This document shows positions 1-64,000 of a stretch of 64,000 bases of DNA, one piece after another (position 1 is the first letter of the stretch; every line of letters begins with the position of its first letter). The notes beneath the pieces were generated by a model. The model worked only from the letters and a program-made list of their open reading frames with translations. It was not told the DNA's origin and did not search any database. Both the position numbers and the translations under genes were made by a program. Source of the stretch: Sphingobium ummariense RL-3 (lineage in GTDB: Bacteria > Pseudomonadota > Alphaproteobacteria > Sphingomonadales > Sphingomonadaceae); NCBI RefSeq assembly GCF_000447205.1, contig NZ_AUWY01000039.1, positions 38,587-102,586 on the forward strand. The letters run 5' to 3'.

Positions 1-999
1 GACCTCCTGCCCCACGCGGCTCGCGAAGCCGGAAAGATGGGCGTAGCGGGTCATCATCCCGTTGCCGTGCACGACCTCGACGACATTGCCATAGCCCTGA
101 CGCTGGCCGACATAGGTGACACGGCCGCGCGCAGCGGCCAGGATGGGCTGGCCATAGCGACCGGGAAAGTCGATGCCCGCATGGAAGGCGGGGCGGCCGT
201 TGAACGGGTCGCGGCGATAGCCGTAGGAGCTGGTTTCCATCGGCGCGTCGGTCGGCCGGCCGGACGGGATGGCGACCAGGCTGCGCTCCAGGAACTCCAT
301 GCGGGTGAGCGCGTCGGCGAGCTCCTCGAGTTCGGGCGTCAACGCGTCCTTCTCGCCCTGCCAGGGCACGAAGGGGCCGCCCTGCGCCCGGGCGGCGTTG
401 CGGAAAAGCTGATCGGGATTGAGGCCGAAGCTGCGGATCGCTGCTGCTGCCTTGTCGGCGCGGCGATCGACCGCGGCCGTCATCATCATCGCGAAACGCC
501 GCTGCCGGTCCGCCAGGCGAATAAGCGGAGCCGCCTCGGGCGCCAGGCTGATCTTGTCCTTGCCTTCCGGCTTGCCCTCTTCCTCGCCGACCAGATCCTT
601 GCCGGTCGCTGCGCGGCCGTCGCCGAAATGGGTGCGATAGAGCCCGTCCATGAAATCCTGCCGGGCTTCCAGGTCATGGGCCAGGCTGTCCACCGACTTG
701 CGGTAGTCGGCCACTTTGCTGGCGGTGCTGGCTACCGCCTTGCCCTGCGCCGTGAGGACCGCCCGGTCGTGGGCCACGGCGGCGCTTTCCCAAGCCATGG
801 CCAGCGTCACGCCTGCCCAGCCGAGCAGCGCCGTCGACAGGACGCCGATCGACACCATCTGCGCGCGCCGCGAAATGCGGACAAATTTCACCTGACCGCC
901 GCTGCGGAGGAATATCTCCCGCTCCGGGCACAAGGCAGCAAGCCTCTGCCGAAGGGTTACGATCCCCTTCCCATACTTCCGATTCAATTGCGACCCCAC
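1..999 (-). CDS. M23-family peptidoglycan metallopeptidase (3' end outside window)
   Basis: Reading the minus strand gives an N-terminal 'REIFLRSGGQVKFVRISRR' stretch, one membrane-spanning segment ('MVSIGVLSTALLGWAGV'), a long helical, probably coiled-coil region, and then the start of a LytM/M23 domain with 'SYGYRRDPFNGRPAFHAGID'. The His and Asp of 'FHAGID' are the first two zinc ligands and 'RYAHLS' is the usual following motif. The last His-x-His ligand pair lies beyond the window edge. M23 enzymes of this layout cut peptide cross-links of peptidoglycan in the periplasm during growth or division. No ATG precedes the membrane segment in frame; GTG at 999 or TTG at 987 are the only reasonable starts, so the N-terminus is uncertain. 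The family call is firm; the role is inferred. Confidence 0.85.
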   Translation of the reverse strand, partial: MGSQLNRKYGKGIVTLRQRLAALCPEREIFLRSGGQVKFVRISRRAQMVSIGVLSTALLGWAGVTLAMAWESAAVAHDRAVLTAQGKAVASTASKVADYRKSVDSLAHDLEARQDFMDGLYRTHFGDGRAATGKDLVGEEEGKPEGKDKISLAPEAAPLIRLADRQRRFAMMMTAAVDRRADKAAAAIRSFGLNPDQLFRNAARAQGGPFVPWQGEKDALTPELEELADALTRMEFLERSLVAIPSGRPTDAPMETSSYGYRRDPFNGRPAFHAGIDFPGRYGQPILAAARGRVTYVGQRQGYGNVVEVVHGNGMMTRYAHLSGFASRVGQEV

Positions 1000-1143
1000 C
1001 CGCTTTGGAGCTCTTTAAGAGAGTCGCGCCGGTAGCAAAACTCGGTCTCTCGCGCGAATCTGTCGTTGCGCACTCGTGACGAGTCGAGGTGAAGGCGCGA
1101 CGAAACGAGTTTCAGATAAATCGGTTCCCGCCGGCAGAAAATT

Positions 1144-3399
1144 TTACTGCCCTGTTGCGGAGATGCCACGCCCTAGCAGCGGCTGCACCTCTTCGAACGG
1201 GATCGCGGGCCCGAAATGAAAGCCCTGACCGTAGTGGCAGCCCCCGGTGCGCAGATAGTCGATCTGCTGCTGATTTTCGACGCCCTCCGCAACGGTCCGA
1301 ATTCCCAGGCTATAGGCCAGGTTCAGCACGGCCCGGACGATCGCGGCATCCTCCGGGTCGGTCTCCAGGTCGCGCACGAAGCCGCGGTCGATCTTGATGA
1401 TATCGATCGGGAATTGCTTGAGGTGCGAGAGCGACGCGTAGCCGGTGCCGAAATCGTCGAGCGCGATCGAAATGTCCTCGTCGCTCAGTACCCGCAGCGC
1501 ATGGGCCACCCGTTCGCTGTTGCGGCCCATGAAGACCGATTCGGTCACCTCGACCTCGATCATCGAGGGCGGTAGATCTGCCTCCCGCAGGCGCTCCAGC
1601 AGTCGCTCGGCGAACCCCTCCTCGTTGAGGTCGGCGTCGGACACGTTGAACGCGATCTGACCCACGTCGATGCCCTCCATGCGCCATGCCAGGCAGTCGC
1701 GGATGACGCAGTCGATCATCCGCTGGGTAATCGCCGGCCCCAGTTCCGGATGCTCGAAGGCTGCCTTGATGTCACCGGGCATGACGAGGCTGCCGTCCCG
1801 AGTGCGGCAACGGAAGAGCGCCTCGAATCCCACGACCGCACCGCTCTCCAACGACACCTTGGGCTGGTACCAGGGACAGGGCTCCTCCTCCGCCAGGATG
1901 TGGCGCGCGCGGTCCAGCATCGCGCTCTCCTGCTGCCAGCTGTCCAGCAGCGCGGAGTGGAAGACCGTAGCCCGCCCGCGTCCGCTGTTCTTGGCGTGAT
2001 AGAGGGCGATGTCGGCATGCTTGACGAGCGCTGTCCCGTCTCTGCCATGGGCCGGGAACAACGCTGCGCCGATGCTGACGCGGCAGTCGAGCGGCCGTCC
2101 GCGATAGGACAGCGGGGCGTGCAGAAGGTGCGTCAGCCGCGACAGGATCGGCGGCAGGTCGTCGGCACTGCGCAGGGCGGGCAGCAACACGGCGAATTCG
2201 TCCCCACCCATCCGTGCGGCCAGGTCGCCCGGGCGCAGGGCATGCTGCAGGCGCTCGGCCACGGCAGCGAGCAGCGCATCCCCGGCGTCATGCCCGGCCG
2301 TGTCGTTCACCCGTTTGAAATCGTCGAGGTCGATCAGAAGGATGGCGAAGTGGCCGGTAGCGGCTTTCGCGAGCCGGGTCAGCGATTCCAGAAAATGCGA
2401 TCTGTTGCCCAGGCCCGTCAGCGGGTCCGACATCGCCAGCCGTTCCAGATGCTGCTCGGCGATCTTGCGGTCGGTGATATCGACGGCGCTGGTCATGAAA
2501 CAGGCTTCGCCGTCGATCACGATCTCGCGCGAAGACAGCAATATGTCGCGCATGCTCCCGTCGCCCCGGCGCAGCCGGCATTCGAAATTATCGAGCGCCT
2601 TGCCCCGTTCGAGTTGCGCGAACAGCGCATCCCGGGCGGACAGATCCTCATATGTCTGCGCGACATTGGTGAGCGTGCTGTTGCTCCCGGCGGCATAGGC
2701 TTCCGCCGCGGCCCGGTTCAGCCGGATGACCGACCCGTCCCGCCGCGTTACCAGCAGTGGCAGCGGCACCGCCATGAACATGCGCTCTAGCGCGTCGCGC
2801 GCCGCCTCGGCTTCCTTGCCCGACGTCCACTCCTTGCGCTGGAGCCGATTGGTCCGCGCGACCGCGATCCACATTCCGCAGTGCAGGATCAGCAGGGCCA
2901 GGATCATGCCGGACAGAGTCGGCGCAAGCGGCGCTCGCCACAGATAGCCGATCAGCAGGATGACGCCGCAACCCAGGCCACCGCCGACATTGCCGCGGAA
3001 GCTGGTGGGCACGACCAGATAGAAGACGGTCGGCAGCAGTACCAGCACGAAGATAGCAATGTCGCTGCGGGACGAGACGAGGAAGGCGACGCCTATGGCC
3101 GTGACCGCCTGCCAGGCGAAGCAGATCCGCTCGACCGCCCTGAAGCTTGTCATATGGCGGCAGAAGGGAAGGCAGGCGAGCGACCAGAGGATGACCGCGA
3201 CCCGCGCGGGCACGGCGACCCAGAAATGGGGGGTCCCGGCAAAGCGCCAGTCGCTGAACAGGAAGAGTGCGTTGAGCACGACCGACAGGATGAAGATCAG
3301 CCGCGCCTGACGGCGCGAATCGCCCAGCCGGTCCGCTTGGAAACGCGCTTCCTTCGCGCGGTCGCGAAATTCGCCCGTGATGGGTGATAGAGGGGTCAC
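1144..3399 (-). CDS. Membrane PAS-GGDEF-EAL cyclic-di-GMP enzyme
   Basis: This 751-residue protein has a hydrophobic sensor region of about six helices (residues 30-180), a PAS domain (about 200-310), a GGDEF domain and an EAL domain. The diguanylate cyclase signature 'MGGDEF' is intact, with the first Gly at residue 398. The phosphodiesterase signature 'EALFR' starts near residue 526, and the loop motif 'DDFGTGYASL', 'EVTES', 'KIDRGF' and 'AEGVEN' are all present. Both activities could therefore be functional, and the protein may make or degrade c-di-GMP depending on the signal. It is transcribed away from the ribosomal block, with no gene coupled to it. The ligand sensed by the membrane region cannot be read from sequence. 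Confidence 0.93.
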   Translation of the reverse strand: MTPLSPITGEFRDRAKEARFQADRLGDSRRQARLIFILSVVLNALFLFSDWRFAGTPHFWVAVPARVAVILWSLACLPFCRHMTSFRAVERICFAWQAVTAIGVAFLVSSRSDIAIFVLVLLPTVFYLVVPTSFRGNVGGGLGCGVILLIGYLWRAPLAPTLSGMILALLILHCGMWIAVARTNRLQRKEWTSGKEAEAARDALERMFMAVPLPLLVTRRDGSVIRLNRAAAEAYAAGSNSTLTNVAQTYEDLSARDALFAQLERGKALDNFECRLRRGDGSMRDILLSSREIVIDGEACFMTSAVDITDRKIAEQHLERLAMSDPLTGLGNRSHFLESLTRLAKAATGHFAILLIDLDDFKRVNDTAGHDAGDALLAAVAERLQHALRPGDLAARMGGDEFAVLLPALRSADDLPPILSRLTHLLHAPLSYRGRPLDCRVSIGAALFPAHGRDGTALVKHADIALYHAKNSGRGRATVFHSALLDSWQQESAMLDRARHILAEEEPCPWYQPKVSLESGAVVGFEALFRCRTRDGSLVMPGDIKAAFEHPELGPAITQRMIDCVIRDCLAWRMEGIDVGQIAFNVSDADLNEEGFAERLLERLREADLPPSMIEVEVTESVFMGRNSERVAHALRVLSDEDISIALDDFGTGYASLSHLKQFPIDIIKIDRGFVRDLETDPEDAAIVRAVLNLAYSLGIRTVAEGVENQQQIDYLRTGGCHYGQGFHFGPAIPFEEVQPLLGRGISATGQ

Positions 3400-3511
3400 T
3401 GACTGTCCAAACCGGCGCCTTGCCCGGTGCGCCTGAATTAGCCGGTTAACCTTGTCAAATTCCTAAGAGCGGGCTGACGGCGCCCGCGCGGGAGGGGAGC
3501 GGGGCCATTGC

Positions 3512-3540
3512 TTGACCCGGAAGCCTGCGGTCGCTATAGG
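3512..3540 (+). promoter_or_regulatory. Sigma-70 type promoter of the str operon
   Basis: TTGACC (3512-3517) and TATAGG (3535-3540) are separated by exactly 17 bases, giving a near-consensus promoter about 210 bases upstream of rpsL. It is the only strong candidate in the 350-base gap between the divergent c-di-GMP gene and rpsL. Transcription would start near 3547. Confidence 0.7.
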
Positions 3541-3546
3541 CCCGCG

Positions 3547-3749
3547 CTGCCCAGCGGCCTGCGGTTGCGAGATTCGTCTTTCCATCGACGACATGCCGGG
3601 TGAACACAGAGCTGAACATTGCCGGGTGCTCTTGCGGCTCCAGGGGGTCTATTGCCCTCGGGGCCTTTGCCGTTTCGGGGCGACACGCCTCCGGGCGGCA
3701 CGGAACGCGGGAATGCCAAGGTAAAGTAACTGAAAAGGTGAAGGGCTTC
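3547..3749 (+). promoter_or_regulatory. Long 5' leader of the rpsL operon
   Basis: About 200 transcribed but apparently untranslated bases lie between the predicted start and the rpsL ATG. An open frame from 3600 runs into rpsL, but its codons do not resemble the S12 N-terminus, which begins '[11 protein letters not shown]' at 3750. 'AAAAGG' at 3734-3739 is the likely ribosome binding site. The rest of the gap (3400-3511) shows no gene. A regulatory role for the leader is an inference. Confidence 0.4.
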
Positions 3750-4121
3750 ATGCCAACGATCAACCAGCTGGTCCGCAAGGGCCGCGAACTGCAGAAGACC
3801 AAGTCGAAGGTCCCTGCGATGGAGGCGAACCCGCAGAAGCGCGGCGTTTGCACCCGCGTCTATACGACGACCCCGAAGAAGCCGAACTCGGCGCTCCGCA
3901 AGGTGGCGAAGGTGCGTCTGGTCAACCAGCGCGAAGTCATCACCTACATTCCCGGTGAAGGCCACAACCTTCAGGAGCACAGCGTCGTGCTGATCCGCGG
4001 CGGCCGCGTGCGCGACCTTCCCGGTGTGCGCTATCACGTGCTGCGCGGCGTTCTGGATACCCAGGGCGTCAAGGACCGTAAGCAGAGCCGTTCGAAGTAC
4101 GGCGCGAAGCGTCCGAAGTAA
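3750..4121 (+). CDS. rpsL: 30S ribosomal protein S12
   Basis: This is a 123-residue S12, matching the family length. It sits in the decoding centre of the small subunit and governs accuracy. The conserved loops '[13 protein letters not shown]' (Lys43 retained) and '[11 protein letters not shown]' are present. Residue 88, in '[14 protein letters not shown]', is Arg (codon CGC) where the streptomycin-sensitive Escherichia coli protein has Lys. K88R is a classic streptomycin-resistance substitution. It is the first gene of the str operon, 15 bases upstream of rpsG. Confidence 0.98.
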
Positions 4122-4136
4122 GGGAGACACAGAACC

Positions 4137-4607
4137 ATGTCACGTCGTCGTCGCCCCGAAAAGCGCGTCATCCTGCCCGATCCCAAGTTCGGTGATGTCG
4201 TGCTGTCGAAGTTCATGAACAGCATCATGCAGGACGGCAAGAAGGCCGTCGCCGAGTCCATCGTGTACGGTGCTCTCGACACTGTCGAGGCACGGTCCAA
4301 GAAGGACCCGATCCAGATGTTCCACGATGCGCTGAACAATGTGAAGCCGGGCATCGAGGTCCGCAGCCGCCGCGTCGGCGGTGCGACCTACCAGGTCCCC
4401 GTCGAGGTGCGCCCGGAGCGCGCCCAGGCGCTGGCCATCCGCTGGCTGATCACCGCTTCGCGCAACCGCAGCGAGACCACGATGGCCGCGCGGCTGTCGG
4501 GCGAACTGCTGGACGCGGCCAACAACCGCGGCAATGCGGTCAAGAAGCGCGAAGACACGCACCGCATGGCGGAAGCGAACCGCGCCTTCTCGCATTACCG
4601 TTGGTAA
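4137..4607 (+). CDS. rpsG: 30S ribosomal protein S7
   Basis: This 156-residue S7 has the usual '[10 protein letters not shown]' N-terminus and ends in 'AFSHYRW', the short C-terminal form. It nucleates assembly of the 30S head on 16S rRNA and contacts the E-site tRNA. In enteric bacteria S7 also acts as translational repressor of the str operon; whether it does so here is unknown. 'AGGGAGA' precedes the ATG. A GC-rich hairpin follows the stop codon. Confidence 0.98.
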
Positions 4608-4619
4608 GCACTATATAGG

Positions 4620-4652
4620 AAGGCGGGCGCCGGCACCGGTGCCCGCCTTCTT
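4620..4652 (+). terminator. Terminator-like hairpin between rpsG and fusA
   Basis: The arms AAGGCGGGCGCCGG (4620-4633) and CCGGTGCCCGCCTT (4636-4649) pair fully with one G-T wobble, the innermost bases forming the loop, and are followed by CTTCTT. The T tract is weak, so this may reduce rather than stop transcription into fusA. Confidence 0.45.
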
Positions 4653-4777
4653 GCAACAGCCCGCTGAATTCCGGTCCGTTCGCCAAGGGTCCCTACCCAT
4701 GGCGGGCGCTTTGGTTTAGGGGCCGCACGCAAGACCCGAATCCCCAACCGCCGGCGCACCGGCAACGGAGAACTACC

Positions 4778-6850
<2,073 letters not shown>

Positions 6851-6983
6851 AGAATCCGCTGATCGGCCCGGGAAACCGGGTCGGTTAGGGCTGGCATTCT
6901 GCAAATTTGCTGCTATGGACGCGCCTTCGCAAGGCGCGGCCGAGCGGTCAAACCACACGGATTTGATTAGAAGGTAGGATAAA

Positions 6984-8174
<1,191 letters not shown>

Positions 8175-8185
8175 TATAGGACCGC

Positions 8186-8225
8186 AGCGGCGCGAATCGC
8201 CTGATTCGCGCCGCTCGGAATTTTT
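8186..8225 (+). terminator. Intrinsic terminator between tuf and rpsJ
   Basis: AGCGGCGCGAATC (8186-8198) and GATTCGCGCCGCT (8203-8215) form a perfect 13-bp stem with a GCCT loop, followed by CGGAATTTTT. This marks the end of the str unit, or a partial stop before rpsJ. Confidence 0.75.
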
Positions 8226-8318
8226 GCCGCCTCGGATCGTCTTTCTCCGGCTCGAATGAGCTAGAAGGGCAGTAGCGGGGCGGTTTTGTTTTTGGCTCTT
8301 TCGCATCGGTACAGGAAT

Positions 8319-8627
8319 ATGGACAGCAACATCCGCATTCGCCTCAAGGCGTTCGATCATCGCGTGCTCGACCAGGCGACCGGCGACATCGCCGACACCG
8401 CCCGCCGCACGGGCGCTCTCATCCGCGGTCCCATTCCCCTTCCGACGCGCATTGAGAAGTTCACGGTCAACCGTGGCCCGCACATCGACAAGAAGTCGCG
8501 CGAGCAGTTCGAGGTCCGCACCTACAAGCGTATGCTTGACATTGTGCAGCCCACGCCGCAGACGGTCGACGCGCTGATGAAGCTGGATCTGGCTGCCGGC
8601 GTGAACGTGGAAATCAAGCTGGCCTGA
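8319..8627 (+). CDS. rpsJ: 30S ribosomal protein S10
   Basis: This is the 102-residue S10 (NusE), beginning '[19 protein letters not shown]'. It is a structural protein of the 30S head and, in other bacteria, part of the NusB antitermination complex that links transcription and translation. An open frame extends further upstream, but the ATG at 8319, preceded by 'ACAGGA', matches the family start. It is unusually isolated: a terminator lies 94 bases upstream and another about 200 bases downstream. Confidence 0.97.
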
Positions 8628-8663
8628 TCGCCGGCAAGTTCCTGCCAACCGCAAGGAGGGTGG

Positions 8664-8855
8664 GGTATCGGGCATTCCGCCTATGGTGGAGGCTCAAACG
8701 ACACAAGGGATACCGCACGGCCGCTCCGGTGAACCGGTTCGGGTCGTGGTCCTGGTCCCCCGTCGCCTTCCCCGAGAGGGGTCGGCATCCAACCCTGACG
8801 GGGTGATCGCTATATTCGGGTTGGGCCGCGAAGGAGAAATCCTGCGCGGTTTTTT
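8664..8855 (+). promoter_or_regulatory. Structured RNA leader ahead of rplC, ending in a terminator (putative attenuator)
   Basis: The 277-base gap between rpsJ and rplC contains a series of self-complementary elements. GGTATC (8664-8669) pairs with GATACC (8709-8714), enclosing CCGCC-TAT-GGTGG (8677-8689). These are followed by CCGG-TGAA-CCGG (8726-8737) and by CCCC-GAGA-GGGG (8770-8781), which is flanked by a GCC/GGC outer helix. The series ends in an intrinsic terminator at 8826-8855. A multi-helix leader ending in a terminator directly before a ribosomal-protein gene is the layout of an autoregulatory attenuator, with L4 or another product of the operon a possible ligand. The structures are seen in the sequence; the regulatory function is inferred. 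Confidence 0.55.
8826..8855 (+). terminator. Intrinsic terminator upstream of rplC
   Basis: CCGCGAAGGA (8826-8835), a GAAA tetraloop (8836-8839) and TCCTGCGCGG (8840-8849) form a 10-bp stem with one A-G mismatch, followed at once by six T residues (8850-8855). It is a textbook intrinsic terminator placed inside the S10 gene cluster. Confidence 0.8.
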
Positions 8856-8904
8856 CGTTGGATACGCCCGCTGCTACGGTGGGCCTCTATGGGAGTAATC
8901 GGTG

Positions 8905-9660
8905 ATGCGCACAGGCGTGATCGCTAAGAAAGTCGGGATGACCCGTCTGTTCCAGGAGGACGGACGTCATATTCCCGTTACGGTTCTCGCCCTCGAGGGC
9001 AATCAGGTCGTCGCCCGCAAGGACGTCTCGTCGGATGGCTATGTCGCTGTCCAGCTCGGCGCGGGTGTTGCGAAGGTCAAGAATGTCGCCAAGCCGCAGC
9101 GCGGCCACTTCGCCAAGGCGGAAGTGGAGCCGAAGGCGCGCCTGGTCGAATTCCGCGTCGCCGAGGATGCGCTTCTCGATGTCGGCGCCGAGATCGCGGC
9201 CGACCATTTCATCGCCGGCCAGCTGGTCGACGTGGCGGGCCATACCCAGGGTAAGGGTTTCGCCGGCGCCATGAAGCGCTGGGGTTTCGGCGGTATGCGC
9301 GCCACCCACGGCGTGTCGATCAGCCACCGCGCCCACGGTTCGACTGGTAACCGCCAGGATCCGGGTCGCGTCTTCAAGAACAAGAAGATGGCTGGCCACA
9401 TGGGTGACCGCGAGCGGACCCAGCAGAATCTCGAGATCGTCCGCACGGACGTCGAGCGCGGCCTGCTGTTCGTCAAGGGCAGCGTCCCGGGCGCCAAGGG
9501 CACCTGGCTGACCGTCTGCGACGCCGTCAAGGTCAAGCGTCCCGCTGACGCGCCCTATCCGGCGAGCCTGAAGCAGGCCGCCAACAGCAACACCGCTGCG
9601 GCAGAGACGCCGGCCGAAGAGGCTGCCGCTCCCGAAGCGACCGAAGGCCAGGAGGGCTAA
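8905..9660 (+). CDS. rplC: 50S ribosomal protein L3
   Basis: This L3 is 251 residues from ATG 8905; an adjacent in-frame GTG at 8902 is a less well spaced alternative, as 'GGGAG' lies nine bases before the ATG. L3 is an early assembly protein that reaches the peptidyl-transferase centre. The conserved '[13 protein letters not shown]' loop, carrying the Gln that is methylated in other bacteria, is intact. The C-terminus has a tail of about 25 Ala/Glu-rich residues beyond the E. coli protein. The stop is three bases before rplD. Confidence 0.97.
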
Positions 9661-9663
9661 GAA

Positions 9664-10287
9664 GTGAAGGTCAACGTACAGACCCTCGACGCGCAGAGCG
9701 CCGGCGAGCTGGAGCTGAACGACGCCGTGTTCGGCGTCGAGCCCCGCGCCGACATCCTGCACCGCGTCGTCACCTGGCAGCTCGAGAAGCGCCGCGCACC
9801 CGCGCGGGCGACCCGCGAGCGTTCCGACGTCGCCCGTACCGGCAAGAAGTTCGGTCGCCAGAAGGGCGGCGGCACCGCCCGTCACGGCGACCGCAAGGCG
9901 CCCGTGTTCATCGGCGGTGGTAAGGCGCACGGCGCCCGCGCCCGCGACTTCGGCCACGACCTCAACAAGAAGGTGCGTGCGCTGGGCCTGAAGATGGCGC
10001 TTTCGTCGAAGGCCAAGGACGGCTCGCTGATCGTGCTCGACAGCTTCGACGTGGCGGATGGCAAGACCAAGAACCTGGTCGCGAACCTCGCCAAGCTGAA
10101 CCTCAGCAAGGCGCTGTTCATCGACGGCGACGCGGTGAACGTCAGTTTCGCAAAGGCTTCGGCCAACATCGTGGGTGTCAACCTGCTGCCCGCCGTCGGT
10201 GCCAATGTGTACGACATTCTGAAGGCCGACTCGCTGGTGCTCACCCGCGCCGCGGTCGAGAAGCTGGAGGCCCGTTTCCATGGCTAA
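9664..10287 (+). CDS. rplD: 50S ribosomal protein L4
   Basis: This 207-residue L4 starts with GTG, three bases after the rplC stop. The extended loop lining the exit tunnel ('[21 protein letters not shown]') is intact. In gammaproteobacteria L4 represses its own operon by binding an mRNA leader and causing termination, which makes it the first candidate ligand for the leader upstream of rplC. It overlaps rplW by eight bases. Confidence 0.97.
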
Positions 10288-10594
10288 GAAGCAAGCCGCG
10301 ACCGTGGACAACCGTCATTACGACGTCGTTGTCGCGCCGGTCATCACCGAGAAGTCGACCCTTCTCTCCGAGAACAACGCCGTGGTCTTCAAGGTCGCGA
10401 ACGAAGCGTCGAAGCCGGAGATCAAGGCCGCTGTCGAGGCCCTGTTCAACGTGAACGTGGTGAGCGTCAACACGCTGGTCACCAAGGGCAAGACGAAGAA
10501 GTGGAAGGGCAAGCCCTACACCCGCTCGGACGTCAAGAAGGCGATCGTCCGCCTGGCCGATGGTCAGTCGATCGACGTCACCACCGGTATTTGA
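10280..10594 (+). CDS. rplW: 50S ribosomal protein L23
   Basis: This is a 104-residue L23 located at the exit of the peptide tunnel, where it docks trigger factor and the signal recognition particle. '[13 protein letters not shown]' and '[16 protein letters not shown]' are the diagnostic segments. The start overlaps the end of rplD by eight bases, suggesting translational coupling. Confidence 0.97.
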
Positions 10595-10604
10595 GGCAGG
10601 ATAA

Positions 10605-11441
10605 ATGGCACTCAAGCACTATAACCCGACGAGCCCGGCCCAGCGCGGCCTGATCCTCGTCGACAAGTCGAGCCTGCACAAAGGCAAGCCTGTCAAGGCG
10701 CTGACCGAGGGCAAGCGCAAGACCGGTGGTCGCAACAACAAGGGCCATGTGACCTCGCGCGGCATCGCCGGCGGCCACAAGCAGCGCTATCGCATCATCG
10801 ACTTCAAGCGTCGCCTGTGGGACGTCGAAGGCACGGTCGAGCGTCTGGAATATGACCCCAACCGCACCGCCTTCATCGCGCTGGTCAACTATGCCGATGG
10901 CACCCAGGCCTATATCCTGGCGCCGCAGCGCCTGGCCCCCGGCGACAAGGTCGTTTCGGGCCGGAAGACCGACGTGAAGCCGGGCAATGCGATGGAGCTG
11001 GGCCAGATGCCGGTCGGCACCATCATCCACAACATCGAGATGAAGCCGGGCAAGGGTGGTCAGCTCTGCCGTTCGGCTGGCACCTATGCCCAGCTCGTCG
11101 GTCGCGATCGCGGCATGGTGATGGTCCGCCTGTCTTCGGGTGAGCAGCGCTACATCCGTTCGGACTGCATGGGCACCATCGGCGCCGTGTCGAACCCCGA
11201 CAACGCCAACACCAACCTCGCCAAGGCCGGCCGTAACCGCTGGCTGGGCAAGCGCCCGCTGACGCGCGGCGTGGCGAAGAACCCGGTCGATCACCCGCAT
11301 GGCGGTGGTGAAGGCCGGACCTCGGGCGGCCGGCATCCGGTCACGCCGTGGGGCAAGCCGACCAAGGGTGCGCGCACCCGCCACAACAAGGCGACGGACA
11401 AGTTCATCATCCGTAGCCGCCACGCGAAGAAGAAGAGGTAA
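10605..11441 (+). CDS. rplB: 50S ribosomal protein L2
   Basis: This 278-residue L2 is required for subunit association and peptidyl transfer. It carries '[20 protein letters not shown]' near the N-terminus and the C-terminal '[19 protein letters not shown]', including the His conserved at the active site. The length matches the family. It lies ten bases after rplW, preceded by 'AGGA'. Confidence 0.98.
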
Positions 11442-11446
11442 GCGAG

Positions 11447-11725
11447 ATGGCTCGTTCCGTCTGGAAAGGTCCGTTCGTGGACCTCAGCCTTCTGAAGAAG
11501 GCGGAAGCCGCGCAGGATGCCAATGGCCGCAGCGGCCCGATCAAGACCTGGTCGCGCCGCTCCACCATCCTGCCGCAGTTCGTCGGCCTGACGTTCAACG
11601 TCTATAATGGCCGCAAGCATGTTCCGGTCTCCGTGAACGAGGATATGGTGGGTCACAAGCTCGGCGAGTTCGCCCCGACCCGCTACTTCCCCGGCCACGC
11701 CGCCGACAAGAAGGGTAAGCGCTGA
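11447..11725 (+). CDS. rpsS: 30S ribosomal protein S19
   Basis: This 92-residue S19 binds the 30S head near S13. '[18 protein letters not shown]' and '[15 protein letters not shown]' are typical. It begins five bases after rplB, and its TGA overlaps the ATG of rplV by one base. Confidence 0.97.
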
Positions 11726-12111
11726 TGTCGAAGCCCAAGGCTCCCCGTCGCGTCGCCGACAATGAGGCTCTGGCCGTCGGCACGCAGATCCGCGGTTCGG
11801 CCCAGAAGCTGAACCTGGTGGCGACGCTGATCCGCGGCCGCAAGGTCGAGGACGCGCTGAACATTCTCGCCTTCTCGAAGAAGGCGATGGCGGTCGACGT
11901 GCGCAAGGTGCTGGCTTCGGCCATCGCCAATGCGGAAAACAACCACAATCTGGACGTCGACGCTCTGGTCGTCGCGGAAGCATCGGTGGGCAAGAGCTTC
12001 ACCATGAAGCGCTTCCACGCCCGTGGCCGCGGCAAGTCGACCCGGATCCTGAAGCCCTTCAGCCGCGTGCGCATTGTCGTGCGTGAGGCTGGCGAAGAGG
12101 CGGAGGCGTAA
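11725..12111 (+). CDS. rplV: 50S ribosomal protein L22
   Basis: This is a 128-residue L22, slightly longer than the E. coli form at its N-terminus. Its beta-hairpin loop reaches the exit tunnel and is a site of macrolide resistance; '[20 protein letters not shown]' is the recognisable loop. It shares one base with the rpsS stop codon (TGATG) and ends four bases before rpsC. Confidence 0.96.
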
Positions 12112-12115
12112 GACT

Positions 12116-12811
12116 ATGGGTCACAAGAGCAATCCGATCGGTCTGCGCCTGCAGATCAACCGCACCTGGGACAGCCGCTGGTTCGCGGAAGGCCAGGACT
12201 ATGGCCGGCTGCTGCTGGAGGATCTGAAGATCCGCCAGTACATCATGAAGAACCTGCCGCAGGCCGCGATCTCCAAGGTCGTGATCGAGCGTCCGGCCAA
12301 GTTGTGCCGCGTGTCGATCTATGCCGCCCGTCCGGGTGTCATCATCGGCAAGAAGGGCGCGGACATCGAGAAGCTGCGCAAGAAGCTTGGGCAGTTCACC
12401 TCGTCCGACGTGTCGCTGAACATCGTCGAGATCCGCAAGCCGGAAATCGATTCGAAGCTCGTCGCGCAGGGCATCGCCGACCAGCTGGAGCGCCGCGTGG
12501 CTTTCCGCCGGGCGATGAAGCGCGCGGTTCAGTCGGCCCTGCGCCTGGGTGCCGAGGGCATCAAGATCACCTGCGGCGGCCGTCTGGGCGGCGCAGAGAT
12601 CGCGCGTGTCGAATGGTATCGCGAAGGCCGCGTTCCGCTGCACACGCTGCGCGCGAACGTCGATTATGCGGAGGCCGAGGCCCACACCGCCTATGGCGTC
12701 TGCGGCATCAAGGTCTGGATCTTCAAGGGTGAGATCCTGGGCCACGATCCGATGGCCACCGACCGGCTGATGCTGGAGGCTCAGACCTCCGGCGTGCGCC
12801 CGGCGCGCTGA
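12116..12811 (+). CDS. rpsC: 30S ribosomal protein S3
   Basis: This 231-residue S3 begins '[20 protein letters not shown]' at ATG 12116; a longer open frame upstream overlaps rplV and is not needed. The KH motif '[19 protein letters not shown]' is present. S3 forms part of the mRNA entry channel and contributes to its helicase activity. Confidence 0.97.
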
Positions 12812-12832
12812 GAATAAGGTAGGTATAGCGTC

Positions 12833-13264
12833 ATGCTGCAACCGAAGAAGATGAAGTTCCGCAAGGCCTTCAAGGGCCGGATCAAGGGCGATGCGAAGGG
12901 CGGCACCGCGCTGAACTTCGGCGCCTATGGTCTCAAGGCTCTGGAGCCCGAGCGGATCACCGCGCGCCAGATCGAGGCGGCCCGCCGCGCGATCCAGCGC
13001 CACCTGCGCCGTCAGGGCCGTCTGTGGATCCGCGTATTCCCCGACGTTCCGGTGTCGAAGAAGCCGGCGGAAGTCCGTCAGGGCAAGGGCAAGGGTTCGG
13101 TCGAATATTGGGCGGCCCGCGTCGCTCCTGGCCGCATCCTGTTCGAGCTGGACGGCGTACCCGGCCCGCTCGCAGCAGAGGCATTCTCGCGCGCCGCGAT
13201 GAAGCTGCCCGTCAAGACCAAGGTTGTCGCTCGCCTCGGCGACACCTCCCACCTGGAGGGTTAA
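12833..13264 (+). CDS. rplP: 50S ribosomal protein L16
   Basis: This 143-residue L16 organises the A-site region of 23S rRNA. The N-terminal '[16 protein letters not shown]' and the central '[20 protein letters not shown]' are diagnostic. It ends three bases before rpmC. Confidence 0.97.
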
Positions 13265-13267
13265 GCC

Positions 13268-13468
13268 GTGGCGAATGTAGCCGACCTCAAGACCAAGACC
13301 GACGACGAGCTGTCGACCGAGCTCAACAACCTGAAGCGTGAGCAGTTCAACCTGCGCTTCCAGGCCGCCACCAACCAGCTGGAAAAGCCCAGCCGGGTGA
13401 GGGAAGTCCGCCGGTCGATCGCGCAGATCAAGACGCTGCAGGGCGAACGCGCCCGCGCGGCGAAGTAA
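13268..13468 (+). CDS. rpmC: 50S ribosomal protein L29
   Basis: This 66-residue two-helix L29 is read from a GTG start three bases after rplP. '[20 protein letters not shown]' is the family signature. It lies at the tunnel exit next to L23. Confidence 0.95.
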
Positions 13469-13484
13469 GAGAAGGAAACACACG

Positions 13485-13748
13485 ATGCCCAAGCGCGTGC
13501 TGACGGGAACGGTGGTTTCCGACAAGACCGACAAGACGGTGGTCGTTCGCGTGGAGCGCAAGGTGAAGCACCCGCTCTACGGCAAGATCATCCGCCGTTC
13601 GAAGAAATATCATGCCCATGACGAGGGCAACGCCTACAAGGAAGGCGAGACGGTCCGCATCGAGGAGACCGCCCCGATTTCCAAGCTCAAGACCTGGAAG
13701 GTCATTGAGCGGGTGGACACGCACAAGTCGCCCGAACAGGCGGCCTGA
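13485..13748 (+). CDS. rpsQ: 30S ribosomal protein S17
   Basis: This 87-residue S17 is an OB-fold protein that binds 16S rRNA early in assembly. '[20 protein letters not shown]' and '[17 protein letters not shown]' identify it. It is the last gene of the S10 part of the cluster; 165 bases separate it from rplN. Confidence 0.97.
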
Positions 13749-13913
13749 AGCCAGTCACCGACCCCCGGGGTCGAAATTCGAACGCGGGGCTGGCCTTTTC
13801 GTGAAGAAGGGGCTACAGGCCCGCGCTTCGTGTTTCGAATCTTTCCGGGTCGACCACGAAATTCGGAACCGCCGGGATCGTCCCGGTAGGCCAAATGAGA
13901 AGGAACCGGATCC
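13749..13913 (+). promoter_or_regulatory. Intergenic leader between the S10 and spc gene groups
   Basis: This gap holds a palindrome CGACCCC-C-GGGGTCG (13758-13772). Complementary blocks around 13780 and 13834 (TTCGAAC and GTTTCGAA) and GGGAT-CGT-CCCGGT near 13874 allow further pairing. There is no open frame of note and no T tract. It may be the site of spc-operon control, but nothing more specific can be supported. Confidence 0.3.
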
Positions 13914-14282
13914 ATGATCCAGATGCAAACCAATCTTGACGTCGCCGACAACAGCGGCGCCAAGCGCGTCCAGTGCATCAAGGTGCTGGGCGGATCGAAG
14001 CGCCGCTTCGCTGGCGTGGGCGACATCATCGTCGTCTCGATCAAGGAAGCGCAGCCGCGCGGCAAGGTGAAGAAGGGTGACGTGCATCGCGCCGTTATCG
14101 TGCGCACCGCCAAGGACATCCGTCGCGCCGACGGTTCGGTGATCCGCTTCGACGGCAACGCCGCCGTGCTGATCAACAAGAACCAGGAGCCGATCGGCAC
14201 CCGTATCTTTGGCCCGGTCGTCCGTGAGCTGCGTGCGAAGCAGCACATGAAGATCATCAGCCTTGCTCCCGAGGTGCTGTAA
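13914..14282 (+). CDS. rplN: 50S ribosomal protein L14
   Basis: This 122-residue L14, an inter-subunit bridge protein, starts '[20 protein letters not shown]'. 'AGAAGGA' precedes the ATG. The stop codon overlaps rplX by one base (TAATG). It is the first gene of the spc group. Confidence 0.98.
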
Positions 14283-14593
14283 TGAGCGCTGCCAAGATCA
14301 AGAAGGGCGACAAGGTCGTCGTCCTGGCCGGCAAGGACAAGGGCCGTACCGGCGCCGTCCTTCAGGTGATGCCGAAGGAGGACAAGGTGCTCGTCGAGGG
14401 CATCAACGTCCACGCGCGTCACCGCAAGCCCGACCAGTCGAACCCGCAGGGTGGCATCGACCGCAAGCCGGCGCCGCTGCACATTTCGAACGTCGCTGTC
14501 GCCGACAAGGACGGCAAGCCGACCCGCGTCCGTTTCGAGGACCGCGACGGCAAGAAGGTCCGTGTCGCCGTCAAGTCCGGTGAGGTGCTGTAA
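14282..14593 (+). CDS. rplX: 50S ribosomal protein L24
   Basis: This 103-residue L24 is an assembly initiator for the 50S subunit. The KOW motif '[17 protein letters not shown]' lies at residues 8-24. It is linked by one-base TAATG overlaps to rplN upstream and rplE downstream, indicating translational coupling. Confidence 0.97.
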
Positions 14594-15165
14594 TGGCCGA
14601 CAAGTATATCCCGCGCTCGAAGGCGCTCTATGACGAGAGCATCGCCAAGGCGATGACCGAGAAGTTCGGTTACAAGAACGTCATGGAAGTGCCCAAGATC
14701 GAGAAGATCACGCTCAACATGGGCGTGGGCGAAGCCACCCAGGACAAGAAGAAGGTCACGTCGGCCGCCGAGGAAATGGAACTGATCGCGGGCCAGAAGC
14801 CCGTCATCACCAAGGCGAAGAAGTCGATCGCGCAGTTCAAGCTGCGCGAGGGCATGCCGATCGGTACCAAGGTCACGCTGCGCCGTGAGCGCATGTACGA
14901 GTTCCTGGATCGCCTGATCAACATCGCTCTGCCCCGCGTGCGCGACTTCCGTGGTCTCAACCCGAAGAGCTTCGACGGCCGTGGCAACTATGCCTTCGGC
15001 ATCAAGGAGCAGATCATCTTCCCGGAGATCAACTATGACCGCATCGACAAGGTGCGCGGCATGGACATCATCGTGACCACCACGGCGAAGACGGACGATG
15101 AAGCGCGCGAACTGCTGCGCCTCTTCGGCTTCCCCTTCCCGCTCGAAGAGAAGCAGGCGGCCTGA
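14593..15165 (+). CDS. rplE: 50S ribosomal protein L5
   Basis: This 190-residue L5 binds 5S rRNA in the central protuberance and contacts P-site tRNA. 'NMGVGEA', '[20 protein letters not shown]' and '[17 protein letters not shown]' are conserved. It is about ten residues longer than E. coli L5 at the N-terminus. 65 bases separate it from rpsN. Confidence 0.98.
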
Positions 15166-15230
15166 GACCCTTCAGGGAATCTGGCCCCGCTTCTCTCCCA
15201 ACGCTTTAGCTAAGGAAGAGAACTTAAGTC

Positions 15231-15536
15231 ATGGCGAAACTGAGTTCGATCAACAAGAACGAGCGCCGCAAGAAGCTGGTGAAGAAATATGCCGGCCGCT
15301 ATGCGAAGCTCAAGGCGATCGCGAACGACAAGACGGCGGACGATACCGACCGCCTGATCGCGCGCCTGAAGATGGCGGAAGTCCCCCGCAACGGCAACCC
15401 GACCCGCGTGCGCAACCGCTGCGAGCTGACGGGCCGCCCCCGGGCTTACTACCGCAAATTCCGTCTCTGCCGCGTGCAGCTGCGCGATCTGGCCAACAAG
15501 GGCCTGATCCCCGGCGTCACGAAGTCGAGCTGGTAA
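15231..15536 (+). CDS. rpsN: 30S ribosomal protein S14
   Basis: This is the 101-residue long form of S14, which lacks the CxxC zinc ribbon: the central segment reads '[20 protein letters not shown]' and the protein ends 'PGVTKSSW'. It is therefore the zinc-independent type. It belongs to the 30S head with S10 and S3. Confidence 0.97.
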
Positions 15537-15548
15537 GGATATCACACG

Positions 15549-15944
15549 ATGGCATTGACCGATCCCTTGGGTGATATGCTCACCCGCATCCGCAACGGCC
15601 AGCAGGCGAAGAAGGACAGCGTGGTTTCCCCCGCGTCCAAGCTGCGGGCTCGTGTGCTCGACGTGCTCCAGCGCGAAGGCTATATCCGCGGCTATTCCGA
15701 GGAAGCCCTCGGCAAGCATGCGGGCCTTCGCATCGAGCTGAAATATTTCGAGGGCCAGCCCGCGATCAAGCATCTGGCTCGCGTGTCGAAGCCCGGTCGC
15801 CGCGTCTATTCGGGTTCCAAGGAACTGCCGGTGGTGCGCAATGGCCTGGGCATCACCATTGTCTCGACGCCCAAGGGTGTTCTGTCCGACGCGGAAGCGC
15901 GGGAGCAGAATGTCGGCGGCGAAGTGCTGGCGGAGGTGTTCTGA
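15549..15944 (+). CDS. rpsH: 30S ribosomal protein S8
   Basis: This 131-residue S8 is a primary 16S rRNA binder of the platform. In E. coli it represses the spc operon near rplE; a matching site was not identified here. '[15 protein letters not shown]' and the C-terminal 'GGEVLAEVF' are typical. It shares one base with the rplF start (TGATG). Confidence 0.97.
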
Positions 15945-16477
15945 TGAGCCGCACCGGAAAGAAGCCGGTCACCGTCCCGTCGGGCGTGACCGCGTCCATC
16001 GCTGACGGTCAGCTGTCGGTGAAGGGGCCCAAGGGCACCCTCGCCATTCCGCTGGCCGACGAAGTGACGTACAGCATCGAGGACGGCACGATCGCCGTGA
16101 AGCCTGCCAATGACGGCAAGCGCGCCCGTGCGTTCTGGGGCATGCAGCGCACGCTGATCCAGAACCTGATCACCGGCGTGACCGAGGGCTTCTCGAAGAA
16201 GCTGCTGATCACCGGCGTCGGCTATCGTGCGAATGCCCAGGGCAAGACCCTGAAGCTGCAGCTCGGCTACAGCCACGACGTCGACTATGCGGTGCCGGAA
16301 GGCATCGAGATCAAGACCCCGGATAACACCACGGTCGAGATCAGCGGCATCGACAAGCAGAAGGTCGGCCAGGTCGCCGCCGAAATCCGCCGCTGGCGCA
16401 AGCCTGAGCCCTATAAGGGCAAGGGCATCAAGTACGCCGGCGAGTTCATCTTCCGCAAGGAAGGAAAGAAGAAGTAA
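15944..16477 (+). CDS. rplF: 50S ribosomal protein L6
   Basis: This 177-residue L6 lies at the base of the factor-binding stalk. '[15 protein letters not shown]' and '[20 protein letters not shown]' are the end signatures. The start overlaps the rpsH stop by one base. Confidence 0.98.
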
Positions 16478-16478
16478 G

Positions 16479-16832
16479 ATGGCGAAGCTTTCCCTCTTCG
16501 AGCGGCGTCGTCGCCGCGTTCGCACCGCGCTCAAGGCGCGTTCGGGTGACAAGCCCCGTCTCAGCGTCCATCGCTCGGGCCGGCACATCTATGCCCAGGT
16601 CATCGACGACGCGGCGGGCAAGACCGTCGCCGCCGCCTCGACCCTGGACAAGGACGTGCGTGGCAAGACCGGTGCCACGTCCGAAGCCGCCGCCGAAGTC
16701 GGCAAGCGCGTCGCTGCTGCGGCGACCGCTGCCGGCGTCACCAAGGTCGTTTTCGACCGTGGTGGCTTCCTGTTCCATGGCCGCGTCAAGGCGCTGGCCG
16801 ATGCCGCCCGCGAAGGCGGGCTGGAGTTCTGA
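16479..16832 (+). CDS. rplR: 50S ribosomal protein L18
   Basis: This 117-residue L18 delivers 5S rRNA to the large subunit. The ATG at 16479, one base after the rplF stop, gives '[20 protein letters not shown]'. '[19 protein letters not shown]' and '[20 protein letters not shown]' are conserved. A longer in-frame extension upstream lies inside rplF and is rejected. Confidence 0.97.
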
Positions 16833-16834
16833 TC

Positions 16835-17560
16835 ATGGCTGACGAAAACGAAATCCAGGCCCAGCCGGGCGCTCCCGCCGCCGTCGAAGGCGGCGAGGCT
16901 CAGACCGAAGGGCGTGGTCCCGGCCGTGGTCGTGGCAACCGTGGCGGTGGCGATCGCAACCGTGGCGAGCGTGGCGGCCGTGGCCGTCGCGACGACCGTC
17001 GCGGCAACCGCGACGAGGAGCAGGGCGAAGAACTGATCGAGAAGCTGGTCCACATCAACCGCGTCTCGAAGACCGTCAAGGGCGGCAAGCGCTTCGGCTT
17101 CGCTGCGCTGGTCGTGGTCGGCGACGGCAAGGGTCGTGCGGGCTTCGGCCATGGCAAGGCCCGCGAAGTGCCCGAGGCGATCAGCAAGGCGACCGCTTCA
17201 GCCAAGAAGGCGATGGTCCGCATTCCGCTGAAGGAAGGCCGCACGTTGCATCACGATGGCCTTGGCCATTTCGGCGCCGGCAAGGTGACCGTGCGCTCGG
17301 CTCCGGCCGGTACGGGCATCATCGCGGGCGGCCCGATGCGCGCCGTGTTCGAGAGCCTGGGCGTGGCGGACGTCGTCACCAAGTCCAACGGCACGTCGAA
17401 CCCCTATAACATGATCCGGGCGACCTTCGAGGCGCTGGGCGAGCAGACCAGCCCCAAGTCGGTGGCGCAGCGTCGCGGCAAGAAGGTTGCCGACCTGCTC
17501 CGTCGCGGCGGTGCCGCTCCGGAAGTCGCCCAGGCCGACGCCGAAGCGATTGTGGAGTAA
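16835..17560 (+). CDS. rpsE: 30S ribosomal protein S5 with Arg/Gly-rich N-terminal extension
   Basis: This 241-residue S5 is longer than the 167 residues of E. coli S5. The core begins near residue 65 ('[20 protein letters not shown]') and carries the S5 domain with '[21 protein letters not shown]'. Residues 1-25 are acidic and Ala-rich. Residues 26-60 are a low-complexity Arg/Gly run with repeated RG and RGG units ('[20 protein letters not shown]'), resembling RNA-binding RGG boxes. S5 lies at the mRNA entry channel, so the tail could touch mRNA; that is inference. The gene is packed between rplR and rpmD. Confidence 0.97.
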
Positions 17561-17566
17561 GACATC

Positions 17567-17743
17567 ATGGCGAAGATCAAGATCAAGCAGATCGGTTCGC
17601 CGATCCGCCGCCCGGCCGACCAGAAGAAGATTCTGATCGGTCTCGGCCTCGGCAAGATGCACCGCGTGGTGGAGCTGGAAGACACCGCGGAAGTCCGCGG
17701 CGCGATCAAGAAGCTGCCGCACATGGTGGAAGTGGTCGAGTAA
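17567..17743 (+). CDS. rpmD: 50S ribosomal protein L30
   Basis: This short 58-residue L30 reads '[20 protein letters not shown]' through '[10 protein letters not shown]'. It lies six bases after rpsE. The conserved '[17 protein letters not shown]' confirms the family. Confidence 0.95.
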
Positions 17744-17751
17744 TATCCGTC

Positions 17752-17839
17752 ATCCCAGCTCACGCTGGGATCTCAGACCGCCGGGCTCGCCCTTGATAGG
17801 GTGCGCCCGGCCTCACGAGGCCCCAGCTCTCGCTGGGGC
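17752..17839. repeat. Cluster of REP-like palindromes between rpmD and rplO
   Basis: Four consecutive inverted repeats are visible: ATCCCAGC-TCAC-GCTGGGAT (17752-17771); GCCGGGC/GCCCGGC with an inner CGCCCT-TGAT-AGGGTG (17780-17811); GGCCT-CACG-AGGCC (17809-17822); and GCCCCAGC-TCTC-GCTGGGGC (17820-17839). The first and last share a CCCAGC-N4-GCTGGG core. They look like a dispersed palindromic repeat inserted into the spc operon; mRNA stabilisation or processing is possible. Confidence 0.65.
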
Positions 17840-17898
17840 TGCGGCCCTGCCCATTGGACCGGGCCTTGCGCGACAAAAGCGAAAGCGAGTGCACGAAC

Positions 17899-18423
17899 AT
17901 GACGAAGCTTAACGAACTCAATGACAATGCCGGTGCCCGCAAGGGCCGGATGCGCGTTGGCCGTGGTATCGGCTCGGGCAAGGGCAAGACCGCCGGTCGC
18001 GGCCAGAAGGGCGCGAAGGCGCGTTCGGGCGTCAGCATCAACGGCTTCGAGGGTGGCCAGATGCCGCTCCACATGCGCCTGCCGAAGCGCGGCTTCAACA
18101 ACATCTTTGCCAAGGATTTCGCGATCGTGAACCTGGGCGAGGTGCAGAAGGCAGTCGACAGCGGCAAGCTGGACGCCAACGCCACCATCGACCATGCGGC
18201 GCTCAAGGCCGCCAGCCTCGCCCGTGGCGGCAAGGACGGCGTTCGCCTGCTGGGCAAGGGCGAATTGACCGCCAAGCTGAACTTCCTGGTCGCAGGCGCG
18301 TCGAAGGGCGCGATCGAAGCGGTCGAGAAGACCGGTGGCAAGGTCGACGTGATCGCCGTGGTCCCGGCCGCCGAGAAGGCCGCCGCGAAGAAGGGCAGCG
18401 CCAAGGCCGCCAAGAAGGCCTGA
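17899..18423 (+). CDS. rplO: 50S ribosomal protein L15
   Basis: This 174-residue L15 starts at ATG 17899 ('[20 protein letters not shown]'). The Gly/Lys-rich segment '[18 protein letters not shown]' is diagnostic. A C-terminal Ala/Lys-rich tail of about 20 residues extends past the E. coli length. L15 assembles late on 23S rRNA. The upstream gap carries the palindrome cluster, and a long inverted repeat follows the stop codon. Confidence 0.97.
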
Positions 18424-18445
18424 GCCGCTTTCGAAGGCTTGCAAC

Positions 18446-18483
18446 CATGGCCCCGCTGCCCGATATGGGCGGACGGGGCCATG
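18446..18483. repeat. Inverted repeat between rplO and secY
   Basis: CATGGCCCCG (18446-18455) and CGGGGCCATG (18474-18483) are perfect complements enclosing a GCCC/GGGC inner helix. The hairpin lacks a T tract, so it looks more like an mRNA-processing or stability element than a terminator. Confidence 0.5.
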
Positions 18484-18612
18484 CTTATCGGGGGACGCTG
18501 TTTGTCGCATGGCGGCAAATCCCGGTTCGACAGCGCCCCGGGGCCCCGCTAAGGGGTGAGCAATTCCCCGGAAGACCCGCTTTCCGGGCAAGAGTGTTTG
18601 AAGGGCAGCCAC

Positions 18613-19977
18613 ATGGCATCGAGAGCCGACCAGCTCGCATCCAATCTCAGCCTCGCGAAGTTCAGCCAGGCGACCGATCTCAAGAAGCGTCTCTGGTTCA
18701 CGCTGGGCGCGTTGATCGTCTTCCGCTTCCTCAGCTTTGTGCCGCTGCCGGGTGTCGATCCGACCGCCCTGTCGCAGCTATACAGCCAGACGAATGGCGG
18801 CATTCTCGACATCTTCAACACCTTCTCGGGGGGCTCGCTGTCGCGCATGAGCCTGATCGCGCTCGGCGTGATGCCCTATATCACCGCGTCGATCGTGGTG
18901 CAGCTCGCCGCCTCCCTTTCGCCCCAGCTCGCGGCGATCAAGAAGGAAGGCGAGAGCGGGCGCAAGAAGCTCAATCAATATACCCGTTACGGCACGGTCG
19001 GCCTCACCGCGGTGCAGGGCTATTTTATCGCCGTCGGACTTGAAGGCTTCGGTGCGCAGCAGGGAATGCAGGCGGTCATCGAGCCCGGCCTGCTGTTCCG
19101 CCTGACCGCCGTTATCTCGCTGATCGGCGGCACCATGTTCCTGATGTGGCTGGGTGAGCAGATCACCTCGCGCGGCATCGGTAACGGCACCTCGCTCATC
19201 ATCATGGCGGGCATTGTCGCTCAGTTGCCCGTGACGCTCGCCAATCTGCTGAAGTCCGGCAGCACCGGCGCCATTTCCGGCCTGCTGATCGCGGTGGTCG
19301 CCGTCGGCCTGCTGGGCCTGATCGCCTTCATCTGCTTCATGGAGCGGGCGCAGCGCCGCGTGCTGATCCAGTATCCCAAGCGCCAGACGCGCCAGGGCAT
19401 CATGCAGGCCGACCGCAGCCACCTGCCGCTGAAGGTCAACACCGCCGGCGTGATCCCGCCGATCTTCGCCAGCTCGCTGCTGCTGCTGCCGCTCACGATC
19501 TCGCAATTCGCCGGCCAGACCGTGGCTGGCGAGAGCCGGCTCGGCGACTTCGTGCTGACGCTCAACCAGTATTTGTCGCACGGCAGCCCGGTCTATATGG
19601 CGCTCTATGGCCTCGGCATCGTGTTCTTCTGCTTCTTCTACACCGCCGTGGTGTTCAATCCGGAAGAGACGGCCGATAACCTCAAGCGCAATGGTGGCTT
19701 CATTCCCGGCATCCGTCCGGGCAAGAACACCGAGAATTATCTCGATTATGTGCTGACGCGCATTACGGTGATCGGCGCGGCCTATCTGGCGTTCATCTGC
19801 CTGGTGCCGGAATTCGCGATCGCCCGGGCCGGCATTCCCTTCTACCTTGGTGGGACTAGCCTGCTGATCGTCGTCAATGTTACGGTCGACACCGTGACGC
19901 AGATCCAGAGCCACCTTCTCGCCCATCAATATGGCGACCTCATTAAAAAGGCCAAGCTCAAGGGGCGACTGCGCTGA
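18613..19977 (+). CDS. secY: Preprotein translocase subunit SecY
   Basis: This 454-residue SecY is the channel subunit of the general secretion system. Ten membrane helices are readable, with the plug region after helix 1 ('GGILDIFNTFSGGSLSRMSL') and the conserved cytosolic segments 'KRQTRQGIMQADRSHLPLKV' and 'FNPEETADNLKRNGGFIPGI'. The ATG at 18613, after 'AAGGG', is preferred over an in-frame GTG at 18556. It is followed by adk, as in many bacteria. Confidence 0.98.
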   Translation: MASRADQLASNLSLAKFSQATDLKKRLWFTLGALIVFRFLSFVPLPGVDPTALSQLYSQTNGGILDIFNTFSGGSLSRMSLIALGVMPYITASIVVQLAASLSPQLAAIKKEGESGRKKLNQYTRYGTVGLTAVQGYFIAVGLEGFGAQQGMQAVIEPGLLFRLTAVISLIGGTMFLMWLGEQITSRGIGNGTSLIIMAGIVAQLPVTLANLLKSGSTGAISGLLIAVVAVGLLGLIAFICFMERAQRRVLIQYPKRQTRQGIMQADRSHLPLKVNTAGVIPPIFASSLLLLPLTISQFAGQTVAGESRLGDFVLTLNQYLSHGSPVYMALYGLGIVFFCFFYTAVVFNPEETADNLKRNGGFIPGIRPGKNTENYLDYVLTRITVIGAAYLAFICLVPEFAIARAGIPFYLGGTSLLIVVNVTVDTVTQIQSHLLAHQYGDLIKKAKLKGRLR

Positions 19978-20020
19978 CGAAGCGCCGGCCGAGCGCAAAC
20001 AACAGGGGAGAATGCGCGCG

Positions 20021-20677
20021 ATGAATATCATTCTGCTTGGCCCTCCGGGGGCGGGGAAGGGCACGCAGGCGACGCGGCTGGTGGAAAGCCGGGGCATGGT
20101 CCAGCTCTCCACGGGCGACATGCTGCGCGCCGCGGTGAAGGCGGCAACACCCGTCGGGCTCAAGGCCAAGGCGGTGATGGAAGCGGGCGAGCTGGTGTCG
20201 GACGAGATCGTGTCGGGCATCATCGGCGAGGCGCTGGACGGCCTGGCGCCGGAGACCGGCGTGATCTTCGACGGCTATCCGCGGACCGAGGCGCAGGCCC
20301 ATTCGCTCGACGCCATCCTGTCGGACCGTGGCCGCACGCTCGATCATGTGATCGAGCTGGAAGTGGATGAGGACGCGCTGGTCGAGCGCATCACCGGCCG
20401 TTTCACCTGCGCGACCTGCGGCGCGGGCTATCATGACAAGTTCAAGCTGCCCAAGGTCGAGGGCGAGTGCGACAAGTGCCACGGGCACGAATTCAAGCGC
20501 CGGCCCGACGACAATGAGGAGACAGTGCGCACCCGCATGGCCGAATATCGCGCCAAGACCGCGCCGATCCTGCCGATCTACGAAGCGCGCGGCATCGTAT
20601 CCCGCGTTGACGGCATGGCCGACATGGATGAGGTGACGACCGCCATCGCCGCCATCTTGGACGGCGCCGCGGCCTGA
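20021..20677 (+). CDS. adk: Adenylate kinase
   Basis: This 218-residue enzyme interconverts ATP+AMP and 2 ADP. It has the P-loop 'GPPGAGKGTQA', AMP-site 'QLSTGDMLR' and 'FDGYPRT', and a long LID domain with four cysteines ('CATCGAGYHDKFK' and 'CDKCHGHEF'), consistent with a zinc-binding LID. ATG 20021, ten bases after 'GGGGAG', is preferred over ATG 20012. It closes the ribosomal block; rpsM, rpsK, rpoA and rplQ do not follow. Confidence 0.97.
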   Translation: MNIILLGPPGAGKGTQATRLVESRGMVQLSTGDMLRAAVKAATPVGLKAKAVMEAGELVSDEIVSGIIGEALDGLAPETGVIFDGYPRTEAQAHSLDAILSDRGRTLDHVIELEVDEDALVERITGRFTCATCGAGYHDKFKLPKVEGECDKCHGHEFKRRPDDNEETVRTRMAEYRAKTAPILPIYEARGIVSRVDGMADMDEVTTAIAAILDGAAA

Positions 20678-20709
20678 GCTATTCTCGCCCCCGGACAAGG
20701 GGGTGAAAC

Positions 20710-21267
20710 ATGAGGCGCGCAATCCTGTTCCTGGCATCGCTCGGCGCAGTAGTGCCGCTGCCTTCGCGGGCTGCCGTCACGGCCAACGGCGACAATGGCT
20801 TCGTGATCGAAAGCGGTGTGGACATCCCAGCGGATGCGGCCAGCGTCTATGCGCTGATAGCCGATCCGGCACGCTGGTGGAGCGGCGCCCACACCTATAG
20901 CGGGTCGGCCGCCAATCTGCGGATCGATCCCCGGGCGGGTGGCTGTTTCTGCGAAACCCTGCCTGCCGTGGGCGGCAAGGCGGCCGGCAGTATAGAGCAT
21001 GGCCGCGTGATCTATGCGGTGCCTGGCCAGGCACTGCGGATCGGCGGCGCGCTGGGGCCGCTCCAGACCGAGGGCGTCGTCGGCACGCTGGATCTTGCCA
21101 TAAAGCCCGCGGACAAGGGTGTGCATGTCACGCTGACCTATGTGGTGGGCGGCTATATGCGCATGGCGCCGGACAAGCTCGCGCCGTTGGTCGATCAGGT
21201 CCTTTCCGAGCAGCTGTCGCGATTGAAACAGGCAGCGGAAAAGAGCGGGCAAAGAAAAGAGGGTTAA
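20710..21267 (+). CDS. Secreted SRPBCC/START-fold protein
   Basis: This 185-residue protein has a signal peptide ('MRRAILFLASLGAVVPLPSRA'). The body resembles the polyketide-cyclase/START-like SRPBCC fold ('IPADAASVYALIADPARWWS', a hydrophobic pocket and a C-terminal amphipathic helix). Such proteins bind small hydrophobic ligands; the ligand is unknown. It starts 32 bases after adk on the same strand, past a short CCCCC/GGGGG hairpin, so it may be read through from adk. Confidence 0.7.
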   Translation: MRRAILFLASLGAVVPLPSRAAVTANGDNGFVIESGVDIPADAASVYALIADPARWWSGAHTYSGSAANLRIDPRAGGCFCETLPAVGGKAAGSIEHGRVIYAVPGQALRIGGALGPLQTEGVVGTLDLAIKPADKGVHVTLTYVVGGYMRMAPDKLAPLVDQVLSEQLSRLKQAAEKSGQRKEG

Positions 21268-21328
21268 GCGGGCGCGATTAACCACGAAATTAACGGATTC
21301 GTTTCTGCATCATTGCTATGCATCAACG

Positions 21329-22360
21329 ATGTCGGGTGCATCGCGAACACGGTTGACGGAGCTGGACGCCCTGCGCGGCATCGGCGCCCTGTGCGTGCTG
21401 GTGTTCCACTATTCGACCCGCTTTCACGAGCTGTTCCCCCAGGCATCGCATGTGCCCTTCAGCTTCCCTGGAGGCAATTACCGCGTGCTGCTGTTCTTCA
21501 CCATTTCAGGCTTTGCGATCTTCTTCACGCTCGACCGGATCCGTTCGGTCGCGGATTTCGTCGTCAACCGCTTCGCGCGGCTGTATCCCGCCTATCTGGT
21601 GGCGATGCTGCTGACGCTCTCGATCGAATATGTGGCCCATGCCTGGCAGTTGCTGGTGGGACCTGCCGCGATCCTCGCGAACCTCACCATGTTGCAGGGC
21701 TTCGCCTTCCTGCCGGAGGTGGACGGCGCCTACTGGACGCTGACGGTCGAGATAGCCTTCTATTTCTGCATGATCGCGCTTTGGAAATTCGCGGGACTGC
21801 GGCGGCTGGAGCCCGTTCTGGCCGCGTGGCTGGCGCTGCGGTGGCTCTACTGGGCATGGCCCGACATGCCGGAGCGTATCATCATGCTCTTCGTGCTGCG
21901 CTATACGCCCTTCTTCGTCATCGGCATGCTCAGCTATCGCGTCTGGAGCGGGCAGCGGACGTGGCGGCAGCAGGCGCCCTATGCGGCTCTGGCGCTGCTT
22001 TCCATCGCGACGATGGAGACGTGGGACGTGACGGTGGTGGGCTGGCTGCTGCTGGCGACCTTTGCCGCGCTCATCGCCGGGCGGTTGCGGTTTATCGCGC
22101 TCCGCCCGCTCGTGTGGCTGGGCGGGATCAGCTATTCCTTCTATCTGATCCACCAGCATGTGGGCTTCGTCATCATGCTGAACGTCGCCAAGGCCGGCTA
22201 CAGCCCCTGGCTCGGCTTCTTCGCTGCCTTCGCCGTGGCGTTGCTGCTCGGCACGCTGATCAACCGGCTGGTCGAGCAGCCGGCCGGAGGAGCGATCCTG
22301 AACTGGTGGAAAAGGCGGCAGGCGCAGCGGGCTACGCTCGTGGCGCCCGCGCAGGCCTGA
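21329..22360 (+). CDS. Membrane acyltransferase of the OafA/YrhL type
   Basis: This 343-residue protein has about ten membrane helices. The N-terminal 'LTELDALRGIGALCVLVFHY' carries the conserved Arg and His of acyltransferase family 3. 'RVLLFFTISGFAIFFTLDR' and 'VNRFARLYPAYLV' are typical further on. These enzymes move acyl groups onto periplasmic or surface sugars; the substrate cannot be inferred here. Upstream bases 21262-21294 hold several TTAAC half-sites. Confidence 0.88.
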   Translation: MSGASRTRLTELDALRGIGALCVLVFHYSTRFHELFPQASHVPFSFPGGNYRVLLFFTISGFAIFFTLDRIRSVADFVVNRFARLYPAYLVAMLLTLSIEYVAHAWQLLVGPAAILANLTMLQGFAFLPEVDGAYWTLTVEIAFYFCMIALWKFAGLRRLEPVLAAWLALRWLYWAWPDMPERIIMLFVLRYTPFFVIGMLSYRVWSGQRTWRQQAPYAALALLSIATMETWDVTVVGWLLLATFAALIAGRLRFIALRPLVWLGGISYSFYLIHQHVGFVIMLNVAKAGYSPWLGFFAAFAVALLLGTLINRLVEQPAGGAILNWWKRRQAQRATLVAPAQA

Positions 22361-22365
22361 GGAAG

Positions 22366-22390
22366 AGGGGGCACCGGTCCCGGCGCCCCT
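22366..22390. terminator. Shared terminator-like hairpin between convergent genes
   Basis: AGGGGGC (22366-22372) pairs with the segment ending GCCCCT (22390), with one bulged base, and CTTTCCC follows. It lies in the 40-base gap between the convergent acyltransferase and CsgG-like genes. Confidence 0.35.
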
Positions 22391-22400
22391 TTCCCATCCG

Positions 22401-23171
22401 CTACTTGGCCTGGGGTGCGGCCGCGGCTGCATCCTCGGGCAGGCCGCCCAACTGGGTCACCAGCTTGGTATAGGCGTCGAGATAGGCGAGAACGATCACC
22501 TGGCCGATCTCCGTATTCTGGTATCCGCCGCCACCGGCCGCGGCGAAGCCGCCCCACCAGCCTGCGCCGCCGCCGCCGCCGAAGGACAGGTCGGACTTGC
22601 GGGCATAGCCCTCGGTCAGCGCCTCCTCCTCTGTGGTGCGAGCGTTGACCACGGACAGCGTCACATTGGCCTCGCTCTTCTTGATGCTGATGCCGCCGGC
22701 AATGGCGCCGAAGGTCGACCGGCCCAGGAAGCCGCCCAGCGCGCCGCCCAGGCTGTTGCCGCCGCTGTTGCGGTTGGACGACACGATGTCAGGTTGCAGG
22801 AAATAGTCAGCCGCCTTCACCTGCCCCTTGCCCAGGTTCGAGCCTTCCTGAAGCTCACCGGAATCGGCCATGGCGCGTTCCATATTGCGGCTGGCCATGG
22901 CGCGGCCGCGATTGACCAGGCCGAAGCATCCCGACTGCTGGACAAAAACCCGAAGGATCGCTTCCGGGCTGCCCAGGTTGAACTCGCGCCACCACTGGTT
23001 ATCGGGTTCGACGATGGCGACGGTGCCCAGGCGACGGGTGCAATGCGGGATTTCCGCCGTCCGTTTCGCCTGCTGCTGCCGGGCGGAGGAGCCCTTCTCG
23101 GCGGCGGTGGCCGGCGCGAGGGTCAAGGCCATGCCCGCGGCCGCGGCCGCGAATTTCGTAAAAAGCTGCAT
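22401..23171 (-). CDS. Secreted CsgG/HfaB-like protein
   Basis: From ATG 23171 the protein is 256 residues: a signal peptide ('MQLFTKFAAAAAGMALTLAPATAA'), then a CsgG-like domain. Readable parts are 'LGTVAIVEP', 'QSGCFGLVNRGRAMASRNME', 'AADYFLQPDIVSS', a Gly-rich central stretch and 'NVTLSVVNARTTEEEALTEG'. CsgG relatives form or assist outer-membrane export channels for curli or holdfast proteins. There is no lipobox Cys, so this may be a periplasmic relative. 'CAGGG' lies 12 bases ahead of the chosen ATG; ATG 23183 is an alternative. It is divergent from lepA. Confidence 0.75.
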   Translation of the reverse strand: MQLFTKFAAAAAGMALTLAPATAAEKGSSARQQQAKRTAEIPHCTRRLGTVAIVEPDNQWWREFNLGSPEAILRVFVQQSGCFGLVNRGRAMASRNMERAMADSGELQEGSNLGKGQVKAADYFLQPDIVSSNRNSGGNSLGGALGGFLGRSTFGAIAGGISIKKSEANVTLSVVNARTTEEEALTEGYARKSDLSFGGGGGAGWWGGFAAAGGGGYQNTEIGQVIVLAYLDAYTKLVTQLGGLPEDAAAAAPQAK

Positions 23172-23230
23172 TGTGACGTGCATCCCTGTTAGTTGCCGAA
23201 GATTGTCTTTTGTTCTTGTGCAACCCGACC

Positions 23231-23248
23231 GTGATATTCGCATATCAC
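23231..23248. promoter_or_regulatory. Operator-like palindrome between the CsgG-like gene and lepA
   Basis: GTGATAT (23231-23237) and ATATCAC (23242-23248) form a perfect inverted repeat around TCGC. It lies 60 bases upstream of the CsgG-like start and 100 bases upstream of lepA. The GTGA/TCAC halves suggest a dimeric regulator; which one is not known. Confidence 0.4.
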
Positions 23249-23348
23249 ATCGGCAGGACGCTTCAAAGCAGCACAAACCGTATCGCCGCCCCTCCTTGCC
23301 GCTTTTCCCCCTGCTGACAGTGCCGGAAACTGCTGCTAGGGCGCGGCA

Positions 23349-25150
<1,802 letters not shown>

Positions 25151-25154
<4 letters not shown>

Positions 25155-25180
25155 GGCCTTCCGGCCTCAGCGCTTTCGTT
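25151..25180 (+). terminator. Terminator of lepA
   Basis: CTGAGGCC (25151-25158), loop TTCC and GGCCTCAG (25163-25170) are followed by CGCTTTCGTT. The stem starts inside the lepA stop codon. Confidence 0.6.
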
Positions 25181-25191
25181 TCCGTACCGGT

Positions 25192-26037
25192 TCAGCCCCC
25201 GATCAGAAGCTGTTCCTGCACGCCGAGGCCGTCGATCCCCAGCCGCATGCGCTGGCCGGTGCGCAGGAAAATCGGCGTGGGCTTCATGCCCAAGCCGACA
25301 CCCGCCGGCGTACCCGTGGAGATCACGTCGCCGGGATGCAGCGTGATGAAGGTGCTGACATAGCTGATAAGCGTAGCGATATCGAAGATCATGTTCCGCG
25401 AATTGCCGTCCTGCATCCGCTTGCCGTCGATATCGCACCAGAGCCGCAGCGCCTGCGGGTCGGGCACCTCGTCTTTGGTGACCAGCCAGGGGCCGATCGG
25501 GCCGAAAGTATCGCACCCCTTGCCCTTGTCCCAGGTGCCGCCGCGCTCGAACTGGAAGGCACGCTCGCTGAGGTCGTTGATCACGCAATAGCCGGCGACA
25601 TGGTCCAGCGCCGCGTCCCGCGTGATGCGCTTGGCGCGCGTGCCTATGATGACGCCCAGTTCCACTTCCCAGTCGGTCTTCTCCGAACCCTTGGGGATTT
25701 CGATCTCATCGTTGGGACCGCAGACGGCGCCGGGTGACTTGAGGAAGATGACCGGCTCCGACGGTGCCTCCAGCCCGGATTCTTCGGCATGGTCGGAGTA
25801 ATTGAGGCCGATGCACACGAAGTTCACGGGGCGGGGAACGCAGGAGCCGACGCGAAGACCCTCGTCGAGAAGGGGCAGCGTATCCACCGCAATCGCCGCC
25901 AGTCTCTCCAAGCCCGCAGGCGACAGCACGTCCGCGGTGAAATCGCCAATATGACCGGACAGGTCGCGTGCGCGTCCTTCCGAATCGAGGATGGCCGGGA
26001 TCTCGGCGCCCGAAGGCCCCACTCGCAGCAGTTTCAT
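25192..26037 (-). CDS. Fumarylacetoacetate hydrolase family enzyme
   Basis: This 281-residue protein has a short N-terminal domain followed by the FAH catalytic fold. 'CIGLNYSDHAEESG', 'DWEVELGVIIG' with its metal-binding Glu pair, 'YCVINDLSERAFQ', 'GKGCDTFGPIGPW' and 'STGTPAGVGLG' are all present. Relatives hydrolyse or isomerise diketo acids from sugar-acid and aromatic degradation, for example 2,4-diketo-3-deoxy-L-fuconate hydrolase; many are misnamed ureidoglycolate lyase. No pathway partner lies nearby, so the substrate is left open. Confidence 0.85.
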   Translation of the reverse strand: MKLLRVGPSGAEIPAILDSEGRARDLSGHIGDFTADVLSPAGLERLAAIAVDTLPLLDEGLRVGSCVPRPVNFVCIGLNYSDHAEESGLEAPSEPVIFLKSPGAVCGPNDEIEIPKGSEKTDWEVELGVIIGTRAKRITRDAALDHVAGYCVINDLSERAFQFERGGTWDKGKGCDTFGPIGPWLVTKDEVPDPQALRLWCDIDGKRMQDGNSRNMIFDIATLISYVSTFITLHPGDVISTGTPAGVGLGMKPTPIFLRTGQRMRLGIDGLGVQEQLLIGG

Positions 26038-26267
26038 GCAGTTCCTCGTCCTTGTTTGCCGGTGTCGGCGGTCGTTCCAGCGCGAGCGCGTCCTTCTCCG
26101 TCACACAGGGCGTGTTGCTTGGGAAGCCCCTAATCGTCCTCGCGCCGCGACGCGTGGGGGATGATTTCGCCGATCTTTCGCTCGTGACAGCGCTCCGCAA
26201 TTTCTGTAGTTATGTCTGAGTAAATAAGGTTGCGCCGGTCCATGCCAGGCGCGGAAAAGGGGAAGTG

Positions 26268-27236
26268 ATGAAAGGATCAATCGACACGACTCTGTTCAGG
26301 CGCCATGCCCGTTCGGTGAAGGCCCATATCATGCTGGCGGGGATCGCCTCGGCCTGCATCCTCGCTTTACCGGCGCAGGCGCAGAGCGACAGGATGGCGC
26401 CCATCGCAACGCCCGCCCAACCCAATGCGATCGAACTGGGCACCGGGCCTCTCCCCGGCGCCAAGGCATCCGAATCATGGCACAGCCAATATGGCAGCAG
26501 GTTCACCCGCAACGTCACGGTCGCGACGCTCACCCCCTTCCTGCCGGACCCGGCGAAGGCGAACGGCACGGCCGTCGTGGTGGCGCCCGGCGGCGGCTTC
26601 ACGACCTTGTCGATGGAAAATGAGGGCTGGGACGTGGCCAAGGCGCTGGCGGCCAAGGGCGTGGCCGCCTTCGTCCTGAAGTATCGGCTCAACCAGACGC
26701 CGCAGGATCTGGCTGGTTATGAGCAGCAGCAGAAGGAGCGCTTTGCCGCCGCGGCCCCGCGGCCCGGGGCCAATCCGTCGGCGATGATGGCCAATCTGGC
26801 GCCGCAGATCGCCGATGCCCGTGCTGCCTTTGCGCTCATCCGCAAGCGGGCGGCCGAATGGCACGTCGATCCGAACCGGGTGGGCATGGTCGGATTCTCG
26901 GCCGGCGCCATGCTGACGATGGCCACCACGCTTGAGGGGAAGGACGCGAAGCCCGCCTTCATCGGCAATATCTACGGCCCGCTGATCCCGATGACGGTGC
27001 CGGCCGATGCCCCGCCGATGTTCGTGGCGCTGGCCGCCGACGACCCGCTGTTCGGCAATTCGGGCACAGGCCTGATCGACAGCTGGCGGGCGGCCAAACG
27101 GCCTGTCGAGTTCCATTTGTACGAGCAGGGCGGCCACGGCTTCGGCATGTACCCCAAGGAAACGACCAGCACCGGCTGGTTCGAGGCGTTCGCAAGCTGG
27201 ATGCGGATGCATGGCTGGCTGAAGCCAGCCGCCTGA
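26268..27236 (+). CDS. Secreted alpha/beta-hydrolase, probable carbohydrate esterase
   Basis: This 322-residue protein begins with a long n-region and a hydrophobic signal segment ending 'LPAQAQ'. 'VVVAPGGGFTTLS' is the oxyanion region and 'GMVGFSAGAML' carries the nucleophile Ser. 'ALAADDPLFG' carries the acid and 'GGHGFGM' the catalytic His. The layout matches acetyl-xylan-esterase-like enzymes exported to the periplasm. ATG 26268 follows 'AGGGGA'; an adjacent GTG at 26265 is less well spaced. Confidence 0.85.
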   Translation: MKGSIDTTLFRRHARSVKAHIMLAGIASACILALPAQAQSDRMAPIATPAQPNAIELGTGPLPGAKASESWHSQYGSRFTRNVTVATLTPFLPDPAKANGTAVVVAPGGGFTTLSMENEGWDVAKALAAKGVAAFVLKYRLNQTPQDLAGYEQQQKERFAAAAPRPGANPSAMMANLAPQIADARAAFALIRKRAAEWHVDPNRVGMVGFSAGAMLTMATTLEGKDAKPAFIGNIYGPLIPMTVPADAPPMFVALAADDPLFGNSGTGLIDSWRAAKRPVEFHLYEQGGHGFGMYPKETTSTGWFEAFASWMRMHGWLKPAA

Positions 27237-27266
27237 TCGGTCAAAGGGGGGCAGCTGGTGCGGGGT

Positions 27267-27815
27267 TCAGGCTCCGCACCAGTCGATCGGCGCGGAGGAC
27301 CAGGGTTGGGCGTGGCCCTTCAGCACCATGAGCTGGCCCAGCGATACCCCGTCGCGCAGCAGCAGCCGGGCGGTCCGATCGGTATCGGCGGGATCGGGCC
27401 GTGCTTCGAAGGCGCCGCCGTTCATCATTGTGGCAAGGGCAATCCGGGCCGCCTGCGCGCGTCGCGCCTCCGCCGGGCAGCGCGGCTCGGCGCTGCTGGG
27501 TACGCGGATGTCCGACAGGTGATAGCGACTGCCGTGCCAGGCATAGCTGTCGGCAGAAAGTACGCATGCGTCGCCCTTGAGATCGTCGCACAAGGTAAAG
27601 TGGTCGGAGATGGTGCTCGGCAGGTCCTTCGCCGCGTCACTGCCGGGCGCGGGCACCACATCCTTGAGCACCGCCGCGGCCAGCGCCGCGCAGGCGAACG
27701 CCACCAGCACCATGCCGATCGGCACCACCCGGGCACGCCTTTCCTGCCGCTCGTTGAGCCATTGGCTATCCCGGTCGGGAGTCCGGTCGCCAAGATCATA
27801 GAGGCTGCGCGCCAT
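27267..27815 (-). CDS. Membrane-anchored thermonuclease-fold protein, probably inactive
   Basis: This 182-residue protein has one membrane helix near residues 32-50 ('VPIGMVLVAFACAALAAAVL') and a domain resembling the staphylococcal nuclease fold: 'DSYAWHGSRYHLSDIRVP' aligns with the usual 'DGDTI...IRLxGIDAPE', with 'CPAEARRAQAARIALATMM' and 'LMVLKGHAQPW' after it. The catalytic Arg of the RL motif and the Glu of the PE motif are not conserved, so nuclease activity is doubtful. The fold assignment is by eye and moderately sure. Confidence 0.6.
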   Translation of the reverse strand: MARSLYDLGDRTPDRDSQWLNERQERRARVVPIGMVLVAFACAALAAAVLKDVVPAPGSDAAKDLPSTISDHFTLCDDLKGDACVLSADSYAWHGSRYHLSDIRVPSSAEPRCPAEARRAQAARIALATMMNGGAFEARPDPADTDRTARLLLRDGVSLGQLMVLKGHAQPWSSAPIDWCGA

Positions 27816-27954
27816 ATGCCGATCCTGCGAAATGCGTTCGTTTATCCTTAACCCGGATCAGGGAAATATTCGGTTAACCCTGTGTCGGCGCGGGCGGCTT
27901 GACGCTGCGCCGGGGCCATGGTCAAGATGCGCGGCGACAGGCGGGAGGCGCATT

Positions 27955-28341
27955 GTGACTGAGGCTTGGCTCTATGACGAGCATCCGGCGATGTTCCGGG
28001 CGCACCCCTTGCTGTTCCTGCTGCTTCTGGTGTCGGTCATCGGCATCCTCGCCATCGGCATCTGGTGGGTGCTGAACAAGGGCGAACGGCTGGCGCTGTC
28101 CGATCGCGAGGTGCTGCTGGAGCGCGGCCTGCTCGCCAAGCAGCGCACGGAGATCGCGCTCAGCAGCGTCCGCAGCGTTCGCATCACCCAGACGCTGGGC
28201 CAGCGGCTGTTCGGCGTCGGCAATGTGGAACTGTTCAGCGCCGGCGACATCGCGGAAATCGCGATCCGCAACATGCCGCGTCCGGACCGGATCCGCGCGA
28301 TCGCCGCGGCGCGCAACGTCGATCTGCTGCCCCAGCGCTGA
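27955..28341 (+). CDS. Small membrane PH-domain (YdbS-like) protein
   Basis: This 128-residue protein starts with GTG 27955 after a strong 'GGGAGG'. It has a hydrophobic hairpin at residues 18-40 and then a bacterial PH domain: 'RLALSDREVLLERGLLAKQR', 'EIALSSVRSVRITQTLGQRL' and 'GVGNVELFSAGDIAEIAI'. Such proteins sit at the inner membrane face; their ligands are mostly unknown. It is divergent from the thermonuclease-fold gene; TTAACC motifs lie in the shared upstream region (27848-27879). Confidence 0.75.
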   Translation: MTEAWLYDEHPAMFRAHPLLFLLLLVSVIGILAIGIWWVLNKGERLALSDREVLLERGLLAKQRTEIALSSVRSVRITQTLGQRLFGVGNVELFSAGDIAEIAIRNMPRPDRIRAIAAARNVDLLPQR

Positions 28342-28492
28342 TTGCAGGCGATGCTGCCCCTTGACTTGGGCGCATTTATTTCAACGATAGCAACAGAGGC
28401 GCCGGCAGAGCGCCCAGCATAGCCAGGAGGACGCCGCGAGGAAAAGGCCGATCCGCGATCCATGCGGGACGGCACGTGTCGGGGACGTCTGC

Positions 28493-29194
28493 ATGGTGGG
28501 TTTGCGAGTGATGCCGTCGTTGCCGGATCTGACGGCGGAACAGCGCGCCGAGGTTCGGCAGGCCTGCGGCTTTGCCTGCGTGCGCTGCGGCGTCACCATC
28601 TACCGCTATCTGGCGCTGCCTGACGGCCCTGGCGTGACGTTGCTGTGCCCGACCTGCCATGGGCTGGTCGAGGAGGGACGGCTGACGCCGACCCAGGTGC
28701 ACAGCTTCCATGCCAACCCTGTGGTGCGCCAGCGCCATTTCGCGCGCGACCGCCTGCCATTTTCCAACGAGTTGCCGCAGTTGATCGTCGGGGGATCGCG
28801 GCTGCTGCGCGACACGCCGATCCCGATCACGCTGGACGGCGAGCCGATCCTGATCTTCGCGCCGCCGCGGCGCAGCAACGGCGCGACGCGGATCAGCGTG
28901 CGGCTGGGAGCGCCGGACGGGACACCGATGCAGGTGGTGGACGGCAATGAATGGAAGCCGGTCGACGGCAGCTGGCATTTCCTGCTGCGCGGTGACCGCT
29001 ATTCGATGATGGCGGCGCGCGGGGATGGCCTGTGCGTACTGCGCATCGTCGGCCGGGGGCGCATCGCCGTCGAGCATCTGCGCACCACGATCAGGGGGCG
29101 CCGGCTGGAGGTGACACCCGATTGGCTGGAAATCGACGGCAAGCGCTACGTCGACCGGATCGGCAGCGGTAATCTGATCGGGCTGGAGTTGTAG
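28493..29194 (+). CDS. HNH-like zinc-finger protein of unknown function
   Basis: This 233-residue protein begins with a Cys-rich module, 'CGFACVRCGVTIYRYL', then 'LLCPTCHGLVEEGRLT', which is the metal scaffold of an HNH nuclease. The first catalytic His is replaced (the equivalent position reads 'YRYLAL') and the last His is missing. The C-terminal 150 residues are beta-rich and of unknown family. It may bind DNA or RNA without cutting. ATG 28493 is used; ATG 28511 is possible. Confidence 0.5.
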   Translation: MVGLRVMPSLPDLTAEQRAEVRQACGFACVRCGVTIYRYLALPDGPGVTLLCPTCHGLVEEGRLTPTQVHSFHANPVVRQRHFARDRLPFSNELPQLIVGGSRLLRDTPIPITLDGEPILIFAPPRRSNGATRISVRLGAPDGTPMQVVDGNEWKPVDGSWHFLLRGDRYSMMAARGDGLCVLRIVGRGRIAVEHLRTTIRGRRLEVTPDWLEIDGKRYVDRIGSGNLIGLEL

Positions 29195-29230
29195 GTCTGC
29201 CCTTGCGGGGTTGATCGAATACCTATCCGG

Positions 29231-31129
29231 TCAGCGCGTCGCAGCGGTCCGGGCCGCTGGCGTCTGCCCGGCCGCCTCGGCACGAACGGCGCTGGCCATT
29301 GCCCGGGCGACCAGAACCGACCCCTGCTGGGTCAGGTGGCCATAGTCGAACTGCACCGGCACGCCCGGCGTCACCCACAGCCGGCACTGGGGCGCGCAGA
29401 GCGCATGGTACATCGAGAAATAAGGTATCTCGGCACGCTTCATCGCATCGGCCAGTTGCGCGTCGACCCGCGCGATCTGCTTCTGGCGGTGCCCGTCGAC
29501 CGGCTCGGCCTGGTCGATGTTGCGCGCCAGGATACGCGGCAGCGCCTCGTCATATTCCACGATCGGCCCGGACACGAGGACGTGGGACACGGTACGGCGG
29601 ATCGACCGCACCGTTTCGGCAACCTGAGGCACGTCCTTGTCCAGCCAGCGGGCGGACAGGATGACGACGTCCGGCCGGACCTTCTGCAGATATTGGGTGA
29701 AAAGCCGGTCCATCAGGGTGAGGCAGCGCATGTCGCCGCGGCTATGAAGCAGCGGCTTGCAGCCCGACGCCGTGGCCTGGAGCACATGCATGTCCGGCAG
29801 GGCCCGGTCGAGGCCATACCAGAGATGCGCGGCGTGGCTGTCGCCGACCACCAGCACCCGCGGCTTGTCGTGCGCGGCGACCATGCAGGTGCCGAAATCA
29901 TAGTCCGACAGCTGGTTGCGCGAGGTGAGGAAGCAGGTGCCGGTCCGCATCATCTCCGTCCGGCCGGTCTTCTCGCCATAGGACAGGACGCCGCGCGCGC
30001 GGGCGGAGATCGGGTAGAGGAAGTTGCTGAGCACGGCGAGCGCCACCACGCCCAGGCCGCAGCTCGCCATCGCGGCTGCCCCGCGGGTCACCACCGCGCG
30101 GGACACGAGCCGGCTCGACCGGCGGAACGGCTTTTCGACGAAGGCCCAGGACAGGGTCGCGGCCAGGATCGACGCGGCCAGCAACCCCGCCCGCTCGACA
30201 TTGTCCAGCCGGCTGTCGATCTGGCGGTAGAAGACGATGATCGGCCAGTGCCAGAGGTAGAGCGAATAGGAGATGAGGCCGATGAACCGCATCGGCGGCA
30301 GCGAGAGCAGCCTCCCGGCAAGCGTGCGCCATCCCATGCCGCACAGGATCACCAGCGCCGCGCCGATGCAGGGCGGCAAAGCGGAGGCGCCGGGGAAGGT
30401 CGTGCCCTTGTTGTAGAACAGCACCGCCCAGCCGATGAGCGCGAGGCCGATGACCGCGCCGGCTTCGGCCTGCCATTGTTTGCGCGGGCCGGGGATCGCG
30501 CCCGTGGCGAGCAGCGATCCCAGCGCCAGCTCCCATGTGCGGAAGGGGATCAGGTAGAAGGCGGCGCTCGCGTCCCGGGCCACCATCCATTGCGACGCAA
30601 CGAAGCTCGCCAGCGTCAGCGCCCAGACGAGCTGGCGCCGATGCGTCGCCGACCAGCTGCGCGTGAAGAAGATCAGCAGCGGGAAGAAGATGTAGAACTG
30701 CTCCTCGACCGATAGCGACCAGGTGTGGAGCAGGGGATTGCTGTCCAGGTCGCCGTCGAAATAGCCGCTCTGGGTGTAGAACAGGATGTTCGAAACGAAG
30801 AGGATCGAAGCGAGGATCGAGCGCGCGACGGTGGACGCCTGGTCGGACATCAGCATCGCGCAGGCCGCGATCATCACGCAGAGATAGAGCACGAACAGCG
30901 CCGGGAAGATGCGCTTCACCCGACGCTTGTAGAAATCGAGCAGTGCCTCGCCCCATCGTCCCTGCTCGCCCAGCAGGGTCTGGGTGATGAGGAAGCCGGA
31001 GATGACGAAGAAGATGTCGACGCCGACGAAGCCGCCTGAAAAGAGGGCTGTGCCCAGGTGGAACACGACCACAGGCAGCACGGCCACCGTGCGCAGCCCG
31101 TCGATATCGGCGCGATACTGTCTGATCAT
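29231..31129 (-). CDS. Acyltransferase-3 / SGNH fusion protein
   Basis: This 632-residue protein combines an N-terminal membrane acyltransferase domain ('YRADIDGLRTVAVLPVVVFH', 'GFVGVDIFFVISGFLIT', 'RVKRIFPALF') with a C-terminal periplasmic SGNH domain ('VLVVGDSHAAHLWYG' carrying the Ser, 'DYGHLTQQG' carrying the Asp-His pair). Such fusions O-acetylate lipopolysaccharide O-antigen, capsule or peptidoglycan. ATG 31129 gives the family N-terminus 'MIRQYRADIDGLR'; the open frame extends 30 codons further upstream without a good ribosome site. Confidence 0.92.
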   Translation of the reverse strand: MIRQYRADIDGLRTVAVLPVVVFHLGTALFSGGFVGVDIFFVISGFLITQTLLGEQGRWGEALLDFYKRRVKRIFPALFVLYLCVMIAACAMLMSDQASTVARSILASILFVSNILFYTQSGYFDGDLDSNPLLHTWSLSVEEQFYIFFPLLIFFTRSWSATHRRQLVWALTLASFVASQWMVARDASAAFYLIPFRTWELALGSLLATGAIPGPRKQWQAEAGAVIGLALIGWAVLFYNKGTTFPGASALPPCIGAALVILCGMGWRTLAGRLLSLPPMRFIGLISYSLYLWHWPIIVFYRQIDSRLDNVERAGLLAASILAATLSWAFVEKPFRRSSRLVSRAVVTRGAAAMASCGLGVVALAVLSNFLYPISARARGVLSYGEKTGRTEMMRTGTCFLTSRNQLSDYDFGTCMVAAHDKPRVLVVGDSHAAHLWYGLDRALPDMHVLQATASGCKPLLHSRGDMRCLTLMDRLFTQYLQKVRPDVVILSARWLDKDVPQVAETVRSIRRTVSHVLVSGPIVEYDEALPRILARNIDQAEPVDGHRQKQIARVDAQLADAMKRAEIPYFSMYHALCAPQCRLWVTPGVPVQFDYGHLTQQGSVLVARAMASAVRAEAAGQTPAARTAATR

Positions 31130-31296
31130 CGGGGTGCGGCCCTTTTCATCCGGCGGCGACCGACCGCCGCGCTGTCGTTGCAGCGCAACAAAATTGACAG
31201 CATGGCGGGCCGAGATCAACGCCGGCTCGGCGACGTCGCAGACCGGCTTGCCGCGCTTTTTCGTCTCCTGTTACTTCGGGATCGCGCCGGGCGCGG

Positions 31297-33066
31297 TCAG
31301 AGTCGGTCCATGCGCAGCCAGGCGGGCTTGCCCAGCCATGCCTTCGCGAAGGCCCGACGCGCCGCCGCCGCCTCCGCACGATGCGCCTGCGCTTCCTCGG
31401 CGCGGGCGAGGCCATAGAGCGCCCAGCCATTATGCGGTGCCTGACGCAGGGCGGCGCGGAACGCCTGCGCCGCCTCGTCGGGACGGCCGGCGAGGAACAG
31501 CGCGGCGCCCAGCGACTGCTGCACCGGATAATACCAGTAGGACGGCTCTTGATAGGGTATGCGCCGCTCGATCTCGATCGCCCTGCGATAATGGCCGATC
31601 GCCTCATCCTGCCTGCCCTGCGCCGCAGCGAAGCGGCCCTGCGCCACGGCTTGCGCCAGCGACAGGAGGTCGGGGGCGGGCACGCCCTGCCCGATCATGC
31701 CGGCGAAGGCGTCGGACGCGCGGAGCGCCGCAATGGCGGCGATCTCCCGGTCGAAGCCGGCGCGGTCGCGGCGCTGGGAATGGGCGACCGCCCGTGCATA
31801 ATGACGCATCGCGACCGCATAAGGCAGGCGTGCATCGGGCGCCGGCATGGCCAGGATGGCCTCGGGCGCGGCGAACTGCGCCATGGCGAGGAAGGGCGCG
31901 GCGTCGATCGCCTGGATCCAGGCGATCCGCGCCGACACCCCAGGATCGAGCAGGGTGCGCAGGCGGCGCGCCTCCCGGATCGCCGTGTCCATGTCACCCG
32001 CCATCTGTGCGGAGGTCATGATGAAATGGACATTGTGCGGATAATAGCCGTAGCGGACCAGACCGTGGTCCCCGGCGGCGCGGATATAGGCCTCGTCGGC
32101 GCGGGCGGCGGCGACATTGACCCGGATCGAATCGGCATAGCGGCCGCGCAGATGGTAAATGTGCCCCGGCATGTGGACGAGATGTCCGGCGCTGGGTGCG
32201 ATCGGGCTGCCGAGCCGGTCAGCCGCCGCCTCGGCGCGCTGCGGGTCGCTGGCCTCCAGCAGGTGGATATGGAGATGGGCGGCCTGGACATGGGCGGGGT
32301 TGCGCCGCAGGACGGCCTCAACCAGACGCACCGCCTCCCCGCTGCGCCCGACCGGGGTCTTGCCGTCGGCCTCCCAATAGTTCCAGGGGGTGGTGTCCAT
32401 CGCCGCCTCGGCGGCGAGCACCGCGACGTCGTCGTCGGTCGGAAAGCGGCGCGCCACGTCCAGCATCGCATCGGCATAGGCGGCGTCGAGCGCGGCGCGA
32501 TCCGCCTGCGGGTCGCGGGCATAGCGCTTCGTCACTGCCTCGATCAACGCCCGCTCCAGCGGAGAGGCCCCGTCGCGCAGCGCCATGGCGCGGTCCATAG
32601 CGTCGAGCGCGGCGGCGCGGTCGCGGTCGTCCATCGGCGCGTTGATATTGGGGCCGAGCGCAACCGCCTCGCCCCACCAGCAAAGCGCGCAGCCCGGATC
32701 GAGCCGCTGCGCCTCGCGGAAGGAGCGCACGGCGCCCGCATGGTTGAAGCCGTAAGTGAGGAGCAGGCCCTGGCTGAAATAGCGCCGTGCCTGCGAGTTG
32801 GCGGTGGTGACGGGGAAGGGGGATCGGGTGAGGTCGTCATAGAGTGGGATCGGCGCCGCCGCGCTGGCCGGAGCCGCCACCGCCGCGGCGACAAGCATCT
32901 CCCGCGCAAACGCCGATCCGGCACGGCGCGCGCCGCAGAGCGATGCGGCAATGCGGCTGGGGTCGAGCGCCGTTAGCGTGGCGGGCGAGAAGCTGGGTGC
33001 GGGTGCGAAGCTGGCAAGCGAAGGGCCGATGGCGGCGACGGCGGCGGCCTTGAACAGATGGCGCAT
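31297..33066 (-). CDS. Secreted tetratricopeptide-repeat protein
   Basis: This 589-residue protein is read from ATG 33066 behind 'AGGGGAAG'. The N-terminal 70 residues are Ala-rich and signal-like. TPR-type helices follow, such as 'NHAGAVRSFREAQRLDPGCA', the His-rich 'GHLVHMPGHIYHLRGRYADS' and a C-terminal set ending 'PHNGWALYGLARAEEAQAHR'. 'CALCWWGEA' is also conserved-looking. These proteins occur widely in environmental bacteria without an assigned function. Confidence 0.75.
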   Translation of the reverse strand: MRHLFKAAAVAAIGPSLASFAPAPSFSPATLTALDPSRIAASLCGARRAGSAFAREMLVAAAVAAPASAAAPIPLYDDLTRSPFPVTTANSQARRYFSQGLLLTYGFNHAGAVRSFREAQRLDPGCALCWWGEAVALGPNINAPMDDRDRAAALDAMDRAMALRDGASPLERALIEAVTKRYARDPQADRAALDAAYADAMLDVARRFPTDDDVAVLAAEAAMDTTPWNYWEADGKTPVGRSGEAVRLVEAVLRRNPAHVQAAHLHIHLLEASDPQRAEAAADRLGSPIAPSAGHLVHMPGHIYHLRGRYADSIRVNVAAARADEAYIRAAGDHGLVRYGYYPHNVHFIMTSAQMAGDMDTAIREARRLRTLLDPGVSARIAWIQAIDAAPFLAMAQFAAPEAILAMPAPDARLPYAVAMRHYARAVAHSQRRDRAGFDREIAAIAALRASDAFAGMIGQGVPAPDLLSLAQAVAQGRFAAAQGRQDEAIGHYRRAIEIERRIPYQEPSYWYYPVQQSLGAALFLAGRPDEAAQAFRAALRQAPHNGWALYGLARAEEAQAHRAEAAAARRAFAKAWLGKPAWLRMDRL

Positions 33067-33149
33067 GGCGGCTTCCCCTGAAGAACAGTCCAGGCAAGGC
33101 GGGAGATTATCATGCCCTTCCCTTTCATGGGAGAGGGAAGGGCGTGACC

Positions 33150-33414
33150 AAGCCATCCGCGGCTGAGCTGCGGCGACTTCGAGGTGATCCGGTGCGCTGC
33201 GGTCGCCGGGCTGGGCGTGGCGCTGCTACCCGACCATGCCTGCGTGGCGGATCTGCGCTCAGGCGCCCTGGTGCGCGTCCTTCCCGACTGGCGAGGACAG
33301 GAGGGCATCGTCCATTTGATCTTCACTACGCACACCGGCCTGCCGCCGCTGGTGCGCCCCTGGATTGACCTTCTTGCCGCGCATTTCGCCACCGCAGGGC
33401 TGTTCTCGGGCTGA
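33150..33414 (+). pseudogene. 3' remnant of a LysR-family regulator gene
   Basis: The frame 'CGDFEVIRCAAVAGLGVALL' - 'PDHACVADLRSGALVRVLPD' - 'GLPPLVRPWIDLLAAHF' matches the last 85 or so residues of the LysR effector-binding domain. There is no helix-turn-helix part: the frame meets a stop just upstream and the region beyond belongs to the promoter area of the TPR gene. It looks like a gene decayed by 5' deletion. Confidence 0.65.
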
Positions 33415-33468
33415 CGCAGGCGCCATATGTCGACAGAGTATCCGGGAGCCGAAAGACGTGGAGGCAAG

Positions 33469-34152
33469 ATGACGGCAGTTCTGCATCGGCGCGGTTTTGC
33501 GGCCTTCCTTTTCGACATGGACGGCACCATCCTGGACAGCATCGCCGTCGCCAACCGCATATGGGCGCGATGGGCCGAGCGGCATGGTCTGGATGCCGCC
33601 GAAATCCTGCGGGTGATGCATGGCGTGCAGGCGGTGCAGACCGTGCGGCGCTTTGCGCCGGCGGGAATCAATGTCGAGGAAGAGGCGGCTGCCATCACCG
33701 AGGCGGAGGTGGCCGAGACCGCCGGCGTGGTTGCAATCCCCGGCGCGGCTCCCTTTCTGCAGGGGCTGCCGCCCGAGCGCTGGGCCGTCGTGACCTCAGC
33801 GCCCCGGCGGCTGGCGCTCCGGCGGCTGTGGGCGGCAGGGCTGCCGGTCCCCGCCGTGCTGGTCTGCGCCGAGGATGTGAAGAACGGCAAGCCTGCTCCC
33901 GACTGCTTTCTCGCGGCGGCGAGGGCGCTCGGCGTGCCGATTTCCGACTGCCTCATATGGGAGGACGCACCCGCAGGGATCGCTGCGGCGGAGGCGGCTG
34001 GAGCCACAGTCATTGTCGTCGGCGCGACCCATCCGCGGAGACTGGAAACGCCCCATCCGGTGGTTCAGGACTATGTATCGTTCCATGTAGAGGCTGATAG
34101 CACGGGCGCCTTGACGCTTGTGGCGCTTGGGCAGGAAGGGAAAAGGCCATGA
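33469..34152 (+). CDS. HAD-family sugar- or polyol-phosphate phosphatase
   Basis: This 227-residue HAD hydrolase has the four motifs 'FLFDMDGTILDS', 'VVTSAPRRLA', the Lys of 'VKNGKPAPDCF' and 'LIWEDAPAGIAAAEAAGA'. The helical cap places it with glycerol-3-phosphatase and 2-deoxyglucose-6-phosphatase-like enzymes. The substrate is not determined. 'GGAGG' lies four bases ahead of ATG 33469. It overlaps the next gene by four bases, suggesting a two-gene operon. Confidence 0.85.
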   Translation: MTAVLHRRGFAAFLFDMDGTILDSIAVANRIWARWAERHGLDAAEILRVMHGVQAVQTVRRFAPAGINVEEEAAAITEAEVAETAGVVAIPGAAPFLQGLPPERWAVVTSAPRRLALRRLWAAGLPVPAVLVCAEDVKNGKPAPDCFLAAARALGVPISDCLIWEDAPAGIAAAEAAGATVIVVGATHPRRLETPHPVVQDYVSFHVEADSTGALTLVALGQEGKRP

Positions 34153-34922
34153 CGGTAGATCGGCGGACGTTCGGAAAGGCGGCCTTTGCTGCGGGCGTGG
34201 CCGTGCTGGCGGAGCGGACCATGGCGGCTTCCCCGCCAGGCGGTGAAGCACGCAATGTCGTGCTGGTCCACGGCCTGTTCGCCGACGGCTCATCCTGGTC
34301 CGAGGTGATCCCGCTACTGCAGGCACGCGGCCTGACCGTCACCTCGGTACAGAACCCGCTCACCACGCTGGAGGAGGCGGTCGATGCCGCCCGGCGTGTG
34401 CTCGATCGGCAGGACGGGCCGACGGTCCTGGCGGGACACAGCTTCTCCGGCATGATCGTGACCGAAGCGAGTGTGCATCCCAATGTGTCCGCGCTGGTCT
34501 ATGTCGCGGCGCGGGCGCCCGACGCCGGGGAGGACTATACCGCGCTGGCCGCGCGATTCCCCGCCCCGCCCGCCAGCGCGGGCATCCTGTTCGATGGTGA
34601 CGAGGGGCGGTTGAGCGAGGCGGCCTTCCTGCGCGATTTCGCCGGCGATCTGCCGGAGGCGCGGGCGCGGGCGCTTTTTGCCGTGCAGCAGCCCTTCCGC
34701 CGGGCGCTGCTCGCCGGACGCACTACCCAGGCGGCGTGGCGGACCAAGCCCAGCTATTATGCGGTCTCGACCGAGGACCGGACGATCAATCCCGACCTTC
34801 AGCGCTTCATGGCGAAACGTATGGGTGCGCGCACGATCGAACTCAAGTCGAGCCATGTGTCGCTGATCTCCCACCCTCGTGCGATTGCGGGGCTGATCCT
34901 GGAAGCCGCCGGCCGGCGGTGA
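34149..34922 (+). CDS. Exported alpha/beta-hydrolase (EstC-like)
   Basis: This 257-residue protein starts in an ATGA overlap with the phosphatase gene. 'DRRTFGKAAFAAGVAVLAE' is a twin-arginine-like signal. 'NVVLVHGLFADGSSW', 'VLAGHSFSGMIVTEA' (nucleophile Ser), the acid within 'VSTEDRTINPDLQ' and 'SSHVSLISHPRAIA' (His) form a complete triad. Homologues are esterases or salicylate-ester hydrolases. The substrate is unknown. Confidence 0.85.
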   Translation: MTVDRRTFGKAAFAAGVAVLAERTMAASPPGGEARNVVLVHGLFADGSSWSEVIPLLQARGLTVTSVQNPLTTLEEAVDAARRVLDRQDGPTVLAGHSFSGMIVTEASVHPNVSALVYVAARAPDAGEDYTALAARFPAPPASAGILFDGDEGRLSEAAFLRDFAGDLPEARARALFAVQQPFRRALLAGRTTQAAWRTKPSYYAVSTEDRTINPDLQRFMAKRMGARTIELKSSHVSLISHPRAIAGLILEAAGRR

Positions 34923-34923
34923 C

Positions 34924-35283
34924 CTATCCGCAGCGCGCCGAGATGACCAGCATCTGATCGTCGTAGCTGACGGTCAGCCGGTCGGGGCGGAAGTCCATGG
35001 TCATCGCGCTGCCGGGTGCCCCCCAGCGAAGCGTCCGCGCGCCCGAGGCCTTGAGCAGTTCCGCGCCCAGCGCCGTCGTCGCCTTCTGCCCCACGAAGCG
35101 ATCAAGACCATCGTTCCGGCAAGGTCCTTCGACCATAGCGGATGGGGAGGCGGGCCCCTGCGTGCCGGCCCCCGCGCAGGCGGCGAGGGGAAGGGCGAGC
35201 GCCGCTGTCGCCCATAGCATCGCGGTTCGCGCGGTCCGTCGCGCGGGGTGCTCCCTATCGGTGCCATGGCCAGCGGAAATCAT
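34924..35283 (-). CDS. I78-type peptidase-inhibitor lipoprotein
   Basis: This 119-residue protein has a lipobox 'LPLAAC' after a hydrophobic stretch. The mature part, '[19 protein letters not shown]' and '[20 protein letters not shown]' with a final 'CG', fits the I78 inhibitor family. These would protect the periplasm from serine proteases. The start is uncertain: 35283 leaves a long n-region, and ATG 35220 lacks a ribosome site. Confidence 0.7.
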
Positions 35284-35298
35284 AAGGTCGGCCCCATC

Positions 35299-36465
35299 CT
35301 ATTCGGTGCGCGTCATTTTCAGCCGGCCGCCCTTGACGGCAAAGGCCATGCGGCCTTCCACCAGGTCGACGGCGTCGCGGCCGAACTGTTCATACCGCCA
35401 GCCCTCCAGAATGGACAGGCCTTCGCGCACGCCCGCGGCCAGCGCGTCGATATCGTCGCTGCGCGCGATCAGCCGGGCGGCGACGTTGATGTCGCGCGAC
35501 CGGATCTTGAGCAGCAGCTTCAGCAGGTCGGCGACCAGCGCCCCATCCTTGCCCAAGCCGGGGCGGCGCGGTTCGCGGTCGGGCATCTCGTCGCGGCCGA
35601 GCGGTTGCGACGCGGCAAGCGACGCCATCAGCCGCGCGCCGATATCGTTGGTTTTCCAGGTGGCGGACAGACCCCGGACCTTGCCCAGATCCTCCTGCGA
35701 CCGTGGCGGATGGCTGGCGATGTCGGCCAGCGTCTCGTCCTTGACGATGCGGCCGCGCGGCAGGTCCTTGTCCTGCGCCTCGCGCTCGCGCCAGGCGGCC
35801 AGCGCCTTCAGCCGCCCCAGCACATCGGCCTTGCGGCTGGCGATGCGCACGCGTTGCCAGGCTTCCTCGGGGTCGTTCTCGTAGTTGGAAGGGTCGCAGA
35901 TGCGCTCCATCTCCTGGTCCAGCCAGTCGCCGCGGCCGGTGCGCTTCAGCTCCTCCAGCATCTTGGGGAAGATTTTGATGAGATAGGTGACGTCGCCGAT
36001 CGCATAGTCGATCTGGCGCTTGTCGAGCGGCCGGCGCGCCCAGTCGGTGAAGCGCGCGCCCTTGTCGAGCTGCACGCCGAGCCAGGCGTCGACGAGGTTG
36101 CCGTAACCGATCTGCTCGCCCAGCCCCAGCGCCATCGCCGCGACCTGCGTGTCGAACATCGGATGGGGGGTCTTGCCGGTCAGGTTGTAGACGATCTCTA
36201 TATCCTGCCCGCCGGCGTGGAAGACCTTCAGCACCTCTTCATTGTCGACGAGAAGGTCGAGCAGGGGGGAGAGGTCGAGCCCCGGTGCCTTCGGGTCGAT
36301 CGCGGCGGCTTCATGCTCGTCGGCGACCTGGACCAGGCAGAGGTCGGGCCAGTAGCTGTTCTCCCGCATGAACTCGGTATCGACCGCGACATAGGGGGAT
36401 TGGGCGATGCGGGCGCAGAAATCGGCAAGTGTTTTGCTGTCGGTGATCAGCGGATGGATTTGCAT
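35299..36465 (-). CDS. rnd: Ribonuclease D
   Basis: This 388-residue 3'-5' exoribonuclease trims tRNA precursors. The DEDDy residues are visible in '[11 protein letters not shown]', '[12 protein letters not shown]' and '[16 protein letters not shown]'. HRDC-type domains follow ('[20 protein letters not shown]' onward). An antisense-free upstream extension of the frame runs through aspS and is rejected; ATG 36465 gives the family start '[18 protein letters not shown]'. It is divergent from aspS. Confidence 0.95.
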
Positions 36466-36594
36466 ATGGTCTTCGATCTTATTATGGGCTGGCCCGCTCC
36501 CTGGCGGGCTCGTCGAACCTCGACGCCCATGCCCATAGCGGGGCCGCAACAGTTTGTCATTTCCGTAAAACGAAGCCGAAAGATCAAAAACGCC

Positions 36595-38379
36595 ATGCAC
36601 GCCTATCGCACCCACACTTGCGGCGCCCTTACGACGGCCGAGGTCGGCAACGAGGTGCGCGTGTCGGGCTGGGTGCACCGCAAGCGCGACCATGGCGACC
36701 TGGTCTTCATCGACCTGCGCGACCATTATGGCATGGTCCAGATCGTCACGGAGGTCGACGGACCGGTGTTCAAGGTGATCGAATCGCTGCGCGCCGAAAG
36801 CGTGGTGACGGTCACGGGCAAGGTCGTCGCCCGCGCGAAGGAAGCGGTAAATCCGAACCTGCCGACCGGCGAGATCGAGATCCGCGCGCTCGACGCGGTG
36901 GTCCTCTCCGCCGCCGCGGACCTGCCGCTGCCGGTGGCCGGCGAGCAGGAGTATCCGGAGGACATCCGCCTGCGCTACCGCTTCCTCGACCTGCGGCGCG
37001 AGACGCTGCACGCCAATATCGTCAAGCGCACGCAGATCATCCGCGACATGCGCCGCCGGATGGAGGATGCGGGCTTCACCGAATATTCGACGCCGATCCT
37101 GACCGCGTCCAGCCCGGAAGGCGCGCGCGACTTCCTGGTGCCCAGCCGCATCCACGCCGGCAAGTTCTACGCCCTGCCGCAGGCGCCCCAGCAATACAAG
37201 CAGCTGCTGATGGTGGCCGGCTTCGACCGCTATTTCCAGATCGCTCCCTGCTTCCGGGACGAAGACCCGCGCGCCGACCGCCTGCCGGGCGAGTTCTACC
37301 AGCTCGACCTGGAGATGAGCTTCGTCACCCAGGAAGACGTCTGGAACACGATGGAGCCGGTGATCGCCCAGGTGTTCGAGGCGTTTGCCGACGGCAAGCC
37401 CGTGACCCCTGCCGGCAGCTTCCCGCGCATCCCCCATGCCGAAGCGATGCTGAAATATGGCAGCGACAAGCCCGACCTGCGCAACCCGATCATCATCCAG
37501 GACGTGACGGAGCATTTCCACGGATCGGGCTTCGGCATCTTCGCGTCGCTGGTGGAGAGCGGCAGCGTGATCCGCGCCATTCCCGCGCCGGGTGCCGGGG
37601 CTGGCAGCCGCAAATTCTTCGACGACATGAATAATTGGGCGCGCGGCGAGGGCTATTCGGGCCTCGGCTATATCAACATCAAGGATGGCGTGCCGGGTGG
37701 CCCGATCGCCAAGAACCATGGCGAGGAGGCGACCGCGAAGCTGATCGAGGCACTCGGCCTCGGCCCCAATGACGGCGTGTTCTTTGCGGCGGGCAAGGAA
37801 AGCCAGGCGGCGAAGCTGGCGGGCCTGGCGCGCATCCGGGTCGGCGAGCAGCTGGACCTGATCGACAAGGATCGGTTCGAACTGTGCTGGATCGTCGACT
37901 TCCCCTTCTACGAATATGACGAGGACGAGAAGAAGATCGACTTCGCGCACAACCCCTTCTCCATGCCGCAGGGCGGGCTGGAGGCGTTGCAGACCCAAGA
38001 CCCGCTGACCCTCAAGGCCTATCAATATGACATGGTCTGCAACGGTTATGAGATCGCGTCGGGCTCGATCCGCAACCAGTCGCCCGAAGCGATGGTCAAG
38101 GCGTTCGAGCTTGTAGGCCTCAGCCAGGCGGACGTGGAGGAGCGCTTCGGCGGCCTCTACCGCGCGTTCCAGTACGGCGCGCCGCCCCACGGCGGCATGG
38201 CCGCGGGCGTCGATCGCATCGTGATGCTGCTGTGCGGCGCGCAGAACCTGCGCGAGATCACGCTGTTCCCGATGAACCAGCGCGCCGAAGACCTGCTGAT
38301 GGGCGCCCCCAGCCCCGCCGAGTTCAAGCAGCTGCGCGAACTCCACATCCGCGTGGTGGAGCCGCAGGCGAAGGGGTAG
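36595..38379 (+). CDS. aspS: Aspartyl-tRNA synthetase
   Basis: This 594-residue class II synthetase has an N-terminal OB-fold anticodon domain ('[20 protein letters not shown]'), motif 2 '[20 protein letters not shown]' and motif 3 '[14 protein letters not shown]', plus the bacterial GAD insertion. Whether it also charges tRNA-Asn is not decidable here. ATG 36595 gives '[20 protein letters not shown]'. A long hairpin (AGCCGCAGGCG 38360-38370, CGCCTGCGGCT 38387-38397) spans its stop codon. Confidence 0.98.
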
Positions 38380-38427
38380 ATTTTTCCGCCTGCGGCTGCT
38401 CTACCGTCGAAAGAAGCGGGAGGGCGC

Positions 38428-39243
38428 ATGGGCTGTCGATTCTTCATCGCATGGCTGCTTGCCATTGCTTCAACCGGCAGCGCCCTTCAAGCAGCGGATA
38501 AACTGAACTCGAACGAACGGCGTGCGCTTTCGCCCCGTGCGGCTGATCGACTCGCCCGGGAGGAACTCCTGTCGATCTTGCGGCCTTCGGGTCGCTTTCC
38601 GAAGGGCATGATGCGTCAGGTCCGGTCGATGTGGTTCACTACGAAGAGCGTTGGCACGTCGATCCCGGGTCTTTGCGCCCGCGACACCTTGATTCTCGAT
38701 TATGCGCCGATCATCGCCCCGGTGAACACCGAATATTACGATTATGAAGGAGAGCCGGTCGCACCTTCTGGCGTGGAAACGAGCCGGCAATACCGCTTCG
38801 TGAAAGCGCCAACTTCCAGTCTCCTCAATATGAGTGCCAGCCTTCCGTCGACATCCGTTTGGCGTGGCGAGTGTCGTTCTTTGAAAGACGATGAGGACGA
38901 TCGCGGATGGTTCTCCGCTCCCGACCCGGAAACGGCGGTTCGCGGATGGCTGGCATTCCGCGTCGCGACCGCAGCGGTGCAGGCAAAGCCGGCGCTGGTC
39001 CAGCCCTGCGAGACCTATAGGCGGGCGGGGCAGAAGCTCGATTGCCAAGCAACGCTGGCCATGCTGGACGATCTCGGCAAGCTCAACGGCGTCGCGCTTT
39101 GCCCCGCCTCGGCCGGCAAGAGCTGCTACAAGATCGACGCCGATAATTTCTGGATCACAGTGACAAGCCGAGAATCGGCGGACGGGCCTACCGCTCTCGA
39201 TGTGGAATCGGTGAAGGTCGAGGAATATATCGTTGTGACCTGA
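38428..39243 (+). CDS. Secreted protein of unknown function
   Basis: This 271-residue protein has a clear signal peptide ('MGCRFFIAWLLAIASTGSALQA'). The mature part has several cysteines and no recognised domain. Codon use is a little less GC-biased than its neighbours. It lies between aspS and the polyphosphate kinase on the same strand, with no evident functional link. Confidence 0.6.
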   Translation: MGCRFFIAWLLAIASTGSALQAADKLNSNERRALSPRAADRLAREELLSILRPSGRFPKGMMRQVRSMWFTTKSVGTSIPGLCARDTLILDYAPIIAPVNTEYYDYEGEPVAPSGVETSRQYRFVKAPTSSLLNMSASLPSTSVWRGECRSLKDDEDDRGWFSAPDPETAVRGWLAFRVATAAVQAKPALVQPCETYRRAGQKLDCQATLAMLDDLGKLNGVALCPASAGKSCYKIDADNFWITVTSRESADGPTALDVESVKVEEYIVVT

Positions 39244-39269
39244 TCCTGCCTGCATGACGGAGACCGCGC

Positions 39270-40052
39270 ATGACCATCGACCTTGCGGACTATGAGAAGG
39301 GCGCGAAATTTGCGGGCGATTATGAAGCGACGCTCGCGGCACTGCAGGAACGGCTGGCAAAGATCCAGGTCGCGCATATCATTCACGATCAGCGCAGCGT
39401 CATCCTGCTGGAAGGCTGGGATGCGGCGGGCAAGGGCGGCATCATCAAGCGGATGACCGCCGACTGGGATCCGCGCTACTATCAGGTTCACCCCATCGCA
39501 GCGCCCAGCGAGGTGGAGCGCGACCATCATTTCCTCTGGCGCTTCTGGACGCGCCTGCCCGCCGGGCGCAACATCGCGATCTTCGACCGCAGCTGGTATG
39601 GCCGCGTACTGGTGGAGCGGGTCGAGGGCTTCTGCTCGAGGAAGGAGTGGAAGCGCGCCTATGACGAGATCAACGCCTTCGAGAAGCAACAGATCGATGC
39701 AGGCGCCAACCTCGTCAAGCTGTTCGTCCACATCACCCAGGAAACGCAGGACGAGCAGCTGTCGCAACGGCTCGACACGCCGTGGAAGCGATGGAAGACC
39801 GGAACCGACGACTATCGCAACCGGGCGCGGCGCGCTGACTATCTCGACGCGATGCACGCCATGTTCGCCAGGACCGACACGAAGCATGCGCCCTGGCACG
39901 TGATCGACAACAACCACCGCAAGGCAGGGCGGATCGCGGCGCTCACCGCTGTCGCCGAGCGGCTGGAGAAGCTCGTGCCGATGGACTTTCCCGAAGCCGA
40001 TCCCGCGGTGGTGAAGCTGGCGCAGGAGGCGTTCGGTTATCGCGTATCGTAA
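39270..40052 (+). CDS. ppk2: Polyphosphate kinase 2 family protein
   Basis: This 260-residue PPK2 has the Walker A motif 'EGWDAAGKGG' (residues 48-57), the Walker B-like 'FDRSWYGR' (105-112) and the lid Arg/Lys-rich segment 'WKRWKTGTDDYRNRARRADY'. PPK2 enzymes move phosphate between polyphosphate and nucleotides, usually regenerating NTP from NDP or NMP. The nucleotide preference (class I-III) cannot be assigned with certainty by eye. Confidence 0.92.
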   Translation: MTIDLADYEKGAKFAGDYEATLAALQERLAKIQVAHIIHDQRSVILLEGWDAAGKGGIIKRMTADWDPRYYQVHPIAAPSEVERDHHFLWRFWTRLPAGRNIAIFDRSWYGRVLVERVEGFCSRKEWKRAYDEINAFEKQQIDAGANLVKLFVHITQETQDEQLSQRLDTPWKRWKTGTDDYRNRARRADYLDAMHAMFARTDTKHAPWHVIDNNHRKAGRIAALTAVAERLEKLVPMDFPEADPAVVKLAQEAFGYRVS

Positions 40053-40193
40053 GCCATGTCTGCGAAGAAGGCAGATCGTTACGGGTTCTTATTTTCTGCT
40101 TGTTGTGCAAAAATCATATAAAACAATAGCTTGTAATAAATCTGTCATCAAAGCCTAACCGGGCATTTACCATTGCCGGCTAGAGCAGACGCC
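40053..40193. other. AT-rich intergenic region upstream of the chemoreceptor
   Basis: This 141-base gap is markedly AT-richer than the rest of the window (for example 'AAAAATCATATAAAACAAT' around 40114). It probably holds the promoter of the chemoreceptor gene, but no sigma-70, sigma-28 or sigma-54 element could be assigned with confidence. Confidence 0.4.
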
Positions 40194-41522
40194 ATGTTCG
40201 CGCTGTCGCCGCCCACCCCTCCATCCTCCTTTTATTCGCTCGCGCCGCATGCCGATCCGGCGCTGGTGGCCACCAGTCCCACGATCCGGCTGGGCGAGCC
40301 GCTCAGCCGCGCGGTCGATCGCTTCCAGGAGGATTCAGGGTTGCGCATCCTGCCCGTGCTGGATGCGGAAGATCGTCCCGTCGGCGCAATCTACGAGCGC
40401 GACATGCGGCGCATCCTGTTCAATCCCTTCGGCCATGCGCTGTTGCGCAATCCCAGTTTTGGCGGGCGGCTGGACGAGCATGTCCGTTCCTGTCCGGTGG
40501 TCGAGCGCGGCACCGGGGTCGAAGCGCTCATTGATCTCTTCACTGTGCAAGGGCCCCAATGCGAGGGACTGATCGCGGTCGAGCGGGGCCGCTATGCCGG
40601 ATTGATCGGCGGCGCATTGCTGCTGCGGCTGACCGCCGAGCGCGACGCGCGGACGGCGCTTGCCCGCGCCGAGCGGCTGGAGCGGCTGACGCGGGAGAGC
40701 ACGACCTTCCGCGCCGATGTGGAGGCGCTGACGGCCGAGCTGGTGAGCATGGCGGACATGCTGTCCCGCCTGGCGGGGCAAGCGGCGGAGCGGGCAGCGG
40801 ACAATGGCGACTATTCGGCCGGCATGGCGGTCGCGGCGTCGCAGTCCGCCGACAATCTGGCGGCCGTCGCGGCCTCGGGGCGTGAACTGGCGATGCTGTT
40901 CCAGTCGATGGAGGCGGAGGTCGGAAAGGCCGGTGATGCCATTCGCACGGTCGCGGAGCAGACGCGGCTGGGATCGGCGCAGACCCAGGCGCTCAGCCGC
41001 CAGGCGGACGGCATCGGCGAGGTGACGGCCCTGATCGACGCGATCGCGCGGGCGACGGCCACGCTGGCGCTCAATGCCGGGATTGAGGCGGCGCGGGCGG
41101 GTGCGGCGGGCCAGGGTTTCGGTGTCGTCGCGCGCGAGGTGAAGCTGCTTGCCGGCCAGACGCGCGACGCGGCGGCCGATATCGCCGGACGGATCGGCCA
41201 TATCCGCGCGACCGTGGGTCATGTCGCGCAGGGCCATGCGCATATGGACGCTGCCATGGCGACGGCCGAGCGCCTGTCCGCTTCCGTGTTCGAGGCGGTC
41301 GCGCGGCATGGCGCGTTCAGCAACGCCATTGCCGAAAGCGTGGCGGAGGCGGGCGCTTCAAGCAGCCAGATCCGCACCAGCGCTAGCCAGATCAGCGAGA
41401 ACAGCGCCGCCGCCGCGGAAGGGACGCGCGACATTCGCAGCGCTGCCGTCCGGCTGGCGGACGAGGCGCGGCGGCTCGATGCGCGCGCCAGCGCCTTCCT
41501 GGCGGCGATTCGCGAGGGATAG
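40194..41522 (+). CDS. Soluble methyl-accepting-type chemoreceptor with N-terminal CBS domains
   Basis: This 442-residue protein has no membrane segment. Residues 20-150 form a CBS-domain pair ('[20 protein letters not shown]', '[16 protein letters not shown]', '[16 protein letters not shown]'). A coiled coil then leads to a chemoreceptor signalling tip, '[20 protein letters not shown]'. CBS pairs usually bind adenine nucleotides, so it could report energy state to a CheA kinase. The adjacent PPK2 acts on nucleotides; a link is speculative. ATG 40194 is chosen over an upstream TTG. Confidence 0.85.
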
Positions 41523-41530
41523 AAAGGGGG

Positions 41531-42352
41531 CTACTTCCCCGCTTCCTCCCGCAGTCGTGCGTCCAGCCTGGCTTCGGCGCGGTCAGCATAGCCGCGACAG
41601 CCGCCGCCGCTGTCGAGTTCGGGGTGCGATGTCGTCAGCATGTCGCAGGGCAATGCCCGCATGCGGGCGAAGCTGCGGCGGAAGGCGGCGACGAAAGGTT
41701 TCCCAGCGGGGCTGGAGAAGCGATAGCCGTCGGCCGCGACGGCGTTGAGGCTGGACGCGAAGACCATCGACCGGCACTGCCTGCCCTCGCAGCTTTGCCA
41801 GCGCCAGCTCATGCTGCCCATGGTGTGGCCCGGCGTCGCCACGGCGATCACGGTGACGTCGCCCAGCCGGATCGCCTGTCGGTCGCGCACCATGCGCAGA
41901 CGCGCGACGGCGGGGAAGTCGTCCAGCCATGCGGCCTGCGGGTCGGCGGGGTCCGCACGGCCCGTCCGCAGGACGCGCGCGGCGGGTGCGCTGGCCATCA
42001 CCGTGGCGCCGCTGTCCCGTGCAAGACCGGCGATGCCACCGGCGTGGTCGGAATGCGGCTCGGTGGAAAGGATCAGCTTCACGTCGCGGATGGAAAAGCC
42101 GAGTTTGGCGAGGTTCGCTTCGATGGCGCGTGGGGCCTGGGGTACGCCGCCGTCGATCAGGATCAGCCCTGCCGATGTGCGGATCATGCCGACGCTGAGG
42201 TCGCCGAAACCCACCGCATAGCTGTTGCCGAACAGGCGCCGGGGCTCGCTGGGCTGAAGCCAGCGCTGCGCATTGGCCGGGCCGGCCGCGTTGCTGGCCG
42301 TCGCCAGCCACAACATAGATGCACTAATGGAAAGCCACGTTGCCGCCCGCAT
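41531..42352 (-). CDS. Class B3 metallo-beta-lactamase, Glu variant of the zinc site
   Basis: From ATG 42352 the protein is 273 residues with a signal peptide ('MRAATWLSISASMLWLATA'). 'YAVGFGDLSVGMIRTSAGLI' and 'LIDGGVPQAP' open the fold. The metal motif reads 'STEPHSDHAGG': Glu98, His100, Asp102 and His103 where most B3 enzymes have His-x-His-x-Asp-His, so the first ligand is Glu. 'TPGHTMGSMSW' and 'TSHPELDSGGGC' carry the remaining His ligands. B3 enzymes hydrolyse penicillins, cephalosporins and carbapenems in the periplasm. It is divergent from an AmpR homologue, the classical arrangement of an inducible beta-lactamase. Confidence 0.9.
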   Translation of the reverse strand: MRAATWLSISASMLWLATASNAAGPANAQRWLQPSEPRRLFGNSYAVGFGDLSVGMIRTSAGLILIDGGVPQAPRAIEANLAKLGFSIRDVKLILSTEPHSDHAGGIAGLARDSGATVMASAPAARVLRTGRADPADPQAAWLDDFPAVARLRMVRDRQAIRLGDVTVIAVATPGHTMGSMSWRWQSCEGRQCRSMVFASSLNAVAADGYRFSSPAGKPFVAAFRRSFARMRALPCDMLTTSHPELDSGGGCRGYADRAEARLDARLREEAGK

Positions 42353-42419
42353 GATCGTCTCCCTTTTCCGGTGAGGGGCAGGATGCGAGGGAAGGTCTGC
42401 CGCCACAAAGCATGATTTC

Positions 42420-42453
42420 TCGACAGAGGCATGAGATTGGCTAATGTCTAGCC
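42420..42453 (+). promoter_or_regulatory. Promoter and operator-like palindrome at the ampR start
   Basis: TCGACA (42420-42425), a 16-base spacer and TAATGT (42442-42447) form a possible promoter that would start transcription at or next to the ATG (42454). The palindrome GGCTA-ATGTC-TAGCC (42439-42453) overlaps the -10 and abuts the start codon. No Shine-Dalgarno sequence fits, so the message may be leaderless and autorepressed. Confidence 0.4.
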
Positions 42454-43326
42454 ATGGATCGTGCACAGCTTCCCCTGAACGCCTTGCGTGCCTTCGAGGC
42501 ATCGGCGCGGCATCTGAACTTCACCCGTGCGGCGATCGAACTGTGCGTCAGCCAGGGTGCGGTCAGCCAGCAGGTGGCGGGCCTGGAGGCGCGGCTGGGC
42601 GCGTCGCTGTTCCGGCGGCTGCCGCGCGGGCTGGCGCTGACCGACGAAGGGACGGCGCTGCTGCCGGTGCTGGGTGGCGCTTTCGACGGGATCGGGGCTG
42701 CGCTCGACCGGATCGCGTCCGGACGCCCGCGCGAGGCGTTGACGCTGGGCGTCGTCGGCACTTTCATGGGAGGCTGGCTGATGGAGCGGCTGTCCGATTT
42801 CGAGCGGGCCTGCCCCCATGTCGATCTGCGCATCCTCACCAACAACAACCGTGCCGACCTGGCAGGGGAAGGGTTGGACCTCGCGATCCGCTTCGGCGAT
42901 GGCGCATGGCACGGCACCCATGCCGAGCCGGTGCTGCGCGCGCCGCTGGCGCCGTTGTGCGCGCCGGGCGTGGCGGCGCGGCTCACCGATCCGGCAGCGT
43001 TGGCGGGGGAGGTGCTGCTGCGATCCTATCGCGCAGAGGAATGGCCGCGCTGGTTCGCTGCCGCGGGCGCGGCGTGCCCGCCATTGCGGGGGCCGGTGTT
43101 CGATAGTTCGGTGCTGATGGTGGCTGCGGCGATTGCCGGCCGCGGTGTGGCGCTGGCGCCGCCGGCACTGTTTGCAGGCGATCTCCGCGCGGGACGGCTG
43201 GTCCAGCCTTTCGGAACCGTTGTGGACGCCGGCGGCTACTGGCTGACGCGGCTCATGTCGCGGGCGGACAGTCCGGCGATGGCGAACTTCCGGCGCTGGC
43301 TGGCGGCGACTGCTCAAGTCGGATAG
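42454..43326 (+). CDS. ampR: AmpR-type LysR-family regulator
   Basis: This 290-residue LysR protein starts 'LPLNALRAFEASARHLNFTR' with a helix-turn-helix at residues 20-60. The effector domain closely follows enterobacterial AmpR: 'GVVGTF', 'NNNRADLAGEGLDLAIRFG', 'GAWHGTHAEP', 'APLAPLCAP', 'LLRSYRAEEW' and 'YWLTRLMSRADSPAM'. The AmpR residues that bind cell-wall fragments (Thr of VVGTF, Asp of NNRxD, Tyr of YWLTR) are kept. It should switch the divergent beta-lactamase in response to peptidoglycan-recycling intermediates. Its 3' end overlaps the convergent greB by 13 bases. Confidence 0.9.
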   Translation: MDRAQLPLNALRAFEASARHLNFTRAAIELCVSQGAVSQQVAGLEARLGASLFRRLPRGLALTDEGTALLPVLGGAFDGIGAALDRIASGRPREALTLGVVGTFMGGWLMERLSDFERACPHVDLRILTNNNRADLAGEGLDLAIRFGDGAWHGTHAEPVLRAPLAPLCAPGVAARLTDPAALAGEVLLRSYRAEEWPRWFAAAGAACPPLRGPVFDSSVLMVAAAIAGRGVALAPPALFAGDLRAGRLVQPFGTVVDAGGYWLTRLMSRADSPAMANFRRWLAATAQVG

Positions 43327-43799
43327 GCGATCTCCATCACCTCATATTCGCGTTCGCCGGCCGGGAGCGTTACCCGCCGCAGGTCGCCGACCGCCGCGCC
43401 CCGCAGCGCCCGGGCAATGGGGGAGCCCCAGCCGATGCGCCCGGCGCTCGCGTCCGCCTCGTCATTGCCGACGATGGTCACTGTGCGATGATTGTCATCT
43501 TCGTCGGCGATGGTGACCGTGGCGCCGAAATAGACCCGGCCCTTGTCGGGCTGCTGGCGCGGATCGACCACCTTGGCGTCCTTCATCTTCTTGGACAGGC
43601 GGCGCAGCTGGCCATCGATCTCCCGCATGCGCTTGCGGCCATAGAGATAGTCGCCATTCTCGCTGCGGTCGCCATTGCCGGCCGCCCAGCTCACGATCTC
43701 GACGATGCGCGGGCGTTCGGTGCCGAGCAGATGGTCGTATTCCGCGCGCAGCTTCGCAAAGCCCTCGGGCGTGATGTAATTGGGATGGGTAACGGTCAT
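43314..43799 (-). CDS. greB: Transcription elongation factor GreB
   Basis: This 161-residue Gre factor has an N-terminal coiled coil with the acidic tip ('NGDRSENGDYLYGRKRMREI', including the catalytic acidic pair) and a C-terminal FKBP-like domain ('GWGSPIARALRGAAVGD'). 'KDAKVV' and 'GRVYFGATVTI' favour GreB over GreA. It rescues backtracked RNA polymerase. ATG 43799 has 'AGGGG' at good spacing; ATG 43805 directly abuts it. Confidence 0.92.
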   Translation of the reverse strand: MTVTHPNYITPEGFAKLRAEYDHLLGTERPRIVEIVSWAAGNGDRSENGDYLYGRKRMREIDGQLRRLSKKMKDAKVVDPRQQPDKGRVYFGATVTIADEDDNHRTVTIVGNDEADASAGRIGWGSPIARALRGAAVGDLRRVTLPAGEREYEVMEIAYPT

Positions 43800-43819
43800 C
43801 CCCATCCCCTAGCGCGATT

Positions 43820-45931
43820 TCAGCCCGGCGTCTGCTTGCCCAGATAGCGGCTGAGTACCGCCGTGGTGCCACGGAACCGCGCGCGTTCCGGGTTCATTGC
43901 CTCATAGACCACGGCGTTTTCCAGCACCCGCTGCACATAGTTCTTCGTCTCGTAGATCGGGATCTGCTCGATCCAGCGGAGCATGTCGGCGCCAGGCAAG
44001 CGGGGGTCGCCATTGGCGGCAATCCATTTGTTCACATTGCCAGGCCCGGCATTATAGGCGGCGACCGCGAGCGGATAGCTGCCGCCATAATAGTCGAGCA
44101 TCCGCTGGAAATAGCCCGAACCCAGCATGATGTTGTAGCTGGGATCGTTCAGCGACCCTGTGCCCAGTCCCATCTTGGCGGCCTGTTCGCGCGCTGTCCC
44201 CGGCATCAGCTGCATCAATCCGCGCGCGCCGGCGTGGCTGACGATCTGCTTGTCGAACTGGCTTTCCTGGCGGACGATGGCATGCACCATCGTCCAGTTG
44301 GATTGCGCGATGGACGGCACGGGCACGCGGGGAAAGGCGCTCTGGCCATAGCCGGTCAGGCCGCTCGATACGGCACGGCGACCGACCATCACGCCCATGT
44401 CGGGCCGGCCGAGGCTGGTCGCGAGCTCGGCGGCGAGGTAATGATCGCTGTCGCTGTCGGCGGTGTTGGCGATGGCGCGCACGAACTTGCTCTGGTCCTC
44501 CCAATAGCCCATCTGCCCGAGCGCCCGGACGGCGCGTACGACGGACCGGGCATTGAATGCGGCGCGCTCCGCTGCGGAAATTTCCACCGGGCGTTCCACT
44601 GTGGCGGGCGGCGGCACCGGCCGGCCAAGCCGCTCGAGGGCCAGCTGGCCGTAGAACTGGTCGGGATAGGCGGCCGCCTGGGTGAAATAGCCGCTGGCGC
44701 TGGCGGCATCGCCGGCCGATAGCGCGGCGCGACCGGCCCAGTAGAAGCCCTTGGACCGGGTCTGCGGCGACTTGGCGGCGGTGGCGTAGCGGCGGAACAT
44801 GCCGACCGCATCGGCCGGGCGGTTGAGATTGTAGAAGGCGGTACTGCCCGCCAGCCAGGCGAGGCTGGTATAGTCGTCACGCTCGCCGATCGGCCGGTCG
44901 CTGACGTCGATGCCCCCGGCATAGGCATCGTCCAGCTTGCTGGCGATGCCCCAGGCGAAGGTCCACTGGCTGTCATTGGCGGCGGCGCGCGCCTGGGTCA
45001 GCAGCGCCTCGTACCATTTCTCCGCATTGCCGGGTCGATAGGCGAGCACCGGGCGGTTGGCGAGATATTGCCGGCCCGCAACCCAGTTGCCCGTGTTGAG
45101 TAGCCAGGTTGCCTTGTCCGCGACGAAGCCCGCATCCGTTGCGCCGCCGGTCGCCTCGGCTGCCTGCATCTTGACCGCGGCATCGGGAGCCTTCTGGCGG
45201 AAGGCGATGCGGGCGGCGAAGACCGGGCGCCGCGCGGGGGAGACATAGGCCAGCATCCGGTTCGCGCCGGCGGTGTCGTTGCCCCACAGCAGCATGTCGG
45301 CGCGCGCGTCATGGTCTGCGGTGGTGAAGCCGGAGCCGAAGAGGGAAAGCAGCCGCGTCTCGTCCGTAGGACTGAGCGATCCCCCGGTCCAGGCGTTGCG
45401 CGCGGCGATCCGCGCTTCGTCCATGCGGCCGAGCTGCATCAGCGCCACGGCGTTGCGGGCGTTGCCGACGGGCGTGCGGGCCGGGAATCGGGCGAAGAAG
45501 GCCGTCACCTGCCTGGGGTCGAAGCTGTCCGGGTTGATCCCTGTTTCCGCGAGGCGACGCATCCGGTCCTCGCCCGGCCAGCCGGGATTGGCCGTGATGA
45601 AGCTCGCATAGGCAGAAAAGCCGAGCCCGTCGCTCTGCTGCAGCGCGCGCCACTGGCTGATGGTGGCGGCGATCGACGCATCGGTCGGCGCGCCGATGCG
45701 CGACTGCACCTGCTGCCACTGTCCTTCCGCGGGTGGCCCGGGGCGCCACTGGCCATTCACGACCTGACCCTGGCCCGGGATCGGCTGCACGACCGCCGTG
45801 GAAGGATAACCCGGCGGGGTCGGCGGCGTTTCGGTCTGAGCCCCGGCCCCGGCCGCCGTCAGCAATATCGCGACCAGTGGCAGGCGGATCACATAATTTT
45901 CGATAAGGCGGGACGGCGGCATGCTGGACAT
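43820..45931 (-). CDS. slt: Soluble lytic murein transglycosylase (Slt70 type)
   Basis: This 703-residue protein has a signal segment ('LPLVAILLTAAGAGAQ'), a Pro/Gln-rich linker, a long superhelical domain and a C-terminal SLT domain. The catalytic Glu lies in 'VRQESQFD', followed by 'GARGLMQLMPGTA' and 'AVAAYNAGPGNVNKW'. It cuts glycan strands and releases 1,6-anhydro-muropeptides, the parents of the AmpR effectors. It lies 14 bases from greB, and the two may be co-transcribed. Confidence 0.93.
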   Translation of the reverse strand: MSSMPPSRLIENYVIRLPLVAILLTAAGAGAQTETPPTPPGYPSTAVVQPIPGQGQVVNGQWRPGPPAEGQWQQVQSRIGAPTDASIAATISQWRALQQSDGLGFSAYASFITANPGWPGEDRMRRLAETGINPDSFDPRQVTAFFARFPARTPVGNARNAVALMQLGRMDEARIAARNAWTGGSLSPTDETRLLSLFGSGFTTADHDARADMLLWGNDTAGANRMLAYVSPARRPVFAARIAFRQKAPDAAVKMQAAEATGGATDAGFVADKATWLLNTGNWVAGRQYLANRPVLAYRPGNAEKWYEALLTQARAAANDSQWTFAWGIASKLDDAYAGGIDVSDRPIGERDDYTSLAWLAGSTAFYNLNRPADAVGMFRRYATAAKSPQTRSKGFYWAGRAALSAGDAASASGYFTQAAAYPDQFYGQLALERLGRPVPPPATVERPVEISAAERAAFNARSVVRAVRALGQMGYWEDQSKFVRAIANTADSDSDHYLAAELATSLGRPDMGVMVGRRAVSSGLTGYGQSAFPRVPVPSIAQSNWTMVHAIVRQESQFDKQIVSHAGARGLMQLMPGTAREQAAKMGLGTGSLNDPSYNIMLGSGYFQRMLDYYGGSYPLAVAAYNAGPGNVNKWIAANGDPRLPGADMLRWIEQIPIYETKNYVQRVLENAVVYEAMNPERARFRGTTAVLSRYLGKQTPG

Positions 45932-45947
45932 TATCGCAATTGCATCC

Positions 45948-45976
45948 TTATCAGGCCCTGAATGACACGCTATAGC
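45948..45976 (+). promoter_or_regulatory. Probable dapA promoter
   Basis: TTATCA (45948-45953) and TATAGC (45971-45976), with a 17-base spacer, lie in the gap between the divergent slt and dapA genes and would give a leader of about 48 bases. Confidence 0.4.
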
Positions 45977-46030
45977 GCGCGGCTCACCCGATCATGCCCC
46001 GGAAGCCCGGAGAGTTGAAGGAGTAAATTG

Positions 46031-46909
46031 ATGTTTTCCGGGTCCATACCAGCCCTGGTGACTCCTTTTCGCGACGGAACGGTGGACGAGGCCGCGTTCC
46101 GCGCTTTCGTCGACTGGCAGATCGCCGAAGGATCAAGCGCGCTGGTGCCCTGTGGCACGACCGGCGAAAGTGCGACCATGACGGTCGAGGAGCATAACCG
46201 GGTCGTCGCGGTCTGCGTCGACCAGGCGGCTGGCCGGGTACCGGTGATCGCCGGCTGTGGTTCCAACGATACGAAGATCGCGCTGGAGCATATGTATGCC
46301 GCCCAGGCGGCTGGCGCCGACGCTGCCCTGATCGTCGCGCCCTATTACAACAAGCCCAATCAGGAAGGCGTCTATCGCCATTTCGCCTATCTGGCCGAAC
46401 GCTGCGACCTGCCGATCATTCTCTATAATGTGCCCAGCCGGACCATCACTGACATCGGCGTACCGGTGATCCACCGGCTGGCGCAGGAATATCAGACGAT
46501 CGTCGGCATCAAGGATGCGACCGGAAATCTGGGGCGGGTCACCGCGCAGCGACTCGCCTGCGGCCCGGACTTCTGCCAGCTGTCGGGCAATGATGAAACC
46601 GCGCTGGGATTCAACGCCATGGGCGGGCGGGGCTGTATCTCGGTCACCGCCAATGTCGCGCCGCGCATGGTCGCCGATTTCCAGCGTGCCTGCATGGAAG
46701 GCGACTGGAATGGTGCCTTGGCGCTGCAGGATCGTCTCTATCCGTTGCACGATGCCCTGTTCAGCGATTCTTCACCTGGCCCGGTCAAATATGCTCTTAC
46801 GCGGGTACGGCCCGATATGCCCGGGGAGCTCCGCCTGCCGATCACCTGGCCGTCGGACTCGAGCCGGACAGCGGTGGACCGGGCGCTGGAGATCGCGGGA
46901 CTGGTTTGA
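46031..46909 (+). CDS. dapA: 4-hydroxy-tetrahydrodipicolinate synthase
   Basis: This 292-residue DapA condenses pyruvate and aspartate semialdehyde in the diaminopimelate/lysine pathway. 'PCGTTGESATMT', 'YNVPSRT' with the proton-relay Tyr and 'GIKDATGNL' with the Schiff-base Lys are intact. 'GAAGGAG' lies seven bases before ATG 46031. It feeds peptidoglycan synthesis. Confidence 0.97.
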   Translation: MFSGSIPALVTPFRDGTVDEAAFRAFVDWQIAEGSSALVPCGTTGESATMTVEEHNRVVAVCVDQAAGRVPVIAGCGSNDTKIALEHMYAAQAAGADAALIVAPYYNKPNQEGVYRHFAYLAERCDLPIILYNVPSRTITDIGVPVIHRLAQEYQTIVGIKDATGNLGRVTAQRLACGPDFCQLSGNDETALGFNAMGGRGCISVTANVAPRMVADFQRACMEGDWNGALALQDRLYPLHDALFSDSSPGPVKYALTRVRPDMPGELRLPITWPSDSSRTAVDRALEIAGLV

Positions 46910-46952
46910 CAGGGCATACGCCCTATATGGTGAAGTGAGTTGATAATCCGTC

Positions 46953-47435
46953 ATGGCGCGTCCCCGTCCCGAACTGTTCGACAAGAAGAAGATCGTCGCC
47001 GAGAACCGGCGCGCGCGCTTTGAATATTTTCTGGAGGACGTGTTCGAGGCCGGCATTGCGCTGCAAGGCACGGAAGTGAAGTCGCTGCGCTTCGGCGAGG
47101 GCAATATCGCCGAGAGCTATGCCGAGGTGAAAGGCGACCAAGTGTGGCTGGTCAACAGCAACATCCCCGAAATCAGCCACGGCAACCGCTTCAACCATGA
47201 GCCCAAGCGGCCCCGCAAGCTGCTTCTGCACGAACGCGAGATCGCGCGGATGCACGGCGCGGTGGAGCGCAAGGGCATGACGCTCGTGCCCCTGTCCATC
47301 TACTTCAACGGCCGCGGCAGGGCGAAGGTCGAACTGGCGCTCGCCCGCGGCAAGAAGACCCACGACAAACGCGACACGATCAAGGAACGGGACTGGAAAC
47401 GGGACCAGCAGCGCATCATGAAGGCGCACCGCTGA
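46953..47435 (+). CDS. smpB: SsrA-binding protein SmpB
   Basis: This 160-residue SmpB is the partner of tmRNA in ribosome rescue. '[20 protein letters not shown]', '[16 protein letters not shown]' and the basic C-terminal tail ('[20 protein letters not shown]') are typical. The upstream gap holds a small AGGGC-ATAC-GCCCT hairpin. Its stop codon overlaps the next ATG (TGATG). Confidence 0.97.
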
Positions 47436-48028
47436 TGGACAACCGACTGTCCCGCTGGTGGCATGCCAATGCGCCGACGCGTGAATCCCTGGAGAACAAC
47501 CGCTTCATCGCCCCTGTCGCGCATCGCGTGCTGGAGCCTTCGTTGTGGCGGTTTACCCGGCGGTCGGTGCCCCGTGGCGTAGCGCTGGGCCTGCTCGTCG
47601 GCATATTCCTGCTGATCCCGGGTGTGCAGATCGCGGGCGCGGCGCTGCTGGCGCTGCCGTTTCGCGCCAATATCCCGCTGGCTGCGGCCATGACGTTCCT
47701 GTCCAATCCCGCGACGACGCCGCTGATCCTCTGGGCATCGGTCTATATCGGCAACTGGATGCTGGGGCGGTCCGCCGACGCGTCGGGCTTCATGGCTCTG
47801 GTCGAGGAACATGCCTCCATCGGCCAGTGGTGCGCCTGGCTGTTTTCCGAGGCCGCGCCGGCGATGCTGTTCGGCCTGGCGCTCATCTCGCTCGCTGCCG
47901 CCGCGGTCGGATATTTCGTGGCCGACTGGGTCTGGCGTCATCGCATGGGCCGGAAATGGCATGCCCGCAAATTGAGGATTGGCAAGGCCCATGAAAGCGG
48001 CGCATTGGAGGAGCCTGCCTCCGCCTGA
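47435..48028 (+). CDS. DUF2062 inner-membrane protein
   Basis: This 197-residue protein has three hydrophobic segments: 'VALGLLVGIFLLIPGVQIAG' followed by 'AAAMTFLSNPATTPLILWA', and 'AMLFGLALISLAAAAVGYFV'. 'NPxTTP' is the DUF2062 hallmark. The function is unknown. It is translationally coupled to smpB. Confidence 0.85.
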   Translation: MDNRLSRWWHANAPTRESLENNRFIAPVAHRVLEPSLWRFTRRSVPRGVALGLLVGIFLLIPGVQIAGAALLALPFRANIPLAAAMTFLSNPATTPLILWASVYIGNWMLGRSADASGFMALVEEHASIGQWCAWLFSEAAPAMLFGLALISLAAAAVGYFVADWVWRHRMGRKWHARKLRIGKAHESGALEEPASA

Positions 48029-48072
48029 GCGCAGGCGGATCGTCCAATGTTGGTGCAGGGGGTGTGCGGATC

Positions 48073-50490
48073 ATGGCCGCGCGGCTGAAAAAGGATGAGG
48101 AGGTCTGGCTGGCGCAGCCGCCTTCGCGCGCGGCGCTGCCCTTGCTGATCCTGGCTGCGCTGCTCTCCTCGGCGCTGCTCTTCTATGCCATCGGCGACTG
48201 GAGGCTGGTCGCGGGTTTCGCGGCCATGCTGCTCGCCATTGCCGCGCTGATGCGCTGGTATCGAAACCTTTATCCGCCGCAGGGGGCCGAAGGCGAGGCC
48301 TTACCCGACTGGACCGTCGCCCGGGCGGCGGCGGATGCGTCCAACATGGCGATTGCGGTCACCGACCGGGCGGGACGGCTGGTCTGCGCCAGCGACCTGT
48401 TCGGTGAATGGTTCCCTGGCTATCCCACCCCCCCGGGCGTAACGGCCGATGGCGCGCTTAGCGAGAATCTCGCCCACGCGGCGCGCGCGGCATGGCGCGA
48501 CGGCGTGGCGAAGGTGGAAAGCGTGCCGCACGGCGCGATGCGCCTGGATGTCGACATCGGCCGCACCGGGCGCTCGGAAGATTATCTGCTCTGGCGCTTC
48601 ACCCCGATGCGTCAGCCGAGCGCACTGGATGACGTCAACCGCTTGCTCACCGGCGAGGCAGGCCGGCAGATGGGCGAGGCAGGGGTGATGGCTGTGCTGA
48701 TCGGCGGGGAGGGGCGCATCCGCGCCGCCAACGGCGCCTTCCTGCTGCGTGCCGCGGGGCGGATCGACGCCAACATCACCGGGCGGGACTTTGCCTCGCA
48801 CATGCGGGTCGACGACAAGGGCCGGCTGTTCCTCGCACGCGAGCAGACTGGCGGGCTGCCGCTGCGGCTGCTCCAGGTGCCGCTCAAGCGCGCCAGCCAG
48901 GCGAGTGCTTCCGGCGGGGCCCAGGACGGGCCGATGCTTCTGCTGCTGATCGACGAGCCAGCGGGCGGCGGCGGCACGTCGGCGCTTTCCTATATCGAGA
49001 CGCTTCTGTCGCTGCTGCCCTTCGGCCTTGCCATGGCGGATCGGGACGGGCGGGTCCTGTTCCTCAACAACGCCTTTGCGCGGGCCGCTGGCCTACGCAT
49101 CGGTGACAAGCCGAGTTATCCGGGCGATCTGGTGATACGCGAGGACCAGGCCGCCGTCGCCGACGCCGTCCGACGCTTCGCCGTAGGGCCGCAGATGTCG
49201 GGCGACATCGCCGTCCGCCTTCGGATCCAGCCCGATGAGCCGACGGCGCTCAGCCTGGCGGGTGTGCGCGGCCTGGGAGAAGCGGCGGTGCTGCTCAGCC
49301 TCAAGGACAACAGCGAGGAAAGCAAGCTCAAGCGCCAGGTGGCGCAGGCGACCAAGATGCAGGCGATCGGCCAGCTCGCCGGAGGTGTTGCGCACGACTT
49401 CAACAACATCCTTACTGCGATCATCGGCCATTGCGATCTGATGCTGATGCGCCACACGCCGGGCGACAGCGACTATGATGATATCCAGCAGATCAAGTCC
49501 AACAGCAACCGCGCGGCGGGGCTGACCCGCCAGCTGCTCGCCTTCTCGCGGCAACAGACGCTGCGGCCGCAGGTGCTGCAGCTGCCCGACATCGTCGCCG
49601 ACGTGTCGAACCTGCTGAAGCGCCTGCTGGGTGAAAGCGTGCGGCTGGAGGTCAGCCACGGACGCAACCTGGGCGCGGTCCGTGCCGATCCGGGCCAGCT
49701 GGAGCAGGTGATCGTCAATCTCGCGGTCAACGCGCGCGACGCCATGCCCGAAGGCGGCACGCTCAACATCCAGACCTATGCGGTGCCGGCGCACAAGGTG
49801 CGCGAGATGCGGCAGGAAATCCTGCCCGCGGCCAATTATACCGCGCTGCGCGTGTCCGACACCGGCCTCGGTATTCCGCCCGACATTCTGTCCAAGGTGT
49901 TCGAGCCCTTCTTCACCACCAAGGAACTGGGCAAGGGCACGGGCCTTGGCCTGTCCACCGTCTATGGCATCGTCAAGCAGTCGGGCGGTTATATCTTTGC
50001 CGAATCCGAACTGGGGCGCGGGGCGAGCTTCGTCATCTACCTGCCCGTTTATCAGGGGGCGGACATCGAGCAGACCAAGGCGCAGGCCCCCGCGCGGCGC
50101 AGCGACACCTGGGGTACCGGCACGGTGCTGCTGGTGGAGGACGAGGACATGGTGCGCGCCGTTGCGGAGCGGGCGCTGGCGCGGCAGGGCTATAAGGTGC
50201 TGACCGCGAATGACGGCGAGCAGGGGTTGGAGGTGCTGGGCGGCGAGGAGCGGATCGACCTGCTCATCTCCGACGTGGTGATGCCCAATATGGATGGACC
50301 GACCATGGTCGCGCAGGCGCGGCGGGCGCATCCCGACCTGCCGGTGCTGTTCATGTCCGGCTATGCCGAGGAGCAGCTGCGCAAGTCGATCGACATCGCC
50401 AATGTCGCCTTCCTGCCCAAGCCCTTCTCCGTCAGCCAGCTGGCGGAGGCGGCGCGCGACGCGCTCGCGATGCGGCCGGCGGCAGAATGA
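48073..50490 (+). CDS. cckA: Hybrid histidine kinase CckA
   Basis: This 805-residue protein has two membrane helices near the N-terminus, PAS-like domains, an HisKA domain with His441 in '[20 protein letters not shown]', an ATPase domain ('DTGLGIPP', '[20 protein letters not shown]') and a C-terminal receiver with Asp734 ('[14 protein letters not shown]'). The His-box sequence is characteristic of CckA, the kinase that feeds phosphate through ChpT to CtrA and so controls cell cycle and motility in alphaproteobacteria. ATG 48073, ten bases after 'AGGGGG', is preferred over GTG 48064. Confidence 0.93.
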
Positions 50491-50572
50491 ACTTCCCGTC
50501 ATGTCATGCGATTATGACGGGCGCGGCGCCGACGGCGTGATGGCGGACAGCAAGGGCAGGGAAAGGGAAGGC

Positions 50573-50932
50573 ATGGCGGAGGGCAAATCGATTCTGGTCG
50601 TCGAGGACGAGGCGATGATCGGGATGATGCTGGAGGACTATCTGGAGACGCTGGGCTATCGGCTCCACGGCATCGCCATGTCGGTGGACGATGCCTGCGA
50701 TCAGGCGCGGCAGGGCGGGTTCGATGCGGCGCTGATCGACTGCAACCTGCAGGGCGAGAAGAGCTGGCCCGTCGCTGATATCCTGGCCGAGCGCGGCGTC
50801 CCGTTCGTCTTCGCGACCGGGGGCATGGCGGACGACCTGCCTCAGCAGCATGCAAGCCGGCCGACGCTGGCCAAGCCTTTCACCATCGGTGCGGTGGAAC
50901 GGGCGCTGGGCAAGGTTCTGGCGGCGGGATAG
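50573..50932 (+). CDS. Single-domain response regulator
   Basis: This 119-residue receiver-only protein has 'ILVVEDEAMIGMMLEDYLE', the phosphorylatable Asp56 in 'AALIDCNLQGEKSW' and the Lys of 'TLAKPF'. It lies 82 bases downstream of cckA on the same strand. It does not look like CpdR. It may take phosphate from a kinase and act by protein contact. ATG 50573 has 'GGGAAGG' just upstream. Confidence 0.8.
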   Translation: MAEGKSILVVEDEAMIGMMLEDYLETLGYRLHGIAMSVDDACDQARQGGFDAALIDCNLQGEKSWPVADILAERGVPFVFATGGMADDLPQQHASRPTLAKPFTIGAVERALGKVLAAG

Positions 50933-50941
50933 GAAAATTCC

Positions 50942-50969
50942 GTTCCCCTCTTGTTCTTATAGAACAAAC
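50942..50969. promoter_or_regulatory. SOS (LexA) box of recA
   Basis: GTTC-CCCTCTT-GTTC (50942-50956) is a perfect match to the alphaproteobacterial LexA site GTTC-N7-GTTC. The second half also starts the palindrome TTGTTCT-TAT-AGAACAA (50952-50968). It lies 75 bases upstream of the recA start. Confidence 0.85.
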
Positions 50970-51031
50970 AGGATACATCATGGCCATGCCGCCGGTGACC
51001 CGGCGTGCTCCGCTTGACAGGAGACCGGGCC

Positions 51032-52105
51032 ATGACCGCAATGCTCTCACTCATCGATTCCAAGAAGACAGGGACAATGGACAGACAGAAGGCATTGGAA
51101 GCGGCGCTTTCCCAGATTGACCGCGCGTTCGGCAAGGGTTCGGCCATGAAGCTGGGCAGCCGGGAGAAGATCGAGATCGAGGCGATCTCGACCGGGTCGC
51201 TCGGCCTCGACATCGCGCTCGGCATCGGCGGCCTGCCGCGCGGGCGCATCGTCGAGATCTACGGGCCGGAAAGCTCGGGCAAGACGACCCTTGCCCTCCA
51301 CGCCATCGCCGAGGCGCAGAAGATGGGCGGCATCGCCGCTTTCGTCGACGCCGAGCATGCGCTCGACCCCGGCTATGCCAAGAAGCTGGGCGTTGACATA
51401 GACGAACTGATCGTATCGCAGCCCGACACTGGCGAGCAGGCGCTGGAAATCGTCGACACGCTGGTGCGGTCGAACGCGATCGACGTGCTGGTGATCGACT
51501 CGGTCGCCGCGCTTGTGCCGCGCGCAGAGATTGAGGGCGAGATGGGCGACAGCCATGTCGGCCTGCAGGCCCGACTGATGAGCCAGGCGCTGCGAAAGCT
51601 GACCGGCTCGATCAGCCGCTCGCGCTGCCTGGTCATCTTCATCAACCAGGTGCGCATGAAGATCGGCGTCATGTACGGCAATCCGGAAACGACGACCGGC
51701 GGCAACGCGCTGAAATTCTACGCCTCGGTACGGCTCGACATCCGCCGCACGGGCCAGATCAAGGACCGCGACGACATCGTCGGCAACGCGACCCGGGTGA
51801 AGGTGGTCAAGAACAAGGTCGCCCCGCCCTTCAAGCAGGTCGAGTTCGACATCATGTATGGCGAGGGCGTGTCGAAACTCGGCGAACTGCTCGACATCGG
51901 CGTCAAGGCCGGGCTGGTGGAGAAATCCGGTGCCTGGCTGTCCTATGACTCGGTCCGCATCGGGCAGGGGAGGGAGAACGCCAAGACCTATCTCAAGAAT
52001 AATCCCGAAATGGCGGCGCGCCTGGAAAAGGCGATCCGGGGCAAGACCGAGGAGGTCGCCGAAGGGATGATGGCCGGACCCGAGGCGGAGGACGAGGGCG
52101 AGTAA
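51032..52105 (+). CDS. recA: Recombinase RecA
   Basis: This 357-residue RecA catalyses strand exchange and triggers LexA cleavage. '[13 protein letters not shown]' (Walker A), '[18 protein letters not shown]' (Walker B), the L1/L2 loops ('[20 protein letters not shown]', then '[17 protein letters not shown]') and the acidic C-terminus are complete. ATG 51032, eight bases after 'AGGAGA', is chosen. It is flanked by an SOS box and a strong terminator. Confidence 0.98.
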
Positions 52106-52181
52106 GCAGGTCACCCCCGCCGGCCCGTATAGCCGGCGGAACGACCGGCACGGCCTCGCCCGCCTGCCGCCTCACGCACTG

Positions 52182-52220
52182 AAAAGGCCCGTCGCGTAGT
52201 CTTGCGCGACGGGCCTTTTA
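52182..52220 (+). terminator. Terminator of recA
   Basis: AAAAGGCCCGTCGCG (52182-52196) and CGCGACGGGCCTTTT (52205-52219) form a perfect 15-bp stem with an eight-base loop and a built-in T tract. The A tract opposite it allows function on both strands. Confidence 0.85.
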
Positions 52221-52455
52221 CCGTTCAGGACTATCCTGACATGGCGTGATGTCCATTCCGCGCGGGCCGGCGATGCATCATCCAGCATCTGCTCTCGCCG
52301 CTGATGGCGGTGCCTGCGGTGGCGGGAGGCGAGCATGTTTAAGCGGCGTTTCCCCGGCGGCATAGGCGAAAAACCCGAGTCCGGTGTGCCGGAGGCTTGC
52401 GGAACGGAGCGCTTTCTCGCCCGTTCCTTGCTTTCCACTCCGACGCGAGGCTCCG
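52221..52455. other. Intergenic region upstream of the nucleotidyltransferase gene
   Basis: These 235 bases hold no supported gene. A short open frame from ATG 52335 runs into the next gene out of frame and is rejected. GC-rich inverted pieces occur (for example around 52390), but no promoter could be assigned. Confidence 0.4.
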
Positions 52456-53229
52456 ATGACGCAATGCGCCACCACGTTCGACCCGCCTCCGCAAGCGGCG
52501 GACTTCTATACCGACAGCCTGCGCCACCTGGTCGAATCCGGCATCCCTTTCATGCTCTCGGGCACCTATGCGCTGGGGTGCCACACCGGCATCGTCCGGC
52601 CGACGAAGGATCTGGACGTGTTCTGCAAGGCGGGGGATGCGCCGCGCATCCTGGCCTACTTCCGCCAGCTCGGTCATGAGGTGGAATTCGAGGACGAGCG
52701 CTGGATCGGGAAGGTCTGGAAGGGCGACAATTTCTTCGACGTCATCTACAATATCTCGTCGGCCAGCCTGCCCGTGACGGAGGAATGGTTTCGCGAAGCC
52801 GATCATGCGGAGGTATATGGCACCACCGTCCGGATCACCCCGCCGACCGAGTTCATCCTGTCCAAGCTCTTCATCCAAGACCGCTACCGCTATGACGGGG
52901 CGGACGTGGCGCACATGATCCTGAAGCAGCATGAGCGGATCGGCTGGCAAAGGCTGCTCGATGCGATGGAGCTGCACTGGGAATTGTTGCTGATCCACCT
53001 GCTCAATTTCCGCTTCATCTACCCGACGGAACGGCACTGCATCCCGCTCTGGCTGTTCGAGGAGCTGCTGGGTCGGTTGCAGACGCGCAGCGAACTGCCG
53101 GTTCCCAATGTCCGTGTCTGCCGCGGGCGGCTGCTGTCACCGCGCGACTATCTGGTCGATATCACCGAATGGGGCTTTGCCGATGTGGTCGGCAAGGGGT
53201 TGGAGGAGAGCCATGACCGAAACCAGTGA
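52456..53229 (+). CDS. Predicted nucleotidyltransferase
   Basis: This 257-residue protein begins with a polymerase-beta-like nucleotidyltransferase core: 'GIPFMLSGTYALGCHTG' and the metal-binding 'RPTKDLDVF', with a third acidic residue likely in 'FFDVIYN'. The C-terminal half is helical ('PTEFILSKLFIQDRYRYDGA', then 'DVAHMILKQH'), as in the AbiEii-like group. The substrate is unknown. 'GCGAGG' supports ATG 52456. It overlaps the following phosphoesterase by 17 bases, so the two are very likely made together. Confidence 0.7.
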   Translation: MTQCATTFDPPPQAADFYTDSLRHLVESGIPFMLSGTYALGCHTGIVRPTKDLDVFCKAGDAPRILAYFRQLGHEVEFEDERWIGKVWKGDNFFDVIYNISSASLPVTEEWFREADHAEVYGTTVRITPPTEFILSKLFIQDRYRYDGADVAHMILKQHERIGWQRLLDAMELHWELLLIHLLNFRFIYPTERHCIPLWLFEELLGRLQTRSELPVPNVRVCRGRLLSPRDYLVDITEWGFADVVGKGLEESHDRNQ

Positions 53230-53959
53230 CGGATCGCAGCGCAACGGATTGACGCTGGCGGCGATTGGCGACCTGCATGTGACCGACACGTCCCAGCATC
53301 GATACAGCGCACTTTTCGAGCAGATATCCGAACAGGCCGACATATTGGCGCTGTGTGGTGATCTCACCAATTTCGGCAAGACGCGGGAAGCGGAGATCCT
53401 GGCGGAGGACCTGCGCCACTGCACCATTCCCGTCGTCGCGGTGCTGGGCAACCATGACTATGAATGCGGCCAGCCTGAAGAGGTCGTGCGTATCCTGCGC
53501 AGCGCCGGGGTCACCGTACTCGATGAGCAGGCGGTGGAGATTGCGGGCGTCGGCTTTGCCGGGGTGAAGGGCTTCGTCGGCGGTTTCGGACGCGGCGAAC
53601 TGGGCGCGTTCGGCGAGCAGGCGATAAAGGGCTTCGTCGAGGAATCGATCAACGAGGCGCGCAAGCTCGAAAACGCCCTGCGCTCGCTGCGGACCGACCG
53701 CTGCGTCGCGGTGCTGCACTATGCGCCGATCGCCGCGACGGTGGCAGGCGAGCCGCCGGAGATCTTCCCCTTTCTGGGTTCCTCCCGGCTGGCGGAGGCG
53801 ATCGACCGCTTCGATAATGTGCGTTTCGCCGTGCATGGCCATGCCCATCGCGGCACCTTCGAAGGCAAAACGCCCGGCGGCGTGCCGGTGTACAATTGCG
53901 CGCAGTTCGTGGTGACGGAGCGCATGGGGCGCCCCTACGCCCTCTTCTCGCTGGACTGA
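53213..53959 (+). CDS. Calcineurin-like metallophosphoesterase
   Basis: This 248-residue enzyme shows all metal-site motifs in order: 'AAIGDLHV' (DxH), 'LALCGDLTN' (GD), 'AVLGNHDYE' (GNHD), 'VLHYAP' (H) and 'VHGHAHRG' (GHxH). It is cytosolic, with no signal peptide. 'TTGGAGGAGAGCC' gives a strong ribosome site inside the upstream gene. Possible substrates range from cyclic nucleotides to RNA ends. Pairing with the nucleotidyltransferase suggests that one enzyme may reverse or process the other's product; this is inference. Confidence 0.85.
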   Translation: MTETSDGSQRNGLTLAAIGDLHVTDTSQHRYSALFEQISEQADILALCGDLTNFGKTREAEILAEDLRHCTIPVVAVLGNHDYECGQPEEVVRILRSAGVTVLDEQAVEIAGVGFAGVKGFVGGFGRGELGAFGEQAIKGFVEESINEARKLENALRSLRTDRCVAVLHYAPIAATVAGEPPEIFPFLGSSRLAEAIDRFDNVRFAVHGHAHRGTFEGKTPGGVPVYNCAQFVVTERMGRPYALFSLD

Positions 53960-53975
53960 TCTCGTCCAAGGGAAA

Positions 53976-54025
53976 AAGGCGGCCGCACCGGACTATTGGA
54001 GAGTATCGACCGGTGCGGCCGCCTT
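53976..54025. terminator. Long hairpin after the phosphoesterase gene
   Basis: AAGGCGGCCGCACCGG (53976-53991) and CCGGTGCGGCCGCCTT (54010-54025) form a perfect 16-bp stem around an 18-base loop. There is no T tract on the plus strand beyond the stem, but the preceding A tract would give one on the minus strand. Confidence 0.5.
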
Positions 54026-54200
54026 GCCATGGGCCGCTTTAGAGGGACACGTCCCATGGAGAACTTTGCGGCGTTTGCGCCCCATTACTCAGACATAATA
54101 GCGAATTCTGTTGCTTGAGCAATGTTTTTTCGCAAGCCTGAAATTTCCACCCACTATAGTCCCTGCAGATGCGCCAAGGCATCGAGTGCGGGAGGAATGC

Positions 54201-55355
54201 ATGCGAAAGGCAAATAGGACGTTTCTGGGCAGGGGGCTGATGCCGGCCATGGTCATCCTGGCCGCAGCCGCCTCTCCCGCTCTCGGCGCGGAAGCCAGCC
54301 GAGCGCCGGCAGGCACGCTGGCCGATGGCACGGCAATCGAGACGGTTACACTGTCGAACGGCCATGGCGTGACGGCACGAATCCTGAGCTATGGCGCGAC
54401 GCTGCAGTCGCTCTCCGCCCCGGACAGAAACGGCAAGGCGGCCGATGTCCTGCTCGGCTATGATGATCTGGCCGGCTATGTGGAGCATCCCAGCTTCTTC
54501 GGCGTGACGGCCGGCCGTTACGCCAATCGCATCGCCGGCGGCACTTTCATCCTGGACGGCAGGAACTACCAGCTGCCGATCAATAGCGGCGGCAACACGC
54601 TGCACGGCGGTCCGAAGGGGTTCGACAAGATCGCCTGGAAGGTGGCGTCGGTGACGAGCGGCTCGGTCGCCCGCGTCATTCTGTCCCATCTCAGCCCGGA
54701 TGGCGACCAGGGCTTTCCAGGCACGCTCGACGCCACGGTCTCCTATTCGCTCGATGAGAGCGGCGCGCTGACCATCGCCTTCGACGCGAAGACCGACAAA
54801 CCGACGGTGGTCAACATGACCAATCATGCTATTTTCAACCTCGCCGGGGAAGGCACGGCGGTCGGCGCGCTCGGCCATGTGCTGACCATTCCTGCCAAGG
54901 CCTACACGCCGGTCAATGCGAAGCTGATCCCGACCGGGGAGTTGAAGCCCGTGGCGGGAACACCGTTCGATTTCCGCACGCCGCATCGGGTGGGAGACCG
55001 CGCGCGCGACGGCCGCGACCAGCAGATCCTGTATGGCCGGGGCTATGATCATAATTTCGCGCTCGACAAGGGCCTCACCAAAACCCCCGAATTGGCCGCG
55101 CGGCTGGAAGACCCGGGATCGGGCCGGGTGCTGGAGGTGCTGACGACCGAACCGGGCCTACAACTCTATACCAGCAATTCCCCCTCCGCTTTTCCAGGCA
55201 AGCACGGACATCTCTACCGCCAGGGTGATGGCATCGCGCTGGAGCCGCAGAAATTTCCCGACTCCCCGAACCAGCCCGGCTTTGTCTCCACGCGCATCGA
55301 TCCGGACAAGCCCTATCATCATGTGATGGTCTATCGGCTGTCGGTGAAGCGCTGA
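54201..55355 (+). CDS. Periplasmic aldose 1-epimerase (mutarotase)
   Basis: This 384-residue protein has a signal peptide ending 'AAASPALGAEA' and a GalM fold. The catalytic and binding residues lie in 'GGNTLHGGPKGFDK' (His), 'VNMTNHAIFNL' (His) and 'GIALEPQKFPDSPN' (Glu). It interconverts alpha and beta sugars before uptake. 'GGAGGAATGC' precedes ATG 54201. An AT-rich stretch at 54090-54170 probably carries the promoter. Confidence 0.92.
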   Translation: MRKANRTFLGRGLMPAMVILAAAASPALGAEASRAPAGTLADGTAIETVTLSNGHGVTARILSYGATLQSLSAPDRNGKAADVLLGYDDLAGYVEHPSFFGVTAGRYANRIAGGTFILDGRNYQLPINSGGNTLHGGPKGFDKIAWKVASVTSGSVARVILSHLSPDGDQGFPGTLDATVSYSLDESGALTIAFDAKTDKPTVVNMTNHAIFNLAGEGTAVGALGHVLTIPAKAYTPVNAKLIPTGELKPVAGTPFDFRTPHRVGDRARDGRDQQILYGRGYDHNFALDKGLTKTPELAARLEDPGSGRVLEVLTTEPGLQLYTSNSPSAFPGKHGHLYRQGDGIALEPQKFPDSPNQPGFVSTRIDPDKPYHHVMVYRLSVKR

Positions 55356-55466
55356 ACGGTCCGCACTTCACGCCAGCATGACGATTTCAGTTGAACAGGC
55401 GAAGAGAACCCCCTAAATAACAAAATGACAGCGCTGACATTGCTTCTCGGCAATGGCAGTGTCTGC

Positions 55467-55527
55467 CATCCCGGGCGGTGTCGCGGCGAACTGCACGCGC
55501 TGTTGAACCGCCCGGGATGTGTTTTTT
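55467..55527 (+). terminator. Terminator of the aldose epimerase gene
   Basis: CATCCCGGGCGGT (55467-55479) and ACCGCCCGGGATG (55507-55519) form a perfect 13-bp stem, followed by TGTTTTTT (55520-55527). It lies in the gap between convergent genes, abutting the 3' end of the kinase gene. Confidence 0.8.
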
Positions 55528-55531
55528 CTGC

Positions 55532-56929
55532 CTATCCGGCGCGATTGAGCGTCATGACCACCCGCAATCCCGGGCCGTCGTCTTCCAGCGCGATGGCGCC
55601 GTGATGCAGCCGCGCCACTGCTTCCACCAGCGACAGTCCCAGGCCGGAGCCTGGCTTGCCGCGCGCCGGATCGAGCCGGCCGAATCGCTTCAGCGCCTCT
55701 ACGCGTTGTGCTTCGGGAATGCCGGGGCCATTGTCCGCCACCGCAAGGATAAGCTGCCTGCCCTGCGCCTGAACCCCTGCCTCGATCCGGATGTGGTCGC
55801 CGCTCTCGGCATATTTGAGCGCATTCTCGATCAGGTTGGCGAGCGCCTGGCTGATGAGCTCGCGGTGTAGCGGGAAGGCGAGACCGGCGGGCGCGGCCAC
55901 CTCCAGCGCGAAGCCGCTGTCCTCGATCAGCGGCCCGTACACTTCCGCCACGTCGCGCAGCAATTCGCCGATGCCGGTGTCGCACAGCCGGTCGCTGCCG
56001 AAGCCCGCTTCCGTTCGGCTGATGAGCAGGGCGGTCGAGAGCATGCCTTCCAGCGCCTGCGCCTCGCGATGGACCTTCTCCAGCGCGTCGAGCGCGGCCT
56101 CGTCGCTGGTCTGGGCGCTGGCCTGCTCGACCACTGACATCAGTCGCGTCACGGGCGACTTCAGGTCATGGGCCAGGCCGTCGGTCATCATCCGCAGCTG
56201 AGTCACCAGCGCGTCGATCCGCTCCAGCATCGCGTTGATCGACTCGCCCAGGCGGTCGAAGGCATCGCCGCTGCCGTCGGTGTCGACCCGCCGGTGCAGG
56301 GCGCCTACCGCGACGGCGTTGGCCGTCTCCGCGATGGCCGACACCTGCCGCGCCAGCATGCGACCGAGCAGCAGCGCGATGACGAGGGTGAGGCAGAGGC
56401 TCAGCAGGAAGGCGACGCTCAGCGCCTCCTCATAGATGCGGGTCAGCGCCATGCTGTCGCCCATGACCAGTCCAGCGAGCAGCCGGCCACCCCCCGGCAG
56501 GGTCGCGGTGGCGACGCCCATCGGCTCGGGCGAGGGGCTGTCGATGCGGTAGAGATCGATGGTCTGCCAATCGCTGTCCGCCTCCAGCGTGGCGGGCCAG
56601 GCGCCCAGATTGCCGGCGACAGGCCGGCCGCCGCGATCCGCGAGCAGCAGCACGATCCGCTCGCCGCTGATGGCGGGTAGACGGCGCTCGATGGTATGGC
56701 GCACGGCCGGGATGCCGCCCTGCCGCGCCAGCGCCACCAGTTCGTCCCGCAATTCCAGCACCGTCGCCTGGTCGGCCGCGACCACGGTGCGCTGGCTCGC
56801 CTGCTGGACGAACAGCAGGATGCCGCCCGTCACCAGAAACTGACAGAGAAAGGCCAAGCCGACGAAGCGCCCGATGGTCGACCGCGCCAGTGCCCGCCAG
56901 CGTTTCGCCGGGTCAGGCCTCGGCGCCAA
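55532..56929 (-). CDS. Sensor histidine kinase of the OmpR-type pair
   Basis: About 465 residues from a TTG at 56929, overlapping the regulator gene by 17 bases; a much longer open frame from 57010 is unlikely. Two membrane helices ('STIGRFVGLAFLCQFLVTGG' and 'SVAFLLSLCLTLVIALLL') bracket a periplasmic domain of about 120 residues. HAMP, the phospho-acceptor His in 'GLAHDLKSPVTRL', 'ENALKYAE', 'DNGPGIP' and 'GSGLGLSLVEAV' follow. The start is uncertain because no good ribosome site is seen. It probably senses envelope state. Confidence 0.88.
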   Translation of the reverse strand: MAPRPDPAKRWRALARSTIGRFVGLAFLCQFLVTGGILLFVQQASQRTVVAADQATVLELRDELVALARQGGIPAVRHTIERRLPAISGERIVLLLADRGGRPVAGNLGAWPATLEADSDWQTIDLYRIDSPSPEPMGVATATLPGGGRLLAGLVMGDSMALTRIYEEALSVAFLLSLCLTLVIALLLGRMLARQVSAIAETANAVAVGALHRRVDTDGSGDAFDRLGESINAMLERIDALVTQLRMMTDGLAHDLKSPVTRLMSVVEQASAQTSDEAALDALEKVHREAQALEGMLSTALLISRTEAGFGSDRLCDTGIGELLRDVAEVYGPLIEDSGFALEVAAPAGLAFPLHRELISQALANLIENALKYAESGDHIRIEAGVQAQGRQLILAVADNGPGIPEAQRVEALKRFGRLDPARGKPGSGLGLSLVEAVARLHHGAIALEDDGPGLRVVMTLNRAG

Positions 56930-57599
56930 GGCGATAGCCCATGCCGCGAACCGTGTGAAGCAGCGGCCGGTCCGATCCGTCGTCCAGCTTGCGGCGCAGG
57001 CGGCTGACATGGACGTCGATCACGTTGGTCCCGGGATCGAAATGATAGTCCCAGACGCCTTCCAGCAGCATGGTGCGCGTCACCACCTGGTCGGCATGGC
57101 GCAGGAAATATTCGAGCAGGCGGAACTCGCGCGGCTGCAGGTCGACGCCGCGGCCGCCGCGCTTCACCCGGCGGGCCAGCAGGTCCATCTCCAGATCGTC
57201 GTGCCGCAGCACTGTCACCACCGTGCTGCCCGATCCGTTCCGGCGCAGCAGCAGCTGTACCCGTGCTAGCAGCTCGGCGAAGGCGAACGGCTTGGTCAGA
57301 TAGTCGTCCGAACCGCTGGTCAGTCCCTCCACCCGGTCCTCGGCCGTGCCGAGCGCGGACAGGAAAATGACCGGCGTCTGGATATCCGCGGCGCGCAGCG
57401 CCTTCAGCACCGCCATCCCGTCCATGGCGGGCATCATCCGGTCGAGGATGATCGCGCCGTAGCTGCCGTCGCTGGCCAGGAATAGGCCGTCGCGGCCGTT
57501 GTCCGCCTGATCGACGGTGAAACCCGCCTCGGCCATGCCCTTGGCGATATAGGCGGCGGTGGCGGGATCGTCCTCCACCACCAGGATCTTCTGGGTCAT
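56913..57599 (-). CDS. OmpR/PhoB-family response regulator
   Basis: This 228-residue protein has a receiver domain with the acidic pair 'VVEDDP', Asp53 in 'IILDRMMPAMDG' and 'YLTKPF', then a winged helix ('VDLQPREFRLLEYFLRHADQ', 'NVIDVHVSRLRRKLD', 'TVRGMGYRLG'). Its ATG overlaps the PDZ gene stop by three bases. Targets may include the polysaccharide synthase at the head of this operon. Confidence 0.95.
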   Translation of the reverse strand: MTQKILVVEDDPATAAYIAKGMAEAGFTVDQADNGRDGLFLASDGSYGAIILDRMMPAMDGMAVLKALRAADIQTPVIFLSALGTAEDRVEGLTSGSDDYLTKPFAFAELLARVQLLLRRNGSGSTVVTVLRHDDLEMDLLARRVKRGGRGVDLQPREFRLLEYFLRHADQVVTRTMLLEGVWDYHFDPGTNVIDVHVSRLRRKLDDGSDRPLLHTVRGMGYRLGAEA

Positions 57600-58150
57600 C
57601 GTGCCCCTGCGCTCCGGTCCAGCGTTACCACCCGCATCTGGTCCTGCCGCCGCAGGCGCAGGATCAGGCGCGAACCGTCCTTGCGTAGCAGATAAGCGCT
57701 GGCCTGATCCAGCGAACCGACGGGGGTGCCGTCGATCTGGACCACATCGTCGCCGACCGAAATGCCCAGCCGCGCCGCCTGGCCGCCCGATTCCATGCTG
57801 GTGACGACGACGCCGGAGCCGGGCGGATCGGCATCGTCGAGGGTCAGGCCGGGAAGCAGCCGGGCTGCCTGGCCTGAGGCGCTGGCATGGCTGCCGGCGA
57901 AATGGCGGGCATGGAGGAAGAAGGCGCCGCTCAGCAGCAGGGCACACAGGGCAAGCATCGCCAGCAGCAGGCCTGTGGCGTTCTTGTGCACCGGCCTGCC
58001 GCCGGTCGATCCTGGTCCTTCTTCCCTTCCGTCCACCGTCAGCTTCGTTTCGCGGGATATCCCCTCCGCCGGTGGCGACGCGGAAGGGGCAATGGAGGAG
58101 ATATCCGCGCCGCCGTGGATAAGGATCGGGGAAATCGTCGGGAAAGTCAT
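57597..58150 (-). CDS. Membrane-anchored PDZ-domain protein
   Basis: This roughly 184-residue protein has a Pro/Ser-rich N-terminal tail of about 55 residues, one membrane helix ('GLLLAMLALCALLLSGAFFL') and a PDZ domain ('GVVVTSMESGGQAARLGISV', 'GDDVVQIDGTPVGSLDQASA'). There is no protease domain. It may present peptide C-termini to, or scaffold, the neighbouring synthase or histidine kinase. It is tightly packed: 12 bases after the synthase gene and overlapping the regulator start. Confidence 0.8.
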
Positions 58151-58162
58151 GTTACGCTTTGT

Positions 58163-61100
58163 TCATGCCGCCGCCGCCGGGGCTGCCACGCTGACCCGGC
58201 CCGACCGCTCCAACTTGCCCCAGCCGACCACCCAGCCGCCGATGGCGGACGCGATGGCGCGCACCACCACCCAATACATGATCTGGCGATAGACGAAGCG
58301 CTGTGCGACCAGCAGGTGCGCGGGATAGCGCGGGCGGCGGCCGTCGAGCCGATAGGCGACCCAGCCACAGGCGATGTCGACGGCGGTGAAGACCAGCCAG
58401 TAGAGCGCCATGCGCAGCACATCGCCATTGGTCTGCGCCCAGCCATGCTGTTGCACCCGCAGCACCGTGCCGGCGATCGACAGGACGAGCGCAAGGTCGA
58501 TCAGCGGAGAGATCGCGGCGAAGGCGATCTGGAACAGCCAGGCCTGCGGCAGGCCGATGAGGGCCAGGCCAGCGGGGCGCCGCTCGCGCAGCACGCCGCC
58601 ATGCTTCCACAGGCATTGCAGCGTGCCGAAGGCCCAGCGGTAGCGCTGTTTCGACAACGCCTTGAAGCTTTCGGGCGCCTCGGTCCACGCCACCGCCTCG
58701 GGATCGTAGGTGACGCGCCAGCCGGCGCGCTGGATCGCGATGGTAAGATCCTGGTCCTCGGCCAGCGTATCCTCCGGATAGCCGCCTACGGCGTCCAGCG
58801 CCGCGCGGCGCCAGGCGCCGACTGCGCCGGGTACGACCGTCATGGCGTCGAAGCCGGCCAGTGCCCTGCGTTCCAGATTCTGCGCCGTGATATATTCCAC
58901 CGCCTGCCAGCGGGTGACGAGGTTGACGCGGTTGCCGACCCGTGCATCGCCCGCGACCGCGCCGATCGCCGGATCGGCGAACCAGCGGGCGAGGCGGGCG
59001 ATGGTCTGCGGCTCGAACTGGGTATCGGCGTCGAGCGCGATCACCACCTCGCCCACGGCATGCCGCAGCGCCCGGTTGAGCGCCGACGCCTTGCCCCCAT
59101 TGGCAAGGGTCAGCAGCGTGACGCGCGGATCGTCGGCGAAGGCGGCGGCGACGATCGCGCTGGTGGCGTCCTTCGATCCGTCGTCGGCGACGATGAGCTG
59201 CAGGCCCGGATAATCGCTGGCCAGCACGCGGCGCACCGACGCCTCGATCACCCGCGCCTCGTTATAGGCGGGGATGATGACGGAGACGGCGGGCGCGTGG
59301 ACGGGCGGCCGGGGCCGGCTGCGCTTCGACTGGAACCAGGCAAGCCCCGCCATCAGCACCGCACGGGCAAGGCCGAGCGAGATGGCGAGGTAGAAAAGCC
59401 AGCCCAGCAGCGTGCCCAGCACCGCCAGCGTGACGAAGGCGGCGACGTCGATGCGCACCGCGGTCAGGTCGCCCGCCTCGACCGGCGGCATGGCGGCGGC
59501 GGGCGACAGCCCCGCGAGGCGCGAGACCGGCACGAAGCGATAGCCTTCCGCCCGCAGCGTTGCGATGATGCGGGGCAGGGCGGCCACCGTCTCCGCCCGG
59601 TTGCCGCCGCCGTCGTGCAGCAGGATGATGTTTTCCGACCGGTCGGGGGTCACGGCATGGACCTGCTCCACCACCTGCCGGACGATCGCATCCTCGCCCG
59701 GCCGCTGCCAGTCATTGGGATCGACATGCAGGCCGACGACCGTATAGCCCGCCTTCTGCGCCTCGAGCGCCGGGCCGAGTTCGTCCGCGGTGGTGGGTTC
59801 CGCGTCGCCGAAATAGGGCGCGCGGAACAGCCGCATGGAACGGCCCGTATAGGCCTGCACCAGCCGCTGCGTGGCATTCAGTTCCAGCCGCGTGGCCTCC
59901 GCCGATGCGCCCGCCAGGTTGGGATGGTCGTAGCTGTGGTTGCCGATCTCGTCGCCGTCGGCGACGATCCGGCGCAGCAGGGCGGGGTGCTCCAGCGCAT
60001 TCTCGCCGATGACGAAGAAGGTGGCGGGGACATGCATCCGCTCCAGCACGGACAGGATCTGCGGCGTCCATTCGGCGTCCGGGCCATCGTCGAAGGTCAG
60101 CGCCAGCATCCGGTTGCGGGCGCCGGTGCGCTCGACCTGATAGGGGGTGGGAAGGCGGGTATAGCGCTCCCGCCGGATCATGTCCGATCCGTCGAAGGCC
60201 ACGCTGCGATGGCCCTGGGTGGGCGTGGCGGTGATGCGCAATATCTCGCCGCTGCCCTCGACGTCGGTGTTCAGCGTGCTGTCGAGCCGGGCAAGGTCGG
60301 GCCGTCCCTTGCCGCGCCAGGCGGCGAGGTCGGGCCACAGGCCTGGATCCTCGCTGCCCAGCCGCCACAGCGCGACGCTGCGGATGCCGAGGCGCCGCAG
60401 GATCTGCAGCTGGTTCCAGCTGGCGGCGGCGTCCAGCATCCAGATCTGGTGGCGCTGGCCCGCCTCGTCATAGGCGAAGCCGGCATTGCCGCTCGCCGGG
60501 TCATAGCTGACGCCGGCATCGCTGTCGTGTGCCGCAAGCCAGGCTTCGTCGAGCGACAAGGCGTCCGCCCCGCCGCCATGCCAGTCATAGGCGTAGCTGC
60601 CGAGCGCGACGACGATGCGGTCGGCCCCGATGCGGCGCTGCGCCATGGCCACCTGCCGCGCGAACCAGTCCTGCGCGGCGATGGGGCCGGGCTGGCCGCC
60701 CTGCCAATGCTGGTCATAGGCCATGAAGATGACACGGTCGGCGATGGCGGCGAAACGGGCCAGAGGCCAGTTCTCGTCGCCCGCCGGCACCGTGACCGCC
60801 AGCTTCGCATGCTGGGGCAGCGCTGCGCGCAGCTGGCCGAGGAAGCGGAGATAGCCGTCCATCGCGCTAGGCGGCAGTGATTCCAGGTCCATGACGAGGC
60901 CGGCATAGCGATGCTGGGTTGCCCAGGTGCCGAGCCGGCCCGCCATGCGCCGGCTGGCGGCGGGATCGCGCAGCAGGCGCGCCATGCCCCCGCCGTCCCA
61001 GCTTCCGTCGGCCAGGTTCTGGACCATCGGCAGCACCTTGGGCTGCCGCTTCATCGCGGCGATCATGTGATCGAGCCGGCTGTCGGCATGGAATTGGGGC

Positions 61101-61474
61101 GTGCCGTCGGCCGCGACGGTGACCAGCGCCGGCACCACCCAGTCGAGCTGGTCGACATGGCGGCGGAGGGAGGCGAGGCTGCTTTCGTCGTCGGGCACGT
61201 AGAAGCCCACGGTCAGCGGCTTGCCCTGCCGGTGCCCGGTCTTCCAGTGCGGCAGCCAGCGCCGCACATCGTCGCGCAGGCGGCTCACGCCCGAAAAGGG
61301 CGCGGCGTGGGGCTGGCGGAGCGGCAGGGCGAGGTCGCCCTCCGACGGGACCGAAACCAGCGTCGTCGCAAAGGCGATCGCGGCGACGAGGATCAGGACG
61401 AGCAGCGCCGCCACGGCGCGCCGCGCCCAGACGCCGCGCTGTCCGGTGGGGTCGAAGAAAACGGGGGTGCTCAT
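58163..61474 (-). CDS. Trifunctional polysaccharide protein: GH18-like, NodB deacetylase and GT2 synthase
   Basis: This 1103-residue protein starts at ATG 61474. After one membrane helix, residues 85-385 form a GH18-like barrel ('YAGLVMDLESLPPSAMDGYL', 'FMAYDQHWQGG', 'GSYAYDW'). Residues 450-640 form a NodB deacetylase domain with 'FDDGPD' (Asp462), 'GNHSYDHPNL', 'RAPYFGD' and 'ILLHDGGG'. From about 700 come a membrane helix and a family-2 glycosyltransferase ('VSVIIPAYNEARVI', 'ALDADTQF', 'AEDQDLTIAIQRAGW', 'QRYRWAFG'), then three or more helices. All catalytic motifs of the last two domains are kept. It could make, deacetylate and trim an amino-sugar polymer, combining roles split among separate Pga proteins in E. 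coli. Confidence 0.92.
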   Translation of the reverse strand: MSTPVFFDPTGQRGVWARRAVAALLVLILVAAIAFATTLVSVPSEGDLALPLRQPHAAPFSGVSRLRDDVRRWLPHWKTGHRQGKPLTVGFYVPDDESSLASLRRHVDQLDWVVPALVTVAADGTPQFHADSRLDHMIAAMKRQPKVLPMVQNLADGSWDGGGMARLLRDPAASRRMAGRLGTWATQHRYAGLVMDLESLPPSAMDGYLRFLGQLRAALPQHAKLAVTVPAGDENWPLARFAAIADRVIFMAYDQHWQGGQPGPIAAQDWFARQVAMAQRRIGADRIVVALGSYAYDWHGGGADALSLDEAWLAAHDSDAGVSYDPASGNAGFAYDEAGQRHQIWMLDAAASWNQLQILRRLGIRSVALWRLGSEDPGLWPDLAAWRGKGRPDLARLDSTLNTDVEGSGEILRITATPTQGHRSVAFDGSDMIRRERYTRLPTPYQVERTGARNRMLALTFDDGPDAEWTPQILSVLERMHVPATFFVIGENALEHPALLRRIVADGDEIGNHSYDHPNLAGASAEATRLELNATQRLVQAYTGRSMRLFRAPYFGDAEPTTADELGPALEAQKAGYTVVGLHVDPNDWQRPGEDAIVRQVVEQVHAVTPDRSENIILLHDGGGNRAETVAALPRIIATLRAEGYRFVPVSRLAGLSPAAAMPPVEAGDLTAVRIDVAAFVTLAVLGTLLGWLFYLAISLGLARAVLMAGLAWFQSKRSRPRPPVHAPAVSVIIPAYNEARVIEASVRRVLASDYPGLQLIVADDGSKDATSAIVAAAFADDPRVTLLTLANGGKASALNRALRHAVGEVVIALDADTQFEPQTIARLARWFADPAIGAVAGDARVGNRVNLVTRWQAVEYITAQNLERRALAGFDAMTVVPGAVGAWRRAALDAVGGYPEDTLAEDQDLTIAIQRAGWRVTYDPEAVAWTEAPESFKALSKQRYRWAFGTLQCLWKHGGVLRERRPAGLALIGLPQAWLFQIAFAAISPLIDLALVLSIAGTVLRVQQHGWAQTNGDVLRMALYWLVFTAVDIACGWVAYRLDGRRPRYPAHLLVAQRFVYRQIMYWVVVRAIASAIGGWVVGWGKLERSGRVSVAAPAAAA

Positions 61475-61559
61475 GTCCGCATGGCCCAGCAAGGGGGGAA
61501 ATGCCGGCCCCCTACGCCTTCATCCCCGCCGGGAGGATGATCCGATCATGAATTCTTTG

Positions 61560-62489
61560 TCACGCGGACGGCAGCGGGCCTGCCGCATCCAGGGCCTCCA
61601 GCGCCAGCGCGACGGCGCCCAGCGGGCCAGCCCGTTCACCCAGCGCCGGCGCGCGCACGATCCGGCCGATGCTCGCCTCGTCGACATGCGGCAGATAGCC
61701 GGCAAGCTGCGCCACGACCTTCGTCCGCACCCGATCGAGCAGCGCGGCGCGACCCATGCCGACGCCGCCGCCGATCAGCACGCAGCGGGCGGACGTGGTC
61801 AGCAGGATCGTCCCGACCAGCTGCGCGATGTCGTGCGCGACATGGTCCCAGCGCGGATCGTCCGGCGCGATCCGGTCGCCGGGCATGCCGAAGCGGGCTG
61901 CGAGCGCCGGGCCGGAAACCAGCCCCTCGATGCAGTCGCCATGGAAGGGGCATATGCCGGGAAAGGGATCGCCGGGCGCGCGGCGGGTGACGATATGCCC
62001 GACTTCCGGGTGCATCGCCCCATGCAGCGGTCGGTCTCGCGACAGGAAACCCCCGCCCACGCCCGTGCCGATGGTCAGGTAGCACAGGCCGTCCGCCAGC
62101 GCGGGATCATCGGCGCCCACGCCCCAGCGCGCCTCCGCCAGAGCTGCGCCGTCGACATCGGTGTCGATCGCGGCCGGACAGTCGATCGCGCCGGCAAGCG
62201 CCCCGAATATGTCGGCGCCGCTCCAGCCCGGCTTGGGCGTGGGCAGCATGCGGCCGAAATCCGCTGCGGCGTGGTCGAGCCGCAGCGGACCGAAGGACGC
62301 GATGCCCAGCGCGTCGAACGGCGCCTGCGCATGCCAGCGGCGCAGCAGGTTCGCCGCCGCGTCCAGCGTCTCTGTGGGGCTGGTGGTGGGGATCGTCACC
62401 TGCTCGGCGATGGCATTCCCCTCCGCGCGCAGGACGATGGCCTTCGTCCCGCCCAGCTCCACCCCGGCAATCCGTGGTCCGTGCGTCAG
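61560..62489 (-). CDS. ROK-family sugar kinase, probable fructokinase, likely CTG start
   Basis: About 309 residues. 'IAGVELGGTKAIVL' is the phosphate-binding loop, 'AAIDTDVDGAALAEARWG' carries the catalytic Asp, 'GTGVGGGFL' is present, and 'CPFHGDCIEGLVSGPAL' is the ROK zinc motif as in bacterial fructokinases. No ATG, GTG or TTG lies ahead of the first strand. A CTG at 62489 is seven bases after 'GGAGG', overlaps the upstream stop as CTGA, and gives 'MTHGPRIAGVELGG'. GTG 62462 would cut into the fold. The kinase call is firm; the sugar and the start are inferred. Confidence 0.88.
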   Translation of the reverse strand: MTHGPRIAGVELGGTKAIVLRAEGNAIAEQVTIPTTSPTETLDAAANLLRRWHAQAPFDALGIASFGPLRLDHAAADFGRMLPTPKPGWSGADIFGALAGAIDCPAAIDTDVDGAALAEARWGVGADDPALADGLCYLTIGTGVGGGFLSRDRPLHGAMHPEVGHIVTRRAPGDPFPGICPFHGDCIEGLVSGPALAARFGMPGDRIAPDDPRWDHVAHDIAQLVGTILLTTSARCVLIGGGVGMGRAALLDRVRTKVVAQLAGYLPHVDEASIGRIVRAPALGERAGPLGAVALALEALDAAGPLPSA

Positions 62490-63286
62490 GCGAACACCTC
62501 CGCCAGGGACTCGCCCTGCGGGCCGTCCTTCCAGTCGCGCAGCGCGATGTAGAGATTGGCCTGAGCCGCCCCCCAGAAGGCGATGGTGATCGTGTTGAGG
62601 ATGCCCGAAACGATCAGCGATGTGACCGGCACCGTCCCCTGCGACGCCTGAATCGCGAGCCCGCTGGTCAGGCCGCCTATCCCCAGCACGAGGCTGATGA
62701 GGATGAGGAAAAGCCACATGACGATGAACAGCAGCAGGTACAGGCCGAAGATGCGCCAGCGCGCGCCCTTGGTCAGCGCCCGGCTGCGGCTGAAGGCGGC
62801 GAAGACGCCGATTCGCTCGGTCACCAGGGCCGGAACCGCGACCGCCCACATCAGCAGCAGGATGACGCCGGGAATGAAAAACAGCAGGAAGCCCGCGATG
62901 AGTCCCAGCGCCATCAGGAGGGTGAGGCCGATCAGCGGCACCGCGGCCGACAGGCCGACGCTCAGGCACTCGGCGAAGCTGGCGCGGCCGCCTTCCGCAA
63001 AGGCGGTGGTGGCCCGCACCACCGCACCCTGCACCAGCATGCTGAGCAGCAGGAAGACGACCATCGATCCCAGCGAGATCACCACGATAGCGAGCTGGCT
63101 TCCCGGCTCCGCATTGGCGAGCTGCGACCCGATGGAATAGCTGTAGAGGACTTGCGGGATGGCGCCGAACAGCAGCGCGCAACCGAAGGTCGCCAGCGGA
63201 TTGTCGGCCAGCACCGCGAAGGTGCGGCTGATGACGGTTCCGATCGAAAAGCCGCGTTGTTCGAATCGCGGTGCGCTTGTCGCCAT
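62486..63286 (-). CDS. Multi-pass membrane protein (YciC/DUF975-like)
   Basis: This 266-residue protein has about six membrane helices, among them 'AIVVISLGSMVVFLLLSMLV', 'MALGLIAGFLLFFIPGVILL' and 'LYLLLFIVMWLFLILISLVL'. 'VPALVTERIGVFAAFSRSRA' followed by 'LTKGARWRIF' matches the glycerophosphodiesterase-membrane-domain/YciC-like family. The function is unknown. It is translationally coupled to the ROK kinase. Confidence 0.75.
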   Translation of the reverse strand: MATSAPRFEQRGFSIGTVISRTFAVLADNPLATFGCALLFGAIPQVLYSYSIGSQLANAEPGSQLAIVVISLGSMVVFLLLSMLVQGAVVRATTAFAEGGRASFAECLSVGLSAAVPLIGLTLLMALGLIAGFLLFFIPGVILLLMWAVAVPALVTERIGVFAAFSRSRALTKGARWRIFGLYLLLFIVMWLFLILISLVLGIGGLTSGLAIQASQGTVPVTSLIVSGILNTITIAFWGAAQANLYIALRDWKDGPQGESLAEVFA

Positions 63287-63402
63287 GTCTGGTTACCCCT
63301 GCTCTGTCCCCGCCGCCATGCTGCCGCAAAGAAGCACGCTTGTCATCCGTTTGTGGATGGCGGGCGTTGGATGGCGGGTATCGTCCAAAAGGCGGCCGTT
63401 GC

Positions 63403-63575
63403 TTTTCCTTCTCCCGCGGGCGGGAGAAGGATACGGAGCCTTGCCAGCTTGCTGGCTAGGCGCAGTTGGATGAGGGCTTTTTTCTTCAGACCACAAGGAA
63501 AAGGCCCTCACCCTCCCACCGCTTCGCGGCGGGCCCCGCCCTCTCCCGCACGCGGGAGAGGGGAGACAAACTAAC
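63403..63575. repeat. Intergenic palindromic repeat element
   Basis: In the 401-base gap 63287-63687 two related palindromes frame an 110-base segment: CCTTCTCCCG-CGGG-CGGGAGAAGG (63407-63430) and CCCTCTCCCGC-AC-GCGGGAGAGGG (63539-63562). Between them lie a CCGC-TTC-GCGG hairpin and a GGCTTTTTTC tract. This resembles a dispersed REP-type element. The rest of the gap shows no gene. Confidence 0.55.
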
Positions 63576-63687
63576 GTCCGCTCCCCACCCATCTCCCCCA
63601 TACAAACAGACTCAAGCCCCTCCCGCCCAATGACTTGCACCCGTCACGGTCGCCGCCTAGTTTCGAAGCGATCGGGGGCGGACGGCG

Positions 63688-64000
63688 ATGAGCCAGGCGG
63701 ATGGAGTGTCGGACGAGCGGCTGGCCGCTGCGCATCGCGCATTGCGCGAAGGCGGCGACATCCAGTTCGACATGATGCCCATCGCGCCCAAGCCACCCCC
63801 GCCGGCCTGGCTCAAGGCCTTCGGCGAATGGCTAGAAAAGGTGCTGGCGCCCGTCGGCCGCTTCCTGCGCTGGCTGTCGAGCTTCATGCCGGACGCACCC
63901 TATGCCCGCATCTTCCTGTGGACGATGATCGCGGCGCTGGCGCTGCTGCTGGTCTGGATCGTGCAGGACCGCATCCGCAACGGCGTCTGGCGCCTTCCCC
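63688..64000 (+). CDS. Membrane protein, N-terminal part (DUF4129-like)
   Basis: The first 104 residues are in the window: 'MSQADGVSDERLAAAHRALR', an acidic/Pro-rich stretch with 'MMPIAPKPPPPAWLKAFGEW', and one membrane helix ('IFLWTMIAALALLLVWIV'). The frame is open to the window end. The layout resembles DUF4129 proteins that accompany MoxR ATPase/DUF58 clusters, but the part that would confirm this is outside the window. Confidence 0.55.
   Translation, partial: MSQADGVSDERLAAAHRALREGGDIQFDMMPIAPKPPPPAWLKAFGEWLEKVLAPVGRFLRWLSSFMPDAPYARIFLWTMIAALALLLVWIVQDRIRNGVWRLP

Follow-up and report, generated by a model that had tools for sequence, protein, structure and literature searches.

The gap between rpsJ and rplC in Sphingobium ummariense RL-3 contains a real conserved RNA, most likely a ribosomal protein leader of a known kind that occupies an unusual place in a central ribosomal operon. 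On balance, we favor the view that this single-copy RNA, with its predicted pseudoknot, is an autogenous leader through which a ribosomal protein, putatively L3 or L4, would repress rplC and the downstream genes. As with ribosomal protein leaders in general, a conserved structured cis RNA was found beside ribosomal protein genes.

The locus and its flanking genes

The stretch of DNA analyzed (the window) comprises 64,000 nt of the forward strand (GCF_000447205.1, NZ_AUWY01000039.1, positions 38,587–102,586). Genes recognized from translated open reading frames follow the order rpsL, rpsG, fusA, tuf, rpsJ, gap, rplC and further S10-spc genes (Table 1). An in-frame GTG at 8902 lies upstream of the rplC ATG. 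An initial annotation had named four helices in the gap at 8628–8904 (GGTATC/GATACC, CCGCC/GGTGG, CCGG-TGAA-CCGG and CCCC-GAGA-GGGG), and each of them, CCGCC/GGTGG included, is present; P1, P3, EX and the pseudoknot, described below, were absent from that list. Its remark that the position differs from that of the enteric L4 leader, upstream of rpsJ, was also right: here the core comes after rpsJ and ahead of rplC. Searches with Rfam 15 gave no matches at or above the gathering threshold in the 64-kb window, and at E values up to 5 within 8150–8960 only a miRNA model appeared, outside the gap at 8172–8223 (15.4 bits versus a threshold of 87).

Two further observations concern the surroundings of the leader. 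A simple terminator scan reported a strong terminator-like hairpin in the tuf–rpsJ interval (8186–8215, 13 pairs, tail CGGAATTTTT); therefore, rpsJ probably begins its own transcription unit. Beside the str operon, an open reading frame on the minus strand (1144–3399, 751 residues) resembles, by eye, a signaling protein with PAS, GGDEF and EAL domains.

Table 1. Coordinates of the leader, its elements and the adjoining genes in the window.
Feature	Position	Strand	Basis
rpsJ (S10/NusE), gene ahead of leader	8319–8627	+	ORF 8286–8627, internal ATG at 8319
Leader RNA, rpsJ–rplC intergenic	8628–8904	+	ORF boundaries; comparison of loci
P0, Sphingobium-type hairpin GGTATC (8664–8669):GATACC (8709–8714), overlaps P1	8664–8714	+	z –4.57 for 8660–8720; 35/104 core gaps
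P1 5′ strand GGGA and invariant ATACC	8707–8714	+	97.7% paired in 43 cores; 4 double compensations
P2 hairpin, includes CCGG-TGAA-CCGG (8726–8737)	8716–8748	+	12 double compensations
EX 5′ strand, P1 3′ strand UCCC (8756–8759) and P3 5′ strand CCCCGUC (8758–8764)	8752–8764	+	Pairing counts, tree-mapped compensations
P4 hairpin CCCC-GAGA-GGGG, sequence variable	8765–8786	+	Shared architecture
Pseudoknot strand PKa CCAACCC	8789–8795	+	PK columns 95.3% paired; 10 double compensations
P3 3′ strand GACGGGG (8797–8803) and EX 3′ strand TGATC (8804–8808)	8797–8808	+	Pairing counts, tree-mapped compensations
Pseudoknot strand PKb GGGTTGG	8818–8824	+	Pairing counts, tree-mapped compensations
Optional intrinsic terminator	8826–8855	+	Stem 8826–8849, one internal mismatch, GAAA loop, T6 8850–8855
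P6 hairpin beside rplC start region	8866–8884	+	Hairpin directly before CCTCT across distinct gaps
Near-invariant CCTCT(A/G) and Shine-Dalgarno GGGAG (8891–8895)	8884–8895	+	Motif counts, minimum-free-energy fold
rplC (L3), first gene after leader	8905–9660	+	ATG at 8905

Architecture of the leader core

Comparison of 111 loci (30 kept from 58 matches, one from the window itself, and the best 80 of 578) yielded 105 distinct rpsJ–rplC gaps. The rpsJ product was found by tblastn ahead of rplC in all 111 loci, and the core is sited between the two genes in 110 of these 111 loci selected by rplC. A common architecture, composed of P1, P2, P3 with its extension EX, P4 and a pseudoknot, is shared by 104 of the 105 distinct gaps, the sole exception to the pattern being L107 with a gap of 61 bases; in dinucleotide-shuffled gaps, the core pattern occurred 0 times in 1040. 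The 5′ part of the consensus for these 104 gaps reads GGGATACC – P2 hairpin – (UGCG)UCCCCCGUC – P4 hairpin – CAGCCC – GACGGGG, and continues 3′ of GACGGGG as (CGCA)UCACAUUU – GGGCUG – optional terminator – hairpin – GCCUCU(G/A) – Shine-Dalgarno – rplC. The GGTATC/GATACC helix of the initial annotation proved to be lineage-specific, with GGTATC upstream of ATACC in a minority of core gaps (Table 1). In some species only, a GC-rich hairpin of varying sequence (CCCCGGCGAAGGCCGGGGTCT) was seen by eye soon after rpsJ, at the start of the gap (loci L003, L012, L013, L023, L038, L080, L098, L099, L100, L103, L109 and L111); its appearance suggests a dispersed palindromic repeat that was inserted ahead of the leader.

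P1 and P3 have two bases in common, 8758–8759, so the core might alternate between two forms, as judged from the alignment. In the shared column, Watson–Crick pairing is kept in P1 (C to U with G to A), leaving U–G in P3. The overlap may thus represent either two mutually exclusive states or a tertiary contact. The window's leader also carries a doubled GGTCC (8746–8764, as GTGGTCC and TGGTCCCCC), such that P1 could form while P3 stays intact; in the minimum-energy fold, an alternative P1 built from the second GGUCC copy (8748–8752) coexists with P3.

Comparative support for the helices

Two alignments were used: A1, with 43 diverse cores, and A2, in which 100 cores were aligned by a model. 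A2 is fitted to P2, P3 and EX, with P1 and PK outside that fit. Across the 43 cores of A1, the P1 and PK columns are almost fully paired (Table 1), with two and four pairs, respectively, changed on both sides; P2 was poorly aligned by MAFFT (61.3%), and its register was corrected on A2. We then counted double compensations, defined as tree branches along which one standard pair becomes another standard pair with both sides changed. The tree of the 100 A2 cores gave 37 such changes on the proposed pairs (P1, 4; P2, 12; EX, 8; P3, 3; PK, 10), compared to a mean of 2.5 and a maximum of 7 in 500 controls with a partner column of similar variability. When partners were slid by +1, –1 or +2 columns, P1 and PK fell to 0, EX and P3 to 0–1, and P2 to 1–7.

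A stricter, R-scape-like test of individual pairs, with substitutions redistributed on the tree, returned no column pair at E < 0.05, and the six best-ranked of all pairs belonged to P1, the pair closing P2, EX, P2, EX and P3. The event count had been added because deep changes with few events weigh little in the per-pair test. The register and closing pair of P2 were set after the per-pair ranks had been seen, so its 12 events are partly post hoc, with 25 of the 37 lying outside P2; structure and test also derive from the same family. Overall, this comparison argues that the helices are well supported as a set, while single pairs are not. The outcome that the initial annotation named as refuting, no covarying pairs among relatives, was thus not observed for the helices as a set.

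Folding energy by itself is no proof of a conserved RNA, the evidence for which is comparative. The whole gap was only slightly better than chance relative to dinucleotide shuffles (z –1.58, 13/200 as good), and the core (8706–8835) was not unusual (z –0.05, 85/200). Two pieces stood out, namely the terminator (8821–8855; z –3.22, 1/200 shuffles as good) and the GGTATC/GATACC hairpin region, with 0/200 as good.

A near-invariant element at the rplC start

Beyond the core, the region immediately ahead of rplC carries its own conserved element. Of 114 distinct gaps, 113 carry GCCTCT at 20–28 bases upstream of the rplC ATG, the exception being L105 with GCCTAT, and in 113 the CCTCT follows immediately on a hairpin. 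At a folding energy of –5 kcal/mol or lower, such a hairpin directly precedes the motif in 112/114 gaps, compared to 123/342 random positions in the same gaps. The presence of GCCTCT and its preceding hairpin in nearly all gaps points to translation initiation.

A weak CUCU:GGAG hairpin is predicted in the minimum-free-energy fold of the window (pairing probability 0.76). Across the 114 gaps, however, CCUCU:Shine-Dalgarno pairing had a mean probability of 0.57 versus 0.50 with the six letters shuffled; the probability was above 0.5 in 62 gaps versus 61 in the control, exceeded its own control in 79/114, and averaged 0.35 when P6 was left out of the folded stretch. Sequestration of the Shine-Dalgarno sequence by CCUCU is thus a weak prediction of these folds, and since the hairpin is weak, the motif could serve as a contact site instead. 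A long-range pairing of CCUCUGU with an upstream ACAGA looked inconsistent by eye and was rejected.

An optional terminator

The near-perfect terminator described in the initial annotation, with its GAAA loop and T6 tract 49 bases ahead of the rplC ATG, was confirmed (Table 1). Our simple terminator scan did not report 8826–8855, as its rule apparently demands an uninterrupted stem. Among the 104 core gaps, a terminator was called in 51 by a T-run plus CGTTGG signature (53 without), and in 52 by an independent, signature-free rule of a hairpin plus T. The 49 terminators common to both sets indicate that most copies in several clades carry the signature. The T-run followed by CGTTGG (8850–8861 in the window) is common to terminator-bearing leaders of several separate clades. 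The terminator label changes six times on the tree; a single gain with repeated loss and several gains are equally likely histories.

These counts bear on the earlier suggestion of a sensing cis-acting RNA that halts transcription of the S10-spc genes. The conserved cis-acting RNA was upheld; attenuation cannot be its common function, because about half of core gaps carry no terminator. Consequently, an account in which the core does nothing other than sense a product and set termination at 8855 can be right only for species with a terminator. It draws on the near-perfect stem with T6 and on the 51–52 of 104 core gaps with terminators, but it has to contend with conservation of the core in the other half, with the repeated changes of terminator label and with an inspection of the gaps by eye, which found no conserved helix that overlaps the terminator and could act as an antiterminator; we regard it as unlikely. 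One candidate antiterminator, pairing PKa with the GTTGG after the U-tract, fits the window and was rejected because CGTTGG in L041 has no complement in PKa.

Alternatively, the hairpins could form an ordinary partial terminator and a stable 3′ end of the rpsJ mRNA, setting how much S10 is made relative to the rest without any ligand. The position behind rpsJ and the combination of a terminator with stable hairpins would suit such a role. However, the covarying pseudoknot, the conserved unpaired ATACC and the near-invariant GCCTCT, all found also where the terminator is missing, go beyond the needs of a processing block, making this explanation quite unlikely. An independent small RNA gene within the gap seems extremely unlikely: the window does present a compact structured RNA with its own terminator, but about half of core gaps have no terminator, the position ahead of rplC is fixed, and a consensus scan found no sigma-70-type promoter-like site within 6000–12000, leader included (alphaproteobacterial promoters may differ).

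Distribution and stepwise history

A covariance model of the RNA (R1) was searched in genome samples of the order, class and phylum. Among 296 genomes of the order it had a single match in each of 200, all in the family of Sphingobium; 13 genomes of that family gave no match, and the other 83 without a match, seven of them among those listed, were taken as other families. With stricter filters, at which weak matches are lost, R1 was found in 5/385 genomes of the class sample and 12/299 of the phylum sample, again all in this family, and no match outside the family occurred in the order, class or phylum samples. All 30 loci fetched have rpsJ and rplC flanking the R1 match.

This distribution weighs on the idea of a riboswitch for a metabolite or ion whose control of a ribosomal operon is incidental. 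A compact predicted pseudoknot, conserved unpaired bases and two overlapping helices are features in its favor. Against it, there is one copy per genome, ahead of rplC at every fetched locus, and a sensor of a common metabolite should also turn up at other genes; we consider this explanation very unlikely.

Outside the family, the rpsJ–rplC gap measures only 4–27 bases in 18/18 genomes, which represent six further families of the order and were drawn from 24 genomes of other families among the initial matches; this argues that the inserted RNA is not ordinary spacer. Within the family, 11 of the 13 genomes without a match have a detectable rplC, and their gaps of 37–107 bases end in GCCTCTG and a purine-rich stretch; a hairpin precedes GCCTCTG in 10 of these 11 core-less gaps, L154 being the one without. 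Unfiltered R1 searches produced 0 matches at E values up to 1 in 30 loci (these 11, L107 and the 18 outside the family). In the 99-base gap of L146 (G267), the minimal element (hairpin, GGCCTCTG, purine-rich stretch) appears by eye twice in tandem.

A protein tree of S10, L3 and L4 was built by a quick method with SH-aLRT support from 96 rows, nine duplicate or replaced loci having been dropped from 105. All 80 core-bearing rows fall on one side of a branch with a support of 99, the five outgroup rows are set apart (support 99), and the 11 minimal rows form three groups beside the core clade, at an unresolved fork. The simplest reading suggested by these sequences is that a compact spacer would have acquired the hairpin and CCUCU, followed by a single gain of the core. 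Because some early-branch rows are long-branched, it is also possible that the core was lost in early branches.

A proposed autogenous mechanism

In the mechanism that we favor, excess ribosomal protein would bind the folded core, and translation initiation at rplC would drop; translational coupling would pass this repression on to the downstream genes. Where a terminator is present, as in the window, binding would also favor a stop at T8850–8855. We place the main control at rplC translation because the family has in common the element at the ribosome-binding site and, in genomes that carry it, the core. By analogy with E. coli L4, the signal is likely to be an unassembled ribosomal protein encoded by the operon, with L3 and L4 the nearest. 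S10 is also the transcription factor NusE; with the leader sited behind rpsJ, S10/NusE would escape its control.

A more specific scheme, which we regard as doubtful, would have L3 pick the P1 or the P3 form, shut rplC translation in all core-bearing species and add attenuation where a terminator exists, leaving S10/NusE free; the system would have been built stepwise within one family, with the terminator coming and going. If true, it would amount to an L3 autogenous site.

Autogenous ribosomal protein leaders frequently, though not universally, mimic the rRNA site of their ligand. Similarity to rRNA was considered as a pointer to the ligand here. The L4 site of 23S rRNA comprises H19/H20, and mimicry of this site was rejected, GATAC being absent from the plus strand of the organism's own rRNA locus (L112). 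A different match emerged for GGGYTGRACAYGCC plus TCTG, with P6 cut out, which agrees with the organism's own 23S rRNA at position 2410 in 18/18 bases (maximum of 15 in 200 shuffles). We take position 2410 to be the start of H96, in domain VI. L3 is called the major domain VI binder in a yeast paper (PMC4671574). A position weight matrix for the PKb window scored 17.4 bits at 23S position 2410, the next-best sites scoring 8.1 (reverse) and 6.0 (forward); it was derived from 33 leaders, out of 34/104 gaps passing a filter whose pattern was chosen after the match had been seen. Five leaders (G066, G086, G061 with 10/14, G062 and G107) match their own 23S rRNA poorly at 2410. Naming the ligand from 23S mimicry was therefore dropped, as the pattern is post hoc and the control failed in five genomes. 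A second likeness, GGGATAaCCGC at 23S position 2477, works only with one inserted base and was not retained.

Relation to known leaders

The literature covered consists of portions of PMC7247131, PMC2704228, PMC10931766, PMC9508819, PMC4671574, PMC2965389, PMC1273637 and PMC7566282; no rpsJ–rplC leader in Alphaproteobacteria was found there, and an earlier description elsewhere is possible. The closest relative by operon is the E. coli S10 leader, where, according to the text consulted, L4 acts on both transcription and translation via a structured leader, one occurring in some gammaproteobacteria (PMC10931766). The two systems share the operon and a structured leader, with an intrinsic terminator in the window and possibly double control of transcription and translation. 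However, E. coli has its leader ahead of rpsJ, whereas that of the Sphingobium family lies behind rpsJ and directly before rplC, with covarying pseudoknot pairs, an optional terminator and matches in one alphaproteobacterial family only.

Several other leaders invite comparison by description. PMC7247131 names an S10 r-leader of Firmicutes, Clostridia among them, which belongs to the same operon in another phylum; no Rfam family matches the gap. Two further candidates appear in Table 1 of that paper (Eckert et al. 2020): an alphaproteobacterial L2 leader, with rplB, rpsS, rplV and rpsC as regulated genes, and an L4 leader of Archaeoglobi, with rplC, rplD, rplW and rplB. The former shares both the class and the gene cluster, but is set apart by the absence of rplC from its genes; the latter is alike in its gene list, with rplC as a regulated gene, but is of an archaeal lineage. 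Autogenous operators inside an operon are described, in the parts consulted, for E. coli S8 (spc operon, PMC10931766) and S7 (str operon, PMC2704228). Both have the operator behind the first gene or genes, as here, but involve other genes. The Sphingobium-family leader differs from them in another respect: to our knowledge, neither the S8 nor the S7 site contains a pseudoknot of this form.

The S10-spc cluster is a central ribosomal operon, and one alphaproteobacterial family has its own leader in it, behind rpsJ. Since a ready-made covariance model exists and genomes are available at every stage, from an empty gap through a partial form and the complete form to one that also carries an attenuator, the stepwise origin of a ribosomal protein leader becomes directly testable. 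The position of the leader further predicts that S10/NusE expression in this family is uncoupled from that of the other genes of the operon.
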